Virus record (IMG/VR): IMGVR_UViG_3300049482_000051
Coordinates: 1 to 52,570 of that record
DNA length: 52,570 bases
Source of the DNA: a virus
Direction: 5' to 3' (one strand)
Made by a program: the position numbers and the translations under genes. A model generated the notes under the pieces. That model worked only from the letters and a program-made list of their open reading frames with translations, was not told the origin of the DNA and searched no databases. This document shows positions 1 through 52,570 of the stretch, in pieces; the first letter of the stretch is position 1, and each line of letters opens with the position of its first letter.

Positions 1-3000
1 GCGGTAGACCGCGACCGTCGCGACGAGCTCTTGGCTCGCATTGACAACGGCGAGGAACTCACGGACGAGGAACTTAACGAATCGGACGCCATTGACGCCC
101 GGATCAAGGCCCGCAAGGAAGCTGGACCTCAGAAGCCCGCGCCCAACCCGGAAGCCGAGAACGCCAAGCGCCTCGACAAGGTAAAGAACCTTGCAGAGAA
201 CGCGGCAACCGAAGGCGAACAAGAAGCCGCCGAGGCAGCCAAGAAGCGCCTGGAACTCAAGGCTATTCCGAACAGCCCGTTGACGCCGAAGACGCGCGAG
301 GAGATCGCGGACAGCCTCGAAGACGACATGCCGCCAGAGGCTATTGGCCGCATCATCGAGAACGCCCTGGAGCGCCAGCTTCGTCGTAAGCCCACGCCAG
401 GCGAGTGGTCTGCGGCGGTCAAGGACGCGCGCCAGAACGGCCTGATCCGTGACGATCAAGGCGTGACCAAGGACCAGCAGGTCGGGGCTAACCAGTTTCT
501 CAGTGGCTTGGTCTCTACCATGGCCAAGATCGCCGGAGTTAGTCCGGGTGGTTGGCTGCGTAATCGCTACCAAGAACTGGAACTGGACAACCAGGCGTTC
601 GGTGACGTGGTCCCGGCCATCAAGCCTGGCCAGATGGGCTACACGCCACGGCAAATTGCGAACTTCATTGTGCGCAGCATCCCCGGCGGTCGCGGCAAGG
701 CCGGGACGTGGCTGGTTGATATGGCGGCCAAGGTTTCTCAGATGGCTCTGGCGCGCACGGTGGCGGCGATGCACCCGTCGTTCCGGCCCATTCTGAGCCT
801 CGCAACGCACCAGATTGACCAGACCCGTCTGAGTTACCAGGAGGCCTTTGACGGCATCTCGGGGCTCATGAAGCTACCTCGGGAGAGCCAGAAGCGCGTC
901 GAGGGCGCGTTGATTCAGTTCCGCTTAGAAGACCGTGATCCGTCCAAGTTCAACGAGACCGTGAACTACACGGACGAAGAGGGCCGCGTCCTGAGCTATA
1001 AGCTCACAAGCAAGGAACAGGGCGTCGCGCATAACGTAGTGTTGACGACCAACGAGGTCCTCAAGAACTACGTGAAGACTATCCGCGAGGTGTTCCAGAT
1101 CCCTCCGTCAGTCGTGACGGCAGCAGACCTGGCGCGCGAGATTGCTGCGGGGAACATTGACGCTTCGGCAAAGATGCTGGAGGCTCCGCTCAAGATCCTC
1201 GAAACCGGCAAGATCAACTACATCCCGCTGAAGCGCTTTGGCGATGCGTACCGCGCAGTCGTCTATGACGCGGCCAAGTACAACGCGGCCAAGGGTCCAG
1301 TGCAGCGCAAGGCTGCCGAAGTCGGCTTCATCAAGGCCGAGTCCAACGCGGACCTGAACCGCCAGATGGAGCAGTGGCAGCAGAAGCGCCCCGGCATCTA
1401 CATCCGTGCGTACGGCGAAAGCGAAGTTAATGCCGGCGACCGTAGCCCCGTTGGCGCCAAGGAACTCCTGGCTCTGGCAGACAAGGCTAACGTGCCTGCC
1501 AATGTGCTCCAGGATTTCTTGGACGCGGGGGTTGAGTCGTACCTGGAAACCCGTGGCATTGGCGCCCGGTTCGCCGAGGCCAAGAAGGTCCCTGGCTTCA
1601 GCCATGACGTTCTTCGCAGCGTGGCGTCCCACCTCCAAGCGATGACCCAGGCAACCGAGCGCCTGCGGCACCGGCACCTCATGGAGAAGAGCACCAAGCT
1701 CATCAAGGACGAGCAGTTGAAGCTCTACGCCCAGCGCTTTATGCAGCGCATGGATGCTCCGACGTACACCTCGGTCGGCATTGGCCGCCAGATCACGACC
1801 CTGTACTACCTCGGCCTCGGCGCGGTTTCGGCCCTGGTGAATAGCTTCACGAGCCTTGTTATCCAGCCCGCCGGACTCTTCATGGCAACCGGAAATCCGG
1901 CTGACGCGATCCGGGCATTTGGTAACGCGAGCCGTGAGCAGTTCAACGCCTTGGCACACATCCTAGGTAACGGGCTGCCCGTAGTAGGGCGCGGCGTCGA
2001 CCAGGTTCAGCAGGCCCATGACCGCTACGCGAAGAACCCGGCTACCCGGGCGCTCGCGGACGCTATCGAACAGGCTGGAAAAGCCGGGGTATTCTCTAAC
2101 GTTTTTGAGCGCGAAGCGGAGGAAATCGCCAAGCGCGGTGAACTCAGTCTCGCCACTAAAGTGAGAGACGGAATCTCCAAGCGTTTGATGCACTTCTTCG
2201 CCAAGGTTGAAACGGCCAATCGGCTCTCTGCGTTCATCGCGGCCTTCAATGTCCACGAGCAGAACCGGGGCAAGGCGGGCTACGATGCCTTCGTGGATAA
2301 CCTCGGGTTCAGCGCGGGAGGCAAGCCTGCTGAGTTCGCCGAGTGGTACAGCGACTTCAATAACTTCCGCATGGACAAGACGGATATGCCGTCTGTGGCC
2401 CAGGGTAAGTTCGTGAAGGCCCAGGGCGCCGAGGTATTCACGCCGAGCCGCGTCCGTCCTCTGGCCTATGCCCTCAAGGGCTACATGGTCAATCACATGA
2501 ACCAGCAATTCTTGATGCTCCGGGCGGCGCTCAAGTCCGGGTGGATCGGTCGCGCGCTGTACACGGCAATCATGGCCTCAATGCTCGCCGCGTTCGGCGC
2601 AGTGAACATGGTGCCTGGATTGCAGGTGCTGGACCAGGGAATTAAGGCGGCCTCTGGCGGCCTGGAGTCTCCGTCTGAGAAGCTCAAAGACCAGGGCGGC
2701 CTAGCGCGCATGTTCACCACGGGCGCGGCTGGGATGGCCATGGAGCGCCTGGAGCCCATGCTCGAACTTGGGCTCTCGGAGAGCACCAAGTACCTCTTTG
2801 GCGACAAGGCGGGCAAGGTAGCAGGCGAGATTGCTCAGAGCGCTGGGGACATTGTGGACGAACTGGTGGGCCGCGCGGGTTCGGGGAACATTATCCCGAA
2901 CAGCGTGGATCCCATGCAGATCTTTGCTCCTCTGAGCGTTGCGGCGTCTATGGCCCATGGCCTTAGCAACCTGGCAAGTGGCGACGCTGAGCAGCAGCTT

Positions 3001-3555
3001 GAAGGCGCTGGTCAACTCATCGGTAAAGAACCCACGCGCCTGGCACGCCTGTATAATCAGGCTACTGGGAGTCGCGGCTTCACTACAAAGAGCGGAAATA
3101 CCTTGGTGCCCAGTGCGAAGACCGCAGTAGCTGGGGCGCCGTTCCTGTCGTACGGAGACATGATGTGGGCAGCGGCGGGCGGTCAGCCTAAGGTAGTCCG
3201 CGAGGCCTATCGTGAGCAGCAGATGATCCGCGATATGAAGACGTCAAACGATGCTGTTATGGAGAATGCGGTGCTACGCGCGGCTGACGCCATATTCGCG
3301 AAGGACCAGAACCTCATGAACAGCGCAATCACTGCGTTGCAGGTTTGGAATCAGGAAGCGATGAAGAAAGGGGAGACCTGGAAGGTCATTACTGGTGACG
3401 CATTCAGGCAGGCTGTGACGATCGAAGTTCAGACCCGGTCTCTTGGCTCTCGGAATCTGCGCCCCGTTCCGAAGGGCGGTCGTCAAGAATACCTCAAGCG
3501 CTTCGAGGACGAAACGCCGGAGGAGAACATCAAAGCGTCGGAGCCTTCAGAATAA
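1..3555 (+). CDS. Large virion (ejected/polyvalent) protein with PLxRFG motif, 5' end outside window
   Basis: The frame is open from the first base, so the true start lies upstream; a TTG at 31 is only an internal candidate. About 1,184 residues are visible. A PLKRFG motif followed by Asp-Ala-Tyr, encoded at 1225-1242, matches the PLxRFG motif of large polyvalent phage proteins, which are packaged in the head and ejected into the host. The N-terminal 100 residues are charged and helical. Hydrophobic stretches encoded near 1800-1890 and 2550-2650 could insert in membranes, as ejected channel proteins do. The C-terminus ends in an acidic tail. It overlaps the convergent minus-strand gene by 26 bases. 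It follows the virion genes that run off the right end and may be the 3' part of the gene starting at 50110. No enzymatic domain was recognised. Confidence 0.85.
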   Translation, partial: AVDRDRRDELLARIDNGEELTDEELNESDAIDARIKARKEAGPQKPAPNPEAENAKRLDKVKNLAENAATEGEQEAAEAAKKRLELKAIPNSPLTPKTREEIADSLEDDMPPEAIGRIIENALERQLRRKPTPGEWSAAVKDARQNGLIRDDQGVTKDQQVGANQFLSGLVSTMAKIAGVSPGGWLRNRYQELELDNQAFGDVVPAIKPGQMGYTPRQIANFIVRSIPGGRGKAGTWLVDMAAKVSQMALARTVAAMHPSFRPILSLATHQIDQTRLSYQEAFDGISGLMKLPRESQKRVEGALIQFRLEDRDPSKFNETVNYTDEEGRVLSYKLTSKEQGVAHNVVLTTNEVLKNYVKTIREVFQIPPSVVTAADLAREIAAGNIDASAKMLEAPLKILETGKINYIPLKRFGDAYRAVVYDAAKYNAAKGPVQRKAAEVGFIKAESNADLNRQMEQWQQKRPGIYIRAYGESEVNAGDRSPVGAKELLALADKANVPANVLQDFLDAGVESYLETRGIGARFAEAKKVPGFSHDVLRSVASHLQAMTQATERLRHRHLMEKSTKLIKDEQLKLYAQRFMQRMDAPTYTSVGIGRQITTLYYLGLGAVSALVNSFTSLVIQPAGLFMATGNPADAIRAFGNASREQFNALAHILGNGLPVVGRGVDQVQQAHDRYAKNPATRALADAIEQAGKAGVFSNVFEREAEEIAKRGELSLATKVRDGISKRLMHFFAKVETANRLSAFIAAFNVHEQNRGKAGYDAFVDNLGFSAGGKPAEFAEWYSDFNNFRMDKTDMPSVAQGKFVKAQGAEVFTPSRVRPLAYALKGYMVNHMNQQFLMLRAALKSGWIGRALYTAIMASMLAAFGAVNMVPGLQVLDQGIKAASGGLESPSEKLKDQGGLARMFTTGAAGMAMERLEPMLELGLSESTKYLFGDKAGKVAGEIAQSAGDIVDELVGRAGSGNIIPNSVDPMQIFAPLSVAASMAHGLSNLASGDAEQQLEGAGQLIGKEPTRLARLYNQATGSRGFTTKSGNTLVPSAKTAVAGAPFLSYGDMMWAAAGGQPKVVREAYREQQMIRDMKTSNDAVMENAVLRAADAIFAKDQNLMNSAITALQVWNQEAMKKGETWKVITGDAFRQAVTIEVQTRSLGSRNLRPVPKGGRQEYLKRFEDETPEENIKASEPSE

Positions 3556-3877
3556 GGTTAGGCGCGACGTAAAAGCAGACATCGTCTTCCATGGCGCTGT
3601 CTAGGACAATGGGAAGACCAAGAAGATGAGGATGCTCCAGATCAATCTGGTTGGCTTCCTCACGCTTATTCATGCCCCGCAGCATTTGCTTAGCATTGCT
3701 CAGGGCTTCCATGAACTTACCGTGAAACTCAGTGCCGAGCTTGATGCACTCGGGCTGTGCCCCGTTTGCTCTGCGGTGCTTGTGTTCTAGGACGCGCAAT
3801 AAAACCAAAGGATTTATTACGCCACTGTTCGCATGATCCTTGGAACACAGTAACTGAATCAGGGCGTCATTATTCAT
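3530..3877 (-). CDS. Hypothetical protein, last gene of the leftward arm
   Basis: A 115-residue soluble protein of unknown function. It is the distal gene of the leftward arm and its 3' end overlaps the convergent virion gene by 26 bases. Its ATG overlaps the end of the preceding gene by 8 bases, which fits coupling. The sequence has no signal peptide or membrane segment and no motif I recognise. A central lysine/arginine-rich helix and a hydrophobic C-terminus are visible. Coding status rests on its position in a packed same-strand series and on the absence of a better frame. Confidence 0.6.
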   Translation of the reverse strand: MNNDALIQLLCSKDHANSGVINPLVLLRVLEHKHRRANGAQPECIKLGTEFHGKFMEALSNAKQMLRGMNKREEANQIDLEHPHLLGLPIVLDSAMEDDVCFYVAPNLILKAPTL

Positions 3878-4046
3878 CGACTTCCGTCCCGTCTCCTACG
3901 TTCTTCTCCAGCATCTGGAGCGCGAAACCCTGGGCTGGCGTGAGAACGGTATCTTTAGAGATCACAGGATCAAAGTCAATCGTGACGTTCACGTTGCCCT
4001 TATCATCTGGTTCTTTGTCTTCGATGGTGATGGTGACTTTGGGCAT
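3870..4046 (-). CDS. Small acidic hypothetical protein (58 aa)
   Basis: The start chosen is the ATG at 4046, which overlaps the upstream phosphoesterase stop in a TAATG; a longer version starting at 4076 would add ten basic residues and is less likely. The protein begins MPKVTITIEDKE, with alternating hydrophobic and charged residues typical of a small beta-structure, and ends in an acidic tail. Function unknown. Confidence 0.65.
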   Translation of the reverse strand: MPKVTITIEDKEPDDKGNVNVTIDFDPVISKDTVLTPAQGFALQMLEKNVGDGTEVDE

Positions 4047-4831
4047 TACATCCTCTTTGCGAGTTCGCCGAGGCACGAAACGCCTTCGGCTATGGTGACT
4101 TGGACATGCTGGAAATTCCCGCTACGAGCACATAGTTGGATAGCATATCCGTGGGTGTGCCCAGTGGGAGTGGTATGGTTATAAAGCTGCTGGAGCTTAG
4201 CAAGGCATCCAGGGCTCCAGGCCCCAATAGTGCCAGTAGCGACTTTTCGACTAACAGCACTCTGGTTACGGTGAACGTGCCCGAAAACGACGTTGTCTGC
4301 AAAGGCATCCAGATGTCGTTCTGCCGCATACTTCGCTGCGCTAATTCCATGAGTAAAGTAGCATTTTCCAAGTCTGATAGTGCCGGGGATGTTGATTCCC
4401 TGGTGGTGTTCGTGGCTTCGGATATACGTGATGCCGCGTCCGGCCAGGTCGAGCAGATATTCCGGCGCGACGTTTTCTCGGAGGTCTTCGGCGTCAATGC
4501 GCTTACCCAGCGCCGTAGCAATCGCCCAGCGTTCGACACGAAATTCATGGTTTCCCTCGATGTACCAGATTTTAGCTTTGGGACAGGCCTTCTGGATCTC
4601 GTCCAGAAACTTATTGCAGGCCGCGACGTCCTCGGTGTACGAGTAGGCGCAGTCTGCCATGGCGCCCGGAAGACCATGGGTGCTCAGGAATCCTGAACAG
4701 TCCACGTGGTCTCCGAGCATCACGATTTCCTCGGGCGCCAGGATCTTGGCGTCTCGGAGGAATGCGTTCTTCGCCTTCTTGTCGATGTAGCAGCCGTGGC
4801 TGTCAGGGATGATGAGGCGTAGTTTAGACAC
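4046..4831 (-). CDS. Calcineurin-like metallophosphoesterase
   Basis: A 261-residue protein with the metallophosphoesterase motif series in order: PDSHG (D10, H12), GDHVD (40-44), GNHE (93-96), HG (161-162) and GHVH (184-187). These are the ligands of the two-metal site, so a phosphodi- or monoesterase on nucleotides, nucleic acid or phosphoproteins is expected; the substrate cannot be read from sequence. It has no signal peptide, so it should act in the cytoplasm. It follows the HD nucleotidase with an 8-base overlap. All metal motifs are intact, and the length fits single-domain phage members. Confidence 0.88.
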   Translation of the reverse strand: MSKLRLIIPDSHGCYIDKKAKNAFLRDAKILAPEEIVMLGDHVDCSGFLSTHGLPGAMADCAYSYTEDVAACNKFLDEIQKACPKAKIWYIEGNHEFRVERWAIATALGKRIDAEDLRENVAPEYLLDLAGRGITYIRSHEHHQGINIPGTIRLGKCYFTHGISAAKYAAERHLDAFADNVVFGHVHRNQSAVSRKVATGTIGAWSPGCLAKLQQLYNHTTPTGHTHGYAIQLCARSGNFQHVQVTIAEGVSCLGELAKRM

Positions 4832-5411
4832 GGAGTTTCTCCAGGTGTGCGAACTCGGCGAGAAAGCGCTTCTCTACGGTTCCTGAGGTTTGTGAGCCTA
4901 GGGTCGGACCCCAGTATTGCAAGCAATCAGGGATGTCGGGCAACCAGGCCCACCGGTCCTTCTCGCGATTTGGCATCAGGTACTTGGCCTCGATAGCGAG
5001 GGCCAGGGTGTCGGCGGCCTTGACGATCTTTGGCTCGTCTGGGCTCATGTCGAACTTCTTGCACACCGTATCCATGATCTGCTTTTCCATGTCGCGGTAG
5101 AACGCGAACTCTGGCTGCTGCTTCAGAGGTCTAGCGATGTCTGAGACGTAGGCTTCCGAGGCATCGTGGAGCAGGCCCCAGAGGATAGTCTCAGGATCGC
5201 GGTGCTCCCAGTAGTGGAGAATGTCGCACACCAGGAGGCTGTGTTCTCCCACGCTGTAGTGCTTGATGCAGTGCCCGGTGAATCGACAGTTGCGGGACAG
5301 GGCGGCGGCGATGTCTTCTACCTTTACGTCCTCGACACGAGGGCGTAAAGGATAGAACCGGCCTCCCGACGCCGTCTGAATCCACCCAATATCACTCGGC
5401 ATTTGGGACAT
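4824..5411 (-). CDS. HD-domain 5'-nucleotidase-like hydrolase (YfbR-type)
   Basis: The start at 5411 is preferred because GGAG lies seven bases upstream; a longer frame begins at 5432. The 195-residue protein carries HD-family motifs: an upstream His (H57 in GEHSLL), the His-Asp pair H82-D83 in LLHDASEAY, and a later Asp in the AADTLAL segment. This pattern resembles YfbR-type 5'-deoxynucleotidases, which dephosphorylate deoxynucleoside monophosphates. In a phage such an enzyme could adjust nucleotide pools during replication. It sits with the phosphoesterase and replication genes. The subfamily is inferred from motif context only. Confidence 0.82.
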   Translation of the reverse strand: MSQMPSDIGWIQTASGGRFYPLRPRVEDVKVEDIAAALSRNCRFTGHCIKHYSVGEHSLLVCDILHYWEHRDPETILWGLLHDASEAYVSDIARPLKQQPEFAFYRDMEKQIMDTVCKKFDMSPDEPKIVKAADTLALAIEAKYLMPNREKDRWAWLPDIPDCLQYWGPTLGSQTSGTVEKRFLAEFAHLEKLRV

Positions 5412-5766
5412 TGAGGTACTCCAGTACTTCATAGAGTTCGGCGCGTGCCCAGAAGCCGTAGCGGAGGCGCGGGCCGCCCGGGTTTCCTGGCTCGGAAAGC
5501 TGCCAGGTATGCTGGTTGCTCAGGTTATCCAAGCGCACAAAGGTCCCTGTCGGCGACCACTCCAGGATTCGCCAGGATTCAATGTCCTGGGGGCGACGTT
5601 CCATGCCTTCTGGTGGCAAGGCGTCGCAGTAGTGGCGGCGGTCTTCAAATGGCGAGGGCTCCTCGTCGCGAGTACGGCGATCCAGCGGCGAAGGCCGAGC
5701 GCGCATAGACGCCCGGTAGCCGATGAAGTCGAGGCCGATCTGGTGGTTTTGGCGTTGGAGTTCCAT
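5392..5766 (-). CDS. Hypothetical protein (124 aa)
   Basis: The open frame extends upstream to 5883, but that part overlaps the previous gene. The ATG at 5766, one base after the previous stop, gives a normal operon junction, with an AAGGGA about 12 bases upstream. The protein starts MELQRQNHQIG, is rich in Arg, Glu and Pro in the first 60 residues, and has an aromatic C-terminal part that looks like a small folded domain. Function unknown. Confidence 0.65.
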   Translation of the reverse strand: MELQRQNHQIGLDFIGYRASMRARPSPLDRRTRDEEPSPFEDRRHYCDALPPEGMERRPQDIESWRILEWSPTGTFVRLDNLSNQHTWQLSEPGNPGGPRLRYGFWARAELYEVLEYLNVPNAE

Positions 5767-5767
5767 G

Positions 5768-6037
5768 TTATTTCGTGTTCCCTTGGAGTCGTTGATCGAC
5801 GAGGCTAGCGTAGCCAGCGATGTCGTGCCAGGAGTCGGCGTAGTTGGGGTCGCCCTTGAGGATCCGGCCAATCTTATGCGCAATCATGTCGAGGGCTTCG
5901 ATCATGTCAGGATCCAGCCGCGACACGTTGTGGTCAACCATGACGCGCTTGAGCGCCTGAGTACACTCGGCGTGGTCCACGAACTTTCCGTACCGGGAGC
6001 CGCGTTCAGCCAGGGTTGCTTGGATGTCTTGGGTCAC
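5768..6037 (-). CDS. DUF6378-like small phage protein
   Basis: The start is the GTG at 6037, which overlaps the previous stop in a GTGA; a longer ATG frame from 6142 would lie over the previous gene. The 89-residue protein has the pattern ERGSRYG..., an alanine-leucine helix, then MIAHKIGRIL, GDPNY and SWHDIAGYA, which I recognise as the small phage and prophage family called DUF6378. Its biochemical role is not known. Its place among nucleotide and nuclease genes suggests early expression. Confidence 0.8.
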   Translation of the reverse strand: MTQDIQATLAERGSRYGKFVDHAECTQALKRVMVDHNVSRLDPDMIEALDMIAHKIGRILKGDPNYADSWHDIAGYASLVDQRLQGNTK

Positions 6038-6492
6038 AGAGTCTCCAGGTACTTTGCCAGCGGAATCCAGGACTCCGGGCTGTGTTGGTGATAGAACATC
6101 ATGGCCTCGCACTCTCTCAAATCTTTTTGTTTCATCTTGCACTGGGCAACTTCGTGCCGCATCTTGAGGGCGTGGCCCTTGGTCCAGACGTGGGACGGGG
6201 CGACTCTCACTATGTTAGAGCCAAGGATATTATCAATATCCTTGGCGGCTGTGATATTCCACAGCGCCCACCGGAGCCGGTTTACTACTTCGCCCTTGAT
6301 CTCTTTCCATACCGCGTCTTGCTCCATGTAAAGGATCGGTGAAACCACTTCGACGAGGACCAAGTCGGGCTCCCATTCGCTTAGCTGGTCAAGCGCCAGG
6401 AACGGAGTCGGATCTGCCTTGGCTAGGACCTGGCCCTCTGAGGTGACACAGTAGACCTTGCGCAGATCCAAGTCGAACGCGGCTACTTTCAT
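6034..6492 (-). CDS. Putative RuvC/RNase H-fold nuclease
   Basis: A 152-residue protein beginning MKVAAFDLD, a first beta strand with acidic residues D7 and D9, then LVLVEVVS with E48, and a late helix KDLRECEAM with D124 and E127. This spacing of acidic residues is that of RuvC-type Holliday-junction resolvases, which cut branched DNA before or during packaging. An SD-like overlap (ATGA) joins it to the small gene before it. The phage also has an endonuclease VII-like gene at 30432, so the two could divide recombination and packaging roles. The assignment is by fold pattern and may be wrong in detail. Confidence 0.6.
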   Translation of the reverse strand: MKVAAFDLDLRKVYCVTSEGQVLAKADPTPFLALDQLSEWEPDLVLVEVVSPILYMEQDAVWKEIKGEVVNRLRWALWNITAAKDIDNILGSNIVRVAPSHVWTKGHALKMRHEVAQCKMKQKDLRECEAMMFYHQHSPESWIPLAKYLETL

Positions 6493-6677
6493 TCCTTGCT
6501 TCCATAGTCCGGGATGAACACTGTAGTCAGGGCCTCTTCGCGGTGTACCGAGGTAGCGTGTTCCGGACCCCAGTCAACTTCAACGAGCTTGGTAGCCGTG
6601 ACGATGCCAGGGAGTTTCTCGGATTCGGTGAGGTGATACACCACGTCGCCGGGTTCGATGGATTTCTGCTTAGCCAT
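6489..6677 (-). CDS. Small hypothetical protein (62 aa)
   Basis: The ATG at 6677 has a strong GGAGGA about five bases upstream and overlaps the previous stop by one base (TAATG); an in-frame GTG at 6689 is less likely. The product MAKQKSIEPGDVVYHL... looks like a small SH3-like beta-barrel: a GDVV turn, a short acidic loop, then a V-x-V-D-W strand. Such folds are common in small phage proteins of unknown role. Confidence 0.7.
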   Translation of the reverse strand: MAKQKSIEPGDVVYHLTESEKLPGIVTATKLVEVDWGPEHATSVHREEALTTVFIPDYGSKE

Positions 6678-6904
6678 TACTTCCTCCACGTCCAGTTGTT
6701 AGCAAGACCAACGACAGCCGAGGTGCTGAAGACTAGGCTGGACGCGACGAGCCAGGGAAGCCCGAGTGTCGCGGCGAGTGCAGCCTGCATGAGCGAGGCG
6801 CTCAGGATACAGGCGAACCCAGTCCGCCGGAAGTCCATGCGCCGCGATGCCACCATGAACGCGCCGGGTACGGAGAGGATGAAGATGAACAGGGAGATCA
6901 CCAT
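6677..6904 (-). CDS. Small inner-membrane protein, two predicted membrane helices
   Basis: A 75-residue protein with an N-terminal hydrophobic helix (about residues 2-19), an arginine-rich loop (RRMDFRR) and a second hydrophobic region (about 30-67), ending in basic residues. The charged loop between the helices suggests a hairpin topology. Size and topology are compatible with a holin, but its place among nuclease genes gives no support for lysis. It overlaps the nuclease gene before it by 7 bases. Confidence 0.65.
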   Translation of the reverse strand: MVISLFIFILSVPGAFMVASRRMDFRRTGFACILSASLMQAALAATLGLPWLVASSLVFSTSAVVGLANNWTWRK

Positions 6905-7731
6905 AGCTTCACCTCTTTCGGCCCCTCTTTGTGGGCGAAGTCGTTCTTAGTCTTCGCACCCTTATTGAGAGTGAGAGTGCCGCCAGGAGGTACAAGGCCA
7001 GAATAGCAAACTCGGCTGTTGCGATAGCTACAGAAACCTGATTTACAGTGATCGCCGGGGACTGGGAAGAAGCGCTTGGTCCCATTGAAAATATCCTTGC
7101 GCCGCTCGGCCATCCCCTCGGCGAAGAAAGCAATGGCGTCGCTCTGGAAGTCGACTGGATCAGACATGATTGCCCAGTCTCCCTTGAGGCTGTCGACATA
7201 CAGGATGCGTCCAGTCTTAGCCTTGCGGCCACGAAGTTCCCAGTAGCTCACAAGCTGGTACAGGTGCAGGGGTTTCAGGCGTCCGTGGTCTGGCTTGCGC
7301 GCCGTGGTCTTGAGGTCGATTATCTCAGATAAATCCTGAGATTCAAAGTCCAAGTGCCCCGTCAAGTCCGTCAGGGCATCCTCAGGCTCAGCCACCCAGG
7401 GCTTGCCATCTAGGGCCTTTGGGAAGATCCCGGCAGCGAACTCTACAGCCCTTGAAACCACGGCCTCAAGCTCCTCGCGGTCCTTGAAGAGTTCCTGGGC
7501 CTTGAGCCACATAGGCTCCATCATCCCCGGGAGGCGCTCTTGCATGACGCAGCCTAGACGGACCTGGAGTTCGTTGTGGATTATGGTGCCAAGGTCCGCG
7601 TAGGCCGAGGAGCTAAAGTCCATGTCGTCTAAGACTGGCTGGGCTCCAGCCTGAATTGCCTCGTCCAGCGTGGCCGAATACCCGCAAAGGTTATACAGCC
7701 CAGACTTGGAACAGCGCGTCTTAAAAGCCAT
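6898..7731 (-). CDS. PD-(D/E)XK nuclease with probable Fe-S cluster (Cas4/RecB-like)
   Basis: A 277-residue nuclease. Motifs in order are GTIIH (H52), TGHLDF (D128), EIIDLKTT (D139 and K141) and the QLVSYW helix (Q159, Y163), together the RecB/Cas4 nuclease site. Three cysteines near the C-terminus (C229, C234, C242) and N-terminal cysteines C7 and C16 give the one-plus-three arrangement that binds an iron-sulphur cluster in Cas4 and AddB. In phages such enzymes act as 5'-3' or 3'-5' exonucleases in recombination and end processing. There is no CRISPR array in the window, so a recombination role is preferred. It overlaps the genes on both sides. Confidence 0.85.
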   Translation of the reverse strand: MAFKTRCSKSGLYNLCGYSATLDEAIQAGAQPVLDDMDFSSSAYADLGTIIHNELQVRLGCVMQERLPGMMEPMWLKAQELFKDREELEAVVSRAVEFAAGIFPKALDGKPWVAEPEDALTDLTGHLDFESQDLSEIIDLKTTARKPDHGRLKPLHLYQLVSYWELRGRKAKTGRILYVDSLKGDWAIMSDPVDFQSDAIAFFAEGMAERRKDIFNGTKRFFPVPGDHCKSGFCSYRNSRVCYSGLVPPGGTLTLNKGAKTKNDFAHKEGPKEVKLW

Positions 7732-7969
7732 TGGGCGGTACTTTCGTTGGAGTGACTAGGCGGATCACGTGATCGGTGTACTCTTTGAGATCCAGATACT
7801 TGAACACGACCTGGCCTGTCCGGGGGTCCAGTTGATACTGGCCCAGCGACAGGTCAAAGGCTTTCAGTCGCTCGTGGTGCACCGCGTTCGGGGCCACGTG
7901 GCACCAAGAGAACAGCATGCCGCTGACGAAGCCAAGAAGAATGGCTACCGCAATCGTCGCGTACTTCAT
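7721..7969 (-). CDS. Small membrane-anchored protein (82 aa)
   Basis: An N-terminal hydrophobic segment (residues 4-22, after a single Lys) is followed by about 60 polar residues, so it is probably anchored in the inner membrane with a periplasmic domain, or secreted. The cysteine at 23 lacks a lipobox context. It overlaps the nuclease start by 11 bases. Function unknown; a cell-envelope role is plausible. Confidence 0.65.
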   Translation of the reverse strand: MKYATIAVAILLGFVSGMLFSWCHVAPNAVHHERLKAFDLSLGQYQLDPRTGQVVFKYLDLKEYTDHVIRLVTPTKVPPNGF

Positions 7970-7981
7970 TATTCCTCCGTG

Positions 7982-8128
7982 CTAAAGGCGGGGATCGTTG
8001 GGCTCATAAGGATTCTCCAGGCGTTGGGGTTTCGGCATAATCCAGACGGCGATGCCCATGAGAACCATAGCGCCAATGGCGAATGGCGCGCTCAGGACAG
8101 ACCGGATGACTCTAATTGTGCGGCTCAT
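7982..8128 (-). CDS. Very small membrane protein (48 aa)
   Basis: A 49-codon frame starting MSRTIRVIRSVLS, with one hydrophobic helix (about residues 13-31) and a polar tail rich in Pro and Asn. Basic residues precede the helix, so the tail is likely outside. AAAGGA lies about ten bases upstream of the ATG. It starts inside the 3' end of the preceding gene (17-base overlap) and fills what would otherwise be a gap. Function unknown. Confidence 0.55.
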   Translation of the reverse strand: MSRTIRVIRSVLSAPFAIGAMVLMGIAVWIMPKPQRLENPYEPNDPRL

Positions 8129-8525
8129 AGTCTTTGGTTCCTTTGGGGGCTTTGGGTTTCAAGGTGGGCGGGGCGGCGTCGAGGCGCTCCAGGATGGCGG
8201 AGCACATGACGGCGACCTGGTCTACGCTCTGGCTAATGTTAGCCAGGCATTCTCGCGTTTCCGTGGAGTCCTTAGGGACTTCGCGGGGGCCAACCGTCTT
8301 GACATCGCGGAGAGCGTCGAGGTTGATGTCGCCTCGGGCCGCTGAGCGCACGTCTTCGCTATTAACTAAAGTTAAGTTTGCAGACTTCTCGGGATTGAGG
8401 TTCGACTTAAATGGCGAAGTCGTAGCCCGGATGAGTCCGGCAGCCACGGCGCGGACCATAAGCGACCGGGATACTCCCAGTAACTTGGCCGCGCTGTTCA
8501 GGGTCATGTGGTCTGCATCAGTCAT
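8112..8525 (-). CDS. Helix-turn-helix DNA-binding protein (putative)
   Basis: The ATG at 8525 has GGGAG six bases upstream; the frame is open further, to 8627, over the groES-like gene. The 137-residue product begins with a helix-turn-helix-like segment, MTLNSAAKLLGVSRSLMVRA (residues 7-26), of the excisionase/MerR-type order. The middle is polar and the C-terminal part has a helix before a Lys/Pro-rich tail. A regulatory or DNA-architecture role is likely, but the target is unknown. Confidence 0.65.
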   Translation of the reverse strand: MTDADHMTLNSAAKLLGVSRSLMVRAVAAGLIRATTSPFKSNLNPEKSANLTLVNSEDVRSAARGDINLDALRDVKTVGPREVPKDSTETRECLANISQSVDQVAVMCSAILERLDAAPPTLKPKAPKGTKDYEPHN

Positions 8526-8781
8526 GAAGCGCTCCCAGGATGTCTTCAGCTTCAAAGACCAAGAGTGTCTTGCCGTCCAGGATAACTTCAATGCCGGAGA
8601 ACTTGGCAAACAGAACGTGCTGGCCAACCGCGATACCTTCGGCCTTAGGCCCTGCCGCGAGAACCGTGCCCATCTGAAGCGTCTCCTTGGCCTTGTCTGG
8701 CAGGTACAGTCCTGACTCAGTGCGGGTTTTAGGGTCGTCGCGTTCGACTAGGACGCGGGCGTTCATGGGGCTGAGTTGCAT
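8518..8781 (-). CDS. GroES-type co-chaperonin
   Basis: An 87-residue protein, slightly shorter than host GroES. It has the Cpn10 order: MNARVLVERD near the N-terminus, a polar loop with ESGLYLPD that corresponds to the mobile loop that docks on GroEL, the glycine turn AVGQHVLFAKFSG, and the closing strand DGKTLLVFEAEDILG. No GroEL is present, so it should work with the host GroEL, perhaps to fold the capsid or another large phage protein, as T4 gp31 does. AGGAG lies six bases before the start. The 91-base gap upstream suggests a possible new transcription or processing point. Confidence 0.85.
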   Translation of the reverse strand: MQLSPMNARVLVERDDPKTRTESGLYLPDKAKETLQMGTVLAAGPKAEGIAVGQHVLFAKFSGIEVILDGKTLLVFEAEDILGALHD

Positions 8782-8813
8782 GTGGACTCCTGAAATGTTG
8801 TGGGTAGGGCGTT

Positions 8814-8872
8814 ACCGCATAATCCGGGTGGCCGGGAGTTCCTACGACGCGCTGGCGTAGGCCGGGAGAGTC
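8814..8872. other. Intergenic hairpin between groES-like gene and its upstream neighbour
   Basis: The 91-base gap (8782-8872) contains a perfect 6-bp stem CCTACG/CGTAGG with a nine-base loop, flanked by repeated CCGGGAG. There is no T-tract, so it is not a normal intrinsic terminator. It may be an mRNA-processing site or a weak attenuator. Confidence 0.3.
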
Positions 8873-9652
8873 TTAGAACTGCGGCGGATTCAGCGCGATT
8901 CCGGCCTTGAGGGCCTCGCGCACCGCATCAGTCATCGGACGGTCTGAACACTGGAGCCAGCCTTCCACTGCGTCTTTGAGGACAAGGTCCTCAGAGACTT
9001 TGGTTCTGTACTCCTCGAACGAAGCCAGCAACTTCACGGCATTGTCGCCGCTAATTGGCTCGACACCGCAGAACGCGGAGTCCCAGTTATACCCGCCGCC
9101 TTTATGCGGCTTGGTATCCGGCTTAATCATGACGGCCACTGGTCCCTGCAAGGACCTGACGGCCTTGATGCCGTCAACCACATTGTAGTAGTTGGGCGAG
9201 ACACCGACCACCATGAAACCGACCTTGTCCATGTAGACTAGGATTTCCATGAGCGGCTTGACATGCCCGACCTTAGAGGCTTCAAAGTCAAAGCTAGGCT
9301 GCTTCAACTTCGGGCACATCTGACGTGCCTTCGAGCAACCAGCGATGAGACCGATGTCATCGTCATTCTGCGGCTTTGCGAAAACCGCGAATGCCGGGGT
9401 CTCGTCGTCAGTCTTCTTGTCGTACCCGTTCTTCCAGGACAGGGCGCCAACCCGGTATCCGATGTAGATTGCGGGCTTGGCCTTGCCGTTGTCTGGCAGG
9501 AGGTCAAGGACAGTTGGGTCATTGCCCGGAGCGGGCGTGAAAATCTTGTCAGTCACCTTGATCGTCGGGAGCATGATGCCCGTGGCGGTGTCGGCGATGT
9601 CCAAGAACGCGGCGCTTGATTTCGCGAGGTTCGTAGTGAGTTCGTTAGTCAT
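8873..9652 (-). CDS. Hypothetical early protein, possible ssDNA-binding role
   Basis: A 259-residue soluble protein with a good AAGG eight bases before its start. No family motif is certain. It has a central basic/cysteine segment (GCSKARQMCPKLKQP), a beta-rich middle, and an aromatic GGGYNWDSAF stretch. It sits next to the helicase and polymerase genes, where phages often place single-strand binding proteins, but that role is a guess from position only. Confidence 0.7.
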   Translation of the reverse strand: MTNELTTNLAKSSAAFLDIADTATGIMLPTIKVTDKIFTPAPGNDPTVLDLLPDNGKAKPAIYIGYRVGALSWKNGYDKKTDDETPAFAVFAKPQNDDDIGLIAGCSKARQMCPKLKQPSFDFEASKVGHVKPLMEILVYMDKVGFMVVGVSPNYYNVVDGIKAVRSLQGPVAVMIKPDTKPHKGGGYNWDSAFCGVEPISGDNAVKLLASFEEYRTKVSEDLVLKDAVEGWLQCSDRPMTDAVREALKAGIALNPPQF

Positions 9653-9688
9653 TAGGTTTACCTTAGTATCCTGGGGTTATGTTACGCA

Positions 9689-9705
9689 CTCTAGTAGTCC
9701 TAGAG
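9689..9705. promoter_or_regulatory. Palindrome CTCTAG-5-CTAGAG in short intergenic gap
   Basis: A perfect 6-bp inverted repeat with a five-base spacer lies in the 66-base gap between two minus-strand genes, about 40 bases upstream of the gene ending at 8873. The size and position fit an operator or a small attenuating hairpin. No convincing -10 element was found beside it. Confidence 0.35.
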
Positions 9706-9718
9706 CCTCGTCAATAGG

Positions 9719-10264
9719 TTATTCTGACATGGTGATTACCGCACTCCTGACGCCAAACTGCTTAGCATGCTCAGGGTCGGTGAAACGTAGTTCCAGATGC
9801 AAGACGCCAGTTTCCTTGTACCTACGGCGCAAAGCTCCCCCGGTGTCATCAATACGCCAGGAGCGAGGGACGTCATAGGGCGGGAAGCCGGGGAAGCAGA
9901 GCACCACGTGCCGTCCCAGCATCTCACGAGGTCCCGCGATTCCGAAAGGTCGTTCAGAGACCAGAGTGCCATCGGCAGTTCTGGGTATCGGATGTCGTCG
10001 TCGGTGCTCATGATCTATAGCATCCCATGGTGTATATGCCCTGAAAATCGTTGTCGTCTGTGGCGTTGAAGCCTCGGGGAGCGACTGGGAGGGCGGCAAG
10101 GAAGTCCCAGAACTCGGGGCAGGGACGACGGGGATCAACTCGATGGGTGTTGCAGTCCCTTGCGTCTCCACCGTCATCATACCAGATGTGCTCGATATCA
10201 TCTGTAGAGCTAGTAGCCAGAATACAACTAAAAAACAGGGGTGGTAATAGCGGAACGATAGCAT
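9719..10264 (-). CDS. 3D-domain lytic transglycosylase-like protein with signal peptide
   Basis: A 181-residue protein. Residues about 9-28 form a hydrophobic signal or anchor, 30-72 a Pro/Ser/Thr-rich linker, and 74-180 a 3D domain: AYTPWD (76-81), TADGT (96-100), GPREMLGRHV, DDTGGA (139-144), LELRF (157-161) and FGVRSA (170-175). The third acidic position of the family appears as Glu rather than Asp. 3D domains are related to MltA-type lytic transglycosylases that cut peptidoglycan. No other lysozyme or endolysin was found, so this is the best candidate for cell-wall cleavage at lysis. Its 5' 257 bases are also open in another frame (10008-10367). Confidence 0.75.
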   Translation of the reverse strand: MLSFRYYHPCFLVVFWLLALQMISSTSGMMTVETQGTATPIELIPVVPAPSSGTSLPPSQSLPEASTPQTTTIFRAYTPWDAIDHEHRRRHPIPRTADGTLVSERPFGIAGPREMLGRHVVLCFPGFPPYDVPRSWRIDDTGGALRRRYKETGVLHLELRFTDPEHAKQFGVRSAVITMSE

Positions 10265-10367
10265 CTGGGCGGATCCTTTGCATGAAGTCTGCGGTCATGA
10301 GGATATCGCGGGCCAGGGTCCAGGCGCCGCTGTCAAGTAAATCCCAGTCCGCACGCGCGCCGTACAT
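10008..10367 (-). CDS. Possible overlapping gene in another frame
   Basis: A 119-codon frame that starts inside the helicase 3' end and overlaps the signal/linker part of the 3D-domain gene by 257 bases on the same strand. Its predicted product is acidic and reads like a folded protein, with GC-rich codons at its 5' end similar to its neighbours. The start has a poor ribosome site. It could be a real overlapping gene or a chance open frame; the 3D frame downstream of 10050 is clearly coding, while the 5' part is undecided. Confidence 0.3.
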   Translation of the reverse strand: MYGARADWDLLDSGAWTLARDILMTADFMQRIRPDAIVPLLPPLFFSCILATSSTDDIEHIWYDDGGDARDCNTHRVDPRRPCPEFWDFLAALPVAPRGFNATDDNDFQGIYTMGCYRS

Positions 10368-11859
10368 CTTGAAAAGACGAGACCGATGCGTCGAATACCA
10401 TGCCGAGGCGGATACTCTCAAGGATATCTGACTGGAGCCGATTGGAAACAAGGTCTGTATGGGTGCACCGATGCACTTGGCCACGTCGACATGTGCGCGC
10501 GAGTGCCTGGTCATAGGATTCTGGTCTCCAACTGATGTCGGTGGCGACACTGCGACGGGCTCGGGTGAGTTCGATGCTGATGCCGACCGTCTCGATCTGG
10601 GCGAGGAAGCACTGAACGCCATTGGAGGCGGATTGAAAGCTGTGTACACAAGCGGATCGTCTCTCGTCCACCACCGTGCCGTCGACTCTGGCATACGTTA
10701 TTCCTTCTTCTTTGAGTTTAGTTTCGATGTAGTCTAGGCTCTCATGGTACTGGCAGAAGACGACGAGGGGTTGTCCGTCGCTCAATGTATCTAAGATATA
10801 TTGAGTCTTAACCTCTATGCCCTCATGTGCCAGCGCCTGCATGATGGCCATGTGATGAGGGATGCCTTCGTTGGCAGCGATGGCGCGGCGGACTTCGATA
10901 ACCGAGGCGGTATGAACGTCCATCCAGGGGCCGCCGAACTCTTCGGTCAGCTGGTCTTGTTCTGGGATAGTCACGGATTGCGTAACAATCGGGGACTTCT
11001 TAGTCAGCGCGCAGACATTGTGCCGAGCCACAAACTCCTGGAACTTGGTAGCGCCAGGACCCTGTGGTTTCAGAATCTTATAGTGCTTAGTGCCATTGAC
11101 GAAGATTTCTCCGAGGCACCCGAAGTGCGTGGCAGCGTTGAAGTTTGAGGAGAACCCGGCCAATCCTGGCACCGCTAGGTTCATGTTCACTAGGGCTCTT
11201 GGTATGCCCCCGTGAAACATGGTCCCTGAGAGACAGATACAGTCGTCCACTTTGAGTCTAAGCTTGAGGGCATGTTTAGTTCTTCGTGCGGTAATTCCAC
11301 CGAGTAAGTGCGACTCGTCCAGGATGAGCAGTCCTCCGGCGCTAGGAAAACCGGGCTCAAACTTGTGCAAGGAATCGATGGATACGAGAAATACGTCAGA
11401 GTACCCCATCGCTTTGAACCGAGGGATATATACTTTCCAGGCGGCGAAGGCGGTGAGGGTTGTAGCAATGATGACGGGACGGCCCCTAAGCTTTGCAGCC
11501 ACAGCTGAAGCGTAGACCTCTGCCGTGAGCGTCTTGCCAAGTCCGCAGCCGAGTGCCAGAACTCCTCCGGCGCTGGACATCTCTCCTGCTGCATAGAGTT
11601 GATAGGGGTCGGGCGGGTATAAAGTTCCCGATATGCCGATGACATTAGTTCTTCCACCTCGGAGGGCGTCAAGCCAGTAGTCCTGGCGGGCGAAGGGCAC
11701 ATCGTTGCTCCGGAGCCACTGACGCACAGCCTCTTTGCCGTGAGGTCCGAAGACCTCTGGGCTGGCGAGGGCGCTCATCGCGGCGAAGTAGGGCCAGTCA
11801 CTACGGACCAGCGTTTGTTTGCGGCCTTCGCAGAAGTAACCGGTGCTAGGGATAACCAC
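10333..11859 (-). CDS. SNF2-like DEAD/DEAH superfamily 2 helicase
   Basis: A 508-residue protein starting at GTG (11859), one base after the tiny gene upstream, with GGAAG about nine bases before it. The N-terminal RecA-like domain has Walker A GCGLGKT (104-110) and DESH (181-184). The C-terminal domain has a QARTCRRGQ-like motif VI (near 445-458) with the RRGQ typical of SNF2-type enzymes, after VVFCQYHESLDYIE. Such proteins unwind or translocate on duplex DNA and are common beside phage family A polymerases. It likely acts at the fork or in recombination. The N-terminal 90 residues are not assigned. Confidence 0.88.
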   Translation of the reverse strand: MVIPSTGYFCEGRKQTLVRSDWPYFAAMSALASPEVFGPHGKEAVRQWLRSNDVPFARQDYWLDALRGGRTNVIGISGTLYPPDPYQLYAAGEMSSAGGVLALGCGLGKTLTAEVYASAVAAKLRGRPVIIATTLTAFAAWKVYIPRFKAMGYSDVFLVSIDSLHKFEPGFPSAGGLLILDESHLLGGITARRTKHALKLRLKVDDCICLSGTMFHGGIPRALVNMNLAVPGLAGFSSNFNAATHFGCLGEIFVNGTKHYKILKPQGPGATKFQEFVARHNVCALTKKSPIVTQSVTIPEQDQLTEEFGGPWMDVHTASVIEVRRAIAANEGIPHHMAIMQALAHEGIEVKTQYILDTLSDGQPLVVFCQYHESLDYIETKLKEEGITYARVDGTVVDERRSACVHSFQSASNGVQCFLAQIETVGISIELTRARRSVATDISWRPESYDQALARTCRRGQVHRCTHTDLVSNRLQSDILESIRLGMVFDASVSSFQDVRRACGLGFT

Positions 11860-11860
11860 G

Positions 11861-11947
11861 TTAGAACTGCTTCCTAAAGGGCCAGGTGAGGAACCGGAAA
11901 CACCAGAAGATCGCGTAGAGACAGGCAGTCATAGCGTCTAGGAGCAT
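11861..11947 (-). CDS. Tiny membrane protein (28 aa)
   Basis: A 29-codon frame whose ATG overlaps the polymerase stop in a TAATG and whose stop lies one base before the helicase GTG. The product is MLLDAMTACLYAIFWCFRFL followed by a short basic tail, a single hydrophobic helix. The exact fit between two genes, with coupled junctions at both ends, supports a real gene. Function unknown. Confidence 0.6.
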   Translation of the reverse strand: MLLDAMTACLYAIFWCFRFLTWPFRKQF

Positions 11948-14079
11948 TACGCTACCTCCTTGAGTACACTGTAATCTCCGGCATCCATGCGAGGCCAGAA
12001 TTGTTTTTGACACCACTTCTCGTCGTCCCAAAGACTCTTAGAGACTGTGACTGACTTGGGGTCTACATTAATTGCCCATGAATATCCAAGTGTATTCCCC
12101 GGTCCGAAGACTTTGAGCATGTCGTGGCGCGCTTTGAGGACGCACTCGGGCTCGGCTTTCGTGAGGATGAACGCTTCGTCGTGGATCGAGATTTGGATTT
12201 CGTGGCCCATGTCTTCGAGTTCGAGTTGCCCTTTGACGAGCGCGCACCTCGCGAAGAACTGGATGAAGTTTTCGATGGCGATGTTCGGAGTGAAGGCGCG
12301 CGGGGGCTTGTGGCCTGCGAGCACGGAGGTAAGACATGCACCTCGCAGTGTCTCTCGAACCGCCAGATCCCGCCAGCACACGCTCGCAGGCCATTGAGCA
12401 TATCGGGCTCGTACGGAGGAACCTCCGAGACTACGATCGACAAACAGCTCAAGCAGGTTGCGGTCTGGAGCACCCGGTAGTTCGTATAGGGCTTGTAGGG
12501 CTGAACTTGGGTCATGGGCATACGACAGGCGGGACACAGCGGCTTCCATCCAGCGGCCCAGTCTGGCAAACTCGGGGTGGCGTTGGTGGAACAACTCATG
12601 GACCTTCTCTCCTACGACTCCGATGATTTCGTGACATCCGAGAATCTTGACGTGACCACGGGTGCGCCCCGAACAGCGAGACCACCGTCGTTCTTCCGCC
12701 AGAGTGCAGAGATCAGCAATCGAAACGTCTCCTCTTGCGACCACCTGGAGCAACTGTCCCATCCAGGTTTTGATCCCCATGAGGTACCCGAGTCCAAGGA
12801 CGGCGGCTTTGAAGATTTGGCGTAGCGCTTTGCCGTTCGGTGTTGTCGGGTCGATCTTGAGACCCGTCGACCACTCACCGAAAGCCACATAGGGGTCGGC
12901 GAATAGGTCTTCGGTAAAGAGGTGTTGTATGTACTCGGACCCAGCCACCAGTCCTTCGACTCGGTACTCCACGTTTGCGAAGTCTCCTCGGACCCAAATG
13001 TATCCTTCGGGTAGGACGAAGCTGCGGCGGAAAGGCTCAGCAATGAGCTTGTTATGCTTCGGACAGTTGTGGAGGTTAAGGCCTTTTGTACCTTCGTTGC
13101 GCGAGGCAAACCGCAGCGTATGCGCAGCCGCATAACTAATCTCACAGTCTACGGCTAGGACGCCAGAGAACTTACGTAGGCCTCGGCCATAGCTGAGGTA
13201 CTTGTTCAGTTCTGACGTCTTGGTGATGGTAGTCCGTCCGGCGTCCGACATGTCGGCGAGTTCGGCGGGGTTTATTTTCTTCAGTGATATCGACTTTTTC
13301 GTAAAGTCGATAGCGAGTCGATCCAGGAGCAAAGCCTTAATGGCATGCGGCTTCACTGACTTCGGGGACATCTTGAGTGCTTCATCAATTGAGGTGGGAG
13401 CCACGTCCCCATGCCATCCGAAGGCTTTGAGAATCTCCGGGTCATCGTCAAACGCATGGGCGACTTCAAGAGCCGCAGCGCCCGAGGCGTTCGCCATGTT
13501 CTCTACGGCAGCGAGGACTTGGTCCTGGTCGACCTCGAAGTAGAGGCGCTTGGCTCGGTTGCTCAGTTCACAGACGCGGAGTTCACTTGGAGAGACTAGT
13601 TTCAGAACTCGAAGATGGATTTCCCGTAGCGCCGCAACGTCGGCCACGCAGTATTGGGCGAGTTCCTCACCTGATGAGGTGAGTAGATCCACCTTGAGCT
13701 TTTTATACTTGAGACCAAGGGTAACTGAGAGGTTGTCGAGGGAGTAGCCACCGGGCTGGTTCGGCCAGGCAGCCCGAGATAGCTCCATGGCGCAAACCAT
13801 CCGCTTGGGGTACGGTAGGCCCAGCGTGTAATGCAGCACCCGGGAGTCAAAGGAACTATTGAATGCCACGAATACGACGTCCTCACACTCACCCAGTTCA
13901 CGCAGGTAAGCGAGAAGTCCTTCGCCGGGCTTTCCAACATGGTATTTAATCTCCTCGCCGTCCAAGGCATAGGCCAACATGGTCACTTCGGTCTGCTCAC
14001 AGTACGACCGGGTGGTCATCTTGGTCAGCCGAAGATCCTTGGTCATCTTCGTTTCAAAGTCGTAGTAGAAATAACGCAT
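11947..14079 (-). CDS. DNA polymerase, family A, with 3'-5' exonuclease
   Basis: A 710-residue replicative polymerase. Exonuclease motifs: YDFET (D7, E9), FNSSFD (73-78) and YCVADVAALRE (143-153, D147). Polymerase motifs: motif A RGDFANVEYR (D366, E371), motif B with R420, K424 and Y432, and motif C HDE (633-635). All catalytic residues for proofreading and synthesis are present. There is no N-terminal 5' nuclease, as in T7-type enzymes. It begins in a TAATG with the upstream ATPase gene and is followed by a tiny membrane gene and the helicase, a replisome cluster. Confidence 0.95.
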   Translation of the reverse strand: MRYFYYDFETKMTKDLRLTKMTTRSYCEQTEVTMLAYALDGEEIKYHVGKPGEGLLAYLRELGECEDVVFVAFNSSFDSRVLHYTLGLPYPKRMVCAMELSRAAWPNQPGGYSLDNLSVTLGLKYKKLKVDLLTSSGEELAQYCVADVAALREIHLRVLKLVSPSELRVCELSNRAKRLYFEVDQDQVLAAVENMANASGAAALEVAHAFDDDPEILKAFGWHGDVAPTSIDEALKMSPKSVKPHAIKALLLDRLAIDFTKKSISLKKINPAELADMSDAGRTTITKTSELNKYLSYGRGLRKFSGVLAVDCEISYAAAHTLRFASRNEGTKGLNLHNCPKHNKLIAEPFRRSFVLPEGYIWVRGDFANVEYRVEGLVAGSEYIQHLFTEDLFADPYVAFGEWSTGLKIDPTTPNGKALRQIFKAAVLGLGYLMGIKTWMGQLLQVVARGDVSIADLCTLAEERRWSRCSGRTRGHVKILGCHEIIGVVGEKVHELFHQRHPEFARLGRWMEAAVSRLSYAHDPSSALQALYELPGAPDRNLLELFVDRSLGGSSVRARYAQWPASVCWRDLAVRETLRGACLTSVLAGHKPPRAFTPNIAIENFIQFFARCALVKGQLELEDMGHEIQISIHDEAFILTKAEPECVLKARHDMLKVFGPGNTLGYSWAINVDPKSVTVSKSLWDDEKWCQKQFWPRMDAGDYSVLKEVA

Positions 14080-16505
14080 TAAGTTCCTTCTAAGGCGCTA
14101 TGGAACTCAAACCGATCATTAACACGACTAAGCTTCCACCCTTGTACTGCGCCCGGTTCTCCCGGGAGCAGCCAGGTATCCCCGTTCCCCGGCACCGCCT
14201 CGTTCAGGCTATCCGTGAGCGCCATGAGCACGGCACGGTTAGACACGCGGCGATTGGATCCCGTGAGAGCCTGCACATAGTCCTGATACGGACGCCCCGC
14301 CATGTTATACGTCTCGGCCCAGGCGTTGAGCAGATCCTTGGTATTGCAGCCAGTCCGGCCACTCACAGCGGCACAGTTCTGCTTGAAGCGCTTGAAGTCG
14401 TCAATGCTCATGCCATCAAAGAGGTATGAGATACGCAACTTCAATGCCGTGCCAAACTCCATAGCAGCCACGAGGCCCGAGTCCACCGCAGTGATGACGT
14501 GGCTACGGAGCCGACGCTGCATCAGGTCGAACGCGGTGTCGAGTAGCGCATAGCCTTCTTCCATGTCGACTTTAGCTCGCTGCATGAGAATTGCGCAGGC
14601 AAGGGTACGATGCGAGTCAAATCGGAGGCCCCTGGAGGAAGATTGTCGGCCCATAGCTTTGTAGACTTGAGCAAGACTCGTTTTCTCCAGGAAGGCGTGC
14701 ATCCCGAGACGCATTCGGAGGCTAAGTGCGCCGGTACGAATTTCTTCGAGAACATCTGAGCGCTTGCGCATCTCATCAGTAAGCGGGCCAAGCCAGTGAG
14801 CCAGGCTGCGATTTTGAATGTCTGGTGGGACTTCGTACACTTTAGCGCTGAACACAGGGCTGGATCTGAAGGCAACAGTACCCTCATTCTCGTACACCCG
14901 TCCCGAAGCCACGCTAGATCCCGTACAAAGCGACTGCATATTGTCGTGAGAGAGGATGTGGGTCTGATTCTTTGGCGGGCGAAACTCATCGACTGCGATG
15001 CTGCCCGTCGTCCGAATCTCGCCTGCAACTGTACGAATGTCTGGAGCGCTAGACGAATCGTTGATCGAGACAAGCCGCGAGATTGCTGGGTTCGTTGCCT
15101 TGGCGTAGACCAGCGTCGCTTGAGACTTCCCTTGGTTCGTTGAGTTGGACGGCGACGGATCTGAGGGCATGAACACGACAGCCGGGTACTCCACGGCCAA
15201 CTCGGGGCGCGAGTGACGGAGAAGGGAAGCCGCGATTGGAACATCGAGCAGAGTCTTGAGAGCAAGAGTTGCTTTTTCATCTGCGCACCATGAGGTATCG
15301 TAGTTAGGGAAGGCTCCCAGGAAGATGTCAGAGGGCCAGGATTCTTCGTAGGTCTTTGGGAGGCCAGACGCGAAAACGCGGCGCTCGTCTCCGAAAGATG
15401 CCGGGTTCGTACAATTCCAGTCAAAGTCAAGCACTTGTGGTTGGTCAAGTGTCTCCCTCGAAATAATGCCGCCAATAGCGGACCACAAGCCCGACATCCG
15501 GAGTCCCGTTTGGTAGAACCCGTGGAAAGACGAGGTATCTGGTACTGCCATACTCCACGGTCCGCCCAATACGTTTGGGGGCAGCAGCATAAGGCTGCGT
15601 TTCCGGAGCAAGTGGTTCGTCTCCAGGCTGCTCAGGATACTCTGCATCGCCAGGGTCGTCAGCCATTCGGTTTTGCCTTTATTGGATTTAGAATCTAAGG
15701 CTGCCAGGATACTGGTGCGTGCGGTGTGTGAGGAAGCAAAGGTATTAGAGCGTTCTAAGGGGATTACGGAACTAAGCCCTCCGTGATGGGCGATGATTTC
15801 CTGAGTCGTGGAAACTCTTACGTGTTTCAAAACATGCAGGAGTGCCACCATATTCAGCCAGCGAGGAGCATAGCCCTCCGCCGTATCTCCGAGGGCGCGA
15901 CGGGTCTTGGTCCACTGGATCCAGCCTAATTGGCTTGGCCATCCTGTGGTTGCGTGGGCCTTGAGTAGGGATTCATTCCAATCTTGCTCCGACTCATCGG
16001 GGCTGAAAGGACACCCAGGAGCGATTGACGTTAGCTCATGGGCCAGACGGGCATGGCTGACAAAGCCAGCACCGGCAATGAAGCACCGGATTCGAGACCA
16101 AACGAACTCAGCGGTTTTCTCATCTAGGGATTCCGGAAGAAATCCATAGATTGCGGACAACTGACACCAACGGATCCACACTTCAAGTCCAGTCCCGGGC
16201 GAGGCCCTCCAGGCTGGTGCCGCTTCGGCAAGGATCTCGTCAAACACACTATTCGCGCCCTCGGAGTCATTACCCAGCTTGAACATCTTTTCGCCGTAGA
16301 TGGCCATAGAAACATCAGCAGCCCGAGTGTAGGGCTCGCGGAGTTTCCCAACTCGTGCGATAAAGTCTGTCCAAACTTCGTCCTCATTCTTACTTTCCAA
16401 GAAATCTACATATTCCTCGACAACGTCATCAGGGGCACCCTCGGGTTTATGTGCATTCCAGTAGTTCCGTTTGCTGGCGTCGTCGGGGAACTGTAGAGTC
16501 GGCAT
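14079..16505 (-). CDS. Putative replicative P-loop ATPase (SF3/AAA+-like)
   Basis: An 808-residue protein directly upstream of and coupled to the polymerase. A strand-loop segment ends in NQGKS (457-461), preceded by VVFMPSDP, which fits a Walker A; SIAVDEF (502-508) fits a Walker B; and 526-555 and 563-569 (an arginine before a hydrophobic stretch) resemble the sensor region of viral SF3-like or AAA+ ATPases. A second, weaker GKT occurs at 277-279. I expect a primase-helicase or helicase-loading role, but no zinc-binding or TOPRIM primase motif is visible. Low sequence familiarity makes this a notable unknown of the replisome. Confidence 0.6.
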   Translation of the reverse strand: MPTLQFPDDASKRNYWNAHKPEGAPDDVVEEYVDFLESKNEDEVWTDFIARVGKLREPYTRAADVSMAIYGEKMFKLGNDSEGANSVFDEILAEAAPAWRASPGTGLEVWIRWCQLSAIYGFLPESLDEKTAEFVWSRIRCFIAGAGFVSHARLAHELTSIAPGCPFSPDESEQDWNESLLKAHATTGWPSQLGWIQWTKTRRALGDTAEGYAPRWLNMVALLHVLKHVRVSTTQEIIAHHGGLSSVIPLERSNTFASSHTARTSILAALDSKSNKGKTEWLTTLAMQSILSSLETNHLLRKRSLMLLPPNVLGGPWSMAVPDTSSFHGFYQTGLRMSGLWSAIGGIISRETLDQPQVLDFDWNCTNPASFGDERRVFASGLPKTYEESWPSDIFLGAFPNYDTSWCADEKATLALKTLLDVPIAASLLRHSRPELAVEYPAVVFMPSDPSPSNSTNQGKSQATLVYAKATNPAISRLVSINDSSSAPDIRTVAGEIRTTGSIAVDEFRPPKNQTHILSHDNMQSLCTGSSVASGRVYENEGTVAFRSSPVFSAKVYEVPPDIQNRSLAHWLGPLTDEMRKRSDVLEEIRTGALSLRMRLGMHAFLEKTSLAQVYKAMGRQSSSRGLRFDSHRTLACAILMQRAKVDMEEGYALLDTAFDLMQRRLRSHVITAVDSGLVAAMEFGTALKLRISYLFDGMSIDDFKRFKQNCAAVSGRTGCNTKDLLNAWAETYNMAGRPYQDYVQALTGSNRRVSNRAVLMALTDSLNEAVPGNGDTWLLPGEPGAVQGWKLSRVNDRFEFHSALEGT

Positions 16506-16513
16506 AGGTCAAC

Positions 16514-16542
16514 TTTCTAGAGAGCTTACTACAGTAAGTCAA
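16514..16542 (-). promoter_or_regulatory. Sigma70-like promoter with palindromic operator
   Basis: On the minus strand TTGACT (16542-16537) and TAGAAA (16519-16514) are separated by exactly 17 bases, a good -35/-10 pair. The spacer contains the perfect palindrome CTTACTGTAGTAAG (16538-16525), ideally placed for a repressor or activator. The start of the ATPase gene is only eight bases after the -10, so transcripts would be nearly leaderless. It may drive the replication cluster. Confidence 0.5.
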
Positions 16543-16548
16543 GCGAAT

Positions 16549-16791
16549 TCAGAAGCTAACGGGCGTTCCGAGAGACAAGGACACGGGAACTACTTCCCAT
16601 AAGGGACCTTGTAGCGGAGTAACCCATTGTTTGGTTTCGTAATCGAATCTCCGGACAGGGCGGCTTCGGCGACGGGCGACGGCTTTTGCTCCTCCAAGGG
16701 TGTAAAGTTTCGGAGTTGCGTTCAGTCGCCAGAGACTCAGATAGCCTTGTGGGCTCCGTACGAAGTAGTATTGAACGTCGAGTTGTGGCAT
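16549..16791 (-). CDS. Hypothetical protein (80 aa)
   Basis: An 80-residue basic protein that begins three bases after the amidotransferase stop. It is rich in aromatic residues and arginine (ARRRSRPVRRF in the middle) and shows alternating beta-strand patterns. It could bind nucleic acid or be a small partner of the upstream enzymes. Function unknown. Confidence 0.6.
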   Translation of the reverse strand: MPQLDVQYYFVRSPQGYLSLWRLNATPKLYTLGGAKAVARRRSRPVRRFDYETKQWVTPLQGPLWEVVPVSLSLGTPVSF

Positions 16792-16794
16792 GGC

Positions 16795-18327
16795 TTACCC
16801 TTTGGCGCCTACGAGAGTTTGTTCTTCCGGATCCCCGTCAATCGTCACGCTAAGCACTTCGTCGTACTTGGCTTGGATGCTGATACCCAGGTCACTCTTG
16901 ACGGTGAAGGTGTCGCGGTCCATGGCGGTCAAGCGACCGTCGAAGGCATGGGACTTCGCCAGAGTCTCGACGACCACATGGCAGCCGAGGTGATTCTGGA
17001 GGTCCTTCATCCTCGGTAGACTGAGCGTCAGTTGCGACGTGATGTCAGCGATGAAGCCCCAAGAGACTTGGCCAGTCCCGCCGTCATGGCGCTCATAGGA
17101 TAGGCCGATGTCGCTGATGGACGTGCAGACCCCGACGCGCTTCTCGTCGTTATTCAGGACGATCACGACACGCCGACCGATGAAGATACCCGCGTTGTTT
17201 GAGTGCCACACGGGCGTCAGAGTAACCGTGGAGGTCTCTTTGTTGGCCAGGTAGTCATTGATCGCGGCCTCGTCGGCAGCCGTGGCAGCTTCCAGGGCAT
17301 CCGTGTCGTCCTTAGGCTCTGCGAAGGCCAGGAGCGCGTCAGGTACGCCGGCGAGTTCTTTGGCGCTAAGGAGCTTCATGGCCCAGCGAACGGAGGGCTT
17401 GGTGGGCTTGAGGGTTTCGACTTGTTCGAGGACAAAGTCCAGGAAGTCCTCGCCCTCCTCGGGCAACCAGTCGTACCGATCGACTGCGTGCTTCAGGTCT
17501 TTGGCTTCGTCGATAGTCAGGATCTTGCGATGGACCAGAGAGCCGCAGCGCTTACCGAAGTTATCAGTAGCTTTCTTCCGAGCCTCTTTGTATGTCTCCA
17601 TGCGCTTTTTGGCCGCTTCGTGGTCGTACCCTTGGTTAGTCCCAGTATTGCTGCTGCTCCCGGCGTCTGGCTTCGTCGATGGACTGTTGCCAGTTTGCAT
17701 TGCTCGGCCCTGACGAAAATTTCCGGCCTGTGATCCTCCGGCCTGATGTGCTGGTGCCTTGTAAACCTGGTACCCCATGTTCGAGTAGATGAGGCCTGTC
17801 TCCTTGTCCTCGTACCAGCCACTCTTGTTCAGGAGAACCACGCCGCGTGGCTCGATCACGGCTACCTTGTTGCCGCCTCCCATATACTCCTCGACCAGAT
17901 GCTGCCATGGACGCTCCATGTACCAGCCGTCAGGCAGCTTGGTCAAGATGTCCTCAGTGAAGGCCGAGGTATCCGAGCGGCCCTTGCCATACTCCACGAG
18001 CTTCTGGTAGGGCAGGATGCCGTTGTGGGCCATCGCAACCTTGCCGTCCTTGACCCAAAACGGATGAGTATTGGCCTCGTCCTTGGATCCGTGGGTGCCG
18101 ATGCGGAAGTGCAGCATGTAGAAGATGTCTTTGGCTGGCAGGTCCAGCAGAGGCTGCATGGCGGCTCGGAAGTCTGCGAACTTCATGAGGCCCTTGACGA
18201 CGCTGATGCCGCCATTGACATCGGGGTAGGCGATGCCTGCACCGTCTGGATTACGGCTCCACATTTGCTGGAGAACTTCGTCCGTTGGGTGCGAAGCGCC
18301 GGAGACTTTGACTGCGATGATGCACAT
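16795..18327 (-). CDS. Class II glutamine amidotransferase (Ntn-hydrolase), GAT-II
   Basis: A 510-residue protein starting Met-Cys: after Met removal, Cys2 is the N-terminal nucleophile. Class II motifs follow: NPDGAGIAY (26-34), HFRIGTHG (73-80, R75) and AHNGIL (100-105). It therefore should release ammonia from glutamine, or cut a similar amide. Residues about 190-235 form a Gly/Ser/Gln/Asn-rich linker, then a helical and a beta-rich C-terminal domain of unknown role. AGGAC lies seven bases before the ATG. The adjacent upstream gene is an amidoligase, a pairing known from peptide- or metabolite-amidation systems. The ammonia acceptor is unknown. Confidence 0.88.
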   Translation of the reverse strand: MCIIAVKVSGASHPTDEVLQQMWSRNPDGAGIAYPDVNGGISVVKGLMKFADFRAAMQPLLDLPAKDIFYMLHFRIGTHGSKDEANTHPFWVKDGKVAMAHNGILPYQKLVEYGKGRSDTSAFTEDILTKLPDGWYMERPWQHLVEEYMGGGNKVAVIEPRGVVLLNKSGWYEDKETGLIYSNMGYQVYKAPAHQAGGSQAGNFRQGRAMQTGNSPSTKPDAGSSSNTGTNQGYDHEAAKKRMETYKEARKKATDNFGKRCGSLVHRKILTIDEAKDLKHAVDRYDWLPEEGEDFLDFVLEQVETLKPTKPSVRWAMKLLSAKELAGVPDALLAFAEPKDDTDALEAATAADEAAINDYLANKETSTVTLTPVWHSNNAGIFIGRRVVIVLNNDEKRVGVCTSISDIGLSYERHDGGTGQVSWGFIADITSQLTLSLPRMKDLQNHLGCHVVVETLAKSHAFDGRLTAMDRDTFTVKSDLGISIQAKYDEVLSVTIDGDPEEQTLVGAKG

Positions 18328-18368
18328 GGGTAACGTCCTGTATCTTAGGTTTAGGGTTTTTGGTTGGT

Positions 18369-20873
18369 TTAGAAGTCGTGACCGGCCACAGCGGCCCGTG
18401 CGTTGAAGGAAGCCAGGTGGTCAAGGACTGGTTTGTAGCGCTCTCCTTGTTCCGTGAGGAACTTCTTGTAGGACGCAATGCCGATCGTGCCGTTCTTGGG
18501 CAGGGCCTTGTTGCGACAATACTGGATGACGCTGTCGATGAAGAGCACATTGCGGCGGTACTCTGCATATGACGTGGTGGACTTGAAGATCCGGAACTCC
18601 ACGGTTTTCTCCGTCATGTTGACGGCAGCGTATCGCTGACTCTTCCGGGCGTCCAGGTCCGTGGCCAGATGGACCATTTCGCTGACCGGAGTACCTCGGG
18701 CGCCCCAGTCTAACGAAGCATACGTACTCCGTCGACCAGCAAAGTGAACCGTGAGTTCAGGATTGCCGTAGATGAAGCGCTGGACTCGGAGCAAGCCACG
18801 ACCGATTCGGCGTTCTAGGGTGGACTTTTCTCCTTGGGGTAAGGTGCTGGATAACACCTCGAAACCCGGTTTCGAGGTGTGGATATGAATACCACAGCAG
18901 TCGCGCTCAGCCATCTGGACGCTCAGGTACTGGAACAGCGTCTGGAGGGTGCCCTCGTTCTCGTCCATCCAGGCCAGCGAGAAGGGATGCGACACGAACT
19001 CGATACCATCGCCGATAGAGCCGTCGCGCTTGGCGTAGAAGAGGCCCTTGGACAGTTCAATGGCCCGCTTGGCTGTCGGAGTGCGCTCGTAGGCTCCTCG
19101 GCCACACAGTTCAACCTCAGTACCAAAGTACAGTGGTCCTACGCCGTGAAGACGGGCCTTGGGCTTGTAGCTATAGTCAGCGACGACCTGGAAGTTATTC
19201 TTGCGATAGCAGACAGCACAGACGCCGAAGACGTTTGAGGTGGCCTCGAAGCCCTGGCGACACCCCGGGCATTGGTCGACGTGGGAAGCGCAGGCGCCGC
19301 AGACCATATGGGTTGTCTCGTCGGCCCGGATAACAGTGAAGCCACGTTCGCGGCTATGAGCAGCGCCGCAGCGGGGGCATGTCTGGTTCAGGCGGCGAAG
19401 GACGGCCTGTTTGCCCTTGGCGGTAACGGGGTATTTAACTCCGTCGACCGTGATGCTCTCGGTGGGCTTTCCAAGCTTGGCCTTGCCGAGCGTGCCATTC
19501 TCGTTGTTGACCGTGAGGTACCATTCGCCGGGTGCTGCGAGCATACGGACAACGGTATAGCGTGAAATGTTGCTCTCTTCGGCGAAGCGACTTGGACGTT
19601 CAAGCATGGCCGAATGACCGAAGCTAACAAGGCGTGCAGTTCCCGGAAGGTCTGGAGTGCAGACATCAGATACCACGTCGCCGCCGAACATGAGATACAA
19701 GGCGCCTGGGACACGCGGGCCAGGTAGGTTGAGGGTGCCTTGAACAATGTGGGGTTCGAGGCCGTAGACCTGGTCTCCAGTGATGAGCAGTTGCATGCGA
19801 CGATCGCCGTCGGCCATGACAAAGGCGTCTTCTTCCTCAAAGTTGATGTCGACCTTGGACATGGTCCGGAGCCGCAGGGAACGAATGAGTGAGCCAGTCT
19901 CCAGGCAGGTCACGACGCAGCGACGACCGCTGTAGGTGATAATGGTACCAGGTTCAGGGATGTCAGACTTAGGACGCGGGGCTGCCCAAGTGATACCCTC
20001 GGGCTCTGGAACAGTGACAACAGGAAGGCCGCAGTAGCGCAGGCTTCCCTGGAAGAACTCGGACGACGGAGGAACATTGGAGTTCTCCTGGATGTTCTCC
20101 ATGAGAATGGCGCCGTTGTTGTCGACCCAGGCTACGCTCTTATCTGCGACGGCCAGGATCTTGCCATGTGCCTCGCCGTACTTGATGAACATACCGGGCT
20201 CGAACCGAGTAGTCGGGGCGACCGTAGTAAGCTGAGTGAATGGGCCTTTGAGGTCTCCCTGAGGAACGCGGCCCTCAAAGTCAGCGGGCTCAATGCCGTG
20301 ATCGCGGCGCTTGAAGATGCGCTGACGGCCTTCGTGGACAGCGTGAAACAGAGCGCCTGAGGGAACGTCGGTGACTTTGGTAGTGACACCATGAGTAGTT
20401 ACCGTAGTGCCGCCAGGATTGAACGGGCGGTTAGCGGCGTCGAGGAACTGACCAGTAGGCGAGAGGTGAAGAACCTGAACGCCGCCGTTCTTGCCGTGAA
20501 GGATGTTGGGACCTGCGATCATGAGGCGACCACCGCCTTCAAGCTCGAAGAGGCCTGGTTCTACGGTGAACGGAATGTTCGAGGTGTCAAGTTCATTGGC
20601 CTTGTAGGCCGCAGCGATGGCCGCGATGCCGTAGCCCGTGTAGAACTTGAAGCCGTCGACCGTCGAGGACGCGACGTTCTGAAATTGGTGTGTTGCCAGA
20701 GTTGCGGCAACGTTGATTTCTGGGCATGAACCAATGCGGTTCAGCGGTGACACGAAGAACCGGAGGCATCCGGAGCGATCGGTCACGGGAGGTTCGATGA
20801 CTCGGAAATGCGCGCCAGTCGTGTCGACCAGCACGGAGTCTTTGGTGATATCAGTGAGGGCCGAGATCGTCAT
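18369..20873 (-). CDS. Amidoligase (Amidoligase_2 type) with N-terminal extension and zinc ribbons
   Basis: An 834-residue protein. Residues 1-490 are beta-rich and unassigned. Four CxxC pairs (499/502, 525/528, 535/538, 552/555) make two zinc-ribbon-like elements. The C-terminal part (578-790) has the carboxylate-amine ligase pattern: FGTEVEL (E586, E588), KRDGSI (D617), IEFVSHP (E625), GIHIH (H663, H665) and the late NMTEKTVEFRIF (E759, R761). Such ligases use ATP to join an amine or amino acid to a carboxylate. With the neighbouring amidotransferase it could modify a peptide, protein or cell-wall precursor. AAGGAAA precedes the start. A terminator lies just upstream, so it is likely to have its own promoter. 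Confidence 0.85.
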   Translation of the reverse strand: MTISALTDITKDSVLVDTTGAHFRVIEPPVTDRSGCLRFFVSPLNRIGSCPEINVAATLATHQFQNVASSTVDGFKFYTGYGIAAIAAAYKANELDTSNIPFTVEPGLFELEGGGRLMIAGPNILHGKNGGVQVLHLSPTGQFLDAANRPFNPGGTTVTTHGVTTKVTDVPSGALFHAVHEGRQRIFKRRDHGIEPADFEGRVPQGDLKGPFTQLTTVAPTTRFEPGMFIKYGEAHGKILAVADKSVAWVDNNGAILMENIQENSNVPPSSEFFQGSLRYCGLPVVTVPEPEGITWAAPRPKSDIPEPGTIITYSGRRCVVTCLETGSLIRSLRLRTMSKVDINFEEEDAFVMADGDRRMQLLITGDQVYGLEPHIVQGTLNLPGPRVPGALYLMFGGDVVSDVCTPDLPGTARLVSFGHSAMLERPSRFAEESNISRYTVVRMLAAPGEWYLTVNNENGTLGKAKLGKPTESITVDGVKYPVTAKGKQAVLRRLNQTCPRCGAAHSRERGFTVIRADETTHMVCGACASHVDQCPGCRQGFEATSNVFGVCAVCYRKNNFQVVADYSYKPKARLHGVGPLYFGTEVELCGRGAYERTPTAKRAIELSKGLFYAKRDGSIGDGIEFVSHPFSLAWMDENEGTLQTLFQYLSVQMAERDCCGIHIHTSKPGFEVLSSTLPQGEKSTLERRIGRGLLRVQRFIYGNPELTVHFAGRRSTYASLDWGARGTPVSEMVHLATDLDARKSQRYAAVNMTEKTVEFRIFKSTTSYAEYRRNVLFIDSVIQYCRNKALPKNGTIGIASYKKFLTEQGERYKPVLDHLASFNARAAVAGHDF

Positions 20874-20909
20874 GGGGTTTCCTTGAGTTGTAACTTCGTT
20901 ATTTCACAC

Positions 20910-20940
20910 AAAAATACCCAGGGTTTGTAGTCCCCTGGGT
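20910..20940 (-). terminator. Intrinsic terminator after the 68-aa gene (minus strand)
   Basis: On the minus strand an 8-bp perfect stem ACCCAGGG/CCCTGGGT with a nine-base loop (20940-20916) is followed by ATTTTTG. It stops transcription from upstream minus genes before the amidoligase gene. Confidence 0.8.
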
Positions 20941-20965
20941 CAGAGCCGCTTCTACTTTCGTAGAA

Positions 20966-21172
20966 TTACGGGTTCTTGATTTCCAACTGCACGGTCTTCA
21001 CAAAGCTCAGGCCACGGGCACTGCGGATGTGATTGCGCGCATTGCGCTCAGTGCGGTACGTCTTCGCACCGGGTTCGATGTTGCCCGCAGCGTCCTTGTA
21101 GACGTTGACGAAGAACTTCACGGTTGCCGCAGCGGCAACGGGGGCGACGAGGGTCTGCTGGAAACGGGACAT
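20966..21172 (-). CDS. Small basic protein (68 aa) upstream of the amidoligase
   Basis: A 68-residue protein with AGGAG six bases before the ATG. It has an alanine/valine-rich N-terminal part, then TVKFFVNVYKD, a basic helix and a short EIKNP tail. It is followed by an intrinsic terminator. It could be a substrate or partner of the amidoligase system, but the terminator between them argues against a shared transcript. Function unknown. Confidence 0.7.
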   Translation of the reverse strand: MSRFQQTLVAPVAAAATVKFFVNVYKDAAGNIEPGAKTYRTERNARNHIRSARGLSFVKTVQLEIKNP

Positions 21173-21366
21173 GATAACTCCTGCTGCCGGTTAAGGCGTG
21201 CCCATCAGTGTGTCGATGGGGGTTCCCTTGAGCGCAAGGTAGGGCGGTGACACGGACGTGTACACTACAGCGCGGGTACCGTAGCTGAGGAGGCTACGGC
21301 TTATTACTCACGCGCTGTTTCGGCCACTCAGGCCATCTTCAGGTGTACTAGCGTAGCTAGACTAAC
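21173..21366. promoter_or_regulatory. Non-coding gap with hairpin CCGTAGC/GCTACGG and CGTGTACACT motif
   Basis: A 194-base gap upstream of the 68-aa gene. It holds a perfect 7-bp stem CCGTAGC/GCTACGG (21279-21299, seven-base loop) and CGTGTACACT (21257-21266), which recurs in the gap at 24912-24921. No clear sigma70 promoter was found. The shared motif and location suggest a regulatory site controlling leftward transcription. Confidence 0.45.
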
Positions 21367-21582
21367 TTAGAACTTCCTAGAGTTCTTAGCGCGCTGATAG
21401 TCAGCCCAGTAGCCGAAGCCACCGGCAATAATGATGACCAGGAGCATGATGAACCAGAAGGTTACAAGGCCAAGCAACGGCGACATCACCCAGAACCAGG
21501 ACCATGCGGCAATGGCTGTGAGTCCTGCGAGTTTGCAGAAGATGAAGGCGGCTTGGAGCATGGCGATGATAGCGGTGAGCAT
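21367..21582 (-). CDS. Small membrane protein with two or three helices
   Basis: A 71-residue protein that is almost entirely hydrophobic up to residue 57, giving two long or three short helices, and ends in a basic tail (QRAKNSRKF). Size and topology resemble small holins, with basic C-terminal residues facing the cytoplasm. There is no adjacent endolysin, so a holin role is a guess. GGAAAT precedes its ATG, and a terminator-like RNA lies just upstream. Confidence 0.65.
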   Translation of the reverse strand: MLTAIIAMLQAAFIFCKLAGLTAIAAWSWFWVMSPLLGLVTFWFIMLLVIIIAGGFGYWADYQRAKNSRKF

Positions 21583-21601
21583 GTGATTTCCTGTTTTCTG
21601 T

Positions 21602-21684
21602 GTAGCTTAGCTACAACAAAAAGCCGCCGTGCACGAACCCCCAAGACCCGCAGGTCGCATGGATGGGCTTACTGGCACGGCGGC
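21602..21684 (-). ncRNA. Structured RNA/terminator with 9-bp closing stem
   Basis: On the minus strand GCCGCCGTG (21684-21676) pairs with CACGGCGGC (21631-21623), enclosing 44 bases that can form inner stems (CCCA/TGGG and GACC/GGTC), followed at once by TTTTTG. A small hairpin GTAGC/GCTAC (21602-21614) comes next. The T-tract makes it terminator-like, but the large structured loop is unusual and faintly tRNA-like (a seven-base acceptor-like end). It is too short and has no proper T-arm for a tRNA. Confidence 0.5.
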
Positions 21685-21722
21685 TGAGTGGTAACGTAGA
21701 GTTCTTTGAACTATGTCAAGAA

Positions 21723-21806
21723 CTATTTTGAGGCCTTGATGAATCGATAGACAGAGTAGATCCAGATGAGCCATAGAATAGCGTAGACGACGAGGAACGT
21801 AGTCAT
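21723..21806 (-). CDS. Tiny membrane protein (27 aa)
   Basis: A 28-codon frame beginning MTTFLVVYAILWLIWIYS, one hydrophobic helix, then a short basic tail. Its ATG overlaps the previous stop in an ATGA. It ends before the structured RNA. The coupled start and the coherent hydrophobic helix support a real gene. Function unknown. Confidence 0.55.
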   Translation of the reverse strand: MTTFLVVYAILWLIWIYSVYRFIKASK

Positions 21807-22018
21807 ACAGCCAGGAGGGCTTCGGTATCCAAGCCGTACTCAAGGCCAATGTCACGGGCTTCTTCATGCCACTTAGTTCGGTGGAACTGTGACATGGTTG
21901 TGCGAAAGTCATTGAGCATGTCGCGCTCATTGACGCCTCTCGCCTGGGGGAACGGCTTCCCTGAGAACATGGCTACGACGCAGGAGTTGTAGAAGCCCTG
22001 AAGCTTCGTGAGGGTCAT
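21803..22018 (-). CDS. Small hypothetical protein (71 aa)
   Basis: A 71-residue soluble protein, MTLTKLQGFYNSCVVAMFSG..., mainly helical with charged residues in the second half. It is coupled by four-base overlaps (ATGA) to genes on both sides. A different frame (21607-21930) is open here but lies across the structured RNA and was not chosen. Function unknown. Confidence 0.65.
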   Translation of the reverse strand: MTLTKLQGFYNSCVVAMFSGKPFPQARGVNERDMLNDFRTTMSQFHRTKWHEEARDIGLEYGLDTEALLAV

Positions 22019-22317
22019 GACTGGCTTTCTTGGGCGATAGGACGGCGGGGAGAGCCTGAGGCGTCTTGAAGCGCAAAGGCGAGGTTGTTGAGGCGAGTGT
22101 TCATCATTTCTTGGAGCTCTGGGCCACGAGAGAGGATCTCAACGCCTGGGTGCTCAGAGCCACTGGCCTGGGCTAGGAACACAAGGAGTTCGTCGCCTGC
22201 GCTGGCGGCTTTGTGGAGCGCAAGGCCGAGGGCTCGGAGTTTTGAGATAACTAGGTACTGGAAGCAAATGATGAACAGGGCAATAGCGAGGGCTATTGAG
22301 AGGATGAGGGTGGTCAT
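22015..22317 (-). CDS. Single-pass membrane protein (100 aa)
   Basis: A 100-residue protein with a strong N-terminal membrane helix (about residues 3-25) and a polar domain containing short helices and a basic tail. The topology could place the C-terminal domain in either compartment. ATGA overlaps couple it to genes before and after. Function unknown. Confidence 0.7.
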   Translation of the reverse strand: MTTLILSIALAIALFIICFQYLVISKLRALGLALHKAASAGDELLVFLAQASGSEHPGVEILSRGPELQEMMNTRLNNLAFALQDASGSPRRPIAQESQS

Positions 22318-22577
22318 GGTTCTTTCCAGACTAGTTTAACGCGGACTACGAGGCACGTGGGGCCTGCGCGTCGATTGGCTCCTAGGCCAGGCACTGGGGC
22401 CGTAGCGTGCTCGAAGTGGGTGCGGTACTCTACGCAGTCGTGGTACGGCAGTGCCCTGGTGTTCGAGGTCTTAACGTAGGTGTAGGTATCAAAGTCAGCT
22501 GGGCATCCAAAGACTTCGCCGATGGCCAGGTCTTTGAATTCCAGGGTGTTTCCGGTGGCTAGGGCTTTCCAGGGCAT
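22314..22577 (-). CDS. MPW-family paralogue 1
   Basis: An 87-residue protein starting MPW. It has a central FKDLAIGEVF, then TYVKTSN, and ends VRVKLVWKEP. The pattern F-x-DL-xx-G-xx-F, then Y-x-K, then a late strand resembles a small beta domain common in phages. First of eight adjacent relatives. Confidence 0.75.
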   Translation of the reverse strand: MPWKALATGNTLEFKDLAIGEVFGCPADFDTYTYVKTSNTRALPYHDCVEYRTHFEHATAPVPGLGANRRAGPTCLVVRVKLVWKEP

Positions 22578-22579
22578 GT

Positions 22580-22831
22580 CTAGTTACTCCAGCGGAACTT
22601 CAAGGTGTTGAATATAGGGCCATCGCTGGCGCTTGCATGACGCGCAATGGCCGGGGAGCGCGGAGGAATCACAGGCTGTTCGCCGGGGGTGAAGTAATCC
22701 CAGTGGTTTTGGAGAGGCCCTGTCTTTAGCCAGAACTTGGTGGCGGCCATGTGGGCTCGGGAGAACACAGTGCCAACTTCCATAGACTCAAAGGTTACGT
22801 CGCGCTTTACTACTGAGAATGTCCAGGGCAT
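22580..22831 (-). CDS. MPW-family paralogue 2
   Basis: An 83-residue protein, MPWTFSVV..., with TFESMEVGTVF and a WLKTG segment, ending LKFRWSN. It is two bases from its downstream neighbour and keeps the aromatic strand near the C-terminus. The middle is variable and proline-rich. Confidence 0.75.
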   Translation of the reverse strand: MPWTFSVVKRDVTFESMEVGTVFSRAHMAATKFWLKTGPLQNHWDYFTPGEQPVIPPRSPAIARHASASDGPIFNTLKFRWSN

Positions 22832-22832
22832 T

Positions 22833-23093
22833 TTAGTCCTTCCATTCTAGGCGGTACATGAACACCTTTGCGTTGTCACGGAAGGGTGAGTGTATTCTGG
22901 CAACTGGAGAAGCCTTGGGTACGGGGCCTTCGTTGGAGTCGGAGGTGTTTATGGAGAAGCACTCGGTTTCGGTGTGCTTGACGCGGCCTGGATAGCGATA
23001 GCCGGGGGAATAGGTATGTAGGGATACGCCTAGGCCTATTGGTACATTGCGGAATGTGCTTAGGCCAAGGCAGGATTTGATGACCCAGGGCAT
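22833..23093 (-). CDS. MPW-family paralogue 3
   Basis: An 86-residue protein, MPWVIKSC..., with FRNVPIGLGV and a tail YRLEWKD. A short G-P-V-P segment precedes the C-terminal strand. A single base separates it from each neighbour. Confidence 0.75.
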   Translation of the reverse strand: MPWVIKSCLGLSTFRNVPIGLGVSLHTYSPGYRYPGRVKHTETECFSINTSDSNEGPVPKASPVARIHSPFRDNAKVFMYRLEWKD

Positions 23094-23094
23094 T

Positions 23095-23346
23095 TTAATC
23101 TCTCCATTCTAGCTTTATTTGGTGCCAGGATTGTTCTGGGCTATGCGAGCCTCGGCTACTGTCGAGGGGTCGTGGTATGGGAATATATCCGCGATCTAGC
23201 CTTTGGAGCCTGCCCTCGTGGTTGAGAATCAACACGGACCCAACCTCTTCGCCTACTGTGTTCTCCATGCACTGAATCGTTGAGCCTGGAGGCAGGTGCT
23301 TCATGAGGCTAGGATGATCTGCTATCCAGGTGACAATCCATGGCAT
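23095..23346 (-). CDS. MPW-family paralogue 4
   Basis: The start is the ATG at 23346 (MPWIVTWI...); a longer frame from 23406 lies over the preceding gene. The 83-residue product ends IKLEWRD like paralogue 3 and has a P-I-P-R-P segment. The N-terminal GEEVGS part is more polar than in its relatives. Confidence 0.75.
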   Translation of the reverse strand: MPWIVTWIADHPSLMKHLPPGSTIQCMENTVGEEVGSVLILNHEGRLQRLDRGYIPIPRPLDSSRGSHSPEQSWHQIKLEWRD

Positions 23347-23348
23347 GA

Positions 23349-23585
23349 CTAAACATCCTTGGTGGTGAGGGTGCCCTCCAGTTCGATAACTTCGTATCCT
23401 ACGCACCAGACGTGCTCTTTGCCAGACTCGGTGCCAGTAAGGGTCATGGAGCCATTGGTGCTATGTTTCAGCTTCATGAACACAACGCCGGGGAACTTCT
23501 CGTCCCGGAATAGGTCTCCGCCTTCCAGGTGGTCGATGACAACTTTGCGGCCCCGGACTTCGCGGTTCAAGGTAATGCGTGGCAT
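23349..23585 (-). CDS. MPW-like paralogue 5 (divergent)
   Basis: A 78-residue protein starting MPRITLN, with IDHLEGGDLF and GVVFMKLKHS. It lacks the Trp at position 3 and the final Trp strand, but keeps the G-x-x-F and Lys pattern. It may be a distant relative kept in the array, or an unrelated small gene of the same fold. Confidence 0.65.
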   Translation of the reverse strand: MPRITLNREVRGRKVVIDHLEGGDLFRDEKFPGVVFMKLKHSTNGSMTLTGTESGKEHVWCVGYEVIELEGTLTTKDV

Positions 23586-23586
23586 G

Positions 23587-23847
23587 TTATATTTCCTTGT
23601 ATTCTACGTTTACGAGTTGGCACTTATAGTCTGGACGCAGGAACACATTCTCGGCCACGGGGCTCTGGATTGAAGGCGTGGGACTTAGGGTCAACGGGGA
23701 GTAGCTATGCGCGTCGCGCTTGATGAGGGGAGTCCAGGCGGTGTCGCCTATGTGAAGGTCTGCGTGGCCTATGATAGACCAAGTTTGCCCTACGGCCATG
23801 TCGCCGAAGCGAATGTGAGGGCCTACGCTTTTTATTACCCAGGTCAT
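23587..23847 (-). CDS. MPW-family paralogue 6
   Basis: The start chosen by alignment to relatives is the ATG at 23847 (MTWVIKSV, 86 residues), with AGGA nearby; an ATG four codons upstream at 23859 overlaps the previous stop in an ATGA. It has FGDMAVGQTW, then TPLIKRD and SPTPS, and ends VNVEYKEI, where Tyr replaces the usual Trp. Confidence 0.7.
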   Translation of the reverse strand: MTWVIKSVGPHIRFGDMAVGQTWSIIGHADLHIGDTAWTPLIKRDAHSYSPLTLSPTPSIQSPVAENVFLRPDYKCQLVNVEYKEI

Positions 23848-23855
23848 AAGGATCC

Positions 23856-24122
23856 TCATTCAATCCAGGCTAGGGTGGCGCGGTAGACCAGGTGTTCATC
23901 ACTGTAGTATTCGTGGTATCCGTTGAGTGAGGGAACGGGAGTAGCGCCATGGTGCCTAGGGTGGTTTGCGTCAACATACTGTTCGGGGCCGACCTTGATG
24001 AGGGTGTAGAGGTGTCTGGTCATGAGCAACTCGGGATCGCACGCTGTGGCCCAGGCTTCTCCGACTCCGATTTCAGAGAACGGAACGCGGGTATTAGATA
24101 TGCTTCGCATTACCCAGGGCAT
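23856..24122 (-). CDS. MPW-family paralogue 7
   Basis: An 88-residue protein, MPWVMRSI..., with FSEIGVGEAWA, YTLIKVG, then TPVPSLNG and a tail RATLAWIE. Most similar to paralogue 8, sharing GEAWA and LIK, so the two may be the latest duplication. Confidence 0.78.
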   Translation of the reverse strand: MPWVMRSISNTRVPFSEIGVGEAWATACDPELLMTRHLYTLIKVGPEQYVDANHPRHHGATPVPSLNGYHEYYSDEHLVYRATLAWIE

Positions 24123-24125
24123 AGG

Positions 24126-24404
24126 CTACTCCACATAGGTAAGGATGGCTTTGTAGACAGTGCGGGATGGGGAGAAGTCATGACGGGTCCAGGTGCTTGA
24201 TACCCGCAATGAGGACAGATCAGGAACGGGTAATAGGGCTAGCGTTACATCAAGGTACAGGTGGTCATCGAACTTTATGAGGGACCTGACTCCTGGATTC
24301 ATGATGTAGTAGGGCACTTCGTAGCTTGATGCCCAGGCTTCTCCGGGGAGTAGGGTGCCATAAAGCACGGGCTCGGGGTTTATGGATTTCATTAGCCAGG
24401 GCAT
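24126..24404 (-). CDS. MPW-family paralogue 8
   Basis: A 92-residue protein, MPWLMKSI..., with LLPGEAWASSY, RSLIKFD and PVPDLSS, ending AILTYVE. Shares GEAWA and SLIK with paralogue 7. First gene of the array in the direction of transcription. Confidence 0.78.
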   Translation of the reverse strand: MPWLMKSINPEPVLYGTLLPGEAWASSYEVPYYIMNPGVRSLIKFDDHLYLDVTLALLPVPDLSSLRVSSTWTRHDFSPSRTVYKAILTYVE

Positions 24405-24411
24405 AGGACAC

Positions 24412-24840
24412 CTATTCCTCTAGGAGGATACCGCACGGCGTTTCTGAGCCGTCTTCGTGGACGTGGACGAACATAGCCAGGAGGCTTTCAGGCATGCACA
24501 GCTTCTCAGACTGGTCAAGGCCTTCGTAGCTTACTAAGCTGGCGTAGGTGTTGGGGGTTCTTTGGGCGGCAAAGATGTGCTGGGTGTGGCTATGTAGGCA
24601 GCGAATCATGAGAATCTTGGGTACTTCGTCCTTGGTCCAAGGGCGCCACTTAGGTTTGGGCTTGACGCGGAACTCAAAGTTGCCGTTGAGCATCTTGTGC
24701 CAGGAGTCGAAGTCACGGGAGTTCATGTCCTGCCAGCGAGGCGGGGTTTGGTCATCGACAAGGAAGGAGTACTGAATTGCCTTGCCACCGACGAAGGCCT
24801 GGAGGATTGGGATGAGGAACGAGGCTTCGTTGACGTTCAT
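24412..24840 (-). CDS. Hypothetical phage protein with KPKWRPWT motif
   Basis: A 142-residue protein. Its middle, VKPKPKWRPWTKDEVP, resembles a small conserved phage family whose role is not known; the motif usually follows a helical N-terminal part as here. The second half is hydrophobic with a likely beta domain. It is the gene before the tandem MPW array and lies just downstream of the regulatory gap at 24.87 kb. Confidence 0.72.
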   Translation of the reverse strand: MNVNEASFLIPILQAFVGGKAIQYSFLVDDQTPPRWQDMNSRDFDSWHKMLNGNFEFRVKPKPKWRPWTKDEVPKILMIRCLHSHTQHIFAAQRTPNTYASLVSYEGLDQSEKLCMPESLLAMFVHVHEDGSETPCGILLEE

Positions 24841-24870
24841 GGTTCATACCTTTCAGGTAATGCCCGTACA

Positions 24871-24945
24871 AAGCCTAGGTGATGACGAGGTTATATAGAG
24901 TGAATATAAAGCGTGTACACTCTACGGCATTCATCGCCTAGGCTT
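24871..24945. promoter_or_regulatory. Regulatory gap with long inverted repeat and AT-rich centre
   Basis: The 132-base gap (24841-24972) contains a 15-bp inverted repeat, AAGCCTAGGTGATGA (24871-24885) against TCATCGCCTAGGCTT (24931-24945), matching at 14 of 15. Between them are an AT-rich stretch (TATATAG, AATATAAA), AGAGTG/CACTCT and CGTGTACACT (24912-24921), the last shared with the gap at 21.26 kb. It is a candidate promoter/operator for the small-gene cluster. Confidence 0.55.
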
Positions 24946-24972
24946 AATGTTTCATAGCGTTTCAGCTAATCG

Positions 24973-25341
24973 TCAGCGGGCTTTGAGGTTGCGGAGCAAT
25001 TTATGGGCCGCGATATGCTTGAAGGTAGCCTTGCCCAAGTCGTTGAGCTCGGCCAAGTCGTTCATTGTGTTACGGCTTAGCCCGAGGAGCTTGGCATTCG
25101 CTATGTCCAGGAGCCCTGAAGCGCACTGAGGAAGGCGGCACACGAGGGCGGCTACACCGAGGCAGCAGAACGACTTGCCCGCCCTTGGAGAGCATTCGCT
25201 GCTGCTCGCGTCGATGCCCTGGCGAGCCAGGGCGCCAGTGGTCTGCTTGTAGCGTCCGGAGCGCAGGGCCTTACGCCACTTAGAGCGCAGGGCATTGATT
25301 TCTTTGCGTTTTTTGGCTTTCATGTCAGTCTTCGCTTTCAT
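24973..25341 (-). CDS. Phage protein with CCLGV and LND motifs
   Basis: The ATG at 25341 is chosen, though one at 25323 is also possible and the frame reaches 25368. The product has ALRSGRYKQTTGALAR, SFCCLGVAAL, LLGL, LAELNDLGKATF and a basic tail. This matches a common but uncharacterised phage protein family with the order ALRSGxYxQ, CCLGV and LND-G-xxF. It overlaps the preceding gene's end. Confidence 0.7.
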   Translation of the reverse strand: MKAKTDMKAKKRKEINALRSKWRKALRSGRYKQTTGALARQGIDASSSECSPRAGKSFCCLGVAALVCRLPQCASGLLDIANAKLLGLSRNTMNDLAELNDLGKATFKHIAAHKLLRNLKAR

Positions 25342-25486
25342 AGTGGGCAATGAGCACAGCGCGCTCAACGAGGGCTGTGACTCGATTGTGGATGAGGGCA
25401 GACACGGCAGCCTTGGTGGCTTGGTCGCCGTTGTAGCCAGCTAGGAACAAGGACTCTAGGAGTTCTTGGATGGTTGGGTCTGGCAT
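25325..25486 (-). CDS. Small helical protein (53 aa)
   Basis: A 54-codon frame, MPDPTIQELLESLFLAGYNG..., that forms two amphipathic helices ending in an acidic tail. It starts three bases after the previous gene and runs into the next gene's start. Function unknown. Confidence 0.5.
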   Translation of the reverse strand: MPDPTIQELLESLFLAGYNGDQATKAAVSALIHNRVTALVERAVLIAHYESED

Positions 25487-25489
25487 GGC

Positions 25490-25639
25490 CTAGTCCTTGG
25501 ACGCTTTGTGGAAGCACCAGAGGAAGACCACGAAGTTCACTACGGACAGGGTGGCGCTCAGGTGGCTTCCAGTGGCTTGGAAGTCAAAGGCCAGGTAGAC
25601 GCCGCAGATGAGGTTGAGGAGGGCGAGGGGGAGGTTCAT
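25490..25639 (-). CDS. Small membrane protein (49 aa)
   Basis: A 50-codon frame, MNLPLALLNLICGVYLAF..., with two hydrophobic helices separated by a polar ATGSH turn and a short basic tail. AGGACTCCC lies just before the start. Function unknown. Confidence 0.55.
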   Translation of the reverse strand: MNLPLALLNLICGVYLAFDFQATGSHLSATLSVVNFVVFLWCFHKASKD

Positions 25640-25646
25640 GGGAGTC

Positions 25647-26345
25647 CTAGGTTAGAAGGGTATTGCTCAGCATGTACTGAACGATGTGGCAGTTAGGGCC
25701 AACCATGAACAGGTACGGGTAGTCCTGGCTGGCGTGTCGCATGATGTGGTAAAGGCGCCCGGCGTTGCGGTCTGAGGCGAACAGAACCTTAGAGCGCGAA
25801 CCGGTCGAGGAGTCAAGGACTAGGAAGTACAAGTGGACCAAGCCCTTAGCCCTTGGATACCGGGTATCGAATGACAGGGCGTGTTCAAGTAGCCAAGGTT
25901 GTGGGTTGGTGAAGCGCTTCAGGCGGTCCAGGACTTCTTGGGGGAGTGGGGGATTCGCAGCTTGGCCGTGTTCGTCAAGTAGCTGGTCGGACCGGATGGT
26001 GCCGACGGGTGTCAGGTATTCGACAGGGCTATGGCGGTAGGGCAGTTTGTAGTGGCGGAGAAGCTCTTGGCCCACGGCTTGGTTGAAGAGGGTTTGAGCA
26101 CGCGGGGCTAAGCGGGGGAGCGCAGAATGCTTGGAGTTGAGGTTCTGGCAGGACGTGAATTGATCCACGACCATCTGGACTTTCCAGCGGTCCCGAGCGA
26201 GTTGGATGGGCTCTAGGGCTAGTGGATTGAAGTGTCCGGGGGTCACGCGAGTGTGCGGAGAACGTATCCCTAAAAGTTTGTCTTTTTCGAGCAAACGTAA
26301 GTCCAGTGTTTTGGGGTCCGCTGGCGGCAGGGGGAAGAGGGGCAT
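25647..26345 (-). CDS. Hypothetical protein (232 aa)
   Basis: The start at 26345 has AAGGAC about ten bases upstream. The longer frame from 26411 would add 22 residues encoded by one arm of the long inverted repeat, so it is less likely. The product has proline-rich N-terminal segments, several Arg/Leu helices and an acidic-hydrophobic C-terminus. No motif recognised. Confidence 0.65.
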   Translation of the reverse strand: MPLFPLPPADPKTLDLRLLEKDKLLGIRSPHTRVTPGHFNPLALEPIQLARDRWKVQMVVDQFTSCQNLNSKHSALPRLAPRAQTLFNQAVGQELLRHYKLPYRHSPVEYLTPVGTIRSDQLLDEHGQAANPPLPQEVLDRLKRFTNPQPWLLEHALSFDTRYPRAKGLVHLYFLVLDSSTGSRSKVLFASDRNAGRLYHIMRHASQDYPYLFMVGPNCHIVQYMLSNTLLT

Positions 26346-26357
26346 AAAAGAGCGTCC

Positions 26358-26534
26358 TTGTAAGTGCTTGGTAATCAATATCGGCAACCGTTCAAAGTGG
26401 ACCTGGAACATCTAAGAGGGCTTATAGGCTATTTATCCCTAAAGGCCATTAGTGATATTTTGTAGTATTTTGCCTTTGACTGTTGCTAGGTCCACTATGA
26501 ACGGTTAGCGATATTGAAAACAAAGGACTTACAA
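26358..26534. repeat. Long imperfect inverted repeat, 47-bp arms
   Basis: The arms are 26358-26404 and 26488-26534 (reverse complement), identical at 40 of 47 positions, with conserved blocks TTGTAAGT, TCAATATCG, AACCGTTCA and AGTGGACCT. The 83-base spacer is AT-rich. The left arm lies just upstream of the start chosen for the gene at 25647-26345. It may be a promoter/operator pair or a replication origin element. Confidence 0.85.
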
Positions 26535-26553
26535 GCCTACTGTTCAAGTGTTG

Positions 26554-26607
26554 CAGGGGTCTTGGGCACCCCTGGACACTCTAGCTCTAGTGAGGCTTTG
26601 AAGCCTC
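26554..26607. other. Two GC-rich hairpins at the end of the 26606-27223 gene
   Basis: CAGGGGT/ACCCCTG (26554-26574, seven-base loop) and GAGGCTT/AAGCCTC (26592-26607) occur just after or across the stop of the minus-strand gene. Neither is followed by a T-tract, so any termination would be weak or Rho-assisted. Confidence 0.4.
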
Positions 26608-27223
26608 AAGCCTGGAGCGTTTGGGCCGCTTCAGCGCTCAAGATTTCAGGCTCCTGGGCCGGAGCAATCCCGGTCACTTCAGCGATGAGCGCGGCTTTCT
26701 CGGATTCGCTGAGGCGAGCAAAGGCGGCCTTAGCTTTTTCGGCCTTCGTGCGTTCCAAGACTTTCGCGCCGCCATCGAGTTTCACCGTGCGTTCCGCATT
26801 CAAGCGGTCGCCGTACTTGGCTTTCAGTTGGATGAAGATGCCACGGGCAAACATGAGCAGACCATGATCCTTGACCAACGCGGCTTTGCCCAATGTCACC
26901 TTGTCGAACGCGGTGGCTTCAAGGCATGCGTCCACCGGGTTCGTAGCATCATGGATTCGATACGCCGTGGGAACAAGGATGTCGTCGACATCCGCGGCTT
27001 TCAGGAGGCCTGCGAAGCGATCGAGGGTGCTCTGGTAAGCCAAGACACCACGGACTTCGGCGGGCAAGTGCTTGGTCTTTCCGGGCTTTGCCATGGCAGC
27101 CATGGCGTTCAACTCTGCGAGGCACGCGGTGCCACGGAGCAAGGCAACGCCCACGATGGTCAGGCGATTCAAGTCGCCCCGAGTCGTGGACATGATGGTT
27201 TTTTGGGTTTCAGTAAGGCTCAT
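26606..27223 (-). CDS. Hypothetical early protein (205 aa)
   Basis: A 205-residue alanine-rich, mainly helical protein. The C-terminal third is Lys/Glu-rich (KAEKAKAAFARLSESEK) and may be a coiled helix. A long plus-strand open frame (26621-27229) lies opposite, but its predicted protein is less ordinary. No family recognised. As one of the first genes of the leftward arm it is probably expressed early. Confidence 0.65.
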   Translation of the reverse strand: MSLTETQKTIMSTTRGDLNRLTIVGVALLRGTACLAELNAMAAMAKPGKTKHLPAEVRGVLAYQSTLDRFAGLLKAADVDDILVPTAYRIHDATNPVDACLEATAFDKVTLGKAALVKDHGLLMFARGIFIQLKAKYGDRLNAERTVKLDGGAKVLERTKAEKAKAAFARLSESEKAALIAEVTGIAPAQEPEILSAEAAQTLQA

Positions 27224-27245
27224 GGCTAGTCTCGTTTCTTGATTC

Positions 27246-27446
27246 TTAGGTGTCTAGGACACTCCAGATGCTTGGAACACCCAAGCCCTGGGAGCCTAGT
27301 ACGGGAAGGCTAAGCCACTCTGTGGCCCATGGTTCTGAGAAGCTAAGAGCATCGCGCCAGGAGGCTTTGCGCGCTGTGCGGGTCACAGTGACCCGTGAGC
27401 ATGGAATCATGGCCCACATACGCGCTGCGAGTGCTTGGATTGTCAT
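27246..27446 (-). CDS. Possible first gene of the leftward arm (66 aa)
   Basis: A 66-codon frame with AGGACTCCC before its ATG, 22 bases upstream of the next minus gene. It is rich in Trp, Ser and Arg, without a clear motif. Two GCTTGGA repeats lie within it, and a plus-strand frame overlaps. It may be coding or part of the control region. Confidence 0.4.
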   Translation of the reverse strand: MTIQALAARMWAMIPCSRVTVTRTARKASWRDALSFSEPWATEWLSLPVLGSQGLGVPSIWSVLDT

Positions 27447-28214
27447 GGGAGTCCTAGACGACTAGGGTTTTCAAACGTCATTGTGCCACCCTGTTACCAG
27501 GATGGACACAGAACGCTTGGAAGCGTCTTGGAGTGTTATTTTGAGGTTGCACTGCCATTAGGATGCTAACGGGTCGCCCCTGACAACTATGTTGCCGCAT
27601 CATCACCTAACACGCCAAACTAGGTCAAGCTAGTCCGGTCACATGGTCTTGTCAGAACCAAGAGGGCAAGAGCGTGCTTGATCCGAGGTGCGCCGCACTA
27701 GGCGGGTCTGGTATCTGTGGTCATAATGCCGGCCAAGATGTCTTGGCTGCTACCACGCTCACATGGTCGCTGCATCACCTGATGCATTGTGTCCCTGTGT
27801 TTACCGGATCGCTCAGATTCTGGGAGCTTCGCCGGATGCTTGGACACCTGGGACGCTAGGTCAGAACCCTAGACGGCGCAGGCGCTTGGATGTCAAAGTC
27901 CTTGTGACCCTAGGCGGGCCAAGACCCCGAAGGTCCTGGTATTTTGATCCTCCCGGTCGCTTGGTGGTCTCTGCCACCTAGGTCTAACCGGATCTCACAT
28001 AGTCTTAGAGGGCTTGGAAACTAGGATGACTGGGTCGCGTGGACAACTGAGACACCAAGACAACCTAATTATTCCGTTTTGAAACCGACTGTGAGAATAA
28101 GGGTCCCTACCCCCCAGCCGCGCAAACAACCGGGATATAAGGTAACACTTGAACACATAGCTAACCGAGGCTACTAGGACTTGACATGGGCCTCCTGGCC
28201 TCTAGGGTATCGCC
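27447..28214. repeat. Divergent control region with short direct repeats
   Basis: A 768-base stretch without a convincing gene between the two transcription arms. It carries GCTTGGA at 27515, 27838, 27884 and 28012 (plus 27270 and 27433 just outside), and CTAGGTC at 27620, 27856 and 27978, all in the same orientation, with related CTTGGA and GGACAC words between. TTGACA is at 28181, but its partner -10 is poor (GGGTAT) and the terminase gene ATG lies four bases after it. It may be a replication origin or a control region for both arms. Confidence 0.55.
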
Positions 28215-28709
28215 ATGCCCAAACTTCCAGCCCCGAAGACCACGGCCTACGTGGTAGAGCTAGAGCGTCTGCGAAGAGCTCTGCCACTTCGTGCTCTTCT
28301 CCAGCTAATGACCCAGTCCGCCCTAACCGGCCAAATCCCCATCCTAGACCTGTACGGTAAGCCCACAGGTCAGTTCAAGCCCTTGCGCCCGGACAAGCAG
28401 ATCGACCTGGCCATGTCCTTGATAAACAAGGCGCTCCCCGACCGTCCAGAGCAGCCAGTGCTCCCAGAAGACGCTTCACAAGGTAAAACCATAGATGTCC
28501 GAAATCTTAGCGACGAAGAACTCGAAGCCCTCGCAGTCCACGGCGACACCAAAGACGCCTGTCTTCTCGGACCGAGGGGAGGTCTTGGTACCCCTGGGTC
28601 CATCCAGGACCCAGGGGTTAGCGATACCCAGTCCAGTGCTGAGCCTAGAAGCCCAAGCGAGCCTGGAACTGACCCGGCGAGCCGCGACGACGGAGCTTCA
28701 GCGACGTAA
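28215..28709 (+). CDS. Terminase small subunit (putative)
   Basis: A 164-residue protein that opens the rightward arm and precedes the terminase large subunit. It has a helical N-terminus with basic residues, a central LTGQIPILDLYGKPTGQFKP segment, and VRNLSDEELEALAV near residue 95, an order seen in small terminases. The Ser/Pro-rich C-terminal tail overlaps the large-subunit reading frame out of frame by 215 bases. It should bind the packaging site on DNA and regulate the motor. Confidence 0.6.
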   Translation: MPKLPAPKTTAYVVELERLRRALPLRALLQLMTQSALTGQIPILDLYGKPTGQFKPLRPDKQIDLAMSLINKALPDRPEQPVLPEDASQGKTIDVRNLSDEELEALAVHGDTKDACLLGPRGGLGTPGSIQDPGVSDTQSSAEPRSPSEPGTDPASRDDGASAT

Positions 28710-30228
28710 GCTGATCCACCTAACGTCCGCGTTCACCAACGACTACATGCCCGGCTGGGTGCACAAGGAAGTCGCCGAGCACTTGGAAGCCTTCATGGAG
28801 GCCGTGGAGCGCAAGCAGTCTCCGCGCCTCATGATCTTCTTGCCTCCACGGACCGGGAAGACCCAGCTAGTATCCCGGTGCTTCCCGGCCTACGTCATGG
28901 GCCACCACCCAGAATGGGAAGTCATCGCCGCCACGTTCGGCCAAGACCTCGCCGACGACATCGGGCGCTACGTACGGAGCATCGTCAATGACCCCCAGTA
29001 CCACAAGCTATTCCCCGACACTAAGCTCCAAACTGGCTCTAATGCCGCCGACCGACTTGATACCACGTCTCGCGGTGGCTACCGGGCGGTGGGACGCGGA
29101 GGCGCTCTCACGGGTCGAGGAGCCCATGTACTTATACTTGATGACCCGCTCAAAGACGACTCAGAAGCTGATAGCGCCACCGTCCAAGAAGGACTCCGGT
29201 CCTGGTACATCACGAGCGCCCGAAGCCGTCTAGCGCCCGGGGGCGGCATCATCATTGTCCAGACTCTCTGGAGTCTCAACGATCTCCCCTTGTTCCTCCT
29301 GGAGTGTCAAGATAAGGACGAACTCGCCGACAAATGGAAGGTCTACAAGTACCCGGCTATCGCAACCCAGGACGAACCTAACCGCAAGAAGGGCGAGGCG
29401 CTACACCCTGACCGCTTCGGCGTCAAGGATCTAGAGCGCACCCGGGCGTCCTATTACGCTACGGGCATGAGCCGCTGGTGGAACTCCCTGTACCAGCAGA
29501 ACCCAGTCGACGAAGAAGGCAATTTCTTTAAAAGAGAATGGATCGACTATTACGACAAGCTCCCAGAGGACCTGAACTGGTACATGGGCGTCGACTACGC
29601 CGTGTCCGTCAAGTCGCATAACGATCCTACAGCGATCGTAAGATTCGGAGTCTCTCCTAGCGGAGACATCTACATAGACCCCGAAATCTTCTGCGACCGC
29701 GTGTCATCCCTAGACGCCATCAACACCGTGCTCCGCATGGCCAAGGCCAAGAAGGTCTGGCAGATCGGGTCTGAAAAGGGCGTCATTGAGAACGCCATTG
29801 GGCCACTGTTTGAGCAGCGCTGCCGGGAGATGAAGTACTACCCGTTCGTCCACAAGCTAGCCCGTAGTCAGTCTAAGCACGTCTACGCCGCCGTGTTGCA
29901 AGGCCGTATGCAGCAGCACAAGATCAAGTTTCCTAGAACTAAGTTTGTCGAAGAAGTCCTGGTCCCTGAGCTTATGGCCTTCCGCGCCGACGCAGACAAT
30001 AAGAGCGACAACCTCGTAGACGCCCTAACCAACGGGTTGCTCATGGTCAACACCCTAATCCCAGCGAAGGAGTCGAAGCCCGAGCCCGTAGACTCAGATA
30101 TAGTCCCCGGGTCCATGGAAGACCTCATGAGCCGGAAGCACCATAACATCTTCGAGCTAGACCAAGAGGACCGCAGTTCCATCTTCGCTTGGCGCAAGAA
30201 GGACAAAAAGAAGCCTAGGTTCTGGTAA
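28495..30228 (+). CDS. terL: Terminase large subunit
   Basis: A 577-residue packaging ATPase/nuclease. Walker A PPRTGKT (117-123), Walker B VLILDD (212-217), a QTLWS coupling segment (256-260), and a nuclease domain starting MGVDYAV (D367) with a late NKSDNLVDAL acidic site. The homologous core begins near residue 58 (ELTRRAATT), so the first 50 residues, which overlap the small subunit out of frame, may not be translated; a GTG at 28636 is an alternative start. The C-terminus is basic, as in portal-binding tails. Head filling is expected from concatemers. Confidence 0.92.
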   Translation: MSEILATKNSKPSQSTATPKTPVFSDRGEVLVPLGPSRTQGLAIPSPVLSLEAQASLELTRRAATTELQRRKLIHLTSAFTNDYMPGWVHKEVAEHLEAFMEAVERKQSPRLMIFLPPRTGKTQLVSRCFPAYVMGHHPEWEVIAATFGQDLADDIGRYVRSIVNDPQYHKLFPDTKLQTGSNAADRLDTTSRGGYRAVGRGGALTGRGAHVLILDDPLKDDSEADSATVQEGLRSWYITSARSRLAPGGGIIIVQTLWSLNDLPLFLLECQDKDELADKWKVYKYPAIATQDEPNRKKGEALHPDRFGVKDLERTRASYYATGMSRWWNSLYQQNPVDEEGNFFKREWIDYYDKLPEDLNWYMGVDYAVSVKSHNDPTAIVRFGVSPSGDIYIDPEIFCDRVSSLDAINTVLRMAKAKKVWQIGSEKGVIENAIGPLFEQRCREMKYYPFVHKLARSQSKHVYAAVLQGRMQQHKIKFPRTKFVEEVLVPELMAFRADADNKSDNLVDALTNGLLMVNTLIPAKESKPEPVDSDIVPGSMEDLMSRKHHNIFELDQEDRSSIFAWRKKDKKKPRFW

Positions 30229-30229
30229 C

Positions 30230-30481
30230 ATGAGGTACCGTGGCTCTAGCTTTGTTCTCAGCGACGATAAAACCTACGTTAGGGTTAGGAATGACCCCGT
30301 GACATTTGTCGAAATGACAAAGAATCTACTTGAATTTTGCAATTTCGATCCTAGGTACTTTGAACTGTACCTGGACAAAGCCGGAGCCCTGTGGGTCCGG
30401 AAGCCCGCAGGGACTCAAAGGAAATACCCAGATGCGCCCATTCTCCGGAAGCTCCCGTCGATCTCGTACGAGGCGCTGTAA
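30230..30481 (+). CDS. Small hypothetical protein (83 aa)
   Basis: An 83-residue protein starting one base after the terminase stop. It has VLSDDKTYVRV and LLEFCNFDPRYFELYLD, short strands and a helix, without a recognised motif. Its last 50 bases overlap the endonuclease gene. Confidence 0.6.
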   Translation: MRYRGSSFVLSDDKTYVRVRNDPVTFVEMTKNLLEFCNFDPRYFELYLDKAGALWVRKPAGTQRKYPDAPILRKLPSISYEAL

Positions 30482-30923
30482 AGGTTGCGGGGTCGAATGC
30501 ACCGCCGAACGCTGTACCCCGTGCAAACGGGCTTACCGCGATAAGCTAGGTCGAGATCAGGCCACCGCGACCGCCCTACGCGAGGTCCTTGAGAAGACCT
30601 GCGACTTCTGCGGAACAGAAAAGCGTCATGTCGAGTTCCATAAAAGCTCCACTTGCTTGTCGTGCCTAGCCAAGATAGCCAACGCTTCGACCTACGGCCT
30701 ATCCCGGCCCGACTACGCGGCCATGCTGCGGGAATCCTCTGGTAGGTGCAAGATATGTAAGACCAACTGCGACCTCGTGATAGACCACTGTCACGCCACT
30801 GGTCGGGTGCGCGGCCTCCTGTGCCACCACTGCAATAGCCTTCTCGGGTTTGCGCGGGACAACCGTGCGACCCTGCTAAGCGCCGTCGGGTATCTAAAGA
30901 AAGCTGTTGACGGTTTAGAATAG
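30432..30923 (+). CDS. Endonuclease VII-like recombination endonuclease
   Basis: The start is the ATG at 30432 with AAGGAAA about nine bases upstream; the frame is open from 30330. The 163-residue product has zinc-binding cysteine pairs (CKGCG, CTPC, CDFCG and CLSC), then CKIC, VIDHCHATGRVRGLLCHHCN and LLGFARDN, the His/Cys-zinc and catalytic motif of T4 endonuclease VII type enzymes. These cut Holliday junctions and branches so that DNA can be packaged. The gene lies directly after the terminase, which fits that role. Confidence 0.88.
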   Translation: MRPFSGSSRRSRTRRCKGCGVECTAERCTPCKRAYRDKLGRDQATATALREVLEKTCDFCGTEKRHVEFHKSSTCLSCLAKIANASTYGLSRPDYAAMLRESSGRCKICKTNCDLVIDHCHATGRVRGLLCHHCNSLLGFARDNRATLLSAVGYLKKAVDGLE

Positions 30924-30934
30924 TCTGGTAGGAT
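30907..30934 (+). promoter_or_regulatory. Possible sigma70-like promoter before the virion gene at 30986
   Basis: TTGACG (30907-30912) and TAGGAT (30929-30934) are 16 bases apart and about 50 bases before the ATG. A short CTGGG/CCCAG hairpin follows in the leader. It could boost expression of the abundant virion protein downstream. Confidence 0.4.
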
Positions 30935-30985
30935 TCCAGTATAACCACGCCCTGGGGTAAACCCAGAATTTCCCAAGGATATCCC

Positions 30986-31834
30986 ATGGCCACGAATCGC
31001 CTCTTCTCCGACCCCGCTCAGGTGGTCTTCATCTCCAACGCGTTCTTGTACTCGCGCCGGACGCCGTTCATCGTTGAACAGCCGGTGAAGATCAAGTCGC
31101 ACGCAGGTACTACGCTCTACGGCGCTAATCACCCCGGCGATGCAAGCACCACGAAGTTCCAGAGCTTCAAGCAGCGCTTCTCGGGCAACAAGGCGTTCGT
31201 GCTCCCCTCGACTGTCACCATCCCCCAGAACACCACGGGCGGCGCCCTCTCGGCGGCTAACCAGCTTCGCGTGGTCGTGTTGGTCGAAGACGTCCCGGCT
31301 CTCCGCGCTCGCGGCGACCAGGTGGCTGTGGCTGGCCAGAGCATCGTGGCTGCCGGTGGCGGCACTGCGGCGGGCGACGCGACCCTGAGCATCAAGGGCA
31401 CCACGCCTGCCAATCTCCTGGTCGGCTCGGTTCTCATGTCCATCGCGTCCAGCGGCGCCGACACCAACACCATCCTGGTGGGTGACAAGCTCAACGTCGC
31501 CGGTCACACGGTTGACTACTTCGCCACTGCGACTACCACCTCCCTGAACGGTACCACGGAAGTCAACGTCCCGATTACCCCGCCCATCCAGACTGCCATG
31601 GTTGCGGCCCAGGTTGTTACCATCACCTCGGCTGGCGGCGCTTCGAGCCGTACCCTGATGCTCGGTACTGCCCCGGCTGTCGGCGCAGTGGTCGAGGCCC
31701 TCGTGCTCGATGCTACCGACGTCATCACTGAAACCGGCGGCGCCATGACCGCTGGCCGCGACTACGAGACCCGCGCCAAGTCGGTGTTCTACACCGTGGG
31801 CGACGTGAACCTCACCAAGGCCATGGGTATCTAA
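30986..31834 (+). CDS. Virion structural protein, probable decoration protein
   Basis: A 282-residue Ala/Gly/Thr/Val-rich beta-structured protein starting MATNRLFSDPAQ. It has no enzyme motif. Its composition, size, own promoter-like element and strong terminator suggest an abundant virion part such as a head decoration protein. AAGGA lies about 7 bases before the start. Confidence 0.7.
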   Translation: MATNRLFSDPAQVVFISNAFLYSRRTPFIVEQPVKIKSHAGTTLYGANHPGDASTTKFQSFKQRFSGNKAFVLPSTVTIPQNTTGGALSAANQLRVVVLVEDVPALRARGDQVAVAGQSIVAAGGGTAAGDATLSIKGTTPANLLVGSVLMSIASSGADTNTILVGDKLNVAGHTVDYFATATTTSLNGTTEVNVPITPPIQTAMVAAQVVTITSAGGASSRTLMLGTAPAVGAVVEALVLDATDVITETGGAMTAGRDYETRAKSVFYTVGDVNLTKAMGI

Positions 31835-31842
31835 GCTTCATA

Positions 31843-31886
31843 GAGTTCTAGGAACTCAAAAGCCCTGGGTGTCCCCCCAGGGCTTT
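31843..31886 (+). terminator. Intrinsic terminator with tandem hairpins
   Basis: A small hairpin GAGTTC/GAACTC (31843-31857) is followed by an 11-bp perfect stem AAAGCCCTGGG/CCCAGGGCTTT (31859-31886). The T-rich end of the stem serves as the tract. It isolates the preceding gene. Confidence 0.85.
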
Positions 31887-31900
31887 ATACTTGGAGCCTT

Positions 31901-32509
31901 ATGAATCGTGTCGCCATCCCCGTAACCCAGGAGTCCCACGGATTTGTTCGCGGGACTCCTATCTTCTTTGACGGCACGAACTGGGTCCTGGCCACCATTG
32001 GCGGGCCTAGCGTCGGCGTCGTCGGAGACCTCTTGTCCCAAGACGCCTTCGAGTTCGTCCTACTCGGCGAGGTCACGGGCCTTGACACCCTAGTCGCCGG
32101 ATCGCTGTATTACCCAGACGGCGCGGGCGGACTAAGCCTAACCATTAACGGACAGTCTGTTGGCATCGCCTACACAGATACTATACTCCACGTCGTCAAC
32201 GGCGGTTCTGCCTCCGCGTCGACTCCGTCTACTGTCGTCGACCTTTCAAGCTACGCGACCAACGCGGCCCTACTTCAAGCTATCGCAAACGAAGTATCCC
32301 GGGCAAACCTGGCCTACGAACTCAAGTCTACCAGTTCGACTCTGGTTTACACCGGAGACCTATTGACTTCTGTGACCGATGCGTACGGTACGAAGACGTT
32401 CTCGTATGACATTGATGGCCGGCTGACTTCAATCGTCGGGACTGGCCTTTACCCCACCAAGACCTTCGCCTACACGGGCGACCAACTTACTTCGATCACG
32501 GTGACTTAA
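31901..32509 (+). CDS. Virion protein with YD/Rhs-like C-terminal repeats
   Basis: A 202-residue protein. The N-terminal half is a beta-rich structural domain. Residues about 145-202 contain repeats like YTGDLLTSV and YDIDGRLTSI, then AYTGDQLTSI, close to YD/Rhs-type repeats, often found in phage fibre or attachment proteins. It may be a tail-tip or capsid fibre part. It ends in a TAATG with the next gene. Confidence 0.7.
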   Translation: MNRVAIPVTQESHGFVRGTPIFFDGTNWVLATIGGPSVGVVGDLLSQDAFEFVLLGEVTGLDTLVAGSLYYPDGAGGLSLTINGQSVGIAYTDTILHVVNGGSASASTPSTVVDLSSYATNAALLQAIANEVSRANLAYELKSTSSTLVYTGDLLTSVTDAYGTKTFSYDIDGRLTSIVGTGLYPTKTFAYTGDQLTSITVT

Positions 32510-32949
32510 TGTCGATGTCCAATGCTGCTGAGGGCGCGCTCCTCGACCTCCTGTTCCTCAACATAGACTTCGCTAACGTGGGCGACGCGGCGGGCCTCCA
32601 GAACAGCGCAGCCGCCGGTAACTTCTACATCGCCCTGCACACCGCAGACCCAGGTGAGGCTGGCGACCAGTCGACCAACGAAGTCGCGTACACCGGGTAT
32701 GCCCGAGTGGCCGTGCCCCGTACCGCCGGCGGATTCAGTCGCTCCGGCGACACGATCTCCAACGTCGCCGCGATTACCTTCGGTCAATGTACCGCAGGTT
32801 CCGCAACCGCCACGTACTTCTCGATTGGCCTGGAAGTCTCAGGCGCCACAGTGATTCTGCTCTCGGGCGCCCTGTCCGCCAATCTTCCCATTAGCTCGCC
32901 GATCCAGCCTATCTTCGCCCCCGGTACCATGACGGCGCAGGTCGACTAA
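32509..32949 (+). CDS. Phage structural protein, Lys-free beta-rich (146 aa)
   Basis: A 146-residue protein with ALHTADPGEAGDQSTNEVAY, YTGYARVAVPRT and a late GALSANLPISS. I recognise this order from a small family of phage structural proteins, often placed with head or tail genes; the exact position in the virion is not certain. It starts in a TAATG overlap. Confidence 0.72.
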   Translation: MSMSNAAEGALLDLLFLNIDFANVGDAAGLQNSAAAGNFYIALHTADPGEAGDQSTNEVAYTGYARVAVPRTAGGFSRSGDTISNVAAITFGQCTAGSATATYFSIGLEVSGATVILLSGALSANLPISSPIQPIFAPGTMTAQVD

Positions 32950-32950
32950 C

Positions 32951-33805
32951 GTGGTGGGGTTCCCGAACGTTAAAGCGGTTGTAGATGCCGAGACGCAGGG
33001 GCGTGTTCGGCGCTACTCGTTTCGTAAGACTCCAGCCGTGACGACGGTCGCCGGAATCTGGTGCGACCTGAGTATGTCGCCTGGAAACCCGGTACCAAAC
33101 TACTACGCAAACACGCCGCTGGTTGCTGCGGTTCTGGAAGGCAACGAAGGCCTGTTCCACGGAAGCGATGTAGCACCTGCGACCAAGCACCTGCGCGAAA
33201 CTCTGATTCTTTCGTCTAGCGCAACGGGGCTGCCGCTGGTTCTTCTGCTTTGCGACTACCTGCTGTACTACCCCTTCATCGACCAGGGCGACACTGATCC
33301 GCAGGTCATGGACAACACGGTCACGCTGCCACGATACAGTGACGGCGCGGGCGTCCAGATCATGCCAATCCTCGTGGGCGCGCAGACGGGTGACCAGTCC
33401 TTCACCGTCAGCTACACCAACCAAGACGGCGTGGCAGGCCGCACGACTCCAGTCTGCATCTGCAATACCGCGACGTTCAACGGTGCCATCGTCAGTTCTC
33501 AAACGGCAAACGCCTTGGCTCGCGGCCCGTTCCTCGCGCTCCAAGGTACCGACACCGGCGTCCGGTCCATCGAGTCCGTGACCATGCTCGGCGCCGACGT
33601 GGGTCTCATGACCTTCGTTCTCATCAAGCCCCTCACCACCTTCATCCTCCGCGAACAGACCGCGCCAGTCGAAGTCAATTACGTTACCGATCGCCCGGGT
33701 ATCCCCGAGTTCAAAGACGGCGCGTACCTGAATCTTCTCTGCTGCCCCCAGGGCTCGCTCTCTGGCGTCTCGCTTCACGGCATCCTTACTACGACTTGGA
33801 ACTAA
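32951..33805 (+). CDS. Virion protein, paralogue of the next gene
   Basis: A 284-residue protein from a GTG start. It shares a framework with the next gene: an N-terminal basic helix, WCDLSMSPGNP, HGSDVAPATKHL, TLPRYSDGAGVQ, YTNQDGVAGRTTP, and a C-terminal FKDGAYLNLL. It probably forms a fibre, decoration or head-completion part. No enzyme motif seen. Confidence 0.75.
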   Translation: MVGFPNVKAVVDAETQGRVRRYSFRKTPAVTTVAGIWCDLSMSPGNPVPNYYANTPLVAAVLEGNEGLFHGSDVAPATKHLRETLILSSSATGLPLVLLLCDYLLYYPFIDQGDTDPQVMDNTVTLPRYSDGAGVQIMPILVGAQTGDQSFTVSYTNQDGVAGRTTPVCICNTATFNGAIVSSQTANALARGPFLALQGTDTGVRSIESVTMLGADVGLMTFVLIKPLTTFILREQTAPVEVNYVTDRPGIPEFKDGAYLNLLCCPQGSLSGVSLHGILTTTWN

Positions 33806-33808
33806 CCC

Positions 33809-34960
33809 ATGGGCTACTCCTCACTAGACGACTTCATCAATAAGGTTTCAGTGTCGCGCAAGTTCAAGCGCACAGACTGGAACAAGAACATGCTGCCAAC
33901 CTCGGCTGCCGTGGCCGGCGAGTGGTCGAACTTGTTCCGTGGCGGCGGCAACCCTGGCGCTGACTCGGTCATCAACACCGGAACCAACTTGGCGTTCCAG
34001 CAGTTGAAGGACACCACGACCAACGCGACTGGGATCCAGCACGGCGGCGACGTCACCCCTGAGACCAAGCACATCATCAACGCCTCGGCGTTCAGCGCCG
34101 CTGCGACGACCATGCCCGCCGTGGCCATGCTGGTCGACCTCGTCGGCTGGTACCGCATCACCTCTGTCACCACCACGGGCGACCAGGCTCTCACCAATGC
34201 CCTGACGGCGCTCGGTACCTTCACCGCCGACGCGGGCACGGATGTCTGCACGCACAGCAATAACAATCTCGACCACACCACCCGCGTTCAGTTGACGACC
34301 TCCGGAACGCTCCCGGCGGGCCTGGCTTTGGCCACGGACTACTGGACGATCTACGTCACCGACGTCACGTTCAAGCTGGCCACGAGCTACGCGAACGCCG
34401 TCGCCGGGACGCCCATCGACATCACGGACGCGGGCACCGGCACCCACACGACCACCTGCGTTCTCCCACGCTACACGAACGGCGCGGGCGTCCAGGCCAT
34501 GGTGGTGAACTCGAACGCAACGGCGATGGGCGCGGCGACCCCCAACATTCGCCTGACCTACACGGATCAGGGCGACACCGCTGGCAACCTGACGCCCACC
34601 ACGCTCCCGATTGGCAAGACCGCTGCGGCCAACGGGCTCATCGTGTACTCTGGAACAGGCTCAGGTAAGTACGGCCCCGCGATGCCTCTGGCTGCCGGGG
34701 ACTCGGGTATCCGCCTCTGCACCCAGTTCAACCTCTCAGTCTCCTACGTATCGGGCGAACTGGCCACGGTCCTGTACGTTCCGCTGCTCACGCTCCCCAT
34801 GACCACGATCGGCGTGGCCGCTGAGCGCGACTTGCTCCATCAGGTTCCTAGCCTCCCGCGCGTTCGAGACGGCGCGTGCCTAGCCTGGCTGATCTACCAC
34901 GGCGCTGCGACCCCGACGAACTCCGCGTTCTTCGGTCACTTGGACTTTGGCTGGGGCTAA
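33809..34960 (+). CDS. Virion protein, paralogue with inserted domain
   Basis: A 383-residue protein with the same framework as the previous gene: WSNLFRGGGNPG, HGGDVTPETKHI, LPRYTNGAGVQ, YTDQGDTAGNLTP and VRDGACLAWL. Residues about 117-217 form an insert without counterpart in its paralogue, with LTTSGTLPAGLALATDYW and DAGTGTHTT, a beta domain that occurs in many phage structural proteins. So the pair seems to come from duplication, followed by insertion of this domain in the second copy. Confidence 0.75.
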   Translation: MGYSSLDDFINKVSVSRKFKRTDWNKNMLPTSAAVAGEWSNLFRGGGNPGADSVINTGTNLAFQQLKDTTTNATGIQHGGDVTPETKHIINASAFSAAATTMPAVAMLVDLVGWYRITSVTTTGDQALTNALTALGTFTADAGTDVCTHSNNNLDHTTRVQLTTSGTLPAGLALATDYWTIYVTDVTFKLATSYANAVAGTPIDITDAGTGTHTTTCVLPRYTNGAGVQAMVVNSNATAMGAATPNIRLTYTDQGDTAGNLTPTTLPIGKTAAANGLIVYSGTGSGKYGPAMPLAAGDSGIRLCTQFNLSVSYVSGELATVLYVPLLTLPMTTIGVAAERDLLHQVPSLPRVRDGACLAWLIYHGAATPTNSAFFGHLDFGWG

Positions 34961-34963
34961 GCC

Positions 34964-35551
34964 ATGCTACTCGGGAACTACAACGTACTGTCGAAGGGGC
35001 CTGGACGGGCCCTCGGCGGCAGCACGGTTTCCGGGGATCGCAGTAACTTCAATAAAGCCGGGGCTGCCCGGAATATGAACGTCAACGAGTACTGGTCGCA
35101 GTACGCGGCGGTTCCGCTGGGCTACGCGCCGGGTGGCGCCTGGGTTCCCGCTATCAAGGCAGGCTACATCGCTGCGCGCTACCAAGCGTCCTTTGCCTTC
35201 AGCGGCGCCGTGGTTCTTGGTACTGCCGGGACGCTCGCCGGTGCCTCGTCCTTCACGTTCACGGCCTCGTCGGTATCCTACGCGGTTGGCGTCCTGGAAG
35301 GCCACATCACGCCGTTCACTACCCTGTCGCCGGAGAACCTGGCTATCGCCGTCTGGGAAGCCCAGTTGGTAGACCACACTGCTCCCGGCAGCTTTGGTGA
35401 ATCTGTTGGTTCTGGCGTTACTATCAATCCTCAAGACGTTCGCGATGCCATGATGTTGGCCCCCACGCCAGGATCCCCGGCAGCCGACTCCATTGACTCT
35501 GACCTCGACAAAATCAAGTCCCTCGCGGGACTCATCCCGGCGGCACTCTAA
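34964..35551 (+). CDS. Virion protein (195 aa)
   Basis: A 195-residue protein, Ala/Gly-rich, with a beta-structured middle and a C-terminal part holding VWEAQLVDHTAPGSFGE, a W-x-A-xxxD-Hxx-PGS-FGE pattern that I have seen near the end of phage virion proteins. It ends in a TAATG with the next gene. Role unknown. Confidence 0.65.
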   Translation: MLLGNYNVLSKGPGRALGGSTVSGDRSNFNKAGAARNMNVNEYWSQYAAVPLGYAPGGAWVPAIKAGYIAARYQASFAFSGAVVLGTAGTLAGASSFTFTASSVSYAVGVLEGHITPFTTLSPENLAIAVWEAQLVDHTAPGSFGESVGSGVTINPQDVRDAMMLAPTPGSPAADSIDSDLDKIKSLAGLIPAAL

Positions 35552-35841
35552 TGCTCAGATACAACCAGAAAACTGGCGACTTCTCACTGGCTCCCGGTGC
35601 CCTGGCCTGCCTCATCGCTGGCGTGTTCGGCTTTGGCGGCTGGATGACCAAGATGCAGTACGATGTCAGCGGCTGGTACGATGTCGCCGCCAGAGTCAAG
35701 AATATCGAGAGAGTCCTCATCTATAACCGCCTGGACGCCCCAGACATTCTTGGAGGCCCTATATGGCCCGATCCCTCGTTGCCCTCGCCTTACTGGCCTG
35801 CCTTGGTCTCTTCTCAGGCTGTGGTCACGAAGCGCGAGTAG
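35551..35841 (+). CDS. Small single-pass membrane protein (96 aa)
   Basis: A 96-residue protein with a predicted membrane helix (about residues 14-33) and a C-terminal polar/Pro-rich part. Its last 79 bases overlap the lipoprotein gene. With that lipoprotein it could form an inner-outer membrane pair, but the partial fit to spanins is weak. Confidence 0.6.
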   Translation: MLRYNQKTGDFSLAPGALACLIAGVFGFGGWMTKMQYDVSGWYDVAARVKNIERVLIYNRLDAPDILGGPIWPDPSLPSPYWPALVSSQAVVTKRE

Positions 35842-36368
35842 GCGTCCGTAACGTCGAGGAAGCCGGGAAATACCTGGCTACCCAAGGGCCTGACGACTTG
35901 ACTCGGGCACTCGGGCGCTCCATTGCCCAGCAAGCCGGAGCCAGCGCCGATCAGATGGACCTGCTGCTCTGGGGTCTCCTAGCGCGCAAGACCGGGGCCA
36001 CCGTGACTGCCCAGGACTGGAAAGACAGCCCCGCTGCCGCAGAACGCATGAGCGAGAAGCAGGCCGTGACCATCCAGCGCGAGACCGCCCGAATCCAGGC
36101 GATTTCAGGCAGTATCTTTGAAAGCCTAGGCTTGGCCACGGGTCTCACCGGAACGGGCTTCGTTGGCCTTGCGTTGGCCTTCATGCTCAAGAATCAGGCT
36201 ACCCTCCGCGCGGGCCTCGATCGTGCCGTAGCTTTCGGTGAACGCCTGAAGACCGTCAAGCCAGGCAAAGAAACCGAAGACGTCGAAAAAGAGTTCCGAG
36301 AACTCCCAGAGAATCCAGCCCTCAAGAAGTCTCTTGCTAAGGTCAAAAAGACCAGTAAGGTGTCGTAA
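35763..36368 (+). CDS. Lipoprotein with C-terminal membrane segment
   Basis: A 201-residue protein with GGAGG six bases before the ATG. The N-terminus is a lipoprotein signal: a basic start, hydrophobic LVALALLACLGL, then LFSGC, so Cys20 is the predicted lipidated residue. After a helical domain there is a second hydrophobic stretch (residues about 120-145), then a basic helical tail rich in Lys and Glu. Lysis lipoproteins (outer spanins) are shorter, so it may instead act in superinfection exclusion or in the virion. It starts inside the previous gene. Confidence 0.7.
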   Translation: MARSLVALALLACLGLFSGCGHEARVGVRNVEEAGKYLATQGPDDLTRALGRSIAQQAGASADQMDLLLWGLLARKTGATVTAQDWKDSPAAAERMSEKQAVTIQRETARIQAISGSIFESLGLATGLTGTGFVGLALAFMLKNQATLRAGLDRAVAFGERLKTVKPGKETEDVEKEFRELPENPALKKSLAKVKKTSKVS

Positions 36369-38503
36369 TGGACCAGGAGCCTATGTACGAGGAAGAGCCA
36401 GTTGTCGATGAGACTCTGGTCGAGGAAGTTGTTGAGCCCGAGGAAGATGTTGAGCCCGAGGAAGATGCCTCGGAAGCGTCTAAAATCGACGAGTTCGAGA
36501 AGCTCGTCAAGATTCCGTCGTGGTGCCAAGACACGTTTACGTGGATGGACGACGACGCGCGCTACGTGGCCGAAGACTGCCAGTACGCGAACAAAGACGA
36601 CGAAGACACGATTTCGACCAACTACATCCTGCGTAACCAGTATGTACTGATTTCCCAGATTTACGCCCGCAATCCGACGGCTCGTATCCAGCCCGCGCCC
36701 ATGATGGGTCCGCAGCCCCCGGGTCTTCAAGAGTTTGCGAAGACGCTTGAGATCGTAGCCAAGCGCCTGACTGACGAAGCCGACTTCCGTCGCAAGCTCG
36801 GCGGCGCAATCCAAGACGTTCAGACCCATGGCATCGCGTGGCTCAAAGCTACCACGCAGCAAGACATCGCCAAGGATCCGTTGGGCCAGGCTCGCCACGA
36901 CGACCAGTTGGACAACATTGCCCGGTTGCAGTGCCTGCTCAATGAGTTCCAGAACGGCGACTTCAACGAAGACAGTTCCGAGTACGCGGACCTCCGCGAC
37001 CTGTCTGACACCGTGCGCGTCTACCTCGCCGGGAATCTCCGCGAAGACATGGCACGCAATCCTCCCATGCCTGTTTCGTCGTTTGACGCCATGGGCATGG
37101 AGACCCTGGTCCCCGACCCGGGTGATCCGCGCGTAGCCCAGCTTTCGCAGATGGAAGACCCGAATACCCAGATGGAACCCGGGATGCTCCCGGAAGTCCC
37201 GGTATTCATGGGCATCAACATCGACGAAGTCCTGCCGCACGATGTCCGCTTTGACTGGAGCATCACGCGCCCCGAAGACTTCTACAACGCTGCCTGGGTC
37301 GCCCACCGCGTCTACATGACGCCGGACGACATCAACATGCGCTGGAAGGTCGACCGCGAAGATTTGGATTACTGCGTGTCCAAAGCCAAGGGCGGACGCA
37401 GCGATAAGCGCCGCACGGCTGACGACGAGAACCAGGCTAACCGCGACGGCGCGGGCGGCACCGGGTCCGATCGCAACATGAACGGCATGGTCAGCGTCTG
37501 GGAAATGTGGGACAAGAATACTTGCCGCCGCTACGTCTGGGTTGAAGGCATGTCCAAGTTCCTGGTGAACGAGGTCGTCAAGAACTCGTGGCACCGCTTC
37601 TATCCGTTCTTCCCGCTGCTGTTTAACCGCGTAACCGGAAGATTTCTTCCTGTTTCCGATGTTACACTACAGCGGCCTCTACAAGAGGAGATCAACCGGA
37701 AGCGCACTCACTTCAATGAGGCCCAAGGCGCCGCGTATCCGCGCTTTGTCGTGGCAGCCGGTGCTATCTCGACCGACGAGAAGGACCGCCTGGAACGTGC
37801 GCTGCCGTACTCAGTTACCGAGTTGCAACATCCAGATACCGTCGACATCAAAGAGTTGACGCCGATGAAGATTGACCCGATGCTCTATGACAAGAGCGAC
37901 GCGGTCCGAGAGATTGAGATTTCCGCTGGTATCCCACAGCAGGCCGCTGGCGGCGTTGGTGGCGCCGAGTTCGCTACGGAAGTCGCCGTGGCCAATCAGC
38001 AAATGGGCGTCCAGGCCGATCGCCGTCGCACCGTGATCGAAGAGCTTATCCGCGATGTCAATGAGTGTGTGGTCGAAATGGCCCTCCAGATGTTCCCAGA
38101 AGAGAACATTAAGGCCATGGCCGGTATCGGCGCCGTTTGGCCCCTAATCGACCGCGACCACCTGTGGCGCCAACTCCACGTCGTCATCATGCCTGGGATG
38201 TCCGGCAAGCCAGATACCGAGAAGGTCCTGGCCAAGTGGACCCAGTTCGCCGACCTCATGAACCGCCTTGGCCTCGTGGTCAATGCACCCGAGGTCGGCC
38301 GCAAGATCGTGGACGAACTAGACTTGGGTATCGACTTTGACCGCTATGTGATGCAGCCTCCGATGGCCGGAGCGCCTGTTGGTCCTGGCGGTGAAGGCGC
38401 AGCCCCGACTGGCCCCGGAGCCGGAGCGCCGCCGATGGCAGAGCGTTCTGGGCCTCCCAAGCCGGAAAACGTAAACAACCGGCCCACAGGCAAGACCGCC
38501 TAA
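36368..38503 (+). CDS. Portal protein (podovirus type)
   Basis: A 711-residue protein coupled by TAATG to the lipoprotein gene. An acidic N-terminal tail (first 40 residues) is followed by the wing and stem domains typical of P22/N4-like portals; the section EEINRKRTHFNEAQGAAYPR and GIPQQAAGGVGGAEFATE match known portal positions. A Pro/Gly/Ala-rich tail follows residue 655. It forms the dodecameric ring for DNA entry and the start site of head assembly. Followed by scaffold and capsid genes, the usual order. Confidence 0.85.
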   Translation: MDQEPMYEEEPVVDETLVEEVVEPEEDVEPEEDASEASKIDEFEKLVKIPSWCQDTFTWMDDDARYVAEDCQYANKDDEDTISTNYILRNQYVLISQIYARNPTARIQPAPMMGPQPPGLQEFAKTLEIVAKRLTDEADFRRKLGGAIQDVQTHGIAWLKATTQQDIAKDPLGQARHDDQLDNIARLQCLLNEFQNGDFNEDSSEYADLRDLSDTVRVYLAGNLREDMARNPPMPVSSFDAMGMETLVPDPGDPRVAQLSQMEDPNTQMEPGMLPEVPVFMGINIDEVLPHDVRFDWSITRPEDFYNAAWVAHRVYMTPDDINMRWKVDREDLDYCVSKAKGGRSDKRRTADDENQANRDGAGGTGSDRNMNGMVSVWEMWDKNTCRRYVWVEGMSKFLVNEVVKNSWHRFYPFFPLLFNRVTGRFLPVSDVTLQRPLQEEINRKRTHFNEAQGAAYPRFVVAAGAISTDEKDRLERALPYSVTELQHPDTVDIKELTPMKIDPMLYDKSDAVREIEISAGIPQQAAGGVGGAEFATEVAVANQQMGVQADRRRTVIEELIRDVNECVVEMALQMFPEENIKAMAGIGAVWPLIDRDHLWRQLHVVIMPGMSGKPDTEKVLAKWTQFADLMNRLGLVVNAPEVGRKIVDELDLGIDFDRYVMQPPMAGAPVGPGGEGAAPTGPGAGAPPMAERSGPPKPENVNNRPTGKTA

Positions 38504-38533
38504 GGCCCTTGACATAACCAGGAGTTATGGTAT

Positions 38534-39646
38534 ATGAGTATCGAAGATGAGGATAAACTGCCGGATTCCTCAGCCGGCGAGGGTGATTCAACCGCGTCCA
38601 ACACACCCGTGGACGGTAAAGCAGATGAGGTCTCCAGGGAACCATCGGAGACCGGATCGCCGGAAGCTCAGAAATCGACAAAGTCTGAGAACCGTGAAAA
38701 GCTGATTAAGGAACTCTCGCAGCCGGAAGCGGTTGACGATGAGGAAGACGAGGAAGATGAGCCTGAAGTAGGCGAAACCGAGGAAGTACCCGAGGCCAAA
38801 AAGCCGGAGGAAAAAGCCGGTGAGCGCGAAGAGCCCGAAAGCTCCGAGCACGATACTTCAGACCGTCGGAGTAAGGCGCAGCAGAAGTTTGAGAAACTCA
38901 CGACTCATAACCGTGAACTCAAAAAGAAGCTCGACGAAGCCACGCCGTTCGCGGCATACGGTCAGTCGATGTTCAACTACTGCAAGGACGCCGGACTTTC
39001 GACGGAGAAGCTTGGCCTGTGGCTGTCAGTAGCCGCAGACGCCGAGAAGAACCCGGGTGGGGCCAAGCAGAACTTGGAGCGCCTAGGAATCAAGCTCGAT
39101 CCAGTGCGCGAGGTCGTCAAAGAGATCCCCGTGGAACTCGAAGACGCCTTGCTGGACATGACGACCAATGGCCAAGTCGCCCCCGAGGCGTTCAAGGCTC
39201 TGGTTGGGATGATCCGGAAAGCACGGGCTTCAACTCCCCCGCCTGCTCCTGAACCGGCTCCTGTGCAACGCCAAAGCGCGCCCGCACCGACCGCTGCCCC
39301 ACAAGCAACTGATCCGCGCAAAGCGGTGTACGACCAAGACCTCGCAAGAGCCGTGGCCGACATTGACGAACGCGAAACTCAGCTTGCCGCGAAGTATCCT
39401 GCGGACTGGCCGAAACTGAAAGCCCAGATTGCAGAGTCGTTCAAACGCTATCGTGGAACCGATCCAAAGATGTGGAAGGGTTTCTTCGAGGAAGAGTTGA
39501 ACAAAGTCATCGCGAAGGCTAAGCGTCCCGTTGTTCCCCCCGCTTCCAAGGCTCCAATCCGTCCGTCAACAACCTCCTCGGCACAGAAGCCCCCGACCAC
39601 AGGTCGCGCGGCACTGATCGCCGAAATCACCGGAAAATCCCGGTAA
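38534..39646 (+). CDS. Scaffolding protein (acidic, putative)
   Basis: A 370-residue protein with AGGAG ten bases before its ATG. The first 115 residues are very acidic (runs of Glu/Asp), then a helical part and a Pro/Ala-rich stretch near residue 235-260, ending in a basic helix. This composition and its place between portal and capsid are those of internal scaffolds. It would guide procapsid assembly and leave later. No protease gene was found beside it. Confidence 0.8.
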   Translation: MSIEDEDKLPDSSAGEGDSTASNTPVDGKADEVSREPSETGSPEAQKSTKSENREKLIKELSQPEAVDDEEDEEDEPEVGETEEVPEAKKPEEKAGEREEPESSEHDTSDRRSKAQQKFEKLTTHNRELKKKLDEATPFAAYGQSMFNYCKDAGLSTEKLGLWLSVAADAEKNPGGAKQNLERLGIKLDPVREVVKEIPVELEDALLDMTTNGQVAPEAFKALVGMIRKARASTPPPAPEPAPVQRQSAPAPTAAPQATDPRKAVYDQDLARAVADIDERETQLAAKYPADWPKLKAQIAESFKRYRGTDPKMWKGFFEEELNKVIAKAKRPVVPPASKAPIRPSTTSSAQKPPTTGRAALIAEITGKSR

Positions 39647-39658
39647 AGGCACACTCCC

Positions 39659-40762
39659 ATGGCTACCGCATCCCCCGAAGTGCTTCAGCGCATTTCTTAC
39701 TCTGTTTACAACGACGTGATGAATCGCAAGAAAGCGATCATCCTCGACCGCAAGGACATGGCGTACTTTGCCTTCTTGATGAAGCGCAAGGAATCCAGCG
39801 GCCAAGCGGGCGGCTCGACCACGATTAAGCTCCAGAAGGACGGTGGTTTTACCATGCAGTTCTGGGAACGTCGCGATCCTCTCGCGTTCCAGGAAGCCAA
39901 CATCGAACTGGAAATCAGCTTCCCGTTCACCAACGTCCACCAGGGCTTCGAGGTCGTGCACGAAGACCTCTACAAGATGGGCTACCTCATCAAGCCGAAC
40001 GGCACCAGCAAGGCTTCGGGCGCTGCTTCGCGCCTCTCAGAGGACGAAGTCAACGTCCTGGCCGACTGGTTCGACCGCGTTCTGGAAGAGTGGGACGACT
40101 CGTTCGACCGTAACATGGAAATTGCCTGGGCCCGCGATGGCTCGTACAACTCCAAGGCTCCGGTTGGCTTGGACGGCCTCATCAACCTGACCCCGACCAC
40201 GGGCACCATCGGTGGTAAGAGCCGCGCTAACCCGCTGCTCCAGCACACCGTGTCCACTGGCCTGACCACCACGGCGCTCACCGGTACCCTGATTACCGGC
40301 ATGACTGCGGCTCGTCGGGAAGCTAATACCTTCTCGCGCGGTACCGGCAGCCCGAGCGGCGGCATCGACCTGATCCTGGTCGGCGACAGCTTCCTGGATG
40401 CCTACGTCCAGTACGCGCGCAACAACGGTATCCAGTACCAGAAGCAGATCGGCGGCCCGATCAGCAAGCTGGACCTGGGTATCCCGGAGAGCGGTTACGA
40501 GTTCGAGGGCCTGCCCCTCGTCCGCGCGAACGTCTTCCGCGACCTGGATGTCCTGGAGCCGAGTGCGACCGTTCCCTGGGCCAAGCGGGCGTACATGCTG
40601 AACAGCAAGTCGTTCCACTTCCTGGAAATGGCTGGCCTGGATAAGTTCCAGAGCCGCGCTGCTGATGCGAGCGACCAGCGTGTCTCGCGCTTCTCGATGG
40701 ACGGGCGTTACTGCCTGGCCGTGAGTGCGCCGAACCGCAATGCGCTCGTGGCGGTTGCCTAA
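39659..40762 (+). CDS. Major capsid protein (HK97 fold)
   Basis: A 367-residue protein directly after the scaffold gene. It has the long N-terminal helix, the charged spine helix (LSEDEVNVLADWFDRVLEEW) and a C-terminal domain with IDLILVGDSFLDAYVQYA typical of HK97-fold subunits of P22/N4-like size. No delta domain is apparent, fitting a separate scaffold gene. AAAGG precedes the start. A strong terminator follows, isolating this highly expressed gene. Confidence 0.9.
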   Translation: MATASPEVLQRISYSVYNDVMNRKKAIILDRKDMAYFAFLMKRKESSGQAGGSTTIKLQKDGGFTMQFWERRDPLAFQEANIELEISFPFTNVHQGFEVVHEDLYKMGYLIKPNGTSKASGAASRLSEDEVNVLADWFDRVLEEWDDSFDRNMEIAWARDGSYNSKAPVGLDGLINLTPTTGTIGGKSRANPLLQHTVSTGLTTTALTGTLITGMTAARREANTFSRGTGSPSGGIDLILVGDSFLDAYVQYARNNGIQYQKQIGGPISKLDLGIPESGYEFEGLPLVRANVFRDLDVLEPSATVPWAKRAYMLNSKSFHFLEMAGLDKFQSRAADASDQRVSRFSMDGRYCLAVSAPNRNALVAVA

Positions 40763-40799
40763 GAATTAAGGGCGGGTTTACTCCTGGCCTGCCCTGGCA

Positions 40800-40833
40800 C
40801 CCCTGGACCTAAAAAGTCCAGGGGTTGCTTTTT
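40800..40833 (+). terminator. Intrinsic terminator after the capsid gene
   Basis: A 9-bp perfect stem CCCCTGGAC/GTCCAGGGG with a seven-base loop, followed by TTGCTTTTT. It ends the head-gene transcripts and lies 38 bases after the capsid stop. Confidence 0.9.
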
Positions 40834-40871
40834 CTCCAGGATACGATAAGACCCCTTATACAGGAGTTCTC

Positions 40872-41498
40872 ATGACCATTTTTAAGATCCCGAAGGTTGC
40901 CGTGTATATCCCCGGCGACACCTCGCGCATTCGATTCGTCCCGGAATACTGCTACCCGCTGTTCAAGCGCGTGCATTCCAAAGTTGCCGACCCCATCGGC
41001 GACCCGGTTCGTATCGTCCCCCACCCCAAAGAAGTCAAGCTCTACAACGCCTACTGGCACGAGATTGAAGCCGACAGCATCGAACAGGCGCTCGTCATCG
41101 AATCCCGTGCACTTCGCGCCGAGTTTGGCATTGACGCCAAGACTAACGATTATCTCTTCGACGCCGTGTACGGCGATGGTGTCTTCGACGCCGTGTTCGC
41201 CAAGGCCTACGCCAGTACCGACAGCCTCAAGGACGATCCGATTCGCCGCGACCCCGCTGATAACATTGCTGACATCTGTGCCGAAGTCGGCCTGGACCAC
41301 AAGGTTGCCCGCAAGCTGGTTGCCACTGGCTACCTGGATGTCGAAGCCCTGGCCATCGCGGACATCGACCAACTGAGCCCGCTGGTTGGCAAGGTTCGCG
41401 CAGGCCGTATCATCGCCATCGCCACCAAGCGCATTGACGCCCTGATCGACGCAGGCCCGGAAGCCCAGATCGCTGGCGCCAAAGCAAAGGCAAAGTAA
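40872..41498 (+). CDS. Structural or connector protein with helix-hairpin-helix-like C-terminus
   Basis: A 208-residue protein with CAGGAG before its ATG. The N-terminal half has beta-strand patterns around YPLFKRVHS. The C-terminal third, from LVATGYLDVEALAIADID to LVGKVRAGRIIAIA, fits a helix-hairpin-helix element that binds DNA. Placed between capsid and adaptor it may be a head-tail connector. The motif is unusual there. Confidence 0.65.
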   Translation: MTIFKIPKVAVYIPGDTSRIRFVPEYCYPLFKRVHSKVADPIGDPVRIVPHPKEVKLYNAYWHEIEADSIEQALVIESRALRAEFGIDAKTNDYLFDAVYGDGVFDAVFAKAYASTDSLKDDPIRRDPADNIADICAEVGLDHKVARKLVATGYLDVEALAIADIDQLSPLVGKVRAGRIIAIATKRIDALIDAGPEAQIAGAKAKAK

Positions 41499-41501
41499 GC
41501 C

Positions 41502-42245
41502 ATGACCCTCCCGCTGCACCCAACCCTTGGTGAATTGCGTAACGAAGTATTGCTTCGGTGCGGCTACTCGACTACAGGGAACCAGGCAGCGGGTGTCATC
41601 CCCGTTACTGATAGTTATATTGCTGGTTCGGAAAAGGAATTGTTCTACGAGTGTGAATGGTTGAAGTCTGTGCGGCGCACGAGCGTCGACCTTGTCGCAG
41701 ACAACAACGTGGTGGATTGGCCGGATGAAAGTGCGCCGGGGGAGATTACGCTGGTTGTTGTTCTCAAGGAGAATGACGACGGCACGATCTCGCGGTACGA
41801 AGTGGCCCCCGGCGCACGGCTCCAGGAGCGTGACGCCTCAGAAGTTGACGATGACGATGACTCCGAGCGTTGCCCTGCGGTCTACGAGTTAGTGGACGAC
41901 GTGATCTATCTGTACCCGTCACCGACGGTGGAGTACCTGACGCTTGAGATTGATTATCGTGCCCAGCCCTCATTGCTCCAGGAAACCGATCGTACTCTGG
42001 TAGACGGAGAACTCCTGGTTCAGCGCGCAGTCTTCAAGCTTAAAGAATACCTGGCGCTCCCGATGGGCCAGAAAGAAATGATGGACCACGAGCGCTACTT
42101 GGCTCGGCTCCGGGCGTCGAACAGCCAGAGAGACGGGATCCAGCTTGGCGGGCATCGCTCGTACAAGACCCGTATGCAGAACAAGAACCGAGTGACCGAA
42201 TACGGCGCTCCAAGTAATGGCTTCAATACCTTTCACCCTTGGTAA
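41502..42245 (+). CDS. Head-tail adaptor (tail tube A/gp4-like)
   Basis: A 247-residue protein starting MTLPLHPTLGELRNEVL. An early helix, a beta core with acidic loops (DDDDDSER), and a basic C-terminal tail are typical of P22 gp4 / T7 gp11-like adaptors, which form a ring on the portal. It is followed by the nozzle gene, as in other podoviruses. Confidence 0.75.
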   Translation: MTLPLHPTLGELRNEVLLRCGYSTTGNQAAGVIPVTDSYIAGSEKELFYECEWLKSVRRTSVDLVADNNVVDWPDESAPGEITLVVVLKENDDGTISRYEVAPGARLQERDASEVDDDDDSERCPAVYELVDDVIYLYPSPTVEYLTLEIDYRAQPSLLQETDRTLVDGELLVQRAVFKLKEYLALPMGQKEMMDHERYLARLRASNSQRDGIQLGGHRSYKTRMQNKNRVTEYGAPSNGFNTFHPW

Positions 42246-42248
42246 TCT

Positions 42249-43703
42249 ATGGCTGCCCGCAAAGATCCCGGTAATATCGGTAACTTCTCCGGCCTGGATC
42301 TGCGTCGGTCTCCGGCGACTTCGGACCCCTCGTCTCTTCGCGTAGCCGAAAACGTCAGCCTCGTTGTGGGTGGCAAGATTGCTACGCGCCCTCGTCTCGT
42401 AAAACTCTGCGACGTCTCAAGCGAAACTGTAGGACTCTACAGCGCCGACGGGCTACTGCGTACTGTGTGTCCGGGTGGCCAAAGCCTCCAGGACGCGCGA
42501 CCCTCTGAAATCTGGTACGATGTCATTGGAAATGGAGCGTCCTACGCTCTCGGAACCTTGTCGCGTCTCCACGCCATGGAACTTGCGGCTGCGGCCACGG
42601 CGGGCAAAGCGTATCCGTACGTCGCGGTCGAGAACACCTCTGGGCGCATCGAGCACCACTGGTGCAACGCGGCTCCGGTGAACCAAGCTGACCCCGTGGA
42701 CACCCAGGTTACGTTGCCCTTTGATCCGGGTCGCTGCCTCGTCAAGTCCCAGAACAAGCTGTTCGCCGACGATCCAAGCGCCGGAGTCCTACGTTTCTCA
42801 GCAACCACCACGGACCCTAAAGACTGGTCCAAGGCTCGCGACGCCGGATTCCTCGCGGTTCGCCGCATGAGCGCAGGCGCCACGAACATCGTCGGCCTGA
42901 GTTACTTCAAGGAATACGTTGCGGTAATCTTCGAGGATTCAATCCAACTTTGGAAGATGGCGCCAGACCCGGCAGCCATTACGTTCGGCACGGCCCTAAA
43001 CGGCCCTGGAACCGAAGCTAGCCGTGTGACGACCAATGTCCTCGGCGACATGTTCTATTTCAGTCGCGGTGGCTTTAGGTCCCTCAGCCGTAGCCTAGTT
43101 ACCGGAGACAACAAGGCCGAGGACATCGGAGCCAAGATCACGGCGCTTACGAGCACCGAAGACGTCTCAGCCGTAGAGCCCCTGGCCATCTGGTCCGAAG
43201 CTCGCTCGCAGTTCATTGCGGTCTTTGGCACCACCGTGTACGTCCTGACCTACTCGCCGTCCACGGAGTGCGTGGGCTGGACGACCTGGGAACTCCCTGT
43301 TGCCCTGGAGTACCTGGTTGAGCACGACGGCGGGCTGTACGGTCGCGCGGGCGACACGGTCTACCAGTTTAGTGACGAAGTCTCAGAAGACACGGCTGGC
43401 CCCGTGACGTTCGACGTTGCCCTGGCCTTCCAGACTATGGGCTACGCGGGGCGCAAGAAGTCCTTCCGCTGGGTCGACCTGGTTCAGACGGGCTCTTCGC
43501 GCATGAACTTCCACATTGATCCGACTAACCCCGACGTAGCCGAGTTCCCCATTGGCATTGCGACTTCCGGGGACACCTTCAACGGTGGGCGCATCGCTAT
43601 CAATCGCATCGGCGACGCCCTAGGCTTCCGGTTCAGCGGTACCGGGATCTGGGAGCTTGACTCGGTGCTCCTTGACGCTATGACTCTGAGAGGGCGCGGG
43701 TAA
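42249..43703 (+). CDS. Tail nozzle-like protein (tail tubular B type)
   Basis: A 484-residue protein beginning with GNFSGLDLRRSP, then ENVSLVVGGKIATRPR, the opening of nozzle proteins (P22 gp10/T7 gp12-like). The rest is a long beta-rich platform. It should close the tail tube end and anchor fibres. It ends in a TAATG with the next gene, so translation is coupled. Confidence 0.75.
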   Translation: MAARKDPGNIGNFSGLDLRRSPATSDPSSLRVAENVSLVVGGKIATRPRLVKLCDVSSETVGLYSADGLLRTVCPGGQSLQDARPSEIWYDVIGNGASYALGTLSRLHAMELAAAATAGKAYPYVAVENTSGRIEHHWCNAAPVNQADPVDTQVTLPFDPGRCLVKSQNKLFADDPSAGVLRFSATTTDPKDWSKARDAGFLAVRRMSAGATNIVGLSYFKEYVAVIFEDSIQLWKMAPDPAAITFGTALNGPGTEASRVTTNVLGDMFYFSRGGFRSLSRSLVTGDNKAEDIGAKITALTSTEDVSAVEPLAIWSEARSQFIAVFGTTVYVLTYSPSTECVGWTTWELPVALEYLVEHDGGLYGRAGDTVYQFSDEVSEDTAGPVTFDVALAFQTMGYAGRKKSFRWVDLVQTGSSRMNFHIDPTNPDVAEFPIGIATSGDTFNGGRIAINRIGDALGFRFSGTGIWELDSVLLDAMTLRGRG

Positions 43704-46063
43704 TGACGGCACTAGGTCGCAGAGACTACAAGTTCTTCGACATTACCCGGCTGCGCCAGGTAGGCTCGCGCTTCTTTGCGATGTCCGGACTGCGCCAGAC
43801 GGTACTGGTGGCGACGGTTTCCGGAGGGTTGACGAGCATCGTGGGCGAGACCGCAGACCTGGGCGCCGAAGCCATTGACGTTGTCGCGGTGAGCACGGAT
43901 CTCTTCATCCTCCTGGAGAATGGGGTCGCAGTAGCCGGAGTAGCCGACACCCCCGTCGTGTCCGATTCCGTGACCTATGATGTGGGCGACGGCCAGTGGA
44001 TCCTGGCGTCTGGGAACTACGTCATCGCGCCGGCCAAGGGCGGACTCCGCGTCTTTGATGCTGACGACCTGGATACTTTCACGTTCACTACGGCACCCGG
44101 GATGGGCGCCAGCACCGCAGCGGCAATTAGTTCCGAGGACCTCCTGTACGTCGCCGACGGCGTGCGCGCCAAGATCCACGTGTTCCGCGTCCTGGGAAAC
44201 ATCGCGGTCTACGTGAATAGCTTCCGCGCGCCGAACTGCCGCGATATAATCAAAGTGGAACTCGACGAGGCCAATGAGACCTTGATTGTCCTGTGCAAGC
44301 GCAATGCTGTGCAGTTCAGCATCCCGAACACCGGAGTCGAGGATAGCGACGTTGAGGTCGTGAAAGTCTCGGAGTCTGGAGACGTGGGCTACGACTACTC
44401 GGACGTTGTTGTGACGCCAGATGGCTACTGGTTCGGCGTCGATGGCGATACCCCGCTGAATCCGAACGCGGGACACTTCATGGGCCGCCAATACGGAGTG
44501 TTCAACGCTTCGACGGACGAGCTTATCCTGGCCTGCCCCGACCAGTGCTGGTTCGCCGCGAGCAATGTTGTTCCGCTAGTCGAAGAGGTCTCCGAAGTTG
44601 AGGACGTGGTGGACGAAGTCGTTCCGCCGCCCGTCATCGTCACCCCTGCGGCCCCTGTCATTACGTCGCTCCTGACGGACGACACGGTCGAAGACACACT
44701 GTGGACCTATACTATCACGGCGACCGGGTCTGGCCCGATATATTTTGATATCGCGTCACCCCCGTCATGGCTGACCAGTATTAACCATATTACCGGAGTA
44801 ATCTCTGGAACTCCGCCTGATGCGGCGACCGTGAACCTGAACATCACGGCGACCAACGCGGGCGGCACGGACTCAGAGACCCTGGTTCTCACGGTGGAGG
44901 GTGCTCTGGGCGACGTGAGTGCTGTACGCACTAACGGCCCCGTGACCGCCTTGCGCGTTGTCGGGACTCTCCTGTATGTCGGTGGCGCGTTCAGCAGCGT
45001 AACCGACAGCAGCGGAACGGTCACGCGAAACTTCGCCGCTTGCCTAAATCTCCAGACGGGCCTATGGACGGCATGGAACCCAAACTGCGCTGGGTCTTCG
45101 ATCCAGGCTATCGGAAGCGACGGCTCCTATATTTACCTGGGCTTCGCCGCCCCCGCAGGCACGATTGGCGGTACCACCCGTAATGGATGCGGGCGAGTCA
45201 ACCCCACCACGGGGGCCTTGGATTCTTGGAACCCGAACATCGACGGTGGCGTTGAGGACTTCCTGTTTGACGGCTCAGATATGTACGTCTGCGGCGCGTT
45301 CTTCACTGCGGGCGGAAATCCGCACGAGTACGTCGCCAAGTATTCTGGGACTACCCTCCAATCTTGGCGACCCCAGGAAAACATCGGTGGTGGCGGCCCA
45401 CGGTACTTGGTGGCCCACAGCGCCAACCGAGTCTCCAGGATGTTCGACAGGGGAGGGAATATCGCTCTTTTCGGCGGTATGGCCATGCGGGACGTGGTCT
45501 CTGGCTACTGGGGACAAGAACTCCTGGAGGTGTCGAAAACGACCGCCCTTCCGACGCTCAGTGTCAACGGCACGAACTCCGGGTGCCTCATCGCAGCCGT
45601 TCAGGCCGGCGGGTCCGTGTATTGTGGAGAGATCAACGGCGGGACGACTTACTACACTACACTGCCAACCGAGGCGCCGCAGTTTGGGCCGTTCGCCCCC
45701 CGTCACCCCGTCTCCTACACTAACACCACCTTCAACACCTCCTGGAACCCGGTCTTCCTCAACGGATCCACCGGCAATATCTTGGCCCTCGCTGAAGTCG
45801 ACGGGGACCTGATTATAGCGGGCGGCTACACTCAACTGAATGGCAACACCAACCATGAGTACCTGAACCGGGTGACGACATCTGGGGCCACGGTTTCGGG
45901 CTTCGTCGCCGCCTGGGCAGGCGGGGCCCCGTCCTGCACCGCACTGGCGACCTTCTCCAGCGCGGTCATCGTCGGTGGCACATTCGGTGGCTCCATCACG
46001 CTGAATGGCGCCGACCGCGACAACATTGCCTTCCTGAACAAAGATACCGGAGCCGTGCTCTAA
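43703..46063 (+). CDS. Large tail adhesin with Ig-like and delta-60-type repeats
   Basis: A 786-residue protein. Residues 1-300 are beta-rich, probably a propeller-like tail-binding part. A Val/Glu/Pro-rich hinge (about 290-312) follows. Residues 313-398 fit a putative Ig-like He_PIG domain, with ASPPSWLTS and GVISGTPP. From 425 on there are repeats like YVGGAFSSV, AWNPN, YVCGAFF, IAGGYTQL and VGGTFGG, as in delta-60/DUF5122 beta-propellers. Together this looks like a receptor-binding tail protein. TAATG overlaps at both ends suggest stoichiometric coupling with nozzle and fibre. Confidence 0.75.
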   Translation: MTALGRRDYKFFDITRLRQVGSRFFAMSGLRQTVLVATVSGGLTSIVGETADLGAEAIDVVAVSTDLFILLENGVAVAGVADTPVVSDSVTYDVGDGQWILASGNYVIAPAKGGLRVFDADDLDTFTFTTAPGMGASTAAAISSEDLLYVADGVRAKIHVFRVLGNIAVYVNSFRAPNCRDIIKVELDEANETLIVLCKRNAVQFSIPNTGVEDSDVEVVKVSESGDVGYDYSDVVVTPDGYWFGVDGDTPLNPNAGHFMGRQYGVFNASTDELILACPDQCWFAASNVVPLVEEVSEVEDVVDEVVPPPVIVTPAAPVITSLLTDDTVEDTLWTYTITATGSGPIYFDIASPPSWLTSINHITGVISGTPPDAATVNLNITATNAGGTDSETLVLTVEGALGDVSAVRTNGPVTALRVVGTLLYVGGAFSSVTDSSGTVTRNFAACLNLQTGLWTAWNPNCAGSSIQAIGSDGSYIYLGFAAPAGTIGGTTRNGCGRVNPTTGALDSWNPNIDGGVEDFLFDGSDMYVCGAFFTAGGNPHEYVAKYSGTTLQSWRPQENIGGGGPRYLVAHSANRVSRMFDRGGNIALFGGMAMRDVVSGYWGQELLEVSKTTALPTLSVNGTNSGCLIAAVQAGGSVYCGEINGGTTYYTTLPTEAPQFGPFAPRHPVSYTNTTFNTSWNPVFLNGSTGNILALAEVDGDLIIAGGYTQLNGNTNHEYLNRVTTSGATVSGFVAAWAGGAPSCTALATFSSAVIVGGTFGGSITLNGADRDNIAFLNKDTGAVL

Positions 46064-47415
46064 TGGCCTACCCGCCCTACCTCGCTCGCATCACGCACTT
46101 TACTTTCGACGCCACGGCAGGCATTGATTCTCCCGCGCCAAGCGGCGTGGACGCGGAACTGAACTCGCTCCTGGAGTCGGTGAACCAGCAGAACCTCTTC
46201 ATCCGCCGGATCACCACGGCTGATGGAAACCTGAAGAACTTGGCCGTTGCGACGGCTCAGGCTCTCGCGGGCACCCAGGAGTTTGTGGCGACCGCGAGCC
46301 AAACGGCGTTCCTGACGAGCATCGCCTGGTCCTCGTCGTTCAGCAATTTGAACGTCATGGTATTCTCCGGTTCGACGCGCTTCGCAACCTCGGCTGTCGC
46401 GGTGGCCGATAGCGGCGGATTCCTCCAGGTTACTCTGGCGGCCCAGGCCCTCAACACGTCAATCACCGTGTTCGCCTTTGAATCTGGCGCTGGGCTCCTG
46501 ACGCGACTCCAGACTGTCTCTGCATCCGACGGCGCCCATCTCCTGGCAATCGAGGACGCCGGAGCCTACACGGCTGTGGCCACAGTAGAGGCCGCGATCC
46601 AGGAACTCTACGACCACACCCAGGGTGCGGCGGGTAAGACCTGGCTCGAAGGCGTCCTAGTCATGTCAGGCTACCTGGCTAAGACTGGCGGCACGATGAC
46701 TGGCAACATTGCCATGTCTACTGGCGCCACGGTTACTGGACTCCCTGCGTCTGCGTCTAACGGGCAAGCTGTGCGTCACGAACAGATCGTCGCGCTCCAG
46801 AGTTCTATCACGGGCATCACGTCAATCTTCATGCCCAAGTCTGGCGGAACGTTCACCGGACCCGTGAACTTTGGTAGCCAGACGACCACGGGCGTCGTGA
46901 CTCCGACGACCTCGGACGCCATTGCTAGCAAGGGATACGTCGACACCACGCTGGCAAGCTTCGGTGGTCTCCCGGTTGGGACCATGGTTGACTTCGCTGC
47001 CGCGTCAGCCCCGACTGGCTGGCTGCTGTGCGACGGCGCGACAATCTCGCGTACCGTTTATGCCTCGCTGTTCGCCGCTATTGGCGTAGGCTTTGGCGCC
47101 GGAGACGGCGTGACGACCTTTGCCGTTCCAGACTTCCGTGGACGCGTTGCCGTGGGCTCGGGGGCAGGCTCTGGCCTTACCGCGCGCACCCTGGCTCAGA
47201 CTGGCGGCGAGGAAACTCACGTTCTGACCATCGCGGAAATGCCTGCGCACACCCACGATATCATCTCCAATAGCTCCGATTCCGGATTCACCGGAACTCC
47301 TCGGGCCGACGGCGACGCAGCGGATTCCACGACGGCGACGCAGAGCCGGGGCCTCGATGGCGCACATAACACCATGCAGCCATTCCTCGTTGCTACCAAG
47401 ATCATCAAGTACTAA
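46063..47415 (+). CDS. Tail fibre protein with collar domain
   Basis: A 450-residue protein. The first 80 residues (SPAPSGVDAELNSLLESVNQ...) resemble T7-type fibre N-termini that attach to the tail. Residues 200-280 hold GYLAKTGGTMTGN and MPKSGGTFTGP repeats, a common fibre shaft element. Residues 300-450 are a tail-collar domain, with VGTMVDFAA, PTGWLLCDG, VPDFRGR and EMPAHTHD, which ends fibres and binds receptors. It starts in a TAATG after the adhesin. Confidence 0.85.
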   Translation: MAYPPYLARITHFTFDATAGIDSPAPSGVDAELNSLLESVNQQNLFIRRITTADGNLKNLAVATAQALAGTQEFVATASQTAFLTSIAWSSSFSNLNVMVFSGSTRFATSAVAVADSGGFLQVTLAAQALNTSITVFAFESGAGLLTRLQTVSASDGAHLLAIEDAGAYTAVATVEAAIQELYDHTQGAAGKTWLEGVLVMSGYLAKTGGTMTGNIAMSTGATVTGLPASASNGQAVRHEQIVALQSSITGITSIFMPKSGGTFTGPVNFGSQTTTGVVTPTTSDAIASKGYVDTTLASFGGLPVGTMVDFAAASAPTGWLLCDGATISRTVYASLFAAIGVGFGAGDGVTTFAVPDFRGRVAVGSGAGSGLTARTLAQTGGEETHVLTIAEMPAHTHDIISNSSDSGFTGTPRADGDAADSTTATQSRGLDGAHNTMQPFLVATKIIKY

Positions 47416-47424
47416 GGCACCATC

Positions 47425-48351
47425 ATGGCTGAACAAGACGACGATTTCGGCGCACAGTTGGGCTCCATGGACCGCGCGCAGTTGCGGGCGCTCGCGGAGG
47501 AATACCAGCAGCGCATGAACCAGGGTTTCGCCCTCAGTAATCCTGGCGGCGGCAAGGCCCCGACGATCCATAGCGCTACGCCAGATCCACACAAGTGGAC
47601 CCAGACCAGCGTGTCGGACTACAACACTGAGACCTTCCGCGACACCGCAGGGTTGGCTAGTGGCTATGGCGCGTACAAGCGCTACACGCGTAGCAAGAGT
47701 GATCGCAAGAAAAAGAAGAAGTACGACGAGGCCATGCGTGCCGAAAAGGCTCGTCAGAGCGGAATCGCCGGAGAGCGCCTGCGTTCCATCCAGGGCCAAC
47801 TGAAAACCCTGGACATGCGGGACAAGGTAAACACGCAGTTCAAGGACATGGACATGGAGGGGCTCTTCAAGCGCATTGCCGACCAGGGTCTCCAGGCCAA
47901 CATGCTCGGAATCACCCAGCAGTACGAAGACTTCAGCCGCCAAGGTGGCTTCGGGGCTGCACAGACCGGGCTCTCCGGTAGCTCGGTGGACGCAGAGCGC
48001 TTGGCCGACACGGACGCAGCGGAACAGGGCGACCGTAGCCAGGCGGTGGCGCAGAGCCAGAACCAGCTTAGCCAGATGACGCAGCAAAGCGACATGGCGC
48101 GTCGGCAACTCCTGGATTCTGTGAGTTCCTCGAATCCTGGCGAAGAGGCGCGTCTCGGCGGCGAGTTGGCCAATATCCAAAACCAGGCGAACTCGTTTGG
48201 CCAGAATGCCCAAGGGCAGATGTGGCAGCAGCAGAACAACGCGGCTGGTATGAACGGCCAGTCCCAGGCGCTCGGCGGGCTCTTGTCTACCTACTCCACG
48301 CTCTATACTCAGAATAACCGCCAAGAAGAGATTAACCGGAGAGGTTACTAA
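47425..48351 (+). CDS. Internal virion protein A (Gln-rich, helical)
   Basis: A 308-residue hydrophilic helical protein, rich in Gln, Ala and Asp, with Lys-rich RKKKKKYDE in the middle. No fold is recognised. Such proteins lie in the capsid core and are ejected ahead of DNA in podoviruses. It ends in a TAATG with the next internal protein gene. Confidence 0.7.
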   Translation: MAEQDDDFGAQLGSMDRAQLRALAEEYQQRMNQGFALSNPGGGKAPTIHSATPDPHKWTQTSVSDYNTETFRDTAGLASGYGAYKRYTRSKSDRKKKKKYDEAMRAEKARQSGIAGERLRSIQGQLKTLDMRDKVNTQFKDMDMEGLFKRIADQGLQANMLGITQQYEDFSRQGGFGAAQTGLSGSSVDAERLADTDAAEQGDRSQAVAQSQNQLSQMTQQSDMARRQLLDSVSSSNPGEEARLGGELANIQNQANSFGQNAQGQMWQQQNNAAGMNGQSQALGGLLSTYSTLYTQNNRQEEINRRGY

Positions 48352-49103
48352 TGGTTGCTCCCTTACTCGCATTGATTGGCTACGGCGCCCAGGCCTACGG
48401 CTCGGACCAGCAGAAGCAGGCCCAGGCCGTCGCGGATTACACAGCGTCCATAAACAACCGGTTTAACTCGGCTGGCCGTGAGGCTGAGCAGGCGCAGAGC
48501 AACGCGGCGTATGATAACCTTGGTGGTCAGTGGAATGACTCGAATGCCTTGGCTGTCGACGAGCAGGGGGCTCCGCAACAGCGCATGGCGTTTGATAACG
48601 CTGGGGCCGCCCTCGGAGGCCAGATTGCTCAGGCGGCTGGGCAACCCGGAGCCATTGATCCTCAGGTTATGGCGAGCGCAGACAACACGGCCTTCACGCG
48701 CGCCATGGCGTCGAAGAACAAGGGCAACCAGATCCGCACGAACGCGCTGAACAAGGTCCTTGAAAACAATGCTGGCCTGGACGCCAAGAATACCTTGATT
48801 AACAACAGCAACCTGGATAACCAGGATCGCAAGGGCCAGATCGCTCAGCGTATCCACCAGATCCAGATGCTCCAGAACTACGCGAATGGCGTACGCGACG
48901 CAGCGCTCCAGAAGACTGGAGCACAACACGCTCTTGACGGCGCGTCGGCAGCCAGTACAGGTTCAGGTGCCATGTACCTCGGGGCTTTGCTCCAGGCGGG
49001 CGCAGTGCTCTCTAATCGTCCTCAGTACGGCCAGACGGCTACCGGCCCGCTTAACGGTGTGGATAGCCCAAGTAACCTCGGCAACACGAACCCTCAGGTA
49101 TAA
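48351..49103 (+). CDS. Internal virion protein B (helical)
   Basis: A 250-residue, Ala/Gln/Asn-rich helical protein starting with a small hydrophobic segment (APLLALIGYGAQAYG). The regular helical pattern with little beta structure fits an ejected virion protein, similar to the short proteins in T7's internal core. Coupled by TAATG to the previous gene. Confidence 0.7.
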   Translation: MVAPLLALIGYGAQAYGSDQQKQAQAVADYTASINNRFNSAGREAEQAQSNAAYDNLGGQWNDSNALAVDEQGAPQQRMAFDNAGAALGGQIAQAAGQPGAIDPQVMASADNTAFTRAMASKNKGNQIRTNALNKVLENNAGLDAKNTLINNSNLDNQDRKGQIAQRIHQIQMLQNYANGVRDAALQKTGAQHALDGASAASTGSGAMYLGALLQAGAVLSNRPQYGQTATGPLNGVDSPSNLGNTNPQV

Positions 49104-49106
49104 CAC

Positions 49107-50096
49107 ATGCCACGCTTCGATCAAATCGCCCAAGCGGCAAACACTCCCGGCGGCTTCCAGGCTGGCGTCAACGACATCGTTGCGGCCATCATGGGCGCGG
49201 ACGCGGAGAAGTTCAAGGCCGCAAAGCAGGCCGAGGCCGACGCGGCTAGTTCGGACCTTAATAAGCAGAAAATGTCTGAAATGATCCGGGCTAACGCGGC
49301 CCAGGAAGGTCTTCGCAGCCAGGATATTGCGGGTGACGAAGCGTTCCGTCGGGATAGCTTGGGCGAGACTATACGGCATAACGGGGTCATGGAGCAGCGT
49401 CCTGTCGGCGGGGCTGGCACGGATCCCTCGCTCGTTGAGCAGCGCGGACACGCCATCGACCGGTCTGATGCAAATACTATGGCGGGCATGGTCGATGACA
49501 ATACGGCCTGGATTGACCAGGAGATCCCACCGGATCCGCTGGCTGTCAATGGCAAGCCGACATTCAAGAAGGTCCGGGGTCCAGCGTCGGATACGCAGAT
49601 GCAGATGCGGGATGCCGAGTTCGCTAGACTCCGGGCCGCTCGTGCCAATGCGTCTGCTGGCGGCCAGGGCGCCACAGGCCAAAAGCCCCAAGGACGCGGA
49701 AGCGTCTTGGACGGCGTTATGCCAGACCTGCCGAAGGCTGGTGGCGCTCCTACGAGCCCGGGTGCTCGGCCCATCCCGGTTCCGCTTGGCAACACGGCGG
49801 ATCAGCGCGCTCCGGTCGGTCCTCAGACTGGTGTTCCTACGCCCCCTCGCGCCGAGGGCAAGGCAGGAAACGCTCCCGTCAGCCCTGGCGCGCAGCCGAC
49901 CGAGGTCCCCCTGGCTCAGGGTGCGTCCAAGAACCTCCAGCCGCTGCAATCCCTGCGGGACCGGGCGACCGGAGTGCCTATTGACTTCGACGCCCTCGAC
50001 GCTAAATATCAGGAGCTGAGCCCCGCGTACCGCCAGAAGCGCTCCAGTCCCACTTGGAACTGGAAGAAGTTCTTGCAGGATAATGCGGCGCAATAA
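49107..50096 (+). CDS. Internal virion protein C
   Basis: A 329-residue protein, starting with a helical part, then a Pro/Gly-rich flexible section (about residues 185-280), and ending with an acidic and an aromatic segment, SPTWNWKKFLQ. The flexible portion could thread through the portal. Probably part of the ejection complex. Confidence 0.65.
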   Translation: MPRFDQIAQAANTPGGFQAGVNDIVAAIMGADAEKFKAAKQAEADAASSDLNKQKMSEMIRANAAQEGLRSQDIAGDEAFRRDSLGETIRHNGVMEQRPVGGAGTDPSLVEQRGHAIDRSDANTMAGMVDDNTAWIDQEIPPDPLAVNGKPTFKKVRGPASDTQMQMRDAEFARLRAARANASAGGQGATGQKPQGRGSVLDGVMPDLPKAGGAPTSPGARPIPVPLGNTADQRAPVGPQTGVPTPPRAEGKAGNAPVSPGAQPTEVPLAQGASKNLQPLQSLRDRATGVPIDFDALDAKYQELSPAYRQKRSSPTWNWKKFLQDNAAQ

Positions 50097-50109
50097 CTAG
50101 GAGCGCCAA

Positions 50110-52570
50110 GTGACTGATCCATTTGCTAATGCCAATTTCGATGGATACGAAGACACCCCGGCGCCGCTAGTAAATCAGGTTCCCGTTCCGCAACCACGTC
50201 CGGCGCCAGTTGATCCTGGAGCTACGGATCCATTTGCTGGTGCGGACTTCGGGCGCTACGAAGAGACTCCTGCTCCCCTGCTCTCGAAGCCTGTGGCTCC
50301 GACGCGCGCTCCGGCGTTTGGTGCACCTCCGGCACGTAAGCAACTCCAAGCGCTGAACCAGGCCTCTGGCGGCTTGGCCACTCCTGACGACTATATGTGG
50401 GCCGAGGAATCGGCGCTCAAGAAAGCCCTGGAAACCAACGACGTTGCCAGCGCCGAAGAGCTCATTGATTTAGGGGTAAATAAAGATGGCCTCCGGAAGA
50501 TCCTGAGTTCCTGGAACGGGAGCCTCGGCGACATCTACGAGTCCACGGGTGGCATGAGTCGCGCGGATCAGAAGCGTCTCTACGAAGCCATTGACGCACC
50601 CAACGGCGTGAATCGCTCGGATCGCTTGCTGAATCGTGCGCGTCAGGCTAACGGTGGCAATACTCCGCAAGCACACGCTATCTATGACATGACCCGGCAG
50701 CAGTACGGCATGCCAAGCGTTGACGCCCAGAACATCGCGCCGGTCGAAACTGGCATGGTTGACCAGTTCCTTGGCAATTTCCAAGCCGGTGCTGTGCGCA
50801 CCCAGAACGCCCTGGGCGCTGCGGCTCTCGGCGTCGCGGGCCAGGGTAACTACTTCCCCGAGGCGGCTGCGGAATCCGCGAAGGTTCTGCCGCCGGCTCC
50901 TACGAGCTTTGGTGGTGAGCTTGCTGCGGTTATCGGCGGCGGCCTGGAGTCTGTGGCCGAAGGCGTCGTAGCAGGTCCATTGACCAAGGGTCTCGGCGTT
51001 GGTGAGAAAGCCCTGCCCTACGTGGCCGGTGGCCTTCCAAGCGTCCCGGCGTCCCTGAATACGTATGGCGAAGCCCTGAACTCCGGGTCCAGCCAAGGCG
51101 TCGCAATCGGCAAGGCTCTCGCAAATGTCGCTGTCGACACCGCCACCGAAGGCGCCGGAGGCATCCGTGGTGCAGATCGCCTCTCGCTCCCAGGAGCCGT
51201 GCAAGCCGCGAAGCCAGGCATGCGCCAGGGCCTCGAAGAAGTCTTGCTCGGAGATATCGGTGGCGAGCACTTGGCTTCGCTGCTCCAAAACGAATCATCG
51301 CGTCGCCTGGATGCTTATGACGGGAAGTACGAAGCTCCCTCGTTGCCGAGCGCGGCGGAAGCCATTGGTACCACCGTTGTGGCCGGCGGACCTGGTGCTG
51401 CGGGCGTCGCGCGGAGTGCAGTTGAAGATGCAGTAACCGGACCGCCTCAGGCTCAGATCAATCTGGACGACCCTGAGTTCCAGGGGCCTAAGGACCGCCT
51501 GACGTTCCTCAAGGAGCGCTTGTATGACGAAGTCGAGGGCGACGAAGCCAAGCAGATCCTGTCGGAAATCGACGCTATTGAGAACCAGTCGCCTGAGGTC
51601 GAAGACCCGCTCGCGGCGGAAATCGACGCCTTTGAGAAAGCCCAGCCGCAAGACCTCCAAGACGTCACGGAAACCTCGGTCGACATTGGCACGCCCACGG
51701 GCTACGACCAAGTCCTCGCAAGCCAGGAAGACGAGAAGGACGCTGCCCCTGTGGTTCCGGGCACTCCTGGCCTCACCATTGCCCCCAAGGAAACTTCAAG
51801 CACTCCAGGTCCTGAGCAGCTTAGCCCCCTGGGCCGTCGTGCGTACAATTCGCTGAGTGACGTCGAACGCAGCCAGCCAGAGATTTCTGAAGTACTTAAC
51901 CGCCTCAAGGAGAATCCAAGTGACCTCGACGCCGCAGACATCGTTACTGCCCGAAATGCTATCCGAAATCGCCGGATTATGCCTAAGCCGGTTCGCGTGG
52001 ACAGTGCTCCCGTGCCGCCAGTCGCACAAGCCGCGCCAGTGGTTCGGGAGGCTCCAGCCGCGCCCAAGCAAACCCAGGAAACGCTGAACTATGAACAGTC
52101 CACTGTTCCCAGTGATCCCGTGGCACCGGTTGCCCAAGCGACACAAAGCACGGAAGCTCCAAGCGCTCCTAAACGCTCAGCGTTCCCGGCCCAGAGAGGT
52201 TCGCTCAAAGGCGCCCGTGCAGAGCGTCAAGTCTTCGGACCAGACCTAGGTGTCAAGCACGCAGCCCCTCCTGGATCCCAGGAGATCGGGGTTCGTGTAG
52301 CCAAGGATTCCGGGTTCGTCAAGATGCACGTCAAGATGGCGGGGAAGTACGGCGTTGCCGTGCACCCGACTCGTGGCGGAGTCTTGGCTGTGACCAGGAC
52401 TGACGAGAAAGGACGCCCGGACGAGAACGGCGTCGAGTTCCGGCCAGTTGGCCCGGATGGCCTGCCGACGGCGTGGAGCGAGGGCACCAATATCCCGAAG
52501 TTCGATACTGACCGGGATGCCATTCGCTTCATCGCGCGCAACTTCTCTGAGGGCAATGCACCCAAGGGCG
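50110..52570 (+). CDS. Large polyvalent/internal virion protein, 3' end outside window
   Basis: A GTG at 50110 with AGGAG six bases upstream opens a frame that stays open to the end (820 residues). The N-terminus contains two direct repeats, DPFANANFDGYEDTPAPL (residues 3-20) and DPFAGADFGRYEETPAPL (40-57), perhaps a packaging or processing signal. Residues 215-330 are Gly/Ala/Val-rich, likely membrane-active. Later parts are acidic and Pro/Ala-rich, then a beta domain with GVAVHPTRGG. It is likely to be ejected with the genome. It may continue into the gene truncated at the window start, but the joined ends are out of frame. Confidence 0.85.
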   Translation, partial: MTDPFANANFDGYEDTPAPLVNQVPVPQPRPAPVDPGATDPFAGADFGRYEETPAPLLSKPVAPTRAPAFGAPPARKQLQALNQASGGLATPDDYMWAEESALKKALETNDVASAEELIDLGVNKDGLRKILSSWNGSLGDIYESTGGMSRADQKRLYEAIDAPNGVNRSDRLLNRARQANGGNTPQAHAIYDMTRQQYGMPSVDAQNIAPVETGMVDQFLGNFQAGAVRTQNALGAAALGVAGQGNYFPEAAAESAKVLPPAPTSFGGELAAVIGGGLESVAEGVVAGPLTKGLGVGEKALPYVAGGLPSVPASLNTYGEALNSGSSQGVAIGKALANVAVDTATEGAGGIRGADRLSLPGAVQAAKPGMRQGLEEVLLGDIGGEHLASLLQNESSRRLDAYDGKYEAPSLPSAAEAIGTTVVAGGPGAAGVARSAVEDAVTGPPQAQINLDDPEFQGPKDRLTFLKERLYDEVEGDEAKQILSEIDAIENQSPEVEDPLAAEIDAFEKAQPQDLQDVTETSVDIGTPTGYDQVLASQEDEKDAAPVVPGTPGLTIAPKETSSTPGPEQLSPLGRRAYNSLSDVERSQPEISEVLNRLKENPSDLDAADIVTARNAIRNRRIMPKPVRVDSAPVPPVAQAAPVVREAPAAPKQTQETLNYEQSTVPSDPVAPVAQATQSTEAPSAPKRSAFPAQRGSLKGARAERQVFGPDLGVKHAAPPGSQEIGVRVAKDSGFVKMHVKMAGKYGVAVHPTRGGVLAVTRTDEKGRPDENGVEFRPVGPDGLPTAWSEGTNIPKFDTDRDAIRFIARNFSEGNAPKG

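Follow-up and report, generated by a model that had tools for sequence, protein, structure and literature searches.

Eight small minus-strand genes in a virus genome as a probable divergent expansion of a phiEco32-type phage domain

Introduction

What are the eight small genes that stand side by side on the minus strand of a 52,570-base virus record, and what might they do for the phage? The genes, of 78-92 codons each, occupy positions 22314-24404 of the record, the whole of which is called the window here. A preliminary description of the locus, whose coordinates, strand, gene number and gene lengths agree with the open reading frame list, took them for paralogues of no described family and suggested interchangeable host-interaction or anti-defence proteins. 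In the literature we found nothing on point about small early phage paralogues arranged in tandem. In this study, we asked whether the genes are copies of one protein type, whether that type occurs in other phages, and which function fits it best.

Results

Layout of the array

The features of the array are as follows; the leave-one-out scores are explained in the next section.

24126..24404, minus strand: g1, 92 aa, start MPWLMKS; leave-one-out 20.3 bits, reached by none of 500 shuffles
23856..24122, minus strand: g2, 88 aa, start MPWVMRS; the most central copy and the one modelled with AlphaFold2; leave-one-out 31.7 bits
23587..23847, minus strand: g3, 86 aa from MTWVIKS; leave-one-out 17.2 bits
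23349..23585, minus strand: g4, 78 aa, start MPR; the outlier; leave-one-out -1.6 bits
23095..23346, minus strand: g5, 83 aa, start MPWIVTW; leave-one-out 17.3 bits
22833..23093, minus strand: g6, 86 aa, start MPWVIKS; leave-one-out 12.7 bits
22580..22831, minus strand: g7, 83 aa, start MPWTFSV; top new match of the phiEco32-type profile
22314..22577, minus strand: g8, 87 aa, start MPWKALA; clearest F-x-D-L-x-x-G-x-x-F ... Y-x-K-T-S module
22314..24440, minus strand: Shine-Dalgarno sites of g1-g8, each located in the preceding gene or directly beyond its end, e.g. ...TGGAAGGACTAAAATGCCCTGG

From g1 to g8 the genes are separated by 3, 8, 1, 2, 1, 1 and 2 nt, and g8 overlaps the next gene by 4 nt. 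The 8-nt gap between g2 and g3 presumes the MTW start of g3, which fits a Shine-Dalgarno GAGGAT; starting g3 at an ATG farther upstream would yield MRILMTW and an overlap with g2. That all eight genes begin with MPW was an overstatement, since six do (g1, g2 and g5-g8), g3 having MTW and g4 MPR, and the continuation [V/L/I]-x-[K/R]-S occurs in four genes (g1, g2, g3 and g6) rather than five. Only two other MPW-started reading frames of at least 40 codons were found in the window, neither of them adjoining another.

Predicted pairing with the anti-Shine-Dalgarno sequence at all eight starts ranges from -5.4 to -7.5 kcal/mol; among minus-strand ATGs as a whole, 22% pair at -4.5 kcal/mol or better. 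The placement of these sites suggests that the array genes are translationally coupled. Because each site lies at the end of the preceding gene, the conserved ending W-[K/R]-[D/E] partly reflects the ribosome-binding site that serves the following gene. The products span a pI range of 5.6-9.8, g6 (9.3) and g7 (9.8) being basic and five of the eight acidic, with net charges of -1 to -4. Conserved junction DNA that might promote cassette exchange was considered and rejected, as a 28-nt junction repeat is common to just two junctions and identity upstream of the array starts is at background. No convincing promoter for the array was found in the window.

Kinship among the eight genes

Each gene was scored with a profile built without it, using 500 shuffles and 218 other open reading frames of the window as controls. 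Seven genes (g1, g2, g3, g5, g6, g7 and g8) scored 12.7-31.7 bits and exceeded all 500 shuffles (maximum 9.4) and all 218 reading frames; g4 failed. When the first four residues were removed, g2 and g8 remained strong and g5 and g7 still exceeded all controls, but g1, g3 and g6 fell to the edge of noise. The N-terminal MPW segment supplies much of the profile signal. The outlier g4, which may or may not belong to the family, also matches the phiEco32-type profile described below only weakly (6.0 bits, E 3.2), and its single-sequence structure model (pLDDT 41.5) was not usable.

Among pairs, z scores were 12 for g1-g2, 10.6 for g1-g3 and 6.4 for g2-g8, and pairwise identity averages 25% (range 15-36%). 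No long repeat was found in the array DNA beyond short matches. This low identity, together with the lack of a long DNA repeat, indicates either old duplications or fast-evolving genes, as had been proposed at the outset. Taken together, at least seven of the eight genes encode versions of a single small β-strand protein.

Predicted fold

AlphaFold2, given the alignment of the seven copies as its only input sequences, returned a small β-fold for g2 with pLDDT 82.8 and pTM 0.75, so that one confident model fits the seven-copy alignment. In the model, a long N-terminal strand (residues 3-14) leads into a turn with F-x-x-L-x-x-G; short strands follow at 23-25, 41-43 (the LIK/VK strand) and 48-51, and the fold closes with a strand at 78-86. 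In a viral Foldseek library its best matches are small uncharacterised phage proteins, including ones from Kuravirus and GAP52, with probability 1.00. These include gp021 of Cronobacter phage GAP52 and a 74-aa protein of Escherichia phage 172-1, both assigned to their Foldseek entries by length and motif, and TM scores to the 172-1 and GAP52 members are 0.55-0.71 (up to 0.61/0.71). The E-values, 6.7e-3 at best, are modest because the proteins are so small. A search of the PDB with the same model gave no significant match to any solved structure, and no solved inhibitor fold resembling it was found there as a sign of a known anti-defence protein.

Relation to the phiEco32-type domain

Although the preliminary description knew of no family with this architecture, profile, hhalign and PHROG evidence places the copies with a domain of phiEco32-type phages. 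phiEco32, a Kuravirus, has nine small genes with the module in its rightmost region (95-98, 104, 109 and 113-115), of which phi32_95-98 and 113-115 form tandem runs, and the rightmost region of phage 172-1 likewise has runs of small genes with F-x-x-L-x-x-G-x-x-F ... Y-x-K. A profile of 11 such proteins, none from the window, was searched against the open reading frames of about 1.2 Mb, and with close homologues of its own members set aside its best new matches were g7 (E 5e-5) and g8 (E 2.4e-4). In the reverse direction, the window profile placed phi32_98 (E 0.058) and then 172-1 ORF117 (E 0.84) on top among 7484 reading frames. Profile-profile alignment with hhalign scored 26.2, compared with a maximum of 11.9 over 200 column permutations and 6.3 when reversed. 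Most of the sequence link comes from about 35 N-terminal columns.

No single PHROG model matched the array significantly (best E 0.039-0.2). Weak matches linked g7 to phrog_6570 and phrog_10911 and g8 to phrog_12612, and three of the four weak matches of these two genes are to PHROGs that contain phiEco32 proteins: 6570 (phi32_104/113), 10911 (98/109) and 12612 (95). At the curated cut-off, Pfam matched neither the array nor ten phiEco32-type relatives. By these searches the array is a divergent relative rather than a member of any one existing PHROG. The PHROGs of the domain (6570, 7431, 7832, 9955, 10911, 12612 and 16423) are all catalogued without function.

The two sets are alike in several ways. 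The phiEco32 proteins have 72-85 aa and the same F-x-x-L-x-x-G-x-x-F ... Y-x-K core, their runs have almost no spacing, and each genome carries many very different copies in a leftward cluster opposing the structural genes, with a glutamine amidotransferase/amidoligase pair farther downstream. In contrast to the array, the phiEco32 copies mostly start with M-K-[I/V] and lack P-x-P and the W-[K/R]-[D/E] end, the longest run found is four instead of eight, and sequence identity between the two sets is very low. From sequence comparison and modelling together, the array is a big and strongly diverged expansion of a small phage domain that seems to be widespread and is uncharacterised.

Copy number, exchange and other carriers

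Within the phiEco32 group both copy-number variation, which the preliminary description had proposed to count, and slot replacement are visible. In the tandem run of four shared by phiEco32 and 172-1, three slots are 52, 89 and 83% identical, whereas the fourth holds phi32_98 in one and ORF117 in the other, different members with 26% identity, a visible case of module exchange. One phiEco32-type member gave one to three matches per record over 77 phage records.

GAP52 gp021 (phrog_22099; UniProt K4F7Y3 by length and motif), the best Foldseek match (TM 0.55/0.62), shares the core motif with the array, but is the sole copy found in its genome and has other termini. In Vibrio phage K469, VPHK469_0104 and other composite proteins carry the same module at the C-terminus, fused after a different N-terminal domain instead of standing in a run of single modules. 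A Pseudomonas phage apparently has one copy in the region covered, where the motif is evident and the profile score sub-threshold. Like the array products, phi32_gp79 is small, and it acts on the host as an inhibitor of sigma70 transcription (PMC8948821); as a functional relative it was rejected, since its sequence lacks the module. It is the product of a middle gene and no relative of the array proteins.

A second MPW array, which the preliminary description had proposed to seek among metagenomic phages, did not appear in the searches that follow, in which records very close to the window may not have been represented. In the eight-gene alignment, conservation was nowhere high enough for a degenerate scan. 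Searches of phage records by tblastn with g1 and g8 gave motif-level matches only, and IMG/VR peptide scans, for which g1, the terminase and the amidoligase-like protein served as queries, gave no close relative. A pattern of three tandem MPW starts hit 11 stretches in IMG/VR and 105 in a bacterial and archaeal genome collection, all of them chance or low-complexity matches by a junction test; three IMG/VR contigs matched by accident through low-complexity (MPWCPV/MPRCTV)n frames. The array was also absent from 80 terminase relatives.

Genome context

Left of about 27.5 kb the genes of the window run mostly leftward, and among them are the following.

10333-11859, minus strand: helicase
11947-14079, minus strand: DNA polymerase
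16795-18327, minus strand: class II glutamine amidotransferase

Right of 28.2 kb lie rightward structural genes (terminase, portal, major head protein and tail fibre), the terminase being at most 41% identical to anything found, and the sign of the GC skew flips where the leftward and rightward genes diverge. An amidoligase-like gene lies about 1.5 kb downstream of the array. It adjoins the amidotransferase gene (16795-20873, minus strand, for the two) and encodes an 834-aa protein with an amidotransferase/amidoligase-type C-terminus, which matches phrog_16683 and Mycobacterium phage proteins annotated 'glutamine amidotransferase domain'. phiEco32 has a comparable pair, phi32_83/84, likewise downstream of a small-module run, albeit with only the amidotransferase core aligning.

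Some neighbouring genes were also noted. Between the DNA polymerase and the amidotransferase lies an 808-aa gene without PHROG or Pfam match (14079-16505, minus strand). Directly upstream of the array, a 142-aa gene (24412-24840, minus strand) weakly matches phrog_21668 (E 0.006) and two unannotated human gut phage records. Downstream are small genes (21367-22317, minus strand), and the products of 22015-22317 and 21367-21582, with strongly hydrophobic N-terminal stretches, look like membrane proteins.

Discussion

We hold with moderate confidence that the array is a tandem expansion of the phiEco32-type β-domain whose members act as exchangeable host-interaction modules. No tested function was found for any array copy or relative. 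In the phiEco32 group, early genes occupy the right-hand extreme of the genome (PMC9965538); their cluster is described as the most diverse one, probably serving host takeover (PMC8948821). By analogy the array members are most likely early host-interaction modules, and the host-interaction or anti-defence role first suggested for them is plausible from their position and the phiEco32 parallel. In the simplest scenario, the copies would be made together from a leftward transcript starting near 27.5 kb, probably early in infection as judged from position and strand. The β-core would serve as a scaffold, and the loops and C-terminal halves, which differ greatly between copies, could give every copy its own host partner, candidates being proteins of transcription, metabolism or defence, so that the array would work as a set of co-translated, exchangeable modules. 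A more specific version, which we put forward tentatively, is a cassette bank of binders of host or defence proteins on one β-scaffold, one target per copy, whose members would be acquired, lost and traded between phages, as happens in the phiEco32 group.

Alternatively, the copies may be subunits of one phage hetero-oligomer, such as a β-barrel ring, serving phage replication or transcription, their divergence reflecting fixed positions. Eight copies with predicted coupled translation, in the same leftward operon as the DNA polymerase and helicase, would suit such an assembly. We nevertheless regard it as doubtful, because the number of subunits in a set is normally conserved, whereas copy numbers in phiEco32 and 172-1 vary, with copies both scattered and in runs and members exchanged, and the Pseudomonas phage seemingly has just one in the region covered.

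Nucleic-acid binding is common among small β-barrels, and the copies could be such proteins with overlapping roles. The basic g6 and g7 would be in keeping with this, but the five acidic copies and the lack of a match to any solved nucleic-acid-binding fold in the PDB search make it unlikely. The wide spread of charge is easier to reconcile with different targets than with one shared nucleic-acid ligand.

Dosage or drift, in which a single gene was duplicated repeatedly with little specific function per copy, would account for the very low identity between copies. This is very unlikely given that all eight frames are open, tightly packed and provided with a Shine-Dalgarno site, and that the N-terminal strand, F-x-x-L-x-x-G and the aromatic strand at the end persist as a core pattern. 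That the genes are non-homologous and alike merely in composition is extremely improbable, since, although g1, g3 and g6 lie at the noise edge without their first four residues, full-length scores exceed every control in seven of eight genes, the profile-profile score is twice the permutation maximum and one confident model is shared.

The array belongs to a domain that is seemingly widespread in phages, often with several very different copies per genome, and it argues for uniting many separate 'hypothetical protein' families in one superfamily. With its run of eight and its link to the phiEco32 set, which is tractable in E. coli, it is a good place to ask what these modules bind.
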